From: Marchantia polymorpha subsp. ruderalis
Lineage: Eukaryota > Streptophyta > Marchantiopsida > Marchantiales > Marchantiaceae
NCBI GenBank assembly: GCA_037833965.1
Contig: AP031351.1
Coordinates: 13,466,501-13,530,500 of the forward strand
Direction: 5' to 3'
DNA length: 64,000 nt
Shown here: one piece after another, positions 1 to 64,000 of the stretch
How positions within the stretch are numbered: the stretch's first letter is position 1
Layout of the letters: every line of letters begins with the position of its first letter
Made by a program: the position numbers and the translations under genes
The notes under the pieces: model-generated
Database searches by the model: none
Seen by the model: the letters and a program-made list of their open reading frames with translations, nothing else
Told to the model about the DNA's origin: nothing

Positions 1-591
1 CACCCGAACCTTCGTTTGACCCTTCCAGCAACTAACAATAGCTAGGTATTCCACCGACTGAAGAAGATCGATATATATCAATCAAGGGAAAATTATATAG
101 ATCACTGGAATGAAATCAAGAATGATCGATGCAAATAATATGTTTCCTGCGCTTCCGGAAGGAGGAATTTCAACCAAATTATCTTCAGGTGCTTCTTCTC
201 ACTGGAGAGTGCTAACACTCAACTGCTTACATGTCGAAATTGATCTTCTAAACACAACAGATCTCTTACAAATGTACACTGATGCTACATATTATAGATC
301 CACGGTAGCTAGGGTCTGTAGTGCAGAAGATCAAGGGCACTAGAGAGACCACATATGAAGGTTAAAGCTATAATTACCCGGGATCTCAACACCCTTGATT
401 AAAACGCAGGCACTCAGGAAGAATGAGTGATGTGTGAAGACAGCTATTGGAGTGAATACAAGCAGCTGTCAAGTCTTGGGCACGCATGCCCTCTGACAAA
501 AAATTAAAAACTAAATTGTATGAATGGATTGTAAGATTTGAGGGTTTGCTTCTCATCTTCCTGCGCTATCCAGTCTTGCCTTGGCCCGGTC
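1..591. other. SPL 3' flank
   Basis: Downstream side of the SBP-box gene, probably containing its 3' UTR. No other coding region or RNA gene is recognisable. The 77-codon frame at 110-343 has no family signature. Confidence 0.4.
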
Positions 592-3500
592 TTATTGAAA
601 CCCAAATTTCACAGAGTTCCATGAAAACGGGGGCAAAATGAAGCGTATCGTGACAGGGCCCCTCATCACAACGCAGACACACACGCACAAGGCAGCGACG
701 GCAACCATTGACACCATAAAGGGCCGGTAGAGAGATGCTCTTGAAGCTCTATGACGCATGGATGCTGGGACATGACTACATCGTCTAGGATGAACAAGTC
801 TTGCGGCAACAGGCATCTCCACTTGCGGGAATGCCCTGTTTGACCACACTGGAAGCTCCAGAGAATACTGAGGATTATTCGCGGCACTGGTACTTGGATG
901 CCCAAAGATGCTGCTGACACTTATTGGCATGTTGATTGGCATGTTGATAGTGACTTGACCATCCCTCCTCGCAAGCTTACTTCTCACCAACTGCATGTAC
1001 GATGCCTTCTTCCCGGCCAGCGCACAAGCAAAGGGAGTCTCCCCCATGGAATTTTGCACATGCGACCAAGTGTGTAAACCGATCTGTTAACAGAAAAAAA
1101 TTTAATCACCAGATCAGGAGAAGAGCGTTAATTGAGAACTCTCATGGCCTGCAAAATGTTCTGTCCATATAGGTGAAAATCATATAATGTTCGTAACTTA
1201 CATAATTCGGGTCACTCGTGAGCGCATCAATGATCCCCTCCGCACCCTCCATACTTGCAGCGACATGCAGTGGAGTAAAGCCCTCTGGCCCGGCCACATC
1301 AGGTGTAAATATACACCTATACTGTGAACCGTGCCTGGAAAGTCTGGATAGAACTTGTTGCACTCTCACATCACCATCGTCAACCCCAGAATATGGAACG
1401 TAAGCCAGCAAAAGCTCCACCATAGGTCTGCACTTTTTCTTCACGGCTCTATGAAGCAGGCTGGTTTCATCATCAAAAATTTCAACCAATCCATTCAAAG
1501 TCTGGCCTCCCGTTTCCAAAGAGAGACCGAGCGCAAAGATAATGTCCAATATCTGCTTCACAACAGCACACCAGTCGCGCTCCACGGCGTAAACTAAGAG
1601 GCGCTTCTGGCGAGAGGGAACGAGCAGAGGAAGGTCAACCAAGGGATGGATGGTTTGACTGTTCAAAAAAAGCCACCCAAGCTCATTCAGCACATTTTTT
1701 ACTTCCAACTCAGCCATGGCCCTGGCAACACGAATCTGATGGAAAACCTCTTCTGGCTCGCAGCCACTGAGCTTTGCTTGATTTGCTGCAATCAAGCCTT
1801 GATTCTCAATTTCTTGCTCTAAAGAGCGAATCTCCGAGCACACTGGATTGTCTGCTACTATGACTGGCACTGCATCTCCACCACCAGCTTGTCTCTCTAC
1901 CTGTAACCCAGCAAAGAAACGTAGTAAGTAACATGTCTTCTAATAAATCTGGTTTATTTTCTACCCTGTACCCTCATTTATCTCGGTTCTATCCTAATCA
2001 TCACACAGTCAGGTGAAAGGCAACATCCAGGCATGAGCAATCAGGGCCTGACAAATCACGTATCCCTGAAACAACAGTTATGTTAATGATATAAACTTTT
2101 GTAATTACTGAATGTTTCTTGTCTCTTCCAACCCTGTAACACTTTCTATGACGAGAAAAGAACTTCAGAAACTAGCGGTTCTTGAATCCTGCAACTCCCA
2201 GAGATTGTAGACACTTTCTTGACCATATGCGAATTAAATACTACCTCGATAAAGCAGCGGCTCACAATGCCGGGGAGACCACCGCTGAAGGTGAACTCGA
2301 GCGCATCTTCCCCAGTGCCTGCTTCCTCACTTTCAGCACGACCTGGGGGAACCGTTTCTCTGGCTTGCTGTCCATCGGCCCACTGAACCCCTTCAGCCAT
2401 ATATTTTCCTTGGTATGGACAGAAAATCCTACACAGAAGAGGCACAGTACACAGGAACTGTTTTAAGTGCGAACACCAGTATGAATGATGCGGAGTGCAA
2501 TACTCTACACACAATTTATTACGTCAGAAGACGGAGACAGAAACGCATAGTATACGTTTAGTATCCAATGACATCAGAGTTTAGAGCAGCGTAGACTCTG
2601 ACGATACATGCTGCGTAGCGGTTGCTTTTATGCTCGTAAATCTAGAAGAGGTATCAGAAAAAACCATGAAATTGTACTTCATATTCGTTTCACATTTTAC
2701 GTTGCAAGATGGGATGATCGACACAAAATAGAGAGGACAGTCAAGTGGACAACTGTATGTCTGTGCTTCTACAATGTCTGCCAAACACACGGGCTTAGCT
2801 CGAGTAAGCCACCCGAACAAAAAAAGCAAGCACCCACAGCACAAAATGCATATCAAAGTGAAAGTTAATAGCAGGTGAAGCGCAAAAATTCGACCAAAAC
2901 GGATAGCGTTTATCTAAGTGAACGAATCGCTATGCACCTGTACAGGACCGAATATCGCACGAGATAGCAAAGACAAGATTCTGAAAAGACAAATCAAGAA
3001 CTCATCGGCAACCGTGTTGGAGTGGAAGTAATTGAGACTAGAAGTCAAAACTGACTCGTAACTAGAGTTTCATGATTTGATAACGAAAATTCCTGTCAAA
3101 AAGATGATGTATAAGGAAACAGAATGTTGCAGACAAAACACGCTCTAAACATGCATATGCCCGTCATCTTGTCAAAGCAGCTGGATAAGAGCCACTAGAC
3201 CTCGTCAAGAAGCTTCTGTAATACAATGCCAGGCAAATGTACGTACAAAGTACTCCAGAACTTCCATAGGATAACAAAGTGGCCTCTCGTTCTCAAAACA
3301 CGCGTCTTCCAACACAACAAAAATATAGGAAGCCATGGTCGTTGAGAAATATATACCCTGTCCCAGGTCGTTTGAGATTTGATCCCCTTATAAAAATCTT
3401 GGTGCTCTGACCTGCAACAACAGCTAGCGGCCGAACTGACAATATTTGAGGCAATCTCGATCCTTTCGGTTTATTTATGTGTACCCTGCCTGCACCCCGA

Positions 3501-6500
3501 ACAAATTCGGACTCAGTACTTAAAAAGTTAATCTCAAATGAACAAGTTATTAATGCGATCTATGTCGTTATTAACCTTTCACGTAAATGACTGAGCCTAG
3601 AGGAAAAAGCGTACAAACTTCAAAATCGCCTTAAATAAAAAGCAAAGCGTGTAAACCGCTGGATGAACAACCGACATATGATCATTAAATTGACAATAAT
3701 CACAAATTGATTCTAGAGCTATCTGTTTAGTAAGAACTCTGTGCCCAGCAGATAATCAGGCACTTTATAAACTGGACAGACCATCTTCGACAAGAAGGGT
3801 GTGTTCAAACTGTCACGAGATTAGGTTCAAAAGATACTGACCATCTACAATCAAGGCATTTTGCCGTTCCACTTGTACATGAATTCGACCATTACACCAG
3901 AACGTCCCACAAGATGTCAGCCTCTGTAAACTAGCCCGCATGTTACTCTCTAGCTGCATATACACAAAGCACCGAACACAGCGTTAGAGTAACAGGGACA
4001 AAAGATACCGTCTGAATTTAAATTCTACTTTACCCGTCACGCTTCCGATGCTCTGAGGCCTCATTATAAGATTTAAGTTGAAGTGGACCCTCTGCGGGAT
4101 GTAGAGGTACAGCATGTACCTGTGCAACTGCGGTTTTGTAGAATTATCAACCCATCCCAACGCAGCACGTGCTAAGACAAGTCATTACAAAGACCACGAT
4201 AATTGACAATGGATATGAAATGTACCTCTCCCCAAGCCAAACTGGGCATGGACAGAAAAATTGTGAGAACAACACAGCCAGGACGAATGTGGCTCTCCAT
4301 GTCCGATGGCCTGTGAGCGAGCCACTCTAAAATCTGCAATTCAATCCACACAAAACTTACGTGAGCATATGGAAGACACTTCTATAAACTTGTAAACCTG
4401 GCTCAAGTTCATCCAGTGTTTAACTGATGAATACTCTAGTACAGTTTTGCCTTCCCCTTCAATCTTATTTGATGGGGTCCATCTCGGCTACCATCGTTAG
4501 GTTATGTTAACCTAAGTACTCAGGTTACCATAACCTAAGTTACTTAGGTGTTGGGTTCGTATGCAAGCAAAAAGAGATTACTTGTACGATAACCAAATAA
4601 CTAAATATTTCCTAGTGACCGACTGAACAACCAAAAGATATACACGTCCGAAAATTGTTAGAAATCATCTAAGTTCTCACACCCAGAGATGGCAAGGGAT
4701 AGACAGGGAGGTTGATGATACTGAAGGTTGTTTCCATCGCTCACAGGATTAATCCATGAAGATGTATCGCAAAGAAGTAGCGAGTGACCACGACGCAAAC
4801 ATACACACTCTAAGTACAATCAACACAGGGGCCTGTGAAAGGAGACGAATCCGGCACGTCCGGACACCTACGAAAAATATCTACAATGCGGAAATCATCA
4901 TCTGTCCAGAACAGAATACCAGAGCAGTTGATACGAAGCCAAGACACTGTGCAGAAAAACATTTACCCCCAAATTCATAAACTTCAACATAGAAGAAATT
5001 ACATCCAACAAACAAGCAACGATTGTCGCAGACAAACATCACACTGGACCTACCTCTTTACGGAGAGACTGCGGAAGTTCTCCTGGATCCTTGTCGAAAA
5101 GTTTGAAGGTTATTCGCCCAGTTCGACCCTGCATTTCAAAACGTCAACGTAAGATCTTGCAATTTTTGCGTTCAATTCAAACTTGATATCCGCTTTATTT
5201 CGTAATCCAGAAGAGTGTTTGCTGGTGAGACAGAACTCAGAAAATAAAAAGTTTCGTTTCATGGGTAATAATATGTTCTCAGCATAACCCCAGCCACGGT
5301 GTGGTACTTCAACCCCGTGCCATTACTCCTATTAAAAAATAAGAGTGCCTTCGCTCCAAACCCTTTCGATTATTTCATTCATAATCCCAAAATGACCTTC
5401 ACCAACACCCCTCCTTCAGAGGATATCAAGGAGCGGCGGAAAACTTGGATTTGTACCACACCATTCTCACGCATTTGAGTTTACAAGATGGAAAAGCAAC
5501 GTAATGCCTTTGAATGGCTTTTCCGGACCCGCTTACGACTGCCATGCTTATGGATAAACATACGGATTAAGTATAAAAGCAAAATGCCGATTCCAATTAC
5601 AGGTGTGGTGCAGAGAAAATGGGTACGAGATAAAACGCTAGTCAGAGCTAACGTTCTCTCTATACATAGTTTCATTTCCTGTCTGCTGATGCTTCGTTCT
5701 TCTTCACTACTTCTCCACTTCAATATAATGGTAAGTCGAGATCTTGAAGCTATGATGCAAATGCGAGTTCCGAAATGTCAACAGGCAACGGACAGATTAT
5801 AAATAATCGATCACGAGATGGACTAACACGGTGTGAGAGAGACCCCAGATTATAGAACTGATTGTACTAGGGTCACTCACAAATAAGATGAACACTGAAA
5901 GTTCAATGGTTCTTGGAAAAAAGCTTGGATATATTTGCAAACGTGCGGGTTCGCAGCAATAGAATGCAGAGACGGAGAAGAAACTGAATGAATGGAAGGG
6001 GAAAAAAGTGCATACACTACTGTACTCTAAAACAATCCAACGTCAAACGTCTACGCAATGTAGAGGTGATAAATGGCTCGAAAGAGAAGAGAGTGTTAAT
6101 TCTCAGTCTTGATGTTCAACCAGTGTATGTTGCCCCGTGTCAGATAAAGAGGGCAAAAGCCAGAGGAGTTGAACAATAAAGAAACGACAGAAACCTTAGG
6201 AGATTGAGAACACAAGGGCAGTGGTAGATATATACTGAAAAGACCTCACAAAGCTGTATGAAGATACACATTGCGGGGGTCCGAGAATCCAACATACCTG
6301 CCAATCATGTGATGAACTCGAGGGAGAGTTATCAGAGCCGGAAGGTGAACTCTCGCTCAAATTTTGAGGGGGAGGTAGCTGAAGATCTATACAAGGACGT
6401 GAAGGATGCGAAACAACTTCTTGCAGGTTTCTTGACTCCTGGCCTTCCATGAAAGTCATCATCGACGCTGGTGCTTCCCCGTCTGACGTCGATTCAGTAG

Positions 6501-8817
6501 CACCATCGTCATCTCTGTTGACGTCAAGTTTTCCATTTCCGCTACCCCTGTATTCTGAAGCTTGCGTAACGGGGAAGAGCTTTTGTGGCACAGCCGATGG
6601 TGAGACTTTGCCTGATTGCAGGTCTGTTTGTTGATGTTCACCACGGTGAACAGAATTCTCCAAAATACCCTGTTGAAGAATGCTGTTAGACCTAGACCTA
6701 GAAGATGATGCCAGGTGCGTCTCAAGTGGCCTAGTCACCATCGGAGATGATAAGGACAACAATGGTGGGCAAGCAACCGCATGTTCAACATCCTTCTCTG
6801 GCATCCTTGCACCAAGGGAAGCCAAAGGCAATGACCCATTCCCAGTGCTTACGCTGGCATGAGGAACTTCGGCGGCTTTCAATAAAGCAGACGCTAACTG
6901 ACTTTGCAGCAGGAACGATAAAGTTTCCGTTGTTGCAGGGGCGGCGGCAGCCGAGGCTAAAGCGGAAAACCAGGCATCTGCTGGTTCTGCAGATCCATTG
7001 TGCGTGGCGTCATTGGTGCTTGACTGAGGCTTGAGATCTGGCCTCCCATTTTCGGCAGAAACTCCATTGACCTTAAAAAGGTTCGCCAATGATGCTCCTT
7101 CGAGACCGGCCGGTGTAATACCTTTCTTCAGGTACTGCCTCACTAAAGCCTCACGCTCGCTCACCGCTCCTTGAATGGCTCCCACGGAGCTGACGGCTGT
7201 GTAAAATTAAGACATCATTCCAAAAAATCAGGTGATGCAAAAAGTTTGACCAAACACATCTTCCTAAACTCCCATCATCATGTATTTATGCAGTGGGGAA
7301 GACAGCAGTTTCGGAGAAGCCGTTTGAAACGAGTAACCACAATTAACAGCTGACCTGTCTGCAATTACCTTGTGAACCATGGTCTCACACCACATAACAA
7401 GAACTAGCTATCAATACCATTCCAACTTTAGTGTGAGGTAAGGTGTCCATCTAAGGAGATAACTAAGGAAATGATCTTCTAGTCTAATAGTGTGAGCATC
7501 ATTTGCAAGTAGCAAAAACGTTATTGAACCATAAGTGAACTTCGAGCTCTTGTAATGTGTAAGATGCCACTCCATCCCAACTTCATTCCCGGAGGTACAA
7601 ACAAATTGCCTGCAAAATCTACTGTGTGAAACTTTGTGGCACAAATACGTTCAGAATGAATGCAGGTACAAAAATGGATGCAACTGAAATAAAGCTTCGA
7701 CGTCTTCTTGCCTTGAAGTTGAGTCAGAATGTTCAGGATGCCTACAAGCCCAGCAACATTTCCTGCGCCATTTTCCTCGCCGTTACCGTAGCCCCGGGCA
7801 GCAGTTGGATCAGGTTGATTTTTCCTTCTACGACTATTATGACCGGCCAGTCTTCTTCTACAGCTCCGCTTGCCTTCATCAAACGCCGTAAGGGGATGGA
7901 ATCTGCGAAGAATTAGAATGGGTAAGGCACTTTCAGATCTCGTTATATAATACGGAGCAGTCTGACAAATAGCATTAAGCTGCACCAGTTCACATGTGTT
8001 TGTCTAAGTAAAAGTCAAGTTTAACACAGCCAGAGCAACAAAAAAATCACCTGCTGCACTGCTGACAGAACCGCTGCATAAGCCGAGTAACCGACGCCTT
8101 TCCTGCTTTAGCATGCATCTCACAAACTTTGTGCCTCCTGTGATAATCTTTTGCATGGCTCAGATCGGCCTTGCAGTCGTCAACCTGACACATCGGGAAT
8201 TGAGGGCCAGGCGAAGAAGAACGGAACCGCTTCGTCCCACGAGGGCCATTGCCCGCATCATCGGAATACGCATAGGAATGGCCACCCAGTTTTAGGCTCA
8301 ATGACTCTGCATCTTCTTCTGGAGAAGAGCCATCACGCAGAAAAGGCTGCGCTTTGTCGGAGTTACCATACCCATTGTCTTGATACCCTAGATGATGTTT
8401 CCTTCTCCGATCACTTACATAGGGATCGTCATGATCACTGGAGCCATTATGGTCTGGACTTGTAGACGTGCCATCAAGCCTTAATACCACCCCGTCCCTG
8501 CTGGGGGCGTGGAACTTCCGCCTGCTGCCGTTATCGTCAGTTTGGTACGTTCGCTGAAGTTCAATGGGTTGTGCAGCTTGTGGGTTTGGCTGGGCTAAGA
8601 AGAGAACGTGGTCCCAGTCCCAACTTTTGACGTCCCAATCAGCCATCCTCGCCCCATTATATTGATGGTTGTACGCTCCATGATCAAGCGATCCTTGCCT
8701 TCCACCGTTCACAGTCTCACGAACTCTTGCACCAGGGAAAAACTGGTGTGGAAGAAATGGGGGACTGCTCCTGGTGTAGGTGTCCAGGGCAACTTGTGAT
8801 CCACCCTCGCTGTCCAT
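592..8817 (-). CDS. SBP-box transcription factor, SPL1/SPL12 type with ankyrin-like and C-terminal hydrophobic regions
   Basis: Nuclear DNA-binding regulator; family members bind GTAC cores. Ten exons (minus, 5' to 3'): 8817-8051, 7902-7712, 7196-6298, 5128-5054, 4333-4226, 3953-3842, 3489-3357, 2428-2245, 1900-1202, 1083-592; total 3660 nt, 1219 aa, frame open throughout. Residues 61-76 ([16 protein letters not shown]) are the acidic/aromatic motif seen near the N-terminus of this subfamily. The SBP domain runs from about residue 210 to 283: [28 protein letters not shown] and a bipartite basic signal [17 protein letters not shown], so all zinc ligands are present. Further on are the subfamily blocks [52 protein letters not shown], an ankyrin-like [10 protein letters not shown] near 1031-1055, and a hydrophobic Cys-rich segment at about 1178-1196. 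Intron 2 (7711-7197) uses a GC donor, AG|GCAAG; no GT donor there keeps the frame. The 8817 start is the first ATG of the open frame; Met58 is an alternative. Confidence 0.93.
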
Positions 8818-10302
8818 GATGTGCCGTCAAGAAAGCCTAAATACGACCGAGAGAGCAAACGCCGAGGAAGGTGCAATCGTGCCTCCTGGGAGAAAAGGGC
8901 ATATTAGGAATGAATGAGCTTGTATGGTCTTGTAGACCACAGTCTTTCCAAGAGAGGAAGAATCCGGTGCGTGACCAAGAGCTCGGCAAAATCCCAAATA
9001 AGTGTTTATAGAACTGCCACAATAGACCTCCTGGTCGCTGTTGAAGGGATGCTATCTGACCAACAAACGCATCCTCCAGGGACTCCAAGTTTCCAAACAA
9101 CAAAAGTAAGCTATCAAACTCTTCCGTGCCTACTCCAAACTCTTGAAACAACTATCGACTACACCCGCTCTCTACTACACCGACTTCAGTGCAAATTCTT
9201 GACAATGATCGAAGGCCCCACCGTAGCGCAGAATATCTCCCTGTTCACTCCCTGTTCAAAGGCTTGCTCTCGACCTCTTCGTCCTGCTTTGTTGAGCTGT
9301 ATTCCATGTCCTTGCCAACTGTGTATTATGCACCGGCGTGTGTGACATGACTCTTGCTTATCATTGTCGAAACGCGGACCACATAATCTCTGGAATCGGA
9401 AACGAAGGGAGAATGAGCGCAATCCCAAGAGATTGCAATCAAGCGCGAAGTGCTTTACAAGTGTCACCGGTCCCTGGGTAAAGGGAAGCCGTACAATTCC
9501 ATTGAGGCTACATATTCTTCCAACTCTTCTCTGTGCTCATGACAACCTGACTTCGTGCCCCACAAGGAGAGTTGTCTCATGTTCTTCAGTAAAGCATCAA
9601 GCCCTTCCCAACCACTAATGTCTCATTCCCTGGTGTCATATGATAGTATAACTCTTCGTTGCCTTCAAAGTTCTCGATGGAAGTTAGTGTATATAGCCAC
9701 AAGCCTTTCTACTGCACCAAAAAGGCAAGTGCGTTCATAAAAAGTGATTAAAATCTAGCAAATTATCTACTCGAACATCCCTGAAGTCTCAAGGAGTTAG
9801 AAACAGCCTCCGTTACTAACATGGTACTACGCGTCTCGCCTTCGGTCCCGGGTTGACAAACACAGTTCCCCACCTAAACCTCGTGACAAGTGCCCAGACG
9901 CTCTTGCTCCTTCACAACCTCTTTCGAACGGTAAACATCCATTGCCCTTCAAAACACTTGCTCTCGTCACCTATTCAATCACCGTCACCCGGGGCAAATC
10001 CTCGACTCGACAAACGTCCCGCAGATCTGACTACCAGCAAACAGTCCTCGGGTTCCTAGGCAATCCAGCATCACCAACTTGGCACCAGACAAGCTACCGC
10101 GAGAGTTATCGTCTCTCTACGCACATAAGTGGAGAGGCCTGCGCTCGAATCACCCCACCCACTATTCACAACGACCTCGAAAGCCACCGAGCGAACTCCA
10201 ATCCCTCGTACGGATTAGGGTTGCAATCCGGTTAAAAGTGATACTCCTCGTCCTCGTCCTTCTCGTCTGCCGCGTCCGAGGAAGGGGCAGGGACGAAGAG
10301 CT

Positions 10303-10365
<63 letters not shown>

Positions 10366-12960
10366 GCCAGATCGCTCACTCTACATGCCTCAATCGTTCC
10401 ACAATATCGTCAAATTGCAGGCACGAAGTCTAAGCACGAAGAAGAGGAAGGAAGAGGGAAGAGAATCTTTCTTCTTCTTCTTCTTCACTTTCCTACGACG
10501 CTGCTTTCTGCCTGCTGTTGTTGTAGCAGCTGCAGCACCTCCCCGCCTGTCTCAGCAGCAGCATGTCTTTTGTGTGAGAGTCGCTGATGATCTTTGGCTG
10601 TGGCCTCGTCCGTCCTCCATCCTTGCCTTGCCTTGCCTTGCCCTCGATCTCCCCGCGAGTCGTCGTCCTCCTCGTGCTCCTCTGTCTGTCTGTCTCGTCG
10701 TCGTCGTCCGAGAGACTGGAGAAGAAGCGTAGGAGCAAAGACCAGCAGCAGCAAGACAGGAATCCGATGGGCACCAAGGAAAGCCAGAAGCGGGTCTCTC
10801 TTTCTCCGGGGCCACACACAACGGCTGCCGGTCGCCGATAGCACGTCCACCGTCTACTCCGGTCCCGTGCATCAGGCTGATGTTCATATCTACACCTGAG
10901 CTGGCATGCATGGTGACTGATGGGAGGCCGTGCGGAGCGATACGGCCGCCTTTCTGACCGGCAGCGGAGCGAGAGAGCCAGACCTATGCCCATACGCATC
11001 CCATCAGCGTGTGTTTCCATGCATCCCATCAGCACCCCATCATCATCATCGTCGTCTATACATGTAGTTGGGTACTGTGGAACATGCAAGTACAACTAAA
11101 CTTAGTTGGGCTTTTCTTGTCTGGCCCTGATTCTTCTGCGGGATTTACCCAATGACCGTTCTCTGTTGTAAGTATGGCCTCGCCCTTGCTCGCCTGCCCG
11201 CCCGCCTCTTCTTTTGTATTTCCCGTCAATTGCTGGAGATAACTTTCGCCGGGCGCGGTTCATTGACCTGGACCAGGGCCGCCTGAGCAGCGGCGTTGCT
11301 GATCTGCGGCTGGCCTGCGGTCGATGCGAGGCATCGACGGCTCGGCACGTCGCCCGCTCGCCCGCCCGCGCGCGGGCGAGCCAACGGGCCCAAGTACAGA
11401 GTGTTGCCCAGGGCGGGCGAACTGCAAGAACGGGCTTTGGTCGTCGCTGTAGTGGAAGCTCGTAGCGGTAGAAGTACGAGTGGCGAGCGCAAGTAGTAGC
11501 CATGAGGGACAAGATGTCGTGTTTTCCAAGAGCGTGATGAGATGGATGACGCCGGCATCGGTCGTCACAGCCGAGTGATTGTCTTTGTTTGTTGGGGCGA
11601 AAAAGCTGACGGCCCGTCCCCGGCTACCTTTCCTCAGAGGGCCCGAGCTGGGGCTGCGGAGAAGCGTCGAATAGCGAGAGCAAATCGCGAGCACTGGATT
11701 GTGGAGGGAGGAGCTGTCGCGAACTGGGACGGAACTGGGTTCTGGCCTGTCCAGTTAGAGCGCGGTAGTCGGGCGACAATTTTAATCTCTGGTATGGATG
11801 ACTCCTGGGTTGGCGCGAGGGAGTGCGAGCACGGGAGTAGTTTCCCCGTTCCTGACTGCACTATCATATCTTCTACACAATCTTTTGGAAAATGTCTTTC
11901 AGGTAACACCGCAGCACATGGCGCATGACTGACTCCTTTTCCTCCTCCTCCTCGGCTCCTCCTTTTATTGTTGATTCAAACGCTAGCGTAGGAATATAGG
12001 TGCATTCTTGTGTCCTCGCCCTGGGCCTGGTCAACATGAGGATATTGTTCCGATTAGACGGAGAGGCTATATCCTCCGAATCTTCCGTAGAAGATTTTTG
12101 ACCACACTGTACAAGTTTTGACATCTCATCTCGCCGAACTGAAAGTCATCGGTCCTTCGGAGCGTTGCATCGCAACAACGCTTCTGTACACACGTACGTC
12201 CATTCTTCCACCACTCCGCTTCCTTCTTGATGAGCTTCACACACAGGACCCAAACTACCTACAGCCTGGCTCCGGCTCTGCGAAAGTGAAAGTTCGACGG
12301 TGGAGCTCTTTCAAGCCTTGGTCCGATTTTCCATCGAAGGTACCGGGAGGGAAACTGGCATTACTCTGTCTCTACGCATCCGGTGTCCCGACCACTTTAG
12401 CTTACTTCCTCATACCCACTTATGGCGATGTCTTTCGAACCCGCGTAATTCGATCAAGATGCAGTGGCCATCCGTTTCGGACCATCCTACCCTTCTAAAT
12501 CCACTTACCTCTGCGTCAGTCGCCGTGGGTATCACTTACGTATCCACCTCGAGTATTCGTTCTTTCGCTACCGCGATGATACACCGACTCCGGTTGCAAG
12601 TGTTTCCAATGCATTACACAGCTTTTTGGAAAAGAAAGGGCAACACTGATAGACTACACAGACCCTAAGGAAAACAATCGAACTTAAGTTCGCCATTATG
12701 CCCTTCTCTATTGCTTGGATGGTTGTCATTAGCAAAACATCCAACTGATGCGGCTCGGCCCGAATCAAGAATTATACCCGTCTATTTGACCATGAGCTGC
12801 GAATGGCATAAGTCCTTCAGAGTGGTTATTGAGAAGACTCCTGTCAATGAACGATTAGATCTTTCACCCAAAGTTGTTCCACAACAATTGTATCTTACGC
12901 TGGAAGGGAGGTACTTTTACGTGATGACACGTAATCAAAGTTACGTATCTTCATGATCGA
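8818..12960 (-). promoter_or_regulatory. SPL 5' leader/promoter region
   Basis: About 4 kb upstream of the SPL start with no supported coding exon. It is of mixed composition and becomes clearly GC-rich at about 10.4-11.8 kb, then falls off sharply into AT-rich DNA after about 12.96 kb. This is typical of a plant promoter plus a long 5' UTR. Open frames here (for example 10493-11095 and 11102-11512 on the minus strand, 10079-10732 on the plus strand) overlap on both strands, have low-complexity composition and show no domain, so I treat them as chance. The transcription start cannot be placed from sequence alone. Confidence 0.45.
10307..10363. repeat. (CT)n microsatellite, (GA)n on the SPL sense strand
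   Basis: Uninterrupted CT dinucleotide run of about 57 bases. Relative to the SPL gene it reads as GA repeats about 1.5 kb upstream of the start codon. GA/CT tracts in plant 5' regions are known binding targets of BPC/GAGA-binding proteins; a role here is inference. Confidence 0.95.
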
Positions 12961-15900
12961 CAATTCACCTGCTCATATATCCAAGCCATTTTCTATACTT
13001 CTCGGTTTTGCCAAAACTCATGCAATGGATACAAACCTTACTATGCAGTTTTGCACTGAAACCGAGTTTATGGGATTTTCAACATAATGCTCAAATGACG
13101 AGTTCTATTCTAGTAACTTGAAAGTCAGTTTCTGAATTGTGATGGATAGTAGATTTTTGCGAAAGTATTGAATTGTGAATCTCAAAATGGACGTGTTTTG
13201 ACACTGATCTATTTCATATATCATGTTTACCAAGATTGTGTACTTGTAATCGTATTTAAAATCAGACAGAAGTTTTGTAAAATTTCAAATTGAAATAATT
13301 TTTATAAGATTTATGAGTTCTTTTAATTTTTATTGATGTTGCAGATAATTCTTATTGATAACATTTTCAATGATTCTTAAGATAGATTCTGCAGGATATT
13401 TATTAGTTAAAAGGGAAATAATTTCCTAATTCAAATTCAAATTTCAAAACAGGAATGTTCAACTCTTTGCTTGCAAATTTTTTTTAAATAAGTAATATTT
13501 TTTATTTTAAGTTTGAGTAAAAGATTTGCATATGATTGGTACGATAAAATTGAAGTTTCAAATCATATTGCATCTTGATATCTCTTTTCAATCATATCTC
13601 TATTCAAAATCAAATATTGTTTCATCCACCAAAGATTATATTTGGTGAGTGATTTCAATTATCATTAAATTTGATAAAAATAAATAAAAATCGCATTCAA
13701 CTATAATATTTTTGAAAACTATGATGAAGATAAATATCAACGTGTTTGAAAAAAAAATGCATCATAATAATTGACGTTATTCTTGTAAACAAAAAGCAAA
13801 TATAGTAATAAGAATTTAAAAAAATTACTCAATTTCTTCATGTCAATAAAATATTTGAAACTTGTACTTAGTTTTATATTACTATCAATGTTCGTCCTTA
13901 ATAAATGAAAACAACCAATGTTTTAAATTCTCAAAAGCACATATTACTCACATAAAATGAAAAAAAATTATAAATAAGGCTACTTTGTTTAAAAAAATTG
14001 CACAAAATCAAAATTGTAATATAACAAATTTACAAATGCAATGATTTATAGTTATGGTAAATTATGAAAATAATGTAAATAAATAATTTACAAGCAATTT
14101 TTCATTGATATAAAAAAACGCTGTTAGATTTTACAAAAATGTGTTGTCAAGCATAGTTTTTAAATTAAGATTCAATTTTTTCACACAAAATATTTATGCA
14201 TATATAAAAATATATAAATTATCAATACATGTATATAAATTCGATATTTTAAAACAAAATTGATACAAATAATAATATGCATAAGATGAAGAGTGCAATT
14301 ATCATTGAATTAAATTATATTTTCATATGTCATATGATATATATATTTATATAAAAGTCAATTTATTTTGCAGTAATTGTAAGAAGAAAAATTTATCTAT
14401 TGCTTTGATTGAAAATTCAATAAGGATTAAATAATAATATATATTCTCATTTTATATCATATTTTAAATTTCAATTAAAATAAATTGATTATATAGTATA
14501 AAATTCAATGATAAAACTACTCGCTTCAAACGTTTTTATGAAATCTTGTATCCACGTAATAATTTGAAATTTGAAATTATTGTTTTATGATACTGCTGTT
14601 TTCTATTTTTTATTAACTCTATAAAAGAAAATAATTTAATTTAATTTAAATTAAAATTTTTATATATCTGGATATCAATAATATGTATGTTCAATATAAA
14701 ATAATTTCAATAATTTACCATTTATTTTTTATTGTGAAATATTTTTTAGGTCTATACCAATTTTAAAATTATACTTATCTAACTTTTTGTATTGGCAATA
14801 TTTTATTATTACTAATGAAAATGCGCTATATGAGATAGTTATAAGTATATTTATAAATGAAAATATTCAAGAAAAGTATTATGCATATGCTCATTGCACT
14901 TGATTTTTTTTCCATAAATATATATTTCGTTTAAAATTTTTAAATATTAAAAAATAGTTGTAAAAAATATTTATAATAAATTAATTTTGAGACTGAAAAT
15001 GATGTTATCTGATAATTAAAAAAAATATCATAAAAAATTATGCAGATTATGGAAAACATGTACCAAGTTTACATCAAGATTTTTCAGATGATACCATGTT
15101 GGATATATAGTATGCCTTATTGTGAAATTAAATATTTTTAGAATCATTGTGCAAATTATATGGAAGTCAACTACATCAAAGTCATGATCAATTAAAAATC
15201 TGTTATGATTGAAAAAGACAGTTTCAACTTTGCTTGATAATTATAGCAATTTGCGTATTATTTCACAGTAAATATGTTTTTATATAATGTATATATATAT
15301 ATTGTTTATTATTAGGGTATATTAATCTATCATTGGATTATTTATCTAGCTATGATAATATCGATATTGATGCATAATTCTATTTAATTTTCTTCTCAAG
15401 AGATTATCGTCATTACAAGAAATATAATTGTTTCTTATTAATTCAATATTACATTGCGTTTACATTTTTTATAATTCTGAACATCTTATCATCATGATCT
15501 GTTGATTGCATAATGTAAATGTTTTGTTTATCAGATTCAATGTACAAAAAAATATAAGTGCTCATGATAGACATATTTTTCGAATGCATTGAGTTGATAA
15601 TCCTATTAAGATGAACAAATAAAATATTGATGATTTTTAGCTTTGCTTCACTAATAGAGTTGTTTACTTACTAGTTTATTATATATTTTTGAAATATTAA
15701 AGTCTTCAGAGATAACATGTGATCATTTTATCATCTCAAGAAAGCATATTTGAAAAGAAACAGAACTGATTTATACATGCTACAGAATTATGACTTCGAT
15801 AAATATTTGTTCGATGGATCAGAATTGATCACAAGTTATATCTCCAGCGTAATGTTCAAATTCGATTCTCTTATTTGACAAAGATTAACAACGAGATACT

Positions 15901-17820
15901 AATATCGGTAAAAAATAAACCTGAGGTTTAACCTCTAATAATTGGATTATAATGTGTTCTACAAGATCTTATAGTTATGTCAATGGCATTTGATAGACTA
16001 GAGATTGCTAAACGTCAAATACTTTGATTTTCATCGAAGGGTATGGATATGTAACTTGAGTTTGTAGAGTTCTAGTGGATGGTTAGGTTTTGCTTCCACA
16101 AAGTAAAATATCAGCCTCTTGTAACTGCAGCAGTAGCATTTATTTTTTTGAGAAGTTAGTACAAGATACTCGCTGACGAGCCAACCTTATATTATATTGC
16201 TGGTTTTAGTTTATCACGTTTGTCTTCCAAGTCTGCCCGAGACGTTTTCTCTAAAGGACACGAAATGAATGATATATGGCTCAATGACTGCTGCACAATG
16301 TGACTTCGAATCTCGCATGTACACCACTTATCTCCAACAATGCGGTACTGTCATATACCAGAAATATGTTAATGTGGTTAGCTTCATGTGGAAAGCTAGT
16401 GTTTCATGAGGTTTTTTCTTACTTTCTGCTATACTACTTCGAAAGCTTCATAGCTGCACATCATATCTAGGAAGATTTAATTGATAGACACATATAATTA
16501 ATCATGTCAATTTAACCGTCATACGTGAATCCCAAACTTGGCCAGATTCTAGACACGAGTAAGCGAATACTTCGTTAGACTCAAGGACTACAGTACGAAT
16601 GAGGTAGGATTTGAACCGTACCGGCAGGATTTTGTTTTCCCCAATGAGCGGAAGAACACGTTCAGCGGAGAAGGTTATTCTGATACGCTTTATGTACATG
16701 TTTTCGTACTTTTAAGGTTGCTCATAGTTCATAGGACGATGCAGCGGGGAAGTTACTCCTAACATTACATGTACTTAGATATTAGAGAATGTGTAAACAG
16801 TTCTGGAGGAATGCAGCCAAAAACCACTGAAAGTAAATCCCACAAGATAGTAGACGGAAGTGTGGAATTTTTAACCAAGTATAATTGAATAGAACCAATT
16901 AACATTCAGCAACGACACATATTGAAGCAATGTTGTTTCATTCTGCATATAATGAAACAAAATCATGAACCTGAGAATTTAAAACTATCTTCTCATAGTC
17001 AAAGCCTGTGTGATCCAAGGGAAGTGGATACAGCAAGATAATTCTGAAATTTTTCTAACCATTTGTATCGACATTTATCAATAAATATAATTAATTGAAA
17101 ACTAATACTGCGTTTACATGACATGACTTTGTATATTCAATACAGTTTCTTATTAGCTTTTGAATGTAATGTAGACATGTTGAAAAAGATTGTGGAGTTA
17201 CATTAGAATTTAGTCAATATTTGTCTCAATTAAAAGACATCTGTAAAACTATTAAAGACTTCTTTTTCAAAAAGTCCAAATTATTGTTCAAAGTTTTAGT
17301 TCATTGATTTCCTAAATTTTTTTTTATTAAATAATCTGAAAAGTGTGATCAGTACTATGAGGTAAAAAAAGTATGTGCAAATTGTATTGATACAAGTAGA
17401 CAAATATTTTTGAGCAAACTAAATTATTTTGCATCTGGTTTAGATTTTTATAATACATCGTAAGTGTATATTTTCATTCACAATTGATATGACGAATGGA
17501 AATAATGAAAAAATTCTTGTGGGTTAATATCAATCAATAATGAAATTTTAGTAAAGCTAACTTTAATTTATAAAGAATATCAAAAAAACGTTAACATAGC
17601 CAGATACAGTTCAGTTGTGAGTATTGTTCTAAACTCTAAATTAATGTTAGTAATTTTTTAAGCATGCACGCATGTTTTATTTGATTAAATTGTGGATGCG
17701 GAAACACAAATTTCACGTAAAGGTACCACAATACCATAAGTCTTTAAGCTCATTTTTTCATAACAATATTTATATATCTGATGTAGATGGCAGCAAAGAC
17801 ATAAGAATCAATGGATTAAT
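12961..17820. other. AT-rich intergenic block
   Basis: Nearly 5 kb of very AT-rich sequence with frequent A and T runs, especially from 13.2 to 16.0 kb and again from 16.9 to 17.8 kb. There is no open frame beyond about 65 codons and no terminal repeats that I can pair. A slightly less AT-rich stretch sits at about 16.0-16.8 kb. It is probably old, decayed transposon DNA, but nothing identifies the family. Confidence 0.5.
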
Positions 17821-18879
17821 GAATGTAAATGGTAAATAGATCAAGCCTGTGTGACTCAAAGTGTCAAAAGGCTGAAAAACACAATACTAACAAACCAACT
17901 CCAACCTAGGAGAGAACCAAAAGAACCCCCTAACTAGTGCCCAAAGCACTAGAACGCTAACTAATAACATACATAATGTAACAACCTAAATCATAAGGCT
18001 CAAGTTGAAGCAAAGAATAGAAATTCTCAACATCAACTTTATGAGCCACTATAATCTCTATATATCTAGTACAAGTAAGAAACACATGCTATTCATACTC
18101 AACATTTTGCCCATCACATAGCCTTTCACTCCTATCAATATTCAACCAACGTAATTACTCAATTCCAAGCATATGAGATCCTGTTCTATGACTGGCAATA
18201 ATATGACGTAAAGATGTAGAGATTTATGCAACAAGGTACCCTTGCTCACAGTAAATAAGCATAGGATTCACGTGAAGTTGATAAAACTGCATTTTAGTGC
18301 ATACTCTCCTCCAAATGATGTTGAGAAACTCTTCCTTAATACGCTCGCGAAGGGCCATAGGTTGCAGATCCCAATCCAATTCCTTCACATTCCACCTCAA
18401 ATATCAAGTCATCACATCTGCAAACCATCCCTTGGAACGTGTGGCACGCAAAGCGTGAAGAGTAAGTCGAGAAGCATCAAGAGATCTAACCCTTTTAATA
18501 TAAGTAATGGTCAAGTAGAGAGCTTCAACCTCAAGAGGTAAACGACCAATTTTTGCAAGAAGAATAACATAAGGAGTTTGGTTCCTTACACCTAATTATT
18601 CTTGTAGGAAGATCTTTTGCAACCTCTCCACACGATCCAAACTTGTCTTCTTACTGCCAGGACCCCACACTTATGTCCCATATAGAACCAACTGCAATAC
18701 TAAGCTCCTAAATAAAAATTTCCTAAGACTTCAAGACACTAGATGAGCTCTTGTACATCGATTTAAAAACGAATATAGAGCTTTCTAACCAGCTTCTACT
18801 CTCTTTTGCACAAAAAGTGCCCAACTATAATTCTAAAAAAATCAATGCCTAAATATTTGTAACTCTTCACTTGTTCCAA

Positions 18880-19094
18880 TTATGCTCCCTTGTAAAAGAG
18901 AGAGAACTTGGAACTAGTGCCCACAAGAATGAACTTTGATTTTTCCAGATTGACTTTCATCTGATTTTGAGTACAAAAGCTAGTCAAAGTATCAAGGTGT
19001 TTCTGTAAACTAATTGCATCACGTGCCAATAATATGATATCATCTGCATACAAAAGAGCTTTGATCACAAAGTCTTCAAGTTGGACTCCTTCAC
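18880..19094 (-). pseudogene. LINE reverse transcriptase, catalytic YADD part
   Basis: Encodes the catalytic ALLYADDIILLA motif with both aspartates, followed by LQKHLDTLTSFCTQNQMKVN, which is the standard RT thumb-side block. This is the direct continuation of the reverse-transcriptase fragment at 22680-23265; the two pieces are collinear once the 19.1-22.68 kb insert is removed. Confidence 0.87.
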
Positions 19095-19570
19095 TCTCCG
19101 TATGATACGGTAGGATCCTCGGCCTACCACTTACTTACAGCAGTGGTCTGGTAGAGCTGGCCGTCGTTGCGGGTTTATTTTGTGTCTGATCATGTTATCC
19201 GGAAAACGAACTCGAAGTATGAGAAAAGGAGAATATATGAAATACTCCTCATTTCCAACCAAAATATGATAGAACTCAAGGCCTCTCAAACAAAGTGTTG
19301 TTATATTGTGAAAACAGACTTCATAATGTACTCAGATCGAGAATCTGAAGACAGTCGGCTCAAATAGGCATATGACATAGCAATACCTACATTTGTATCT
19401 CGTTGGAAGCTATTCTAGGGAGACACATAACAAAACCTTTGTTACTGCCATGTGGCAACTCTGCACAATTCACCTTGTGTGTTTCATCTATCAAGTAAAC
19501 ACATCTGTGACTACAAGTGTTGTCATTGATCCTTTTACCTCATAAAAACACTAGATTCATAAAAACACTA

Positions 19571-19641
19571 GGTTGTATAAAAAATACTTGCGTTCATTGT
19601 GTCCGTAGGACACAATGAACGCAAGTACTTCTTATACAACC
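19571..19641. repeat. Palindrome, about 34-bp arms
   Basis: Arms beginning GGTTGTATAA and ending TTATACAACC pair around a short GTA-like centre; the inner 20 bases of each arm (ACTTGCGTTCATTGTGTCC and its complement) match perfectly. Two direct copies of ATAAAAACACTAG lie just before it, at about 19540-19570. Confidence 0.9.
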
Positions 19642-19752
19642 CCGTCACCAGAATGAGAGAGACGATGATGAAGACCGACGAGTAATTGAAGTTGATTATT
19701 AGGGCTAATGAATGACGATGACGAGTAGTTGAAGTTGATTATTAGAGATAGA

Positions 19753-19824
19753 AATTCGCGCTCTATCTCTGATTTGAATCAACTCTAATTAGAGTTGATT
19801 CAAATCAGGCATGAAGCGCAAATT
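19753..19824. repeat. Palindrome with perfect 20+20 core
   Basis: The core at 19769-19808 is a perfect inverted repeat of 20 bases with no spacer. Pairing extends imperfectly outward (AATTCGCGCT against AGCGCAAATT). It is preceded by two near-identical direct copies of the motif GAGTAGTTGAAGTTGATTAT, at about 19679-19705 and 19720-19746. Confidence 0.9.
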
Positions 19825-19851
19825 TTATTACTCGGAAAACGTGGGAATAAT

Positions 19852-19890
19852 TTTGAAATGGCATAATCGATTCGGTTATGCCATTTCAAA
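19852..19890. repeat. Palindrome, 15-bp arms, 9-nt loop
   Basis: Arms TTTGAAATGGCATAA and TTATGCCATTTCAAA match perfectly around TCGATTCGG. Weak pairing continues outward, with ACGTG-like ends on both sides. Confidence 0.9.
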
Positions 19891-20112
19891 CTATTTCCGG
19901 GTTTTCACGTACACCAACTCGGAATTGACGGTATAAAATGACACACAGCTTCATCATTAGTTCCAATTCCCTCACTAATCGATGTGACGTGAGATGGGAT
20001 GAGATGAAAATTCGTGTAAGGAGAGAGAAGTTGTACTTCTGGTCGTCTTTATTTTTTTGAGCGATATGACACTGAGACATATCGCTAAGTTACTCCTGAG
20101 TGACTGAGCGAT

Positions 20113-20484
20113 ATGACACTAAGGCCAAAAATTCCGGTCAGGAAATTGATCGAGGAATGGCAGGAGCGCAATTACTGCATAGGTCTTTTCAAAGCGAAGT
20201 CCACGCTCCAGTCCGAGAGCGAAGGTGAACAAAAAGCTGCGCTCGATGATTTGATAGAGCTGTGCTAGAAGAACAGAACGAACAAGGATTGGATCGTCCA
20301 AGAAGTACTCCTGATCGATATCGTCAAAGCTCTCAAGTCCTCCGACCGAGATATGCGAGGAAGCTTGGCCGCTCTTCTCGCGCTAGTGCAAAAGATTAAA
20401 CCAAATCAAGTGCCCTTGAACAGTTCGTCCGCTGCCTTGGACGAGAAGCGGGCGTGGCGAAAGCGTCGTCGTGGCGATCTATAG
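20113..20484 (+). pseudogene. ARM-repeat (U-box-type) gene fragment with internal stop
   Basis: A 124-codon frame from ATG to TAG interrupted by one TAG at 20266-20268. It reads LIEEWQERNYCIGLFKAKS, EGEQKAALDDLIELC, stop, KNRTNKDWIVQEVLLIDIV, then SSDRDMRGSLAALLALVQKI. The helical Leu/Ala pattern with NRTNKDWIVQE and SLAALLALVQK resembles Armadillo repeats of plant U-box or ARM-only proteins (family knowledge). The GC content is higher than the surroundings, and neither flank continues the protein. I read it as a captured, dead fragment; the exact parent gene is unknown. Confidence 0.68.
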
Positions 20485-20564
20485 CTTCTTGCACAATTTG
20501 CTCTTCCTAGGCATGTGCATATTATCATGTGCATGTAGCAAATTCGAAATACAGATTCTGATTA

Positions 20565-21345
20565 CAGAGAGAGATAGAGTAAGAGCGACAGAGAGAGGAG
20601 TGGTGGGGGGGACAGATAGAGAATAGAGAGAGAGAAGATAAAGTGAGAACGATAGAGAGGCGAGGGGTGGGGGGTATAGATAGAGAATAGAGAGAGAGAA
20701 GATAAAGTGAGAGCGACAGAGAGGCGAGGGGTGGGGGGGATAGATAGAGAATAGAGAGAGAGAAGATAGAGTGAGAGCGACAGAGAGGCGAGGGGTGGGG
20801 GTATAGATAGAAAATAGAGAGAGAGGAGATAGAGTGAGAGCGATAGAGAGATTGGGGAGGGACAGATAGAGAATAGAGAGAGAGGAGATAGAGTGAGAGC
20901 GACAGAGAGATTGGGGAGGGACAGATAGAGAATAGAGAGAGAGTAGATAGAGTGAGAGCGATAGAGAGAGAAGGGGTGGGGGACAGATAGAGAATAGAGA
21001 GAGAGTAGATAGAGTGAGAGCGATAGAGAGAGGAGGGGTGGGGGGAACAGATAGAGAATAGAGAGAGAGAGAGGAGATAGAGTGAGAGCGATAGAGAAAG
21101 TAGGGGTGGGGGGGACATATAAAGAATAGAGAGAGAGTAGATAGAGTGAGAGCGACAGAGAGATGGGGGGGACTGATAGAGAATAGAGAGAGAGTAGATA
21201 GAGTGAGAGCGACAGAGAGATGGGGGGGACTGATAGAGAATAGAGAGAGAGGAGATAGAGTGAGAGCGATAGAGAGAGATAAGGGGGGGACAGATAGAGA
21301 GAGAAGAGATAGAGTGAGAGCGACAGAGAGAGATAGGGGGGAAAA
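20565..21345. repeat. Purine-rich minisatellite, about 60-bp unit
   Basis: About a dozen copies of a roughly 55-65 bp unit made of GATAGAGAATAGAGAGAGAG, then TAGATAGAGTGAGAGCGA, then CAGAGAGA and a run of G. The units differ mainly in the length of the G run and the number of GA pairs. The opposite strand gives long Ser/Leu/Tyr-rich frames in two phases (20525-21446), which are artefacts of the repeat. Confidence 0.93.
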
Positions 21346-21606
21346 GATAGAGGAGACCGCGGCCTTTCTTCCTTGCCCAAGGGAGAAAGGCCCCTCTCCC
21401 CCTGTCTAAAGTCTGCGACAAATGCCGCTGACAAATTGGGAAACAAATTGGAAGCCCCAGGTCAGATGAGTGCCTTACCTTCCGTCACTTAGTCGGGTAG
21501 CAGGAGTGAGTTGAGTCCCGGCTCCCGATGCCTTGTTGCAACATGTTACTTTTATGACAAAGCTCTGCATATCTGGGAGCCGAAGACAATAGTTGTCAAA
21601 AGAACA

Positions 21607-21660
21607 CGTGGATGCGTCTGAAAGCTAAATCGATGGATTTAGCTTTCAGACGCATCCACG
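21607..21660. repeat. Perfect hairpin, 25-bp arms, 4-nt loop
   Basis: Arms begin CGTGGATGCGTCTGAAAGCT and are perfectly complementary over 25 bases around GATG. It lies between the two tandem arrays of the insert. Confidence 0.93.
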
Positions 21661-21689
21661 TTCAGTTTGGGCACCTCAACGGCGGTCTT

Positions 21690-22000
21690 GCGAGCTGTTG
21701 CAAGAAAGGGTGAGATCAGTGACAGAGAGCGAGACAGAGAGAACACTTTGTACTGGAGTGAAAAGCCTTGACATCATGGGCAGTGAAGCCCCAAGCTGAG
21801 TCCGGGCTGCTGCAAGAAAGTGCGAGATCAGAGACAGATAGCGAGACAGAGAGAACACTTTGTAGCGGAGTGGAAAGCCTTGACATCATGGGCAGTGAAG
21901 CCCCAAGCAGAGTCCGGCTGCTGCAAGAAAGGACGAGATCAGAGACAGACAGCGAGATAGAGAGAACACTTTGTAGTGGAGTGGAAAGCCTTGACATTAT
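21690..22000. repeat. Tandem repeat, about 111-bp unit, nearly three copies
   Basis: The landmark GAGAACACTTTGTA recurs at about 21739, 21851 and 21961, giving periods of about 110-112 bases. Each unit contains TGCAAGAAAG, GAGATCAG, a short GACAGAGAGCGAGACAG stretch, AAGCCTTGACAT and GGGCAGTGAAGCCCCAAGC. The third copy is cut short after TTGACATTATGGGCA. Confidence 0.9.
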
Positions 22001-22655
22001 GGGCAAGTCCATCACCACCAGAGGAATCCTTGACATCTGGTAAAGAGATATTGACGACCATAGCTTCTGAAGTACTTCCTCCCGTCATCAATCTTCCCAT
22101 CATCTGCTTTCTTCCCTTCGCCCTTACTGCCTGATAAGGGGCTACATATCCCAAGCAGAATACGTCGGTATGTGTGTGGCGGAGTAACCCAAGGATCTCT
22201 CTGGGCGAAAGCTTTGACTGATGTTGTTAGCGGTCAGGGCTGTCAGACAGTCACAAGTAATTCCAACATAGGAACTGAGTTGAGCAATCAAGGAAGTGCG
22301 CAAGGACCTTACACCACTAAGTGCTGGCCAACATTGGGTTTCTCAGCGCCTTGTATCATTAATCTAGTCCCTAGGAAAGCCCGGCGCTACGCGAACAAAA
22401 AAAAACCTCGCCCATGAAGTAAATCATCGCACCTACAATTTTAATAAAAAAAATCTATAAATTCTTTTTTTTTAGGAACGATTCATCCTTCCCGAACGCA
22501 GCATACAACTTTTCGTTGTAATGCGCTCTCCAAGTGTATTTATTTTCTTGCCATTAACAAGTTTTTGGAAGAAAACCTACTTGTGTCGGTTTCGGGAACA
22601 GGTACGCACTTGTTTAAGGTCGTTCGAGCTTTTCTTGGGAGTGTGGCATTAATTA

Positions 22656-23265
<610 letters not shown>

Positions 23266-23270
23266 CATGG

Positions 23271-26200
23271 CTATAAATTTTATTATCTCAAATATATACC
23301 AAATAAGATCATGCTAAATAATTGAAGTTACTTCGAATCTGACTGTTTTTTCAATTTAACTTTATCACTTGTATAATACTTGAAAATTGTGGACTTAAAA
23401 AGTTCTAACCATTTAACAGTAAATTAATCCATATGTACTATCATACTTACCATACAATGTTTTACTGATCAATGCATGAAAAGGGAGTATTTCTAAAAGC
23501 AGAAATACTCCCTTTTCTTCCTTGTTCATTGTTCCCGGATTGCCACAAAAGCCCATAGCTGTGCATGGAACTCCAAGCACGGCTGTGGTTGGTTTAAGAA
23601 AAAATACAGCTCCTTATCTTTCTTTTCAATTGTGTGATGGATAGAACCAATCACCATCGTTTCCTACAAGTTAGAGAGTGGAGTTTATTAAATCTACTAT
23701 TCATAGGCGGTTCAAAAGAGTTACATTTTAAAATCTTTGAAGATGGAATTTACAAGAAAGGGAAATATGTAAACTAATACCAATGTGAAATTGGTTGGAT
23801 AGGTCTTCTAAACAAATGCAAGTGTTAGAAATTTAACTTATTCATATTTTTCCTCAACAACTTGTAACCATTATCATTGTTTTACATTGTAACCTAATCA
23901 AACACATGTAGCTTCCAATATATATTGAAGTACTTAAATTGGAGATGCATGGAGCGGGCAGAAAGATGGATGTCTTAAAAAAAATGAATACCTGTACATT
24001 TATGAGAATTAGGAATATTATTATTATGTTCAGTTGTCTGGAATTTGTGTACTATAATATCAAGCTATCTACTACGAAAAGGGGAGAAGAATAGAATTAA
24101 GATACACTATTTTTCCTTAGAACCCGCGATTTTACTTCTGTAGATGAGTTGCATGCATGCGATGTTGGAACTGCGTGTAAGAGCATGTTTTTACTGCCAT
24201 AAAAACTGGCTCCTTATTATCCTTGGGAAGAATTCCTATTGGCCTTGGTTGGACCCTGCTTTGTATTGATGTTTGTCATTCCCATAGTGTTTATATCACT
24301 ATAAGTCCTATCTATTATTTTCTTTAAAATAAAGTGGAAAGAACAGTCCTAGTTGTCTGGATTATCAACGTGGGAGACCAGAAGAGACCCTAGAGCTCTA
24401 GACCTATTTCGTTATGTACACACTAGTCTGTGGAAGTTTTAGTCATACACTTGTAACACTTCGAGGATTCGAACCTCATGACACCTATCATCTAGTAGAT
24501 AGTGGAGATTGGCCCCGTATAAAGATGATTTCATTTTCTTTTAAGGTCGCAAGACATCTAAACAACATGAGTGCGATGTTTATATTAGCTTTGTTAAATC
24601 CATGGCATTGAGCAAAATTGTGAATACATCGTGGCATCTCTATCTTCTCATTAAACCCTCCAGAATGTGAAAGCTCTGAAACAGAATAAACTCCCCTGTT
24701 ACCCGAGAATAATTATAGTCAACTTATTCTCACCGTCCTTTGAGGAGTGACGATGCTGCAAAATTTCTTGGATGTCATTTTCACCAAGACTAATTCTCAC
24801 GCGATACTCGTGTGGGAGGCCCAACGGCAGTTAACTAGATGTCGCCAGAAACGTCCTTAGTCTGTAAGTCCGGACTTGATACTCGCACGTGGTCAAAGTA
24901 TCTCGTGATTATTTTCCCTGAGACGTGTAGAGCCAAAAAGTTTTCCGGCCTCTACGGTTCGCAAAGCACTTTGGTCTGCTTTCGTTTTGTCGTCAACTGC
25001 AGACAAGCTTCCTCACTTGCATGACAATTCAAATTAGACTGAGACATGTTTCGAGCTCTAATATCATCGAAAACCTCCGGTTTGACTAAGGAGAGTCGAC
25101 GGTTTGGCAAGGCGTTCCGGCGCCGTGGGGATGAATCTCATGTCTACATCGACTCGCGACTTCAAGGACCTCGTAAAACTCTGGTCATTTCCTTTCATGG
25201 CAATAAATTTCCTCCTAGGTGAGACCACTATATTTTTTCGGTTTAAAGCAAGCAACTACCAGGTGGAAATGACGTCGACAATTGGCGAAGTTTATGTTAT
25301 ATGCGAAAACAGATTCTAATGTACTCGAAAGATGCTACAATGTGCATTATGAGGGACAGACGCTTCAAGATTGTGCAACTGTATGTGCAAATCGCATTTT
25401 ACTTGTGTAACGTTGTGACAGCAGCGAACTGTAGGCAAAACCAATCTCCGCGATCTGATCAACACATGATTCTACTTACATTCGCTCAAAGTACCATGGT
25501 AAGTTAAGCGAAAACTAAAATGAAACCGAGTCTCCTTGTTTATAGCCCAACGTCGATAAATGATGTACCAATTCAAAGATGGCCCGAACAGAACGCGCAG
25601 TACAGCATTTCACCCGGATGCGGGACTTAAAGTACAGTTGTCAGATTGCTGGTGAAAAATCTGTATCATCAGGACTTCAATTCGTAAACATCTGTGACAG
25701 GCACCGTTAGTTTGGCCACACTTCATATATTACTGTATAGTACTGTACTGAACTTCCCAACTCGCAAAGTTCATGTGCAGGTTTACCGGTAAGGTATGTC
25801 AGGCGATGCCTACCGACAGAAAGATGCCTGATGTAAAATCTTCAACAAACAGTCTATTCAGCATTTGTCCAGTACCAGGTGCGGCTAGGCAGGCGGCCAT
25901 GATGTTCAAGATGGTGTCAGCCGTATATATTCTACAGAGCTTCCTATCTTTCCTAGTAGATATCTCATGGGAGCATAAGTACTGCGTGAGCTGAAATGGA
26001 AACGAAATCCATAAACAAGGAACTCGTCACGCAAAGGCAAACCACAATTCCTCACATGACCATACCGCCACAATTATCCTATTTGCTTTTATCAGAGGCG
26101 TACGGGAGCTACACAAGAGACTACATTCTCATTCCTAGATTCGGAATACAATGAAGACATTATACCTCTCTGATTCACCTTTTGAGAGTATGGACCTTCG

Positions 26201-26475
26201 CAATTGATACTAACTACAAAGAACGCAGCTCGTAGAAAATAGAAAACTTTGGACGATAATTCCTCAAGTGGCTGAACATGATTCAGGTGGAAACAGTCAA
26301 CGAAGATAGAGCATTACCTCCAACGAAAAGTGTGTGCGCCATCCACAATATAAGCAATTTAACCATGCATATGAGTAACTTAGGAGAAACCTACTTATTG
26401 GCCTAAAAGGTATAACAGCCTCCGCAAGATGACGAAAGGAGCAAAAGCTAATGAATGGGACATACGGACATGGTA
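23271..26475. other. Intergenic region downstream of Sec20
   Basis: Contains the hairpin at 23478-23517 and AT-rich DNA to about 24.4 kb, then a less AT-rich stretch from 24.7 to 26.4 kb that may include the Sec20 3' UTR. Frames here reach at most 81 codons and none shows a recognisable domain. Confidence 0.4.
23478..23517. repeat. Perfect hairpin, 17-bp arms, 6-nt loop
   Basis: Arms GAAAAGGGAGTATTTCT and its complement surround AAAAGC. It lies about 200 bases beyond the visible 5' end of the LINE. Confidence 0.9.
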
Positions 26476-29400
26476 TTAGAGTTCATCATTGATTGGTACA
26501 TGAACTTCCACGGGAGTCGTTTCGTATATGGGTACATGAGTTGAGTAGATAGGAGGAGACGTAGTTCGTAGCGCTTTCCAGATCCCCAACCGTTTGAGAA
26601 AGATGTAGTTGCAGACGAGTAGAAAAACAACAATGCCCACCACCAGTATGGCCCTACAAGCATGAATAGCACAATTTAGGACAGAAATTACGCCTAGCTG
26701 GATAAGCCATGACTACGAGTTATTTAACCCAAGGAGTAACTGGAGTTGGTAAACTTAAGCACTTCAAAATTTGAGACTTCATTCAACGTATCAAACATGA
26801 ACGAGATACGCTATTTGAAGCAAACAACTAGGTCTAGATCGCCTTAATTATGGGTGTAGTTGGACCTTTTAGCTCATCGAATGCCTGAATCACAACTCGA
26901 GATCCCCAACATAAAACATTTCATTTGGACAACAAAAACGTGGGAATGCCTAAGGCCGGTGACGGCTAATCTACTTAGGGGGTGACACCTATCTTTTTGG
27001 GGCGATGGGGACAATGAAACTAGCCGCAAGCTCAGGCACAAGCGTAAGAAGATCAAGACGCCTATCAGTTGAAGGTTCAATGTCCATTTTTCCATCTATT
27101 AAGACCATCTTTGGAACTAGCTTTCATAAATAGTTCATACCTATCAATAAGATCTGATCTGCTCATTGTAGAAAGCAGGCGTCTGGTACTGTTCAGTATT
27201 GAGCGAGCTCCAAAATATTCTTCCTTGGCATCACGCAAAGTGATATTGGATTGATCTACAAGTCAAACAAATTACAATATCAGCCGAACGCTGAAACAGC
27301 TATGTGATGATGACGTCCGGCTACAGGAGTTTCAGTCTCCATACCACAAACACGTTCAAAACGTCGGCTTTAACTTAACTTCAAAGCTTGTATTTCGGAC
27401 TACTTCTATCGCAGACAATGGAGGTCAAACAGAAGAAACGCTTGGACCATATACGTGAACCATGAAAGTGGCAGAGAGGTCAATGCTCTTCCTTGCCATG
27501 TAATATGTCAATGTGTAGAAAGCAATTAGAATTGCTTGAATCAAAATCTTCATGTGAATCAAAACAACAAATTCTAGACGTAATCCTTATTGACTTTCAA
27601 GTCATTCTAAGTTATGAAACGACAGATCAACGTTTGCCGTGCATAACATTTAAGAATCTAGATACACATATATGTACATACCTAGAGTCTGTATGGTGTT
27701 CACACTCCTCTCTACTTCCTGCGCTTCAACAGAAAAATGTTCAATAATTCGTACAACCAGCACTAATTCAACAGCTCGTGTTGCTCAAAGGCAAAGCTTC
27801 GCGTGAGTAAAATTATTTGCACGTGTGCCTGACGACATTCCTTCTCTATCAAAAGCTCGATATGTCTTCTGACTGAAAGAGAAATAGAATCTATATCTCC
27901 TCAAGATCACTTTTACCAGAGTGAATCAAGTCCTTAAAAGAGTCGGGTATTCGTGCTACACAGTTTACAACTGTGCGCTTAACACTATAAAGGACTTGCA
28001 TCTTCAAAAATTTAGCAAACTTTGAATGGATTGAAGGAGCAGATTGCAAACTGTAAGCAAGAGACAACCTGAACCATCATCTGACGAGTTCGACGCAGTC
28101 CATCTGTAATGCTCTCTGCTCCGGCGACCATCCCCGCTTGAGTTCTCCAATAAACAATTGGAAAGTATCCAGTCAGCATCTGAGAATAGCCTAGCCAAAA
28201 GAATTATCTCGTACTTTGGATAAATTCTTCATGAGAATAAGAAAAAAACTTGGCGAAAGTCAAACGGGTGAGAACCAAATAATGTTCGTAGCAGGCACTA
28301 TACTGAGGCATTTTTTAACAAGAAGTTTTACAAAAATGAATTACTGGAGAATACGCCGCCGAGTGGTCGCTTCTTCCCCTCCTGACAATAAAAGCTCCCT
28401 CTGCGTACGCGACAATCAAGCAAAGCTCAACTGTCGGCAAAGAGTATCAACGGGAAAAAAGGAATCCCCTTCTTGTCTTGCAATCTGGCACAACTTTTCC
28501 CACTCTGTCCTCGTGAACACACTAGCAAGAGCTATATCACATACTGAAAAGGTATATCTCAAAGAGCTACTTAGGATACGACTTTTGAGCATGTCACAGA
28601 ATTCTAGGATGTACAGGTACCCATTTATTGAAATTTCTCTAGCGGTAACCAGGCATGCAAGGATGATGCATGCAGAATAGAATAGAGAAACGAGAATCTA
28701 CCTTGAACCAGCCGTATGCAATTTCAAAATGCAAATGTCTCATGTAACTCCACTTGTCACAGGTAACCACTTACTTCTCGTTTGGCAGCTCTTTCGATAT
28801 TCAACTTTGCATTCCTGTTCGCATTTCTGAGACTCAACCGGAGTCTGCATAAGAAGCATGTTTCCTTAGAAGATAGCCATATATGACCTGACATTCATGA
28901 CTCCATTTTACACCATTCCGCAAGTAGGAAACTAAAATCGCTCATGCAAAATGGAGACATTAAAGATTCACGGAGTAAATATCACTCTGCAAGTCCCTCC
29001 TCATACTGCAGCTGTGTTCGATGACTCAGGAAATGACGCCATACTCATTCAGTTGTTTCTTCCATTCATCGAGCTTTTGGACGCAAGCTTCGCCCATATC
29101 TTCGCTGCGCACCAAGCATGAGCCGAAGTTTGAACAATTAGACGAAGTCTGTACGGTGTTTATCAGAAAGCGAACATGTTGATAATAGTAAGTCAAAACT
29201 CATCCCTATAGAATAAGCCCCAGTCAGCTCCAAATCAAGCAACTGTTTCTGAAAACCGACTAGAAAGGACTTCACTCTGACCACTCGTTGAATTATTAAG
29301 GGCGAAACTACTTTATCTTTCAAAGTCTTCATTGTGAGACAACCACAAATATCAGGCAAGAGTATTTGCAGATCACAAGCTTCTTTCGACCACAATCTTT

Positions 29401-29947
29401 TTAATTTGCTGGAAGGAGACTTCTCCTGGCTACAACCCCGGCTTGATAAGTCGTGTTTAACATTCCTTTGTCCAGTTCAATCAATTTAAGTCGTCGACTC
29501 CATTGGCGTATCTGTGAGAATACAATTCATTGATTTCAAGGGGAGTTTCGTGGACACTCTTTTCCATAGATGGAAGTCCGACATCATGTATATCATGGTC
29601 AACCAGATCCTTGATCTCCTCAGTAGTTTTCTACGTTTCCAGCTTGATATCTCTTCTATTGTTCTCACTTACCATCAGGTTCAGAGCAGACGATTGCTAT
29701 AATGGCGGCTGGATGAAATTTACCTCGGATGCTGTTGGGATATCAGGTCCATGCGCAAAAGAAGGGACTGCAACGTGGTGAAACGATCTTGAACGGCAGC
29801 ATTTAGCTGGGGCAAAGCGCCTTTGGCCGAAAGGCCCCCAACAGATCCACATGTTTCCACCGCTTGGATCTTCTCTATCAGATCGGAGGAAGTCTTTTCC
29901 CACTGGTTTCGAACAAGCTCAGCCGCTTCTTCTACATCTTGATCCAT
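26476..29947 (-). CDS. SEC20: Sec20-type Qb-SNARE (BNIP1/Sec20 family)
   Basis: A tail-anchored SNARE that acts in retrograde Golgi-to-ER vesicle fusion with the Ufe1/Use1/Dsl1 machinery (family knowledge). Eight exons (minus): 29947-29724, 29104-29045, 28844-28775, 28400-28345, 28144-28069, 27718-27682, 27255-27141, 26653-26476; total 816 nt, 271 aa. All junctions are GT-AG and keep the frame. Diagnostic blocks: LRLSLRNANRNAKLNIERAA (exon 3), RELLLSGGEEATTRRR (exon 4), QAGMVAGAESITDGLRRTRQ (exon 5), EVERSVNTIQTLD and STRRLLSTMSRSDLIDR. A single membrane segment spans about 214-231 (AILVVGIVVFLLVCNYIFL). The roughly 40-residue lumenal tail ends in INDEL, resembling an HDEL-type retrieval signal. 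Intron 1 (29105-29723) holds an unexplained 48-codon frame. The 5' flank contains the ARPC2-derived duplication. Confidence 0.93.
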
Positions 29948-30072
29948 ATTTCAAATCCAAGCTTGAATATCAATCAATCTGCAAGAAACCCAGCCCATTA
30001 TTGCTGAGCTAGTCGATCTTTTAAAAATGAAATCGAAAATGAAAATGAAACCTTTGGCATCGACAACCTACT

Positions 30073-30903
30073 ATAAGAGAAAGCATAAGGAGAAACACGG
30101 CTTGATAAACTGCGTTAAGTTGTGGGCAGACCAAAGAATTAAAATTTTGTCTTTGGTTCCAGCAGCGAGCAGAGGCTGCACAACAGACAGTCTACCGTTT
30201 TTTATGGAAGTTTTGCTCTCCAATTTTAGGAAGCATGCTAGGAAATTAGCTCGAGTGCCCGATCGTTCTAGGGATTGCAATCTAAAGAGGCGATGTACTT
30301 GAAGGAACAGATAATCCACTGCCAGTCGCTGATGTATTCAAGAAGGCAAAAGGCATTCGGATGACTCGAACAATATGGGCGTAACTTCAAAAACCATGCT
30401 ACAGGCAAATTCGACAACCGGTCTTTCCTTGATATGGAGATCAGGCTAAATTGCTACCACCCATGGTCTGATTTTCTAGCGTCTCAAGCCGCAAGAATGT
30501 GAACTCATTCGACAGCGCACGTGGTCAAGCTTTCAGCTGTCCATGCTTCAATCACAGAATGCAGGAACTAGACCTATCAAGAGACCGCAAAAGGCTGCAA
30601 GGCTGTGTATTTGCTTCAATACTTGGACTACCCGTTCACTAATCAGAAGTCAAAAGTAGGGACAATAAAGTGAGAGGAACATTAAATTGTAGAATGAAGG
30701 CACAGAGGAAGACAGGAAGAACTCAGTCCCGACACGAGATAGCTTGAATAGCATCGAATTGACAAACAAGAATGAAATACGTAACAAAGTGAATTTAGAG
30801 AGGGATAAAGACAGATCACATTCGATGGGAGGCGAGAGAGAAGAACCTGTTGCAACACCCTCGAGGCTTCCGAAAGGAGAATCATTGCGCTCTCGAACTT
30901 GAC
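30073..30903 (-). pseudogene. Inverted partial duplicate of ARPC2 (start, exon 1, part of intron 1)
   Basis: The minus strand here matches 36126 to about 36966 on the plus strand. It keeps the ATG (30885) and reads MILLSEASRVLQQVLLSRLP against MILLPGASRVLQQVLLSRLR in the real gene. Homology starts about 18 bases before the ATG and ends inside intron 1, so neither promoter nor later exons were copied. The exon 1 donor TC|GTATGT has become TC|GAATGT, so the normal splice is lost. Intron-derived sequence is also conserved (for example GAACGGGTAGTCCAAG in both). The copy sits on the same strand as Sec20 and about 130 bases upstream of its start codon. Confidence 0.9.
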
Positions 30904-31784
30904 TTTCTTCTAGTGACAGCTCTACTTGTCAAATTTGAAAGGTCCTATATATGATGCAAGGTGTACACCTTATCCTAGCTGACATTATCTCGCTTGTAAC
31001 GAAATTCCTGCAGGAACTAAATTCGGACTAAACTGACAGGACAATCTGCTTAGAGACAGTAGAGCCCTGAAGGATTTCAAAAAACTCTACCAGAGGCCGA
31101 GGCATAACTCATACCGGTCTGCTATGTAGAATACTAGTCCGACAAAAACCGTGACTTGAACTTAAATCTATCACTACCAAGATGTGCATGCTATTACTCG
31201 GTCGGCTGTTTTGAATTGCATTTTATCACTTTTAACACTAGAAGTTAAGAGATAGGCTCATTCAAAGGATTAAACACTATCTTTAAAGTGAGAAATATCT
31301 AGATTGGTTATCGTCTCCATAAATATATTTTATTAAAAAGTACAAAAATATAAGTGTTCAACTTCCATCATTCATTATATTTCAAGAGTGTACATGTGAC
31401 AATTCTAAGTAACACACAAATTGTTGATGTATTGTTGATAATTAATACATTTATTTACCAAGCACACTGCAGCTAACTGCCGATTATAGATTATTCACAA
31501 TAATGTAATTATATTTCCATCTTGATTAGACTATTCACTTAGATTTTTGATTTATCAATGGTATATTAGTTAAATTTATAGTTTTTTTTCATGTTGATTC
31601 ATATGATGTATATATTTTCTATTAAATCAAATATAATATTTTGAAATATGTATGACATGAAATCCATTTCTTGAGTAATTTGTTTAGCTCAATTTTTTCA
31701 TGATCAATTTTTAAGATTGAGAATAAAGTTGCTATTGGTTAGTTGGTAAATTAACCAACATCATCTTTTGATCACTTTATATGT

Positions 31785-32270
31785 TATTGGATCGTGATAC
31801 ATGAAATACATTATGTATTTTCATATGGCAAGGTGAGAGAAGTGTAGCATGTGGTGGATGTCTATTTTGGCTCGTATGGAATACTACATACGTGATGAAA
31901 GCTCTCTTGATATTTGATTTGCGAGAGTAAAAGTGGAAGGCCCGTTTAGAGAAAGTTGAGAAGTGCAAGCGAGAGATTGAGATTGAGAAAAATGGTTGCT
32001 ACTGGTAAGTTAAACAACATCATCTTTTGATTGCTATACATGTTTTTTGATCGTGATACAATGTTTGTCAAGAATCTAGTGCAATCTGCAGTAAGTGAGT
32101 CTTGTGACATTTACTGGACCCCATGAGCAGCTCCATCACTACGAATAGAAAGGAGTCAGTGTTGTGTCACCTCGTGAGTAACAGATACGGCCTCCACTTT
32201 TCCTACATCTCTCATCATGGACATGTTTTTTGATCGTGATACATGAAATACATTATGTATTTTTATATGT
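31785..32270. repeat. Direct repeat pair, about 43 bp, spaced about 440 bp
   Basis: The motif GATCGTGATACATGAAATAC followed by ATTATGTATTTTCATATG occurs at about 31790-31828 and, with a single change, at 32232-32270; a partial third copy (TTTTTTGATCGTGATACAATG) is at about 32045-32065. The upstream words AACATCATCTTTTGAT are also repeated. They are probably remnants of a duplicated or terminally repeated element. No coding remnant is visible between them. Confidence 0.75.
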
Positions 32271-34132
32271 GACGTAAGTTTCAACTTGCATAACATTTAA
32301 TTAAAACGTTTTAATATCACAAAATTATTATGAATTTAGGATTAAACTTTGATGTTTCTACAAGAGATAAATTTTTCTAGATAATCAAATATGATTCACT
32401 ACTTGAAAAATCAACTTTCTACAATGAGCATTTACATGTTACATTTATACCCAAAACTAATGACACACCTAGCTATAAATAGCTATAACCTGAGGTTACT
32501 CCTTAACCGAAATTAAATTCAACAATTGTTATTCAAAGGTGAATGTTCTTAACACATTCTCTACAGTTTTTTCTAACTAACCATTAGTTTGAACATGATA
32601 AGCACTTGATATAGCTTAATTTTTTTGGAAAAAGTAAACCATTTTCTTTCAAAATAAACAAGTGAACAATCTTATTCATTACATTAATTATTAAGATTTT
32701 GCTTAATACATGATTTATTAACTTTGCATCTAGATACAATTAAGCAAGTTGTGAAGCTTTCACTGTTATATGGTTGCTCTTATGTTAATCATCTTGCTAA
32801 AATTACCCACAAAAACCTCTATTCAATCATTTTCTAATGAAGTATTCTTATAGATCATAGCTGAGATCATATTAAGATGTTCACACCGTTATTATGGAAT
32901 GGGAAGAGATTGTAATAAACAAATTTGTTGACAAACTACACATCTTTAATCACAAAGATTCACATACTTTCATATATTAGACCAATTATACCCATGTTGT
33001 ATGCTCTCCAAGTTATTATTACTTCCACATGAACTACAATGATTGTATCACGACTTTCTAATAAATTCATTATGTGTAACTCTTGATCTTGAAAAATCTA
33101 TATGAATTGTTTATGAAACTTCTAACATAAAGCTTTATATGCATTTACAACTTATAGTGTTCTCATGAATTTTTCATCTTTCTTTGTGAAATATGTCATT
33201 TTGTTCCAACGATTAGTTTGAATCTTCACTTTTGCAAAATGATTGAGACATGACTTGTGTGTGAAAACATCAACAACTTGTTCTTTTGCTCTCCACATAC
33301 ACAATTTTTATGTCAAAACGTTGATATTAGTTAGTATTATAATTGTATAGAGTTTAGAATTTGAGTCATAGGGTTAGAGTTTTCAACTTATGAGATTAGA
33401 AGTACAATCGATGAAACTAGTTAGACTATTTAACATGACAAGGAGACTTGTCATTTGAAAATATTATGCTACTAGGCAGGTTTTGCATGAGGAACATAAA
33501 TAGAATTGACTTGCAAGATTTTGTTTATTTGCCTGTTTTCATTTTATCATGTTTTGGCTATGATTTGATTATAGTTAATTCTAATTTAAAAAGTTAGCTA
33601 TGTTAGATTTCTCTCTAAAATTTTGTGGAGATTATTACTAATTACATTATTATTCACTTTTTTCATGTTTATATATAGCTCATAGATATTTTATATAATC
33701 TTTATGCTTTTATGAATTCATCAAACCTTGCATTTCACCACATAGCACAGTAGCTTGTTTAAATCTATACAATGATTTAAATAATTTACATATCAACTTT
33801 TCTTAAACTTTATTATTTATGTTATTGTTTCCACAATATGAATTAAAGGGAAAATTGTTAGTGATAATTTAAGTCAAAGGTTAACTCTAGCTAGTTTAAT
33901 CTTGATTTATGGTTTATTCTAAGTCTAGTAATTTCTGTTACAAACTATATAGGAGGCCAAGAGGTAACTTGACTCAAATAATACTTTAAATGTTTCAATA
34001 AAACCTCATATTTCAAGGTAGATCTAAAAAGGTGAACCACATATATTCTCGACAGTGCATAATTTTTTGTGTTTTTTGTTAGACCCATTATACATTAAAA
34101 AAATACACAAACGTTCTTCATGTGAAAAATAT

Positions 34133-34206
34133 ATTAATGTGGATCCACAAATACGAAAGTGAGGATGTACCTCACTTTCGCCAAGTATTTGTGGATCCAC
34201 ATTAAT
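34133..34206. repeat. Long hairpin, about 32-bp arms
   Basis: The left arm ATTAATGTGGATCCACAAAT continues with AC GAAAGTGAGG, and the right arm is CCTCACTTTCG, then CCAAGTATTTGTGGATCCAC ATTAAT. The arms pair around ATGTA with one small asymmetric bulge. The size and bulge are compatible with a small-RNA precursor or a miniature inverted-repeat element; nothing decides between these. Confidence 0.88.
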
Positions 34207-34957
34207 GCACAAAGAGGAGAGAAAGATTACCGTTTACAAACACTTTTGTAAGCCTTTCCTTTGAACTTTCTTCATTCGTCAATATGTTAAAGTCAACATG
34301 TACTCACTATACTATCATAAATCCTCAAACCTGAAATTGACAACGAATGGATATAGAATCACTTTGTGAGCTTTAAAGATCAAAGTGTACATGTTGCACA
34401 TGACATTATGTGTTTTGAAGTAACATTTGTTGAGGGTAGATGACATAAGTCGGAATAAGGAAAGATTGTGGTCCTGACCCGCCTTTCCTTGGGTTTGATA
34501 TGGACCCTTTTCTACTGAGATCATACTATGTTTATCATGGGTATAGATGACTTTGGTATTCGAACATAAGCATTTCATATTTGAACATCAATTTTTAACC
34601 GAGATGCAATTGGATATAATCAACACAATTTTCAGTTATGAGTTTGAACTCTTCTCTTTAGTAGGCCTAGATAGATGCCACAATGAACGAAAGTAAATGG
34701 GTACAAATTTGTTACTGAAGAAGTGCAGTGATTGGTAAGATCGATGTGTTCTTAGAGAAAGTTTTCAAGTTCTTTACAAAAGCAAGTTATTTAAGTTCTT
34801 GGAGAAAGAAAGTTCTTTAAGTTCTTTTAATTTTTCTAAGTGCATTTACACATCCACGCTTATTTCTGGCTTATAAAGCGCTGTTCAAAGAAGAGTAACG
34901 CATCGTATTGACAGTGTGGTGAATAACAGAACTTACTGCTCGAAGTGGTTTGGACTA

Positions 34958-35252
34958 AATGGCCCTTAAAAAGATTGTCCACTCGCCATCCGGTTCAAAA
35001 CTTTCGTGCTATCTTTAATTATTTGTTACAGAAGAGCTTATATCATATCACGGGGGTTTATGGAAGAAAGATTGCTATTACAAGTGGGAAGAACTCCAGC
35101 GTCGTGGTTCAGGTAAGTGAAATTTGCTTAAATTTTCTCTGCTTGCTCTGAATTTGTTTCACCTTTGAGATCTTGCTTTTGGTTCAACATCTATCTACAA
35201 TGACAATTTTGATCAAGGAGATGGTGTGGAAGAAATCCTTAGAGAGTCAAAT
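34958..35252 (+). pseudogene. Possible two-exon gene fragment, unidentified
   Basis: A coding-looking stretch from an ATG at 34958 (MALKKIVHSPSGSKLSCYL), then a stop, then in the same frame LFVTEELISYHGGLWKKDC and YYKWEELQRRGS. It ends in a consensus donor (CAG|GTAAGTG at about 35112). After a short intron-like gap, an acceptor-like GAG at about 35170 leads to LAFGSTSIYNDNFDQGDGVE, EILRESNL and a stop at about 35252. Residue composition and splice-like borders look protein-coding, but I recognise no family. The internal stop suggests a dead fragment. Confidence is low. Confidence 0.35.
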
Positions 35253-36143
35253 CTATAGAACTCGAAGTGAGATGGACACCGGGTTATCTCATGATACATC
35301 AGAAGACCGTGGATTATCGTGCCTTCGCAAGTACGCTAGTGTGCATGCGCATGCATTCTAAAGAACGCATGTATGCAACATGTTGCAGGAACAAGAACCA
35401 AATGTTCCGACCGTCGACGATGGAAAGCGGAGAAAGCACAGGGAGACTTGAAGCCGAAGAGAAGTGGAAGACGAGGACATAAAGGAAGACGTTCACAAAA
35501 AGCGGGGGCATAATTACATTACCGTACGCAGTCTGGGAGTATTATTAGCAAATGTCGAGCACAGTAGATGGAGGGAAGCGGACTGTGTCCAAACTGGGCG
35601 GCCCGCTTCACGCAAGACGATCATGCGGTGGATGGGCTAGAACGAGGAGAGGCGCGGCGGCAGGAGAGAGAGGCGAGATACAGACGGAGATGTGAGAATG
35701 AGTTAAACCAAAGATCGAACCAACCAAACCTTGAACTTGAACCATCGATCTGATCGGGGTCCGTGGGTTGGGACCGAGGGGGAGGTGTGGAGGACGAAAC
35801 AACCGCACATGGATGGCAGAAACATGGCAGAAAATTGTTTCAACAGTGGAGGAGGAGATGCGAAAGTGAGAGAAAGTATTTAATGGTAGGGGCATTTTCT
35901 CTAATTGGTGAGGAGGAGGGGTCTCCAAGAAGGAGGGGACGAGAAGCGTAGTCAGAGAGTCGAGAGTGCCTCTCCATTGGAATGAGGGCACTTTGGCACG
36001 CATGCACCAAAGGAGGAGGAAAAGGTGCTTTGCCTGAGGAGAAAAACAAGCTTCTCCCGCTGCAACAACCACAGCTCCAGCACCAGCTGTCGCAGCAGCA
36101 GCTCCTGGTTGCTCCCACTTCTCTGGTCAAGGTCGAGAGCGCA

Positions 36144-39100
36144 ATGATTCTACTTCCGGGAGCCTCGAGGGTGTTGCAACAGGTTCTTCTCTCTCGCCTC
36201 CGATCGTATGTGATCTGTCCTTTTCCCTCCCTAATTTCACTTTGTTACGTTTTTCATTCTTGTTTGTCAATTCGATGCTAATCAAGCTATCTCGTGTTGG
36301 GACTGAGTTCTTCCTGTCTTCCTCTGTGCCTTTAATCCACACTTAAATGTTCCTCTCACTTTATTGTGACTAATTTTGACTTCTGATTAGTGAACGGGTA
36401 GTCCAAGGATTGAAGCAATGACACAGCCTTGCAAAATTTTGTGGTCTCTTGAGAGGCTTGGTTCCTGCATTCTGTGATTGAAGCATGGACAGTTGCAAGC
36501 TTGACCACGTGCGCTATCGAACGAGTCCACATCCTTGCGGCTTGAGACGCTAGAAGAGCAGGCCATGGGTGGTAGCAATTTAGCCTGATCTTTATGCGGC
36601 ATGTTCAAGGAATGACCGGTTCTCGAATGTCCCTGTAGCATGGTTCCTGAAGCTACGCCCAACTTGTTCGAGTCATCCGAATGCCTTTTGCCTTCTTGAA
36701 TACATCAGTGATTGTCAGTGAATTATCTGTTCCTTCAAGTACATCCCCTCTTTAGATTGCAATCCCTAGAACTATCGGGCACTCGAGCTAATATCCTAGC
36801 AAGCTTTCTAAATTTGGAGAGGAAAACTTCCAGAAAAAACGATAGATTGTCTGTTGTGCAGTCTCTGTTTGCTCCTGGATCCAAAGACAAAATTTTAATT
36901 CTTTGGTCTCCCCACAACTTTACGCCGTTTATGAAGCCATGTTTCTCTTTATGGCCTCTCTCATAGTCATATATTCTCTTAGGAAAGAATGGGTACTCAA
37001 TTCTGGACCAGTGGGTAGAGTGAGCGAGTGTGAATTAATTTTTTGTCATGGATGCCAATATGGAAAACTTAAGGTTGTACTGTGCTTCAGATCCTGGAGA
37101 CGGTTAGATTCATATCAATCTTAAAACATATTCTTCCTGGTTAGTGTAAATGTTCTTTTCTTGGCGTCAAGGCCTACGATGTGCATCCCATAAAAATCTA
37201 CTCGAACTGTGTCAATGTACAAGTTTTAATTATCATTGTGTCTGTCTTCGTCTTATTGCCGCAGTTGTATTTTGGTATGATGGATAGATGTGCCAACTTG
37301 TTTTTTTGTCTCTGTGTAGTACAGAGAAGCCCTTGGAGGTGGACTTCCATTTGACGGAGTTTGATGATGTTCGCTACCATATTAAGGTCCGATATCTCAA
37401 CCCTGTTTTTTCCGCATTTGTTCATGTGCCCTTAATGAGGTCCTTCATTTATCTGCCTTAAGTTTCAGGGTCCGTTAAGAGGTAAAATTTGACATACATA
37501 TTTTTATTTATTCTGCCCGTTGCATTGGAAATTTCTACTCGATATTGCTCTATCAATTTGTTAGAGTCAGTTTAGATTACGGATGCTTGTATGTAGAGAA
37601 TCAGCAAAATCTGTTCCGTAGGTTCAGATATTCAGCTGTTGATTCTAGAGACTGGTCTCTGATACTAAGAACCTGTAAAATCATTGTGCTTTCCTGACAA
37701 CCCACTCTATTCGAGTATTGTGAACTAAAGTGGCTGCCTGCAGGCATCAGCGAAGGAGCCGAAGCAAGTCCTTCTTTCGATCTCTCTTCCACAGTCACCT
37801 CCAGAGACTGTTCTGTCCGCGGGCCTACCTTTTGGCGCTATAGAAGCTGTCAAAGGAGCATTCGGGTCTGTGTCACAAGTGGTGGACCCACCTGAAAACG
37901 ATTATCATCTTACTTTGAACGTGGACGTGGGGAGCTTTCCTACTGATGAAGGTATGAGCCAATAAGAAGATATATTGTCCTGCTTGGAAGTAGTTGAGTA
38001 CAATTTTCTGCACCAGATCAAACCCAAACTTGGTTTTTCTCATTTCACATTGTCGTACAACATTAATACGCATTGGTCGTCATCGAGATGTAGGTGTTAC
38101 TCAAAATGTCTTGATAACAATCGCTTTCAGCTTGTTGAACCGTCTTTCGAAGCCCCCGGACAGGTCCATGGTGAATAGTGAATGAAGGAGATGCGCTATG
38201 TTTTCCCATCCTGCTGGACCTTATAATGTAGACCATGTGCTGACATTCTTCCGGTTTGTTATTCCTAGCGCATCAGAAAAGCTATTCGATGTCTCTGTCC
38301 TGTTCTTTATTGATTGACTGGTCCAATGCATGGGGTTACGCCTGTGGTAGACAATCCTTATGGTCGTACATTCCGTGTCTGAACTTCGGTCTCCTTGCAT
38401 GTTGAGGCCTTGCGGGTGATCATGTGTTACTTCAAACGTTCACGCAATGCACCCATTTGTGTAATCTAGTCTTTCTTTACAGTTAGTTTCTTTTGATTTA
38501 GGTTGTTATATTAGGGACATCATTAGTTACCGTTCTAGTGCTCTTGGCACTAGCTAGGGATTGATCTTTGGGGTCTTTTCCCTTGTTTGTGGTTTTTCGC
38601 TTGTATTGTGTTTTTCGGCCTTTTGACCCTTTGAGTCCCCCGGGCTTTATCTATTACCATTTACCATTTACTTTGCTTTGTTCACACACTTGATGCTAGA
38701 GTTTAGGGTCTCTCCGATTAGATATGTCATTCTCTTCGCTCAGTCCTTCCAACTCGGTTACTATTAAGACCTCTCAGCCAGGTCGTGGGATATATGCTCT
38801 TCTTGCTATGACCGGCAAATACGTTTGAGTACCCTTCGATATGTCATTTCAGGCTTTTTTCTTAACACAGCTCGATCATGTACTTATTTTGAGGCGTTAC
38901 GTTTGTAACGCCAAACGATTGATGCAGATTTCAAAATGTATGTCTTGGATCATGTCCATGAAGATCTGTATGCTGATGGTATTCAGCTCGTCCAAGTGTT
39001 GCCGTCTAGTCTATAGATAGATTCTAGTTTTGTTTATACCACGGTAATTATATGATTCCTCGTGTTAAGAACGCTCGTCGTCTGTTTCTTTACTGGACTT

Positions 39101-42100
39101 TGTAAAGATGTGTGGAGTCATGCGCATTGTATTTGGTGTGGAATACTGGCTTTCATTACTGATTCTAGATTGCCAATTAGATTCATGGAGGCATTTTTAT
39201 CTTCTCTGACAATAACAAACTTTGTGGAAAGTTTTGTGTCACAGAAAGCGGGCTTCCATTATCTTACACACTGCGTTTCTGTCAACATTTTTCATGATTT
39301 TATTTTGGATATATTTTTCATGATATTCTTTTCCCTTACTGCCCTACTGTAGCCCCTGTTTGTGCTACTGGACAATATGTCCTCGCGCTCTGACGAGTTT
39401 CCACTGAGCATGAGGCATCACAGCAGTTATTTGCGCACAATCCCTAGCCGGGCATTCTTCTAGAGGCACATACGAAGAGATTTGTACGTATATTTTTGCA
39501 TCCAGATCGTCCCACTTACTTCTTTTGCATTATATCATCGACAGGCACGTGCAAGTCTATTTGCAGGAATCGACTCTGTGTGTTGTCTTATTGACCTTGT
39601 TTCACCTATCTGTTTCACATATAGATACCTCTAATACCCGGTGATTTTGGTTTACCTCTACAGTTATCACCCTTAGTATGTAGCTCGCTCATCGTCAAAG
39701 TGCACTATGTTTTATGCCGTACTGTTTCTACTTGTGCTGAATACTAGTTTTTCACCTGCCATAAATCATTTCACACGAGCTGGCCTAGTTGTAGGCTTAC
39801 TCTGGTAACAGTCTACTTTGCGTTGACAATATTGTCTGATTGTGGCTTGATTGCTTTTATAACGTTAAGTTTTACAGACAGCCTATAAGAACAAATGGTG
39901 TATATAGTCCATACTCTTCAGTTCGGTTACGTTCTCCTTGCTGGGATGTTTTTGGTTGTTGCAAAAGGATTTTGGGGCCAAACGCTTGATAGCGCAGTAC
40001 ATATCGTATGCTCGTTCTGGTCTGAGTAACTTACATTAACGAGCAGATTACGAAGGAAGTTTTATACGCAAAGTGAAGTATTAGTGATGTCTCATTGCTT
40101 ATTGTTCGTTGGTGTCAAACCGTGGGCGAATTGTTGAGCTGCACGTTTCGAACGTTATGTGCATCGTCTTCACAATTTTCAACGCAACATACACTCTACC
40201 TAGTTAATGCGGGCAGCAGTTTAAGCGCAGCTTATGTCCTGACTGTTACTGTCGTTTCGAAAGATCAAATATCTGAAGTGTGATGTTTAGATGATACATT
40301 CATGTGGATGACGTAGATAAAAAGCCTAGATAATCTCTATAACTGTTTAACACTACATCCGTACATATGTGACATATGTACGGATGTTGTTTTAAACAGT
40401 TATGGGACATATGATATGTCCCATTTCCACAGTTAATAGCAAATCTCAGCTGTTACAGATGATATACCTGGCTCATTCTTTTTTATCAAGTAACATCCAA
40501 ATTTACCCGGGATTTTGTTATGTTTGAACGAAGAATTTATCGTTCTTTCAACATCCCTTGCTTACACACCGGATCAAGAACTCGATCCAAAGGATGAAAA
40601 GTAGCCAATTCATCTAATGCCATGTAACGAGCTCAACCAGAAACTTATTTTCGGTTACGCGGTTCGTTCGGCATTCTCGGAATAAATTTTCCACTAGCCA
40701 GGTGAAATTGCCACTAATCCATGAAGTTGTTGATTCGTTTAAGGTCTCGCGGATCAACTCATCACGAAGCTTGCATCTCTGCGCTCTGTTGTTCTTGGAG
40801 CACCATTAAGAGAGATATTAAAGCATCTGGCCACCAAGACAGTTGCTCCAGATGCCGATCGCCTTGTGGCTCTTATGCACAGGCCAAGGGAGTCATATTT
40901 TGTTATACCCCAGGTGAGGATGGTTGCTTGCACGTGGAATCCCGGCTAAAATCTAAATACTCCAAGTTTCAGATGCAAATGAGTTACGTCTTTTTGCGTT
41001 TAGTGGTTAGTCTGGAAGACGGTCTACCCTGGCCCATACGGTAGATTGTCTTTTAAATATTTCTATGTTATTATCCATGTTATTATCATATATTCGACGT
41101 CTTTCACCTGCTATGTGCACTTGATTGAGCTACTTGAGTTTCGTGCAGGCTGAGAAAGTAACTGTCGTCTTTCCTATGCGGTTCAAAGACAGTAATGACG
41201 TTATTTTGGGCACCTCCTTTCTGCAGGTGATTTTTTATCACACTTAGGTTTATATTGCTCTGCTGAAGATGGGCATCAGTATTTTGACTTAATAAATCAA
41301 TCCACTCCATAATTTTCGGGTCCGAAGGCAAGGGATCATTTCAAATGCTTTTCAGAGTTATATTGCATGTCATGCGTTACGGTTAGCCTCGCTGTCCCAT
41401 TTGTTTCGTTCACATCTGACGGAATTTTTATATCTGTGTTGAATTTTATTCTCTGTTAGTTGTTTTCATCCTGCGTATACAAATTCCAATTCTATTCACT
41501 TTGTACTGAAACTTAGTGCTGTAGGCATTTTGAGTCAATGGGAAGGGTGAAAGCCAAGGATATTCAATGTTTGGAAATGTAGCCGATTCCATAATTTTGT
41601 CGCTGCCTCTTATTTTCATGTCATTTGACTGACTTGTACATGGTTGTAATCTGGAGCTTGTCGATGATTTGCTATCTATCGAAATCTTCTTGAGTCGCTG
41701 TTCTGTTCAAAATACTGCTTGTCATGCAGTGCTAGTTATAAGTCAGGTTCGATCTATTGGCGTTGTAGTGCTCTTTCAGTTGATATGTATTTACTTTTTT
41801 CCGGTGAAACTGTAGGAATTCATGGAAGCAAGACGGTCGCCAGGCCTGAGTACAGCACCCCCCTGTGTCTGGTCACCTAGTCCTCCTCTAGAACTTAAAG
41901 GAGCACCTGGACAAGCACTTGATGCCAACGCTGGTTTTGTCTCTTTTGGTACGATAATCAAAAGCCTTCTAATTGTGGACATAAGTTTTTATTGTTTTCA
42001 AGTCAAGGGCCATTTAATGTGGCCTATCTGTGTTGAAAGTTGACTTGGAAGTTTTTCCTGGGACTATTTAAATGCCGAATGACCATTCCAGAATTTTATA

Positions 42101-42827
42101 TTTGTATCCTCAGTTATCTATTGAAATATACTAATATTAAATAACTATCGATTTGATGTTAGATTCCCCTACGACCAGTTTCTTATGTCAGGTTGAACTT
42201 TTGATTTCTTGTGATAGTTATATTCCCTCGGCATGTGGAAGGCGATAAGTTGGACAAATCAGTCTGGATCTTATCCACGTTTTACGCCTACGTCAGTTAT
42301 CACATCAAGGTATATCTCTGTGAGTAATGTTTGACAAGAAGCTCTTTGTGTGAGCTGAGCAATCGAAGAGAAGAAGTGTTAGCTGATTGAGCTGAATAGC
42401 AGCGGAGTACTGTTTACTTCTACGTCGCCCCTTGATTTTTGCGTGAGGACAGTTTTTCATTTTTAGCATTCAGTAACAAGAGCACAGAGTAAGCTGATTT
42501 CTTTTTCCATTTAAGATATTGTATTACAGTTAATTTAGTTTGATAGTGGTTTTGTTCGCGTTGTCTGGTTGCGTGCCTGCAGTGCTCAAAGGCTTTCATG
42601 CATACCAGGATGCGAAGGCGAGTGGAGACACTTATACAGGTGAGAAAAAAGTTCGATTAGTCCGATTACTCCGAGAGAGAGCTACGTCTTTTAGTTCCAT
42701 CATTTGATAACCTGCATTCGTCTTAATAAGCTCAATACTGTACGTGCAGGTCCTGAATCGAGCAAAGCCTGAAGTTGAGAAGGAGAAGAAGAGTATGTCT
42801 GGAAGAAGCTTTAAACGTGCAGTATAA
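36144..42827 (+). CDS. ARPC2: Actin-related protein 2/3 complex subunit 2 (ARPC2, plant DIS2 type)
   Basis: Core scaffold subunit of the Arp2/3 complex; with ARPC4 it forms the centre that holds Arp2 and Arp3 and contacts the mother filament during branched actin nucleation (family knowledge). Nine exons: 36144-36205, 37320-37386, 37744-37951, 40744-40913, 41149-41226, 41816-41948, 42218-42309, 42583-42639, 42750-42827; total 945 nt, 314 aa, all GT-AG. Diagnostic blocks: the MILL start, VDFHLTEFDDVRYHIK, KQVLLSISLP, YHLTLNVDVGSFPTDE, RPRESYFVIPQ, EKVTVVFPMRFKDSNDVILG, SPPLELKG, FVSFVIFPRHVE, YVSYHIKCSKAFMHTRMR and the C-terminal VLNRAKPEVEKEKK, MSGRSFKRAV. Length matches plant ARPC2. Intron 3 (37952-40743) is unusually long and holds a LINE fragment and two palindromes. 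Exon 1 and part of intron 1 are duplicated in inverted form at 30073-30903. Confidence 0.96.
38491..38675 (+). mobile_element. 5'-truncated LINE 3' end in ARPC2 intron 3
   Basis: About 185 bases match the 3' end of the LINE at 17822 upward (reverse complement): GATTTAGGTTGTTA, CTAGTGC and GGCACTAG words, TGTGTTTTTCGGCCTTTTGA and a terminal TTACCATTTACCATTTAC. Shared sequence begins within the 3' UTR and ends at the same tail, as expected for a 5'-truncated target-primed insertion in the sense orientation of the host gene. No clear target-site duplication could be fixed by eye. Confidence 0.8.
40339..40424. repeat. Two adjacent palindromes in ARPC2 intron 3
   Basis: The first, 40339-40403, has outer arms ATAACTGTTTAA and TTAAACAGTTAT and an inner perfect pair CATCCGTACATATGT/ACATATGTACGGATG. 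The second, 40402-40424 (ATGGGACATAT, one base, ATATGTCCCAT-type), follows with almost no gap. The nested, near-perfect form resembles a tiny inverted-repeat element (MITE-like). Confidence 0.88.
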
Positions 42828-43772
42828 CTGTACAACTTTATTGTGCCTTAAGCTTCTGAAAGCTACGAATATTAACTTGATCGGGCTCTGCAAATTACTG
42901 ATTACAATTCATGTATTATGAGTCGTCCATTTGTTTTTCCAGGCAAAAACGCCCATGAAAAGATACTAAGGAGCAGGGAGTTCGGTGGGTCCTAAGCTGT
43001 AGCGAATCTAGTCCTGTCCCGTATCAATATTAATCAATGGCGGAAGGAGACTTCCATAGTAGGAGTAGAAAGTTTTGAAATGTACAAGAGGCTTTGTGAG
43101 AATTGATGGGAGCAACTTACTGACAAATTTTCTCAGACTGTGAATACTGAGCAACTACCATCCTCCAACGTGCGATCCCGCGTCTTGATTTTCCTCTTCT
43201 GTACACCTGTAAGTTTGTGTGTAAAGACCTTGGACTTTGGGTATATTCTATATTCTTGACTTCGACGCAGCAGGACTGAAAAGCCTCTCACCAACTTTCA
43301 CTTCAATCTTGTGTGACGAAGACGGATCGAGACGACACTAGTCTGTCAGTGTCGAATATTTGAGTTTTGTAGGTCTCTCAAGAGGGCTTTCTGGCGGGCC
43401 AATAATTAGATCTCACCCCCTTTCATGATAAATTGCCTCTGGATCTGCGTTTTTTTTCTCTTGTCTGTGTAATATACTATTCCAGCTAGAATGATACATA
43501 CCAGCTTGACGAGAGTAACTCGAAGACTTTTGTAATTTTGTTTTAACTCGTTGGACTCGGTTGCGTGTAAGTTTAGTTGTAACAGCTGAGGACTAAGCTG
43601 GAAGATTTGCAAAGCCTTCCAGTACATGTGTAGACGGGATTGCAGCGCGTATTGATCTTCGTAAAGAGTGATATGTTATGATTTGACGGGTCTGTACATA
43701 CATCACAGCTTGTATGCTCAATTTTGTCGAATAGAAGTCATGGTTTTAGACGTGTATATGGTGCCGCATGAA

Positions 43773-43936
43773 CTTGAACGAGAACTTAGAACAGATGAGC
43801 TCTTTGTAAATCTATGATGTGATAATCCTTCTAATTCGAGTTCCCGGTTGGTCCCTTGAACGAGAACTTAGAACAGATGAGCTCTTTGTAAATCTATGAT
43901 GTGATCTTCCTTCTAATTCGAGTTCCCGGTTGGTCC
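43773..43936. repeat. Tandem duplication, 82-bp unit, two copies
   Basis: Two consecutive copies of an 82-base unit beginning CTTGAACGAGAACTTAGAAC and ending GAGTTCCCGGTTGGTCC. They differ at about two positions (GTGATAATCC against GTGATCTTCC), which indicates a recent duplication downstream of ARPC2. Confidence 0.95.
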
Positions 43937-46900
43937 GATGAAACGCGCTCTTCTTATGGACCAATATGACCTGTCTGGTGAGACATAAGCATTGTGCTTG
44001 TTTCCTACGTCATTTCTAGACAGGTATATGTAATAATGACTTTTCACGTTTGATCAGACTTTACCAGTGAAGCTGAAGTTTCCGTTTGGCAACTCGTCAA
44101 ATTGTGTAGATGTCTCTTTTGTGTTAACAACGCTGTTAACAACTATTTCGCGCGTGATCTACCCTTGGTTAACGTTTCTCTGTTACCATCTACTTATTTT
44201 GACTTTAAAGTTAGTTATCGAACTGTGTTGGAAACTGCCTTCTGTACTTGGATTTTAGACACATCAAGCTTTCAGGTCACACCTGATTACTTTGCAGTCG
44301 TAACAATTTGGACTTGCATGTGAATATATAAACTGCTCATGAAGTTGCCTCTGGTTATTGGACTTTGCCTGTCTCCTTCACCTAGCACCCAGTTTCAACT
44401 CTGCCTGGCCTAGTGTTGCGAAAGCTCACAAAGCATGTTGCTTCCTTGAATATAGGATACAGCAGGTTACCACTTGCCCCCAAATTGTGGTGGTGACGTG
44501 CATCAACGATATCAAGTTCCGTACGGACGAACATACTTTTGGAGTATTCAGTTTGAAAGCCATAGAAAGACCTGTGTGGATACCAGCGTTTGAAAATGCC
44601 ATTTTGTTCTCCCGCCTAATTTAACGGGTTGTCATTCAGGTGATTATTTAAGAACATTGCACTCATGCAGATACTAGCTGCTTCAGCTAATAACTTATGC
44701 TCAATATTATATGCCCGTGGATACTGGCAGGTTATGAACCGTCAAGATCTCCTGTCGAAACAGGATATTCTTTTTCTTCTCTAAGTTGAACTTATTTTGT
44801 ATACGTGTAATTGGAAAACGTGCAATATTTGTACATCCGTCCGGACGACGTTCAGTGACCCCATTCTCAACTTTGTACCGCAGTATGATAAGCAGTCTGT
44901 GTTCCGACATGTCATATTAGCAGGGGCCCGCATGGCCTGTAGTCACCCCTTACCCATCATGCGATTATCACTCTTGAGACTCTACTGTCACTGCGTGATT
45001 CTCGGAAATTACAGTCTACAAAAGAGTGCCTGATAATATTTTTTGGATTTTTGGTTGTTGAAATTTTAGACATTATATGTAAGTAGAAAATGGACTTCAA
45101 AGAAAAAAAGCCAATTCATTTCGTAAAAGTAAAGTGGGTATAAAAAACGCGAAGTCCAATCTCAGTTGACAGTAACATAGAAACCAGTATTAAGGAGGCC
45201 ATTGACAAGCATGGAAATATGTCAAGCGAGAAAATTGCACTCCAACTCACAAACCTTAGTGTCAAATTGTAATATCAACCTACATGTTTCACGGAAAAGG
45301 AGTTTAGAAAAATCAAAATTACGCAGTGGCAGAGTATGAATTAGTGAAATGAACTACATATATAGCACATCCAAAATTTTGGAAGATGATCTTAAGCTAC
45401 GATCATGCATATTTGGGACTGTATTGAATTCAATGCATGCTCTAGAGATGCGTGAATACAGAATGAAATCAAAGAATGTGGAAGGGAATTATTTTTTGTA
45501 AGATTGAACTTTATCTGTCTAAAATTATCGTGAGATTGGCAAAGGTTGAGTCATGAATAAGTTTCACACAAGATGAAAGCTCAAAATTATGCTTGTCACA
45601 ACAGTGTAATCAAAAAATTGTTTCTCACTTATTTTGAAGATCTACACACATTTGCAAGATACTCCTTTGCTAGAAATTTTTTTTTTTATATATGGCTAAT
45701 TTATTGAATGTTATTAAAAGTTTGCCCAATATATAAGATTGATCAAGTCGTATCGTTCAATCACTTGGACATGTAAGTTACTAGAGTTACGAAAGTGACA
45801 TGATTTGTGATGATTTTCATTTTCCGCAAGTCTAATTTAAAGATTAGATGTATAGGGTGCAACAAAATCTTGTGAGCAAATTTACAAAGCTGAATTGTGA
45901 ATTCAAAATGTGTCAAAAAGTACAATGGATTAAGGATTTAGCGAACTTTGCATGAAGAAGAATGGAGTATTTATCAATATTTGTTTTCAATAGTGTTATA
46001 GGTGAGAATTGAGATTACTCACTATAGCACAAACAAGTAAATTTAGAATGATAAGCACTCCTAAGAAAACTTAGAATGAAAGACTATAAGAAAGAGATGA
46101 ACTTTTCAAAGTTGAAAGATAAACTTAGGCTTTCTATTCCTTCCCTTCAAATTTACTTTCATATTAAAAATAACTCAAATGATAAGACTATGCCTAAGTA
46201 TAACATGTTTCTTGGTTGAAAGTTTCATATGTCTAAAATCTCAACAACAAAACTTTTTTTTATCAATGATTAATCCTACTCATATTTTTTCTTGGATGTA
46301 AACCTCTATTCATAGACATCGCTTACTCTGCATCATTTATGCCTAGGACTATTGGGGTTATCTAATTCCATTTGCTCACCTATTGTTATTCTCTCCATGT
46401 ATGCAGTAAGAGTTTTTTCGGCATTGGTTTTCCTTTCAATCTCTACGCATTTCACTCCTTAGTCAATTGATTATTCAAATCTTGTTTCATCAATCCATTA
46501 CTGTATCTTTCTTTAAGATATATCCACAAGAGTTATCCACTCTAGCAATGGTTTGTGTTGCCTAATTTTCTATTCAACTTGATTTAAGTTACTTTCAAAT
46601 ATATGTGTTTGTTCCCCCTGTCATTCAACTATCTCAAATATCAGATAGATTTAGATAAATTCTAGATTTATGTGTAGCTTGAGAATTAATTTCCACTTTT
46701 TTCATCTCAAAATACATCACAATCAAATTAATCCAATCTTAACTTCTTTGTCAGATCAAAGAGAGAGTCATGTATGCTCGACCCGAACCTTCGCCCGTGG
46801 AGCTGCGACGTTTCCTGTGGTGGAGTCTTTGCCAATCTACGGGATTGGCCAGGTTTACCCCTGGCATCAAGTCTTATTTCCATAAAGTATAGTTTCTTCA

Positions 46901-47147
46901 AAGATACAACAAGATAACGTTATTGAAGATTCTAATTCTGAAAATTGATACTAATGAGTTTATCTTGATTTTTAACATTTTCAAAAAATGATATAGCTTG
47001 TAGTAAAATTTGAATGACTGATAAAAATATTATATATATATTTATAGAATTTTTTTATTAATTTTTCTATAATGATGTAAATTTTATTTTGCAAATTGTG
47101 ATTCTGACGGTTTTTCAGTATCCATTGATTTCTAATGATACGAATTC

Positions 47148-47190
47148 TATATATATATATATATATATATATTTATTTATTTATTTATTT
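47148..47190. repeat. (TA)n / (TTTA)n microsatellite
   Basis: About 12 TA pairs followed by five TTTA units, within AT-rich DNA. Confidence 0.95.
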
Positions 47191-47890
47191 TTGACTAAGT
47201 CAGAAGTCAACCCTTGCTTTATGGTAAAATTTGAATTCAAATCTAAAAGTTCAAAGTTTTAACTCCATACATGATCTTCATTTGATCCAGAGTGTTCAGA
47301 ATTTAATCAATGTAATTCTCTACACGCAATTATGTTTTAATTTTTAAATTTATGCGAAGAAAAGATAAACTTCTTGTAAATGATAAATTAAACTTACCTC
47401 TATTTCACTCTAAATGAATCTTATTATAATTCATCTAGCTACATCATTCATCATAAGAATAAAAAAAGTTCTTTTCAAGGATCACTATGCAAACAGACTT
47501 TGTTCACCTCATCATCATGAAAGTTTTAATTTTTTGGTTTTAAAAATTGACTATTCAAAAAACGTTCAATGTTTAAACTCAATAATATTTAAAGAGAATT
47601 TTCATTAAAAATTTATAAAAATTAATTCAACTTTATCTCAAGAAAAAAATGTACTGCTAACATCCCAATTACTTCATTGATTACTTCTTTTTAGTACTAT
47701 AATATATCATTGAATAGTAATCAATATATATAATTGAACTTTTATCTATATTGAAATAGTCTATCATATTTTTGGATATTTGAATCATAAAATTTATATA
47801 TCGTATAACATTAATAAAGAAATAAAATTTTCTATGAAACATTAAATTTAATATTAAACTAATTTTGATTAAAATTCAAATGAAAAATAC

Positions 47891-49964
47891 TACACCGAGT
47901 ACAGTAATTAGTCTATACCAGACTAATTGTGAACATGAATTTTTGTGATGCCAACCATAGATTAGTCTGGACCAAACTATTTAGGAATCTAGACTATTTG
48001 TGTGCTTCAAAAAAGAATCTGGATTAGACTAATTAAAAATATTCCAAAATAGTATGGATCAGAAAAATAAGTTCGAGAAACGCCAAGAGTGAAGTTTATT
48101 TTTAATCGTGCGCATCCATCAAGGTCCTCTCATTTTCAAATTGGGTACGATTTCCCCATCAAAGTAGTTGGGATGTTTCATTATGATTGCCTATAACTCC
48201 GGCGTTAATTGTTTGATATGCCATTCTCCTGTCACATCGAGTGCCAACCCACAACAAATCATGGCTTTTTGAGCATAGTTGAGGTCGTTAGCATCGCGTT
48301 GCATGTTTACATCCATGACAGAATCCGCTGCCAACTCCAAAAAGAATCTTGCAGCTTGCCCGACCATCCGCCATGGCTGTGAACTCCATCGGACCACTGC
48401 TGTTTTCGGATCATCTTCATCTTCTTGCTCTCCCATCGTTTTGTCCAAACATCCTTGATCTTGGAAATAACAAAAGAATCTGCTGGCTGAACTTTGTTAG
48501 TAGCACATGGAGGGAAGAACCGAAGAGTTGTCTTGGTTTTGGTTAGCGCAACTGACAGCGCATCCGATTCATTGTGATCTCCGCAATTGTCTAGGAATAA
48601 TAACTTTTGTCTCCCGAAACGATCAGGTTGAAAAGAACGTGGTTCAGAGAGCCATTGCGGGATATCCTGCATATCATTCCATCCTTTCGGCCCAGTGCGA
48701 TAGCTTGCACCTAACACATCATCTGATAAACCCTGAATCAAATAGGATCTATTCTTGTTCATGAAGATGATCTTCGGTGCCTCTATATGTGAGGATACTC
48801 CCCCTGTAATGCGGATCATCATGATTATACACTCTCCTCCGGAAACAACATTAGCGTATTTGACATCGTTGTCTCCCCGAATTCCTAGGTTCCGACCATT
48901 GTCAACATTCATCACGAAATGAGTCTCGTCCATATTTTCGATTAGGTTTTCATCCAACTGGTCAGATGAAAATCCTCTAAATAGTTCGCCCAAGTGGTAC
49001 GCAATGGTCTTCTCAACATGAAGTTCTTTCTCTGGACTACATAGCAGCTTTCTTGTCTGAGCGCGCACAACCACGTTGTGCTTCGCCATGAATGTTTGAA
49101 CCCACCTTGTCATAATTTTGTCGAGAATCAGTTTGCCGTCTACATCTCTGAAATCACATTGAATTTCCCCTCATCTGATTTGATAATGTCTCTAGCCAAA
49201 GTGCCAAGCAGGGCTGTTGAGAATTTTAGGCCCGTTTTTCGCAGTCGGTGAAACTTCTCATTGAGTTCTACATACACATGAGCCAACCAATCTTTTGTCT
49301 TACGGCCACGACCTGTCACAGCTTTGAAATTCAATCTCGTAGCCTTGAACTGTTGATTCCTCTGCAAAGACTCGAGATGCTCACTGGCCTCTTAGTACTG
49401 GTCTTTTAGTTTCCATCATGATGAAGCTTTTTGGATATTTGCCTTGTAGGATCCACGGAAAAGATGCGGAAAGTTTGCCGCTGCTTTGGCGAAAAGATCC
49501 TTCTTGCCATTGGAATCACATTCTTGCATCATCAACGAACTACCACGCGGCGACTCTCAATAGAGACCACTTGCTGTAGCTTTCTTTTTCACTGCGTGTC
49601 TGCCTGAGAGAATTGCTCCTGATGAACTTCTTCCACAACCTCTTTCTGATCAGGCACTTCTTCCTGATAAACTGCACATTCTTCTGGATTAACAATGTCG
49701 TCCCGAGAGGCTTGAGAGCGAGCGAAACTAGCTATAATAGTAGAGGACAAAAAACGCAACATTGTGAAAAGAGTGAAAAGCGCAAAAGTGAAGGGCAGGT
49801 GCAGCTTTGGACTATCGCCTATGAGTCTTAATTGCAAAATACGCGTGGTGCTACCTGTCACTCATGAGATTTATATTACAGATAGAAACATGTATTAGTC
49901 TGGACCAGACTATTTATGAATCTAAACTATTTGCCAATCCAGAGTAATTACTGTACTCGGTGTA
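47891..49964 (-). mobile_element. pogo/Tigger-like DNA transposon, about 2.07 kb, inactive
   Basis: Terminal inverted repeats CACCGAGTACAGTAATTA (left, from 47893) and its complement TAATTACTGTACTCGGTG (right, to 49962) are flanked by TA on both sides, the target preference of Tc1/mariner-pogo elements. Subterminal motifs ATTAGTCTGGACCAGACTA and GAATCTAAACTATTTG recur near both ends. The minus strand inside carries a broken transposase. This is essentially a complete element, with both ends and most of its coding region in place. Confidence 0.9.
48191..49861 (-). pseudogene. pogo-type DDE transposase with CENP-B-like N-terminal region, frameshifted
   Basis: The longest frame, 49113-48307, holds the catalytic core: ENMDETHF (first Asp), LLFLDNCGDHNESDA (second Asp) and FFPPCATNKVQPADSF (third Asp, 36 residues after the second). 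The upstream part (49367-49140: GRGRKTKDWLAHVYVELNEK) and the junction RDVDGKLILDKIMTRWVQTF look like the helix-turn-helix/CENP-B region. It is joined to the core by a frameshift near 49140, with further in-frame stops at about 49395 and 49430-49560. The C-terminal stretch (NDLNYAQKAMICCGLALDV) lies in another frame at 48448-48191. All three acidic residues survive, but the protein cannot be made as one chain. Confidence 0.85.
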
Positions 49965-52900
49965 GTTGCCTTATGATAAAAAATTTGATAATCACTTTTA
50001 ATGCGAAGATTCAATGTACTTTACTATTATAATTGTCAAAATTTGAGATTTTTCATATTTTATTTTTCAACTTAGACGCTAGTAATATCCATTCAAAATC
50101 GTATTTGAATTTTGGAATAATTTTCAATTTTTTGTGAAATTTTTTGATTGCAAGAACAAAAGAATTCCAAAATTTCATGAAAACTGCATTAGGTCATGTT
50201 TATCAATCTTAGCAAACCAAAGCTTTTGTAATCATATCAGCTCCACTCTTGCAATCTTGCAATCTCCAAGATATCAAATTCATTTGATAAAATGAAAATT
50301 TTCAAGCAAGAAAACAAACATTTAAGAAAATTCCGAAAGGTTTAGTGAGCGATAATATCACATTATTGGATTTATGTACAAAACCAAAAGCGACGACACA
50401 CAGTTCCACTTGACCTCTTATGTCAATGGCCATTGTGATTAAGCAGTACAGTGACAAAAAACCTCGGAGTACCAGAAAAGATGAAGGTGGATGGACCGTC
50501 GACTACTAGACGAACAATGACAAGCCCTTGGGTGGGCTTGTCATGATCTTGGGCAGCGAAATGAACTACGGTGCTGCAAGCAGCACAATCGATCGTAACG
50601 AGCAACAAAAGGAGAAGTCCTTGTCAGATCCATCACCGATTGCAGAGAAGCGAGCCGCTCAAGGGTATAGAATGAGCTCAGGAGTGCACATGTGTCACAC
50701 CAGGTACGGTTCAGAGTCAGCACAACAGGAAAACTGGAACTGTAACAAAAGTCACGATCTTTGGAGGTGTACCTTTGCACTCTACCTGGTCGACAAAGGA
50801 ATGTCAACCATGACTGGACTGGGCTTCCCCGAACACAAAATTCTTGCGTGGTGGAAATGATTCTTTTAAATCGGACACGCGCGCTTCTCCCTCCGACACG
50901 CTCCAGTATGATGAGCGCTAGGAATTGTAGGAAGATCTATGATGGTGGCTGGGCCCGTGGCTCGCACAAAAAGTCCAGGGACGTTCCGTATGGTAGCTCG
51001 CAACTCTGAGAGATGCGAAATCAATCGTTGGCTTTCGGGGCACTTGGCGTTGCTCCGTTCACCCGACGCGGGCGAGAGGCAAAAGCTTTCCCATCAAGGT
51101 TTCCACAAGAACCTCGTTACGCACCCATCACAATCCCGGGCGTGTATAGACATGTGACGATTTCAACCTCTGGGCTCTTGCAACCGGGTTGACTCTGTAC
51201 AGCATTGCAGCTTCTTGGAACCCAGGATATTCTGATCCCTGCTGAGAACATTAGGCTGCGGCAGAGATTGAGATTCGCGAGTTTCTGCACTTGGGGATGC
51301 GTGGGGTCCCTCGGCAAGTGCATGGATGGCGGCCCCCTCAATGGACTTCAAACACAAACGATTCTCATTTGGACGTCAGTCCGAAGGAAGAGGAATAAGA
51401 AAGGAAGCGGATGACTCGCTCCCTGAAGTTCATCGTATACATGAAAATCCATTACGTTCAATCACTCGACGACTCCGTCACCATCAGAATGACGTGTGCT
51501 CACCGACTGCACATTCCTTGTACCGAGAGGGAAATGAGGCGAGGGGCAGAATTATTTCTTCATCCGAAGGTGCAGAATTGGTGCAGGAATATCCAACTCA
51601 AAAGAGCTGCAAGATTGCGTTCTCGGCATGATTGGCCGAAGAACCCGAGAGACCAGCCATGGATTCAGGCCATCGAGACGAGACGGGGCCAGCATCCATC
51701 TTCTTTGGGGAAACTCGTGGGGGGGAGCCGGAGGTGGCCGCATCGGGCCGCCAGACCAAGGGCTCCAGACCAAAGGTCCCCGGACAGGCTACTCGAATTT
51801 CTTCCTTGTATGCTTCATGAAGCCAGCGGTGATGGTGGTGGTAGTGCCGCTGTGGTGACAGACAACATTAGCGTTTCAGTCGCTGGCGCCGCCAGGTCAG
51901 CCGTACCGGCTGTACCAGGTCCGGAAGAAAGCCGAACGTCCCGCCGGGAATTCTCAGAGCACGGCGAAGTTAGCCGCCAGGCACAGCGTTGACTCGTGGT
52001 CCGGCAGTCTGGACACGTGTCGAACGTCCAAAAGACGGCCGTGCGGGACTGCCCCGAGATACGCCGGGCCAGAGGCCCGGAAGTGTGACATGCTCCAGAG
52101 ACCACTGCTGCCTGGCCTGGCCACGACTATGTTTAGCCACCGCGACCAGGCCCGGCCGGTCGCCAACCAGTGCCTGGAACAGAAAACTCAGCGGAAGAAG
52201 GAGAAGCAGAAAGGAAAGGAGGAGGAGACGAAGAAGAAGGAGAGCGGCCAGGAGCGGAGACGAATTCCGAGCGATCTGTGCACGCCCGCGAGGGAACGAC
52301 TTGCGCAGGTCAGTCGCGAGGCCATATTGATGTCGATGGACGGGTGGATGTTCAGTCTCCGCAGTCAAGGAAAGAAGCCGAGTACAGGATCTCGCGTGGC
52401 GAGCGTCGCGCTGTCCGGACTCCTCCCTGCCGATGCTGATTCTGCTGTGCCGAGATGTGAGAGAATCGTCTTTCTCCTCCACCTAGTCACCGCCGCCGCC
52501 GCTGCTGTTGCTGTTGCTGTTGAGATCGCCCCTAGATCGACTTGCGTGTAGAGCGAGTGAGAGTGACGCGGTGGGGAGATGGAGGTGGTGATCAGAGACG
52601 CGCAGAGCCGGACAACGTTCAGACTGCTGGTCGTTTGAGGCGCAATTGCCCGTTGGAGCTAAATCTGATTTGTATTTTCAATCTTTTTCTCCCGTGCTTG
52701 GTTAATTTCGTTTGCGCTGGAGCGAGACGTTAAGAGAGCGGGGAATGCACGCTGTGCTTTGCTGCTGCTGTCCACTTCCAGCTCTCTGTCGCTCTCTCTC
52801 GTGCCCCCGGGGCTCCGCGTGCATGGGAATTGTGTGCGAGCAGATCGCGGATGGTGTCTAATTACCGCCTTTGCATATACTGCAGAGGAAGAGGAAGGCA

Positions 52901-52980
52901 GAGGAGAGGCTTGGAACCTCCGATGCTCGCATGTTCTTGAACCTCCGTTTTCTTGCCTGAGAAATCGGGGCCGTTTCAAG
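49965..52980 (+). promoter_or_regulatory. Upstream and leader region of the H+-ATPase gene
   Basis: AT-rich to about 50.4 kb, then increasingly GC-rich to 52.8 kb, as expected for a promoter and long 5' UTR. Several overlapping frames lie in the GC-rich part (51411-51992, 52090-52551, minus 51970-52482) without domains; some could be upstream ORFs. The ATPase frame itself stays open upstream of the family-type start to an ATG at 52759, so a 74-residue N-terminal extension is formally possible, but it has no counterpart in the family. Confidence 0.5.
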
Positions 52981-55900
52981 ATGGCGGAGTCTACGGACAA
53001 AACTGATAGGCTGGACGGACTAGACAGTTTGGCAGCCATCAGCAGCGAGGCTGTTGATTTGGTACGTAAAATTCTTGCTGTAAAATGATCCCAGACGACG
53101 GTGAAGTTGTTGGAGACTGAACTCACCCTCTTACACGTAGCAATTTTAACTGGATTCTGAAACTTCTTGGGTCTCGTCGAGTGACACCCATGAGACAATC
53201 TGAAAATCGTTACAAACTCAAAATTGGAATATTGTGCAGGAACACATTCCTATTGAGGAGGTTTTTGAACAGCTACGATGCACAAGAGAAGGACTTACTG
53301 AGGAGGAAGGGGAAAATCGAATCAAACTTTTTGGCATGAACAAGTTGGAGGAGAAGACAGTAAGTCCACGAAAGTCTCAATTCTGCCGCCTGCTTTTACT
53401 GAGAAGTTTCAGGAATTTCTTGTTGTATTTCATAAATTTCTGTGGCTCCAACACGTGGAAGCTTCGCCAAGTGACTTAGATACAAGCTCCCATAGATTGT
53501 TGGTGCATTCGGTAACATCGGTTTGAATGACATCTGAAGCCGTCATATTACCCGAAAGAAACCTGATAATATAGCGGATGTTTGCTTAAGCTTGCATCTT
53601 CTTCCGAAAACTCCCGAACGACTTTCATGAAATACAAGCAAAATGTATCCCTCCTCCCTTGATTGCTGCCGGTACTGTATTGTCCTCTATCCTCCATGCA
53701 CGCTTGTTTTGATGAATTTCGTCCTAGGACTGTTTCATGTCCATCCGATACCTGGAAACTAAGGCGACTATTGTCAATTGGCTTGAATTTGTATCGTTCG
53801 AGTATCCGTTGACTGTCTAACTTATCGTTCTGAATCGTTACTTCCACATTTGGAAGCGCACGTCATTTTGTAGGACGGTTGTACCCATATTTCTCCCAAT
53901 CAATAAGTTCTCGAGCAGAATAGACGTATCATTTTGCATGGCACTCCTGCTTACATGTGCGAATGTTTTCACGATGTGTCGTAATGCACTTTCTGCATGC
54001 TTAACATAACATGTTCTGAACGTCGTCACGTTCTGCACAGCGCTTAGAAACAAACTTGCCTGCAATTCGGCCTTACTTAAGCGTAGCAAAATTATATCCC
54101 GCCTTCGATCACGCTAGACGGGTTCTTGGCCTTTGGGGAAGACTGCCTGACTCGTTTTTAATCTTTCATTGGCTCTGTAGTCAAGTAGGCGACTGGAATG
54201 ATATTGTAATTAGTACACCGTGTGCTACTTATACAGCCTCGTAACATTAATGTCTTCTGTTTAATTATTGCAGGAAAACAAGATTCTCAAATTCCTGGGG
54301 TTTATGTGGAATCCTCTTTCATGGGTGATGGAAGCAGCTGCAATTATGGCCATAGCTTTGGCTAATGGAGGCGTAAGTCGGTCCATTTCTGTGAATACTG
54401 GGTAAATATGTGAAGAAAAATAAGAAGGTCGATTGTTCTGAATCCACCCTCACATTTCTTTCCTCGCATAGATCCTAAGACGAGTGATTCACGTTTCCAG
54501 GGACTACCCCCCGACTGGCAAGACTTTGTAGGTATAGTGATCTTACTGGTTATAAATTCGACAATCAGCTTTATTGAGGAGAACAATGCCGGAAATGCGG
54601 CGGCTGCTTTGATGGCTAGGCTCGCTCCTAAGACGAAGGTAATCTATGTATTTGTTCGAAGCTGTTGCAATGCCACGTCATGGCTGTCTAATCTCGACTT
54701 TCAGTCTCCTGTGAAATGTACTAGCAAAGACTAAGGATCACAATTTTATGTGCCTCGAATAGGTTTTACGAGATGGACGTTGGGGAGAGCAGGACGCTCA
54801 AGTTTTGGTTCCTGGTGACATCATCAGCATCAAGCTGGGAGATATCGTCCCAGCAGACGCACGTCTTCTTGAAGGAGATCCTTTAAAAATTGATCAGGTA
54901 CATAAACCTTAATACTACACAGTTCTATCCGCATTTCATATTCATACTGTAATCAGTGTAATTCACTTGTAGTTCAGATATCCGTCTAACAATTTCATTG
55001 TTTTGTAGTCTGCTTTGACTGGAGAGTCTCTCCCAGTGACGAGGAAACCTGGAGATGAGGTATTTTCAGGATCGACTTGCAAGCAAGGAGAAATTGAAGC
55101 TGTGGTTATAGCCACTGGAGTGCACACTTTTTTTGGCAAGGCAGCTCATCTTGTGGACAGTACAAACCAAGTTGGTCATTTTCAAAAGGTCAGGAATTTA
55201 TGTACCATACACCGCAACGTTCACTCTACTTCTCTAACTGCCGAGCCAAGTCTTCAGGACAAAATGTACTGAAGCTGTCAATCTTCTAATGTTCTTAATT
55301 CGTATCTTCTGGTGCAGGTTCTCACAGCCATTGGAAATTTTTGTATTGTTTCGATCGCAATTGGCATGTTGGTTGAGATCGTTGTCATGTACGCCATTCA
55401 GAAAAGACCATATCGACAGGGAATTAACAACCTGCTGGTCCTGCTCATTGGTGGTATCCCTATTGCTATGCCAACAGTGCTGTCAGTGACCATGGCCATT
55501 GGATCGCATAGACTGTCTCAGCAGGTGCGCAGCTTAGATATTAAAGATTACAGAGAATGGATGCCCAATCTTCCTCACAAGTTTAAAATTGGTCTGTATG
55601 TCTACCTATGAATTAGAGTTTGTTTAAGATATCAAAGATGTTTGTTTAGATTAGGTGTTTGTAAATTTTTTTGAGTTTTTGGAATTTTTATAAGGTTCAT
55701 ACTGTTAAACCGCTGTATTGGCTTCCGATCTGAAGGGTGCTATCACAAAGCGTATGACTGCTATCGAGGAGATGGCGGGGATGGACGTTCTTTGCAGTGA
55801 TAAGACCGGAACCTTAACTCTGAACAAGTTAACTGTCGACAAAAACTTGATTGAGGTCTGTTTTAATTCGAGCTTGTCAATGAGGTTCTTGTTTATACCT

Positions 55901-58900
55901 TCGAACTGAACGGAGGTGTGCTCACTTACAAGTAACGACTGATTACAATGACTAGTTACGCAAGTGAGGAACAGGACTAGTACATCAGCAATATTTAAGT
56001 ATATATGTTACATGCCACAAGAAATACGATAGCTGTGAGGTATATCCTTGGTCTCATAGTTCTGGGTCTGCGGCTGGGCCTTGAGTGCGAGTTGATTATA
56101 TTCGTCGTCTATAACTGCAGACTTTCGGAAGGGGTATCGACAAGGATATGGTAGTCTTATTGGCTGCGAGGGCATCCAGAATTGAAAATCAAGATGCCAT
56201 TGATGCTGCTATCGTGGGAATATTAGCAGACCCTAAGGAGGTAAGTGATAAGCTTTGTAACATGGGTCTAACGACCTCTTCTTGTATATTATTGGTTATT
56301 AAGAACACGTGATTTATATAGAATAACACTTGCATGTCGGTATTCATCTTCTTGGTGCAGGCTCGTGCAGATATTACAGAAGTTCACTTCCTCCCTTTCA
56401 ATCCTGTGGATAAACGAACAGCTCTTACGTACATTGACGCTGATGGAAACTGGCATCGTGCTAGCAAAGGGGCACCAGAACAGGTAACAGTTGCGGAGCT
56501 GATGGGTTCGTTAATGTTTCAGCAACTTCAGGTAGAGGTTTACCGTACGGGGTCACTAGTTTTTAAGGGGATTCTGGTATGTTGTGCAGATTTTGGAACT
56601 TGCCCATGATAAGAATATAATCGCCGCGAGAGTGCATTCCGTCATAGATAAATTTGCAGAGCGAGGCCTTCGGTCGCTTGCCGTAGCGAGACAGGTACTC
56701 CTCTTAATTAAAACTATCAGAATAAAAGTATTATTCTAGCCTTTGAAGTCCTAATACATTTGACGATATGTAATGAGAACACACGGATATTGTGTTGTGA
56801 ATCCGCAGGAACTGCCTGAGAAAACCAAGGAGAGTGTTGGAGGTCCATGGGTTTTTTGTGGCATAATGCCTCTTTTCGACCCTCCTCGTCATGACAGCGC
56901 TGAAACCATTCGTCGTGCTCTGAACCTCGGTGTCAATGTCAAAATGATTACCGGTAAGTTGACGTATCTATGTGTATTCATTATGCTAATGAGTTTATTT
57001 CGAGCTTGTAGATCATCTTCGTGACGTTCAGCAGTCAACATATTCGAGGCTTGGGTTTCGCGACCAGTTTTCATTGTTTGCAGCTACTGAACTATCTGTA
57101 TTTGATGATCTCAATGTGGTTTCAGGTGATCAGTTGGCCATTGCTAAAGAGACAGGGCGACGGTTGGGTATGGGAACCAACATGTATCCATCTTCTTCGT
57201 TACTCGGAAAGAACAAGGATGAGTCTATCGCAGAGCTTCCTGTTGATGAGCTAATCGAGAAGGCAGATGGTTTTGCTGGTGTTTTTCCAGGTACCCCGCT
57301 TGTTATGCTCTAGATTCTTCATCTCAACGACTGCATCAAATTTGCTTCCGTTCACGATTGAACCTGTTAATATCCTCTTTGCCTATAATGATGGAGTGAT
57401 ATGATCGCAGAGCATAAGTACGAAATTGTAAAACGGCTGCAAGCGAAGAAACACATATGCGGAATGACAGGAGATGGAGTTAATGACGCCCCCGCACTTA
57501 AGAAAGCCGACATTGGGATTGCAGTGGCTGACGCCACTGATGCTGCGCGAAGTGCATCCGACATTGTGCTCACAGAACCAGGTCTTAGTGTCATCGTCAG
57601 TGCGGTGCTGACCAGCCGAGCAATTTTTCAGAGGATGAAGAATTACACTGTAAGCTATCTACTGAAAATAATGTGAATGAATATATGTCCATGAAGAAAA
57701 TTGTGGGAAGTCCTCACCCTCCTGATAAACTTATTAGCTTGTCTGACTTTCCTCTGTCTTCTTGTCATGATCCGCAGATTTATGCCGTGTCCATCACTAT
57801 TCGGATTGTGGTAAGTTTTGAAGGTGCAGATGCAGGTTATCGCATATGTATATACTGCTGCAGTGTACCAGCATGTTTTGGGATGTGATGTGTCTGACGG
57901 AAGTATACATCTGTAGTTCTTGAGTTAGTTTAAATTTGGTGCGGTTTGTATTTTTTCTTTCATACTTTATAGTCATACCTTCTTTTACCGAGTTTTTTCG
58001 TAGAGAGCAACTGTCATTGAGATTAATGAACTGTTGATACAAGCTAGCGATTATCGGCAACCTTGTTTTAATGTCTTGTTGCTTTTAACTCCGGCGTCTG
58101 CAGCTGGGATTTTTGCTAATCGCTTTGATATGGAAGTTTGACTTCTCCCCATTCATGGTTCTCGTTATCGCTATTCTCAACGATGGTGGGTAATTTCGTT
58201 TCTTCATTTATTTGCATTTACTTGTAAACTATCCATTTTGAGTCAAGGACTCTTCTTCTTTTGGTGAATCTTATGGTTTATTCTATTGCTTGTTCAACAG
58301 GTACGATAATGACCATCTCAAAAGATCGAGTGAAGCCATCACCTCTGCCAGACAGCTGGAAATTGAGAGAAATCTTTGCGACAGGGATTGTAATGGGCAC
58401 ATATCTTGCTGTGATGACTGTACTATTCTTCTGGGCTATCCATACAACTAACTTTTTCCCGGTGAGTGGTGAAGGGTGCAATTCTACAAACGTCTTTCGG
58501 GTCAAGATTGCTCCTATTACGAACAGACTGTGCAGCGTACATGTTTGGTTGTCTAGAGGGATTGTTTACCTACACTGACGTTCGTATCTAAATTGTTCCT
58601 CCTCCACAATGCAGCTCACGATTTCCTTTGTGACTGCAGGATACATTCCACGTAGCGAACATCAGAGACAGCAATAGCAGAATGACGGCAGCTGTGTATT
58701 TACAAGTCAGCATTGTCAGTCAAGCTCTGATATTCGTTACACGTTCTCGAAGCTGGTCATTTCTCGAGCGACCGGGGTCGCTGCTCTTGTTTGCATTCGC
58801 TTTAGCCCAATTGGTATCTATCTTTATATCTTGAAGTTTTTTGCAATGAGCATCACTTACTCTTTTGGAAATGGCACTGTTTTGTCGGATGTGTAAAGGA

Positions 58901-59775
58901 CCTAGTTCCCAGATCTGTACAGAAACATCAGGATGAAGAAACTTTCGTAGAATTTAATTGACTTGACTTGCTCAACAAATCCATCATTCAACAGGTTGCA
59001 ACATTTATCGCCGTGTATGCCAACTGGGGCTTTGCCAACATAAGAGGCATCGGATGGGGATGGGCCGGTGTTATTTGGCTGTATAGCATCGTGTTCTACA
59101 TTCCGTTGGATTTTATAAAGTTCGCAATTCGTTACATCAACAGCGGGAGAGCTTGGGATCTGGTGTTTGAACAGAAGGTAAGATTCCGAGTTGAATTTCT
59201 CCATTGCCGCTACTTGTTCCGTAGTGGACTTGAATCCACAAATTTCATATTTTTTCTTGGGGGTTAATTTTGACATAGCACCAAACTTTCCAAGAATGTA
59301 GCTTTGATTAGACCTTAACATTAAGTTTGGCATGTCTTTACAGACGGCATTTACTAGGCATAAAGATTTCGGGAAGGAGAAGCGGGAAGCGCAATGGGCA
59401 CATGCCCAACGCACTCTGCATGGCTTACACCCTCCGACTTCTGATATTGGATCGCCAAAAATTGATGGTGGCGGCGGTGGTGCTGATAGAGGCGGAGATA
59501 TGGCAGAGCAGGCAAAACGTCGTGCTGAAATTGCCAGGTAGTTTTTGTTCTCATTTTTTGCTATTTTGGAGCGTTGCTATCTCACTGGATCCTCGAAGCA
59601 CATTGGCTCTGGAGTTAGCAATCGATGGTAAATGATTTGAGGACCGATGTTAATGTTTATGTCTAAACGGTTTTACAGACTGCGGGAGTTGAACACTCTT
59701 AAGGGGCATGTTGAATCCGTGGTAAGACTGAAGGGTCTGGACGTCAATACTATAAAGTCTTCTTACACGGTATGA
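52981..59775 (+). CDS. Plasma-membrane H+-ATPase, P3A type, penultimate-Thr class
   Basis: Exports protons across the plasma membrane using ATP, building the gradient for secondary transport. Twenty-one exons: 52981-53061, 53240-53359, 54274-54372, 54501-54638, 54763-54897, 55009-55188, 55318-55524, 55736-55855, 56121-56240, 56361-56483, 56590-56694, 56809-56953, 57126-57290, 57411-57649, 57778-57810, 58104-58185, 58301-58461, 58640-58813, 58995-59177, 59344-59537, 59679-59775; total 2901 nt, 966 aa, all GT-AG and in frame. Motifs: [11 protein letters not shown] (actuator), CSDKTGTLT with phosphorylated Asp342, KGAPEQ (nucleotide site), [25 protein letters not shown] (hinge) and IAILNDGTIMT, whose Asp is the proton-binding residue in this family. 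The autoinhibitory tail has RTLHGL, a Gly-rich stretch ([10 protein letters not shown]), then [19 protein letters not shown] and SSYTV. Thr965 is the expected phosphosite for 14-3-3 activation. Confidence 0.97.
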
Positions 59776-62700
59776 GATCGTGAACTCCTATTTGACAAAT
59801 ATACCATGTTAAGAGGTGGGGTTATATGAGATGCTGGAGTGCGACGATTCACATAAGCCTTGCAATAAAGCCGGGCTTCTTACAGCCGCCTGTGTGGAAG
59901 GTGTCGCCCATTCAATGTACATGAAGATTGTCCACTCAGGTGACGTGAATAGGTGAGGAAGAGAATTTTCTGAAAGACACCAATTTCGGGAGTATGAACA
60001 TTTGGGCGACTTTTAAGATAAAAGATCCAGAAACTTACGTGAGAGGTAGACAATGATCGACTGACGTATACGCCAGTCTGAGTTGAAAGGCACTCCGAGT
60101 GTAGAGTTATTGCTGAAATTCCGCAGCAAGAAGTTGTACTTGAATTTGAGAGTATTATCCCGGACTGGCTTCTCATAGATATTTTTGCACCCCACCCCGT
60201 CATAACAGTCTTGACATCGTCTCAACGTCATGAAGAGAGAGCGCTGAAGGAATAATGTACATCAGTTGGATGGTATGTAAAAATTTCGTGTTAGTAGATA
60301 TATCCATGAAAACAATTGTCTCATTGAAATGACAAAGTCTTTATAACTGTACGCTTTTCTTTTTGCCTGTGTTCTCCACTCCTCGTTTCGGCCTCTTTCT
60401 GCGTCTTAGAGGGACTCGAGGAATCATGGAAATGGGTTTGAAATCCGTGAAAGAAAGATTGTCTCTAACGAGTGTTTTAACAGCCACAGTGCTGAAACAG
60501 AATACGTCGCTTACCAATTTTACAGTCACAGTAATTGAAAAAGAACTTCTTCTGTACAAGCTGGAAATGATAGGTAGTGTCTTTGTTTGACATAGAAAGA
60601 TTCAACGACGATTGCCTCAGTCGTTCGTCTGACAACACTGAAACCAAACGAACCAATCAGAAATATTAATGATTGTCAAACAGATCTATTGATAAAGACG
60701 TTCTCCCAGGGGCTACTCAGCAAATATTCTACATTTAAACTATTTTCTGTCGATTTAATCTAGTCAATATGACGCTAAATATCGTAGTGAGTCCTGATCC
60801 TTAGATCGGTATGTTGGACTTGGCCATTTTTTAAAATGTAAGCCTCTGTCCTATCTTCTAGAAAAATTTTCAAGTCTCAAAATTGAAACGTTGATCGAAA
60901 AACTTCCCTTTCATGAAAATCCGAATGCCCTTTGGAGCCGAACTTAACCAAAAGATAGGCAAGGTAATTAGCGTAGGGAGTAATAAAAAAAGTTATCAAA
61001 TTGATGTTCTATGTGTGGAATAGACGAGCTAATGGAACATCAATCAATATTTTACAATAGAAAGACTTCGTTCATGGTTCATCTGCCAAAACTATACTTG
61101 AACTTTTAACACCATCGGAAATGAAAATATGGTACAGTGGTTTGTACACCGTCACAGTGTTATGCAAACTGGCCTCGTTCATTTAGAAAACTCACAGTGA
61201 ACATGTTTATAACCAAGTATTGGTTATATATCCACTAGCGTAACACAATAGAAGGATAATCAATATGAATGTAATTGTGAAACACATAGCTCATTTTGTA
61301 TTAACTGCTGTCGGATGAAGAAACTTACTGTATGTTCCGACCAGTTTTAATTGATGTTTGAATTTTTTCATAGATTTAGATTTTGCTTTGTCTCGCAATG
61401 TAACTTGATCACTGAACCTGACAACTGACAAAGGAAACATGCATAGCTTCTTGGTAAAACTCCTTAATATGTCACATTTTCATATCACTTGTAGGTGCTC
61501 TTCTCTCCGTCGTCGTGTGAAGGAAATGTATTTACCCTCCATTCATTTAAAGGAGCAAGATCTGTTGCCCATATGAGGTCGAGGTAAATATCTGAACTTG
61601 TTACATCCGATTCCGTGTACGCTTGAAACGCTCATATACCCGAAATTGGAATCAATAGTTTAGATTCAACACTCGGTACTGTGGAATTTAATAGATGATC
61701 TATACTCTTGAGAGACGTGAAGTAGCACTTGCTCAGCCAGGGCGAGGGGTCTATGGTCTTCAGGTCATAGCAGGTTCATATCAACGGGTACAGTTTGTAT
61801 AAATGTTACCATAGATCAGAAAAAGTGTCAGGAACTTAAAAGATTGTCACTATCTCTTATATCTATACATAAGAATAGACTAAGCTCAAACACATCTCAG
61901 GCATCCTTTTAGCAAGAGTCTGGTTCACCGACATATCTCCCTTCCGTTCAGAAAATGAGCAAGAGCCCTCGAAGATTATCAAAGAAGAAAAATTTTAATC
62001 AGATTTGGAACGTTGTTGTCAGGTCTCCATGTACCGTAATGTTGGACTTTACGTGTGACATAATTAATACTCTGCTGTAGATCATACTGAAACTGAAATG
62101 GATGTAACCAGATAGAGAGGACCCGTCAAGATATTAAATTCTGCAAGCCTCCTTATTACCAGTTTTCTAGACAGAGTGTGACTAGCCCAGTAATACGTGT
62201 AGGGCATGAATCTCATATTTTTTCTACTGTAAATTTCACTCGGAATGATCTGATCCATCTGAGGTCCAAACTTTTGACCTCTCAAATAACCAGTTCTACA
62301 AACTCCTCGTATGCTCATAAATTATGGGCTTTGCAAGTTCTTCTTGGCAATGAAAATCTTCTTACAGAAGATACCCTCAATTCATGACTTACTGATCATG
62401 AGTGTTACGGACTTAACCAAGAATCTCAAGTGCGTTTTTTCTTTTGTAGCTTGAAGTACAGCACTTCAAGAATCGTCTCTTGTATATGCGAGTTGCTTTG
62501 GTTTGACCATCAGCAGGTCTTGATGTTGCTGGAGTCGAATCAAATATCGTCCTCTTCAGTGCATAAATTTGTTCTATACCAGTATACCGAGGAAGATAGT
62601 TTGCCCATTCCTGCCATTTTCAGATGAGTCACTGCGGTACTTGGAGAAGGGGTTAAGGCTTTAGAGTCTGACTTACTTGAGATGACGTTTTTTACAACTT

Positions 62701-64000
62701 TTCACTGACCATTATGGAGTTTATCAGAATGATAACGAGAATGCTTTTGCTCTATAAATCCAACCTTCGTTGATATTATAGATCAGTTAAGGCTTCTCAC
62801 TGCAAGGTTACTTACTCTTTCTTACTCTTTCGCGGCCCACGGTCGTTACTAAAAAAAACAATCAACATAAGCTCATTGCAAGAGCAGAGTCAGTGAAGAT
62901 TCTTCCTAGCATGGCTGAGAAATCTCAGTTTCCGTAACTCTTTTCCACCTCCCAACTAGATAATCATATGGCTGCGCGGACACCAATAGTAATGGTAAGC
63001 AGAAACGGACGTTCAGTACTGGAACCAATTTGCATGTTGGAGAGGAGTGAGTCACGCTGGAGCTCATTCAGAAAGATCCATACTTCAGACTAGGGCCGCT
63101 TCCTCCAGCACAGCCAGATGCAGACTCTGAGTCTATATGCGTTCTCGTGAATGTCGTGCTCCAGAAAAGGAATACAATACAGGTCTAAAGACTCGCAGAT
63201 ATTTTAATGGGCCAGCAGTCAAGGCCTGGTCTACCTTCTCTAGGGCTGAAGGGACCTTGCATTGCATCACGTCAATTGAGTCTGAGATCCACTTCGATTC
63301 ATGCTCCGGAGCGATTGGTGCCGAAACTGTTGAGTCGCTAACTTGGTGCTAGACCAGTCGATGAGTCATCGAAGCAGAAACTTAAGACCACAAGAACGAC
63401 CCCATACGGTACCGACGTACGGGTGCCTGACCTGACACTGAAAGGGAACCCCCCGGGCCCCAAGCAGAAACAGTTTGCGCCTTATTATTTTTGCAGATTC
63501 ACCTGATCCACTAGTGCCACTACCACTGAGTCAGTCGGGCAGTCCACCCTCAAGCACAGTTTCTCATCTAGTCTGCATTTTAGCTCGTTTTCCAGTCTGT
63601 ACACCACAGCACGCCGTACTGCATAGTTGTGTAGTATTCTTGTATAGGTAACCAAGTCGCTCGTCTGAGCCCAGTATTTGTAAGCCAGCGACACCATCAC
63701 CACGGTACGGTGTCTAACTCGTAACCCGGCAACTTGGTATGACGAAGGGACCGACTCCCCTCGCGACGAATCTAACGAGAGGAAAGAAACAGAGAGAAGA
63801 ATGTCAGAGAGGTACCGGAGATGATCGCGTCAACTATTTGTGCAAACGGACGGACGTCTATGAGGATCGAACTCGTCCGCTTGCGGAAAATTTCAAACCG
63901 GGTGCGTCAGCTGAGTCAGCTCTCAGCAAGTTTGTCGTTTAGGATTCCGACGTGGCAGGCTGCAATCATCCGTTGGACTCGAAGACCAACGGCGTCCATG
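59776..64000. other. Downstream intergenic region
   Basis: The H+-ATPase 3' UTR presumably occupies the first few hundred bases. The rest is moderately AT-rich up to about 62.8 kb and becomes GC-richer from about 63.0 kb to the window end, which could be the promoter side of the next gene. No frame exceeds 107 codons and none carries a recognisable domain. I see no tRNA, rRNA or mobile-element coding sequence. Confidence 0.4.

Follow-up and report, generated by a model that had tools for sequence, protein, structure and literature searches.

The locus

The window, i.e. the whole 64,000-nucleotide stretch of Marchantia polymorpha subsp. ruderalis DNA analyzed here, carries the two divergent genes ARPC2 and Sec20, and a second, inverted version of the beginning of the former lies just in front of the latter. 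The features are as follows.

36126..36967, plus strand: source arm, the 5' end of ARPC2, which holds the ARPC2 start
36144..36205, plus strand: coding part of ARPC2 exon 1, an open frame joined by GT-AG to exons 37320-37386 and 37744-37951
31541..33327, strand unspecified: decayed interspersed repeat in the 5.2-kb spacer between the arms, pieces of which match the assembly elsewhere at 67-82% identity
30070..30903, minus strand: inverted partial copy of ARPC2, 89.4% identical over 842 columns to 36126-36967
29724..29947, minus strand: first coding exon of Sec20, assigned by frame and position, with an open frame up to a GT donor

When joined, exons 1-3 of ARPC2 encode 112 amino acids, which match solved ARPC2 chains: eight sequences were returned at E <= 5, of which the best four are all ARPC2 (E = 4.1e-05 to 0.0019; three of them begin at residue 1) and the remaining four are weak matches to DNA-glycosylase (E = 0.13-0.15). 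Against Pfam, the joined 112 residues gave no match and exon 3 alone only a sub-threshold one to ArgoL1 (E = 0.12), and a later exon exceeds the P34-Arc cut-off (28.6 bits vs. 27). For Sec20, whose ATG is at 29947, the first exon taken by itself matches nothing in Pfam, and the exon at 27077-27262 exceeds the Sec20 cut-off (31.1 bits vs. 27). The gene is single-copy in the assembly by family search.

An inverted copy of the ARPC2 5' end

Self-BLAST of the window gave one alignment, which pairs 36126-36967 (plus) with 30903-30070 (minus) over 842 columns at 89.4% identity (E = 0), and a repeat search of the window recovered this pair, split into two gap-free blocks of 91% and 90% identity. The initial annotation had claimed that ARPC2 is duplicated, from just before its ATG into intron 1, in inverted orientation upstream of Sec20; this is thus confirmed, and the self-alignment that the annotation had named as a possible refutation reveals homologous arms. 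Its placement of the arms was also right, except that their outer ends are off by 1-3 bases (30073 for 30070 and 36966 for 36967). The copy begins 18 bases ahead of the ARPC2 ATG, runs through exon 1 and takes in what corresponds to 762 bases of intron 1; its ATG at 30885 corresponds to that of ARPC2 at 36144, and 5,222 bases separate the two arms. As had been stated, it stands on the Sec20 strand just ahead of that gene, at 122 rather than about 130 bases from the Sec20 ATG. No homology past the edges of the copy was detected by local alignment of the 1-kb flanks, which score as shuffles do (their score is equaled or exceeded in 12 of 60 and in 51 of 60 shuffles). In a pairwise alignment, the arms show 80 substitutions over 834 ungapped columns and 8 gap columns, with a K2P divergence of 0.103.

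Can such a pair of arms be an artefact of the assembly? No point in support of this was found, the arms diverge by 10% and their flanks differ, so that an artefact is scarcely conceivable.

Decay of the copy

Two features of the copy bear on its present state.

30822..30823, minus strand: copied splice donor changed from GT to GA, with a donor score of 1.7 vs. 5.4 in the source
30682..30885, minus strand: ARPC2-like open frame of 67 amino acids from the copied ATG, belonging to no Pfam family

The mutation of the donor that had been read from the sequence is borne out by the alignment, in which GT at 36206-36207 faces GA at 30823-30822. The copied structure is disabled, as the donor is gone and the homology stops inside intron 1, hence exon 2 is absent. 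The copied ATG and 20 codons had been said to survive; the frame is indeed open, but the arms disagree at 4 of the 20 full codons and encode another amino acid at 3 of those 4. Between the arms, 75 of 754 intron sites and 4 of 62 exon 1 sites are different, 3 of these 4 altering the amino acid. If the source is constrained and the copy is free, the exon rate is expected to be roughly half of the intron rate. Changes from C/G to T/A and those in reverse are equal in number (18:18), and CG is slightly more frequent in the copy than in the source arm (31 vs. 28); in this weak test, neither the C/T balance nor the CG counts give a signal of methylation-type decay. Because most of the exon differences alter amino acids and the C/T changes balance, decay of the copy looks neutral, a reading that leans on few exon sites and on changes not polarized as to the arm that changed. 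A preserved ARPC2-like peptide was considered and rejected, given the lack of a Pfam family and the residue changes in the exon. A seemingly low number of gaps was also dropped as an oddity: the arm pair has 2 gap openings per 81 mismatches in BLAST (3 clustered gap runs in the pairwise alignment), in line with 76 per 2126 in 17 repeat pairs, not independent of each other, of a single 200-kb block in this assembly.

Origin of the copy

By what route can the start of a gene be copied to the front of another gene? Because intron sequence is present, a retrocopy is rejected, and the copy was probably made at the DNA level. The copied stretch matches two places in the 241-Mb assembly, i.e. the source and one copy, and the upstream flank is matched elsewhere by no more than two short stretches, of 48 and 55 bases at 85% identity. 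Therefore, at the sensitivity of this search, the copy falls outside any mobile family. No target-site duplication, terminal repeat or other transposon mark was seen at the edges when the flanks were judged by eye. Capture of the gene fragment by a transposon might still be thought of, as the decayed interspersed repeat, pieces of which give at least 104 matches in the assembly (itself included; 40 of 1519 candidates were scored, so that this is a lower bound), is present in the spacer. However, the matched repeat stops about 640 bases short of the edge of the copy, the copied stretch has no further copies, and the edges are bare of the marks mentioned above; such a capture is very unlikely. 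Repeat pairs of at least 200 bases at E <= 1e-20, counted after pairs with overlapping parts had been dropped, number 1 in the window vs. 241 in one 200-kb block of contig C1, which is repeat-rich and comes from a short contig (5,591,195 bases), a poor control for gene-rich DNA, hence the comparison gives no genome-wide rate.

With a probability of about 0.7, we favor as the whole explanation a local duplication by break repair, which has neutrally decayed and is passive upstream of Sec20. In a single event at the DNA level, some 840 bases of ARPC2 would have been placed, as an inverted copy, at a distance of 5.2 kb and closely ahead of Sec20, probably as a templated insertion during repair of a break rather than via a transposon or reverse transcription, and the copy would since have decayed as neutral sequence. 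This partial local duplication is perhaps millions of years old. Judged from the sequence, it looks like one of a known kind, local, decaying and ordinary, and if it is passive, it adds a further example of gene starts copied beside other genes.

The upstream region of Sec20

Whether Sec20 transcripts run into the copy depends on signals around it, of which one lies farther upstream.

30946..30951, minus strand (Sec20 strand): TATATA, a candidate TATA box 48 bases upstream of the copy

TATAWA occurs by chance 20-60 bases upstream of 2.4-2.6% of GC-matched positions and of 4.2-4.6% of all positions, and the TATATA at 30951 was picked post hoc, after inspection. If the copy is removed, it comes to lie 170 bases from the Sec20 ATG, a sensible promoter distance, which fits insertion of the copy into the Sec20 leader; if so, transcripts could still enter the copy. 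The leader predicted from 30951 to 29947 contains 13 upstream ATGs, 11 inside the copy and two, at 30060 and 29998, between the copy and the Sec20 ATG. The best donor in 29960-31000 scores no more than 4.7, while donors of ARPC2 and Sec20 score 4.6-9.5. Because of the 13 ATGs and the lack of a good donor, an intact, translated Sec20 leader running through the copy is unlikely.

It might be possible that the copy landed in the Sec20 leader downstream of the TATA box and that the ARPC2-derived leader, kept or spliced out, damps translation through its 67-codon upstream frame. The position of TATATA and its low chance at GC-matched positions, the 170-base spacing, the 67 codons of open frame and, at 30176, an acceptor-like sequence that with a score of 9.7 ranks among the top 0.3% of 8030 AGs are in favor of this idea. 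Against it, as many as 13 upstream ATGs would burden a single-copy gene, the donors are poor, the TATA match was selected after looking, and the frame bears no sign of selection, so that we regard it as rather unlikely.

In the break-repair explanation, the copy today would be upstream, mostly non-message DNA of Sec20, and its ARPC2-like frame would have no product of consequence. The main Sec20 transcript would start near or downstream of the Sec20-proximal end of the copy, or would otherwise be freed of the upstream ATGs; a start near that end would leave some of them in place, namely those at 30060 and 29998. Upstream of the copy (30904-36200), nine donors scoring at least 6 were found by a score-based scan, which is preferred to a strict donor-motif search that found nothing there, and these donors and the acceptor-like site leave room for a spliced leader.

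Antisense potential

Read on the minus strand, the copy is in the sense orientation of ARPC2. Thus, a Sec20 leader running through it is unable to pair with ARPC2 pre-mRNA, and duplexes between ARPC2 RNA and transcripts from the Sec20 strand were rejected. The double-stranded RNA with ARPC2 pre-mRNA that the initial annotation envisaged could form only with plus-strand (Sec20-antisense) RNA. For such RNA of the copy alone, the complementarity is long enough for small RNAs, as the arms share 12 exact runs of at least 21 bases, the longest of which measure 45 bases in the intron and 41 within exon 1. If the Sec20 promoter also fired divergently and the plus strand of the copy were transcribed, the copy could become a source of small RNAs acting on ARPC2 in trans. 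These exact runs would allow it, and in rice, 145 pseudogenes are reported as candidate antisense small-RNA sources, 38 of them with parental-gene support (excerpts of PMC2708354). On the other hand, the balanced C/T changes and CG counts carry no sign of long-standing methylation, weak as this test is, and only a small chance is given to this route. A still smaller one is given to the combined case, in which the ARPC2 5' end sits between the Sec20 TATA box and coding region, Sec20 expression depends on the copy, and divergent plus-strand RNA provides an ARPC2 exon 1 antisense of 90% complementarity. If true, a single insertion would couple a vesicle-fusion gene (Sec20) and an actin-nucleation gene (ARPC2). 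Any effect of the copy on either gene is hypothetical. If the copy is transcribed, nature would provide here a clean example of a 5' end reused as the leader of another gene or as an antisense source, and the setting is a plant with a small genome, hence testable.

Inverted duplication of a target gene is also the model by which MIRNA genes are proposed to arise (Allen and colleagues, as cited in excerpts of PMC3237417), and an inverted protein-coding segment beside its source has just the geometry of a nascent MIRNA or hairpin locus. However, the arms belong to two divergent genes and are too far apart for one short hairpin transcript, the spacer holds a decayed repeat, and for a hairpin, the plus strand would have to be transcribed in one piece over 6.9 kb, starting on the Sec20 side and reaching into ARPC2; precursors average about 119-196 nt and have loops of some 5-6 nt (same excerpts). 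The probability of such a locus is practically negligible.

Relation to known systems

Plant pseudogene fragments of the duplicated, non-processed type are alike in being intron-bearing partial copies near a working parent with a splice site lost, and in rice, one of them is 2,594 bp away from its parent (excerpts of PMC2708354). The ARPC2 copy differs from them in that it contains the very 5' end only and lies within the 5' region of a different gene. Templated or inverted insertions at DNA breaks also bring in inverted nearby DNA with no transposon marks seen, but those described in a yeast study are very short, mostly about 5-34 bp (excerpts of PMC11724301), compared with 842 columns from 5.2 kb away here. 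Among the literature matches listed, titles and abstract openings do not mention this duplication.

Intron-mediated enhancement in plants offers another parallel, as start-proximal sequences are able to regulate from the transcribed region (excerpts of PMC6760150 and PMC11525189). As an element of this kind the copy was rejected: the motif TTNGATYTG occurs on neither strand of the copy, nor on the plus strand of the source arm, and GATC counts show no enrichment (4 and 3 vs. shuffle means of 3.2 and 3.1; the copy has 3 vs. 3.1). In the excerpts of PMC11525189, the GATC effect in Marchantia is modest and weakly supported. A match to TTNGATYTG is located at 29960, between the copy and the Sec20 ATG.

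Two arms of an inverted duplication

The 5′ end of ARPC2 lies twice in the window, the second time inverted and close to the Sec20 gene:

36126-36967, plus strand: ARPC2 arm (source), from 18 bases before the ATG through exon 1 into intron 1
36144-36205, 37320-37386, 37744-37951, plus strand: ARPC2 exons 1-3, brought into one frame by GT-AG joins
30070-30903, minus strand: the copy, ending 122 bases before the Sec20 ATG (29947)
about 31541-33327: a decayed interspersed repeat within the 5.2-kb spacer, in contact with neither arm

When the window was compared with itself by BLAST, 36126-36967 (plus) aligned with 30903-30070 (minus) over 842 columns at 89.4% identity, with 81 mismatches and 2 gap openings, and the identical pair was recovered independently by a repeat finder; both arms named in the initial annotation are thus real, and that observation, well read from the raw sequence, is sound. 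The alignment contains 834 ungapped columns with 80 substitutions (36 transitions and 44 transversions, K2P 0.103) and 8 gap columns, all within a single small patch. Likeness by chance is excluded. The copy is best explained as an unremarkable inverted duplication of part of a gene, now in decay upstream of Sec20.

Exons 1-3 together encode 112 amino acids that align with ARPC2 chains from Arp2/3 complex structures: these make up the best four of the eight sequences listed (E 4.1e-05 to 0.0019), and in three of them the match begins at residue 1. The remaining four sequences are uracil-DNA glycosylases with weak scores (E 0.13-0.15). It is therefore very likely that the copied ATG is the genuine ARPC2 start. 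Exons 1-3 reached no Pfam match, and later ARPC2 exons match P34-Arc. The Sec20 exon at 27077-27262 is above the Pfam cut-off, and the first exon, which has no Pfam match, was assigned by frame and position. In six-frame searches of the assembly (E <= 1), the P34-Arc and Sec20 families match only this locus (4/4 and 1/1 rows), and both genes therefore look single-copy at that sensitivity.

Near ARPC2, a near-ideal donor (CAG|GTAAGT, score 9.6) at 35113 (plus), about 1 kb upstream of the ATG, perhaps belongs to an upstream non-coding exon. An 82-bp tandem duplication (97% alike) lies at 43773-43936, roughly 1 kb past the last exon read for ARPC2, and a second, weaker inverted pair, 17825-17997 and 38490-38664 (177 columns, 80%), has one arm within the gene.

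Origin and decay of the copy

Two sites in the assembly matched the copied stretch in a DNA search, and the upstream flank of the copy (30904-31345) has just two other matches, of 48 and 55 bases at 85%. Past the edges, likeness of the arms is no better than that of shuffles, 12/60 and 51/60 of which reached the observed score. How did the copy arise? Because the copy contains the intron, it cannot stem from a spliced message that was reverse-transcribed, and inspection of the printed flanks by eye showed neither terminal repeats nor a target-site duplication. The inferred origin is a templated insertion of nearby sequence while a DNA break was being repaired. An assumed 7e-9 substitutions per site and year for plants turns the K2P distance into an age of about 7 million years, which is only a rough guess because rate and generation time are not known here and one arm is partly constrained.

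Copy and source differ at 4/62 sites of exon 1 (L3L, P5S, G6E and R20P) and at 75/754 aligned sites of intron 1. The splice donor GT has become GA (score 1.7 vs 5.4 in the source), and the reading frame that opens at the copied ATG is 67 codons long, stops at 30682 and matches no Pfam family. Changes from C/G to T/A are as frequent as those in the reverse direction (18:18), and the copy contains 31 CGs against 28 in the source, so that neither measure points to decay driven by methylation. The ratio of gap openings to mismatches (2 per 81) is comparable with the 76 per 2126 found in 17 overlapping, non-independent repeat pairs (86-94% identity, at least 400 bases) from a 200-kb block of contig C1. 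Together these features are consistent with neutral decay, for which the exon is too short to give proof.

Could the copy act on its neighbors?

The initial annotation proposed that a Sec20 leader could run through the copy with an ARPC2-like upstream frame. Such a leader would carry 13 upstream ATGs, of which 11 fall within the copy and 2 in the interval from there to the Sec20 start codon. By a small splice model trained on 12 donors and 10 acceptors of ARPC2 and Sec20, no donor in 29960-31000 scores above 4.7 (training donors 4.6-9.5), acceptor-like sites lie at 30176 (9.7), 30399 (9.0) and 29979 (7.2; training acceptors 8.7-17.0), and nine donors scoring at least 6 lie upstream of the copy. 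For these reasons an intact leader is unlikely and a spliced one possible. Overall, the proposed role of the upstream frame is possible but disfavored. On the Sec20 strand a TATATA at 30951, spotted post hoc, precedes the copy by 48 bases; among GC-matched positions 2.4-2.6% have a TATAWA 20-60 bases upstream, and among all positions 4.2-4.6%. With the copy taken out, the TATATA would stand 170 bases from the Sec20 ATG, a sensible promoter layout, as a candidate only. A TGGGCT element, of the type that marks plant housekeeping promoters, is found at 29997, between copy and Sec20 ATG.

Promoter-proximal introns can raise plant expression, with no effect, according to PMC6760150, if placed upstream of the transcription start. 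Neither the copy nor the plus strand of the ARPC2 arm contains the TTNGATYTG motif of that paper, which has one match at 29960, immediately before the Sec20 ATG. The GATC motif, whose effect in Marchantia is reported in PMC11525189 as modest and weakly supported, is not enriched (source 4, copy 3).

Double-stranded RNA with ARPC2 pre-mRNA had also been suggested. In the direction implied this fails: the copy's minus strand reads like the ARPC2 arm's plus strand (90% identity), and Sec20-strand RNA, being of the same sense, is unable to pair. Judged from the sequence, plus-strand RNA of the copy alone could do so, and its complementarity would suffice for small RNAs, with 12 exact runs of at least 21 bases (longest 45, and one of 41 inside exon 1). 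Antisense small RNAs have a precedent in rice pseudogenes (PMC2708354), and a hypothetical plus-strand RNA of the copy might silence ARPC2.

Other features of the window

A perfect 22-base inverted repeat with a 30-base spacer lies at 34133-34206. Farther away, a purine-rich 64-bp tandem array (20566-21330, 12.5 copies) and a 112-bp array (21694-22005, 2.8 copies) stand in kilobases with a GC skew of +0.37 to +0.42, and 13001-16000 is strongly AT-rich (GC 17-25%). An Rfam group II intron match at 22414-22530 (minus; 41.4 bits vs a cut-off of 40) is possibly organelle-derived DNA.
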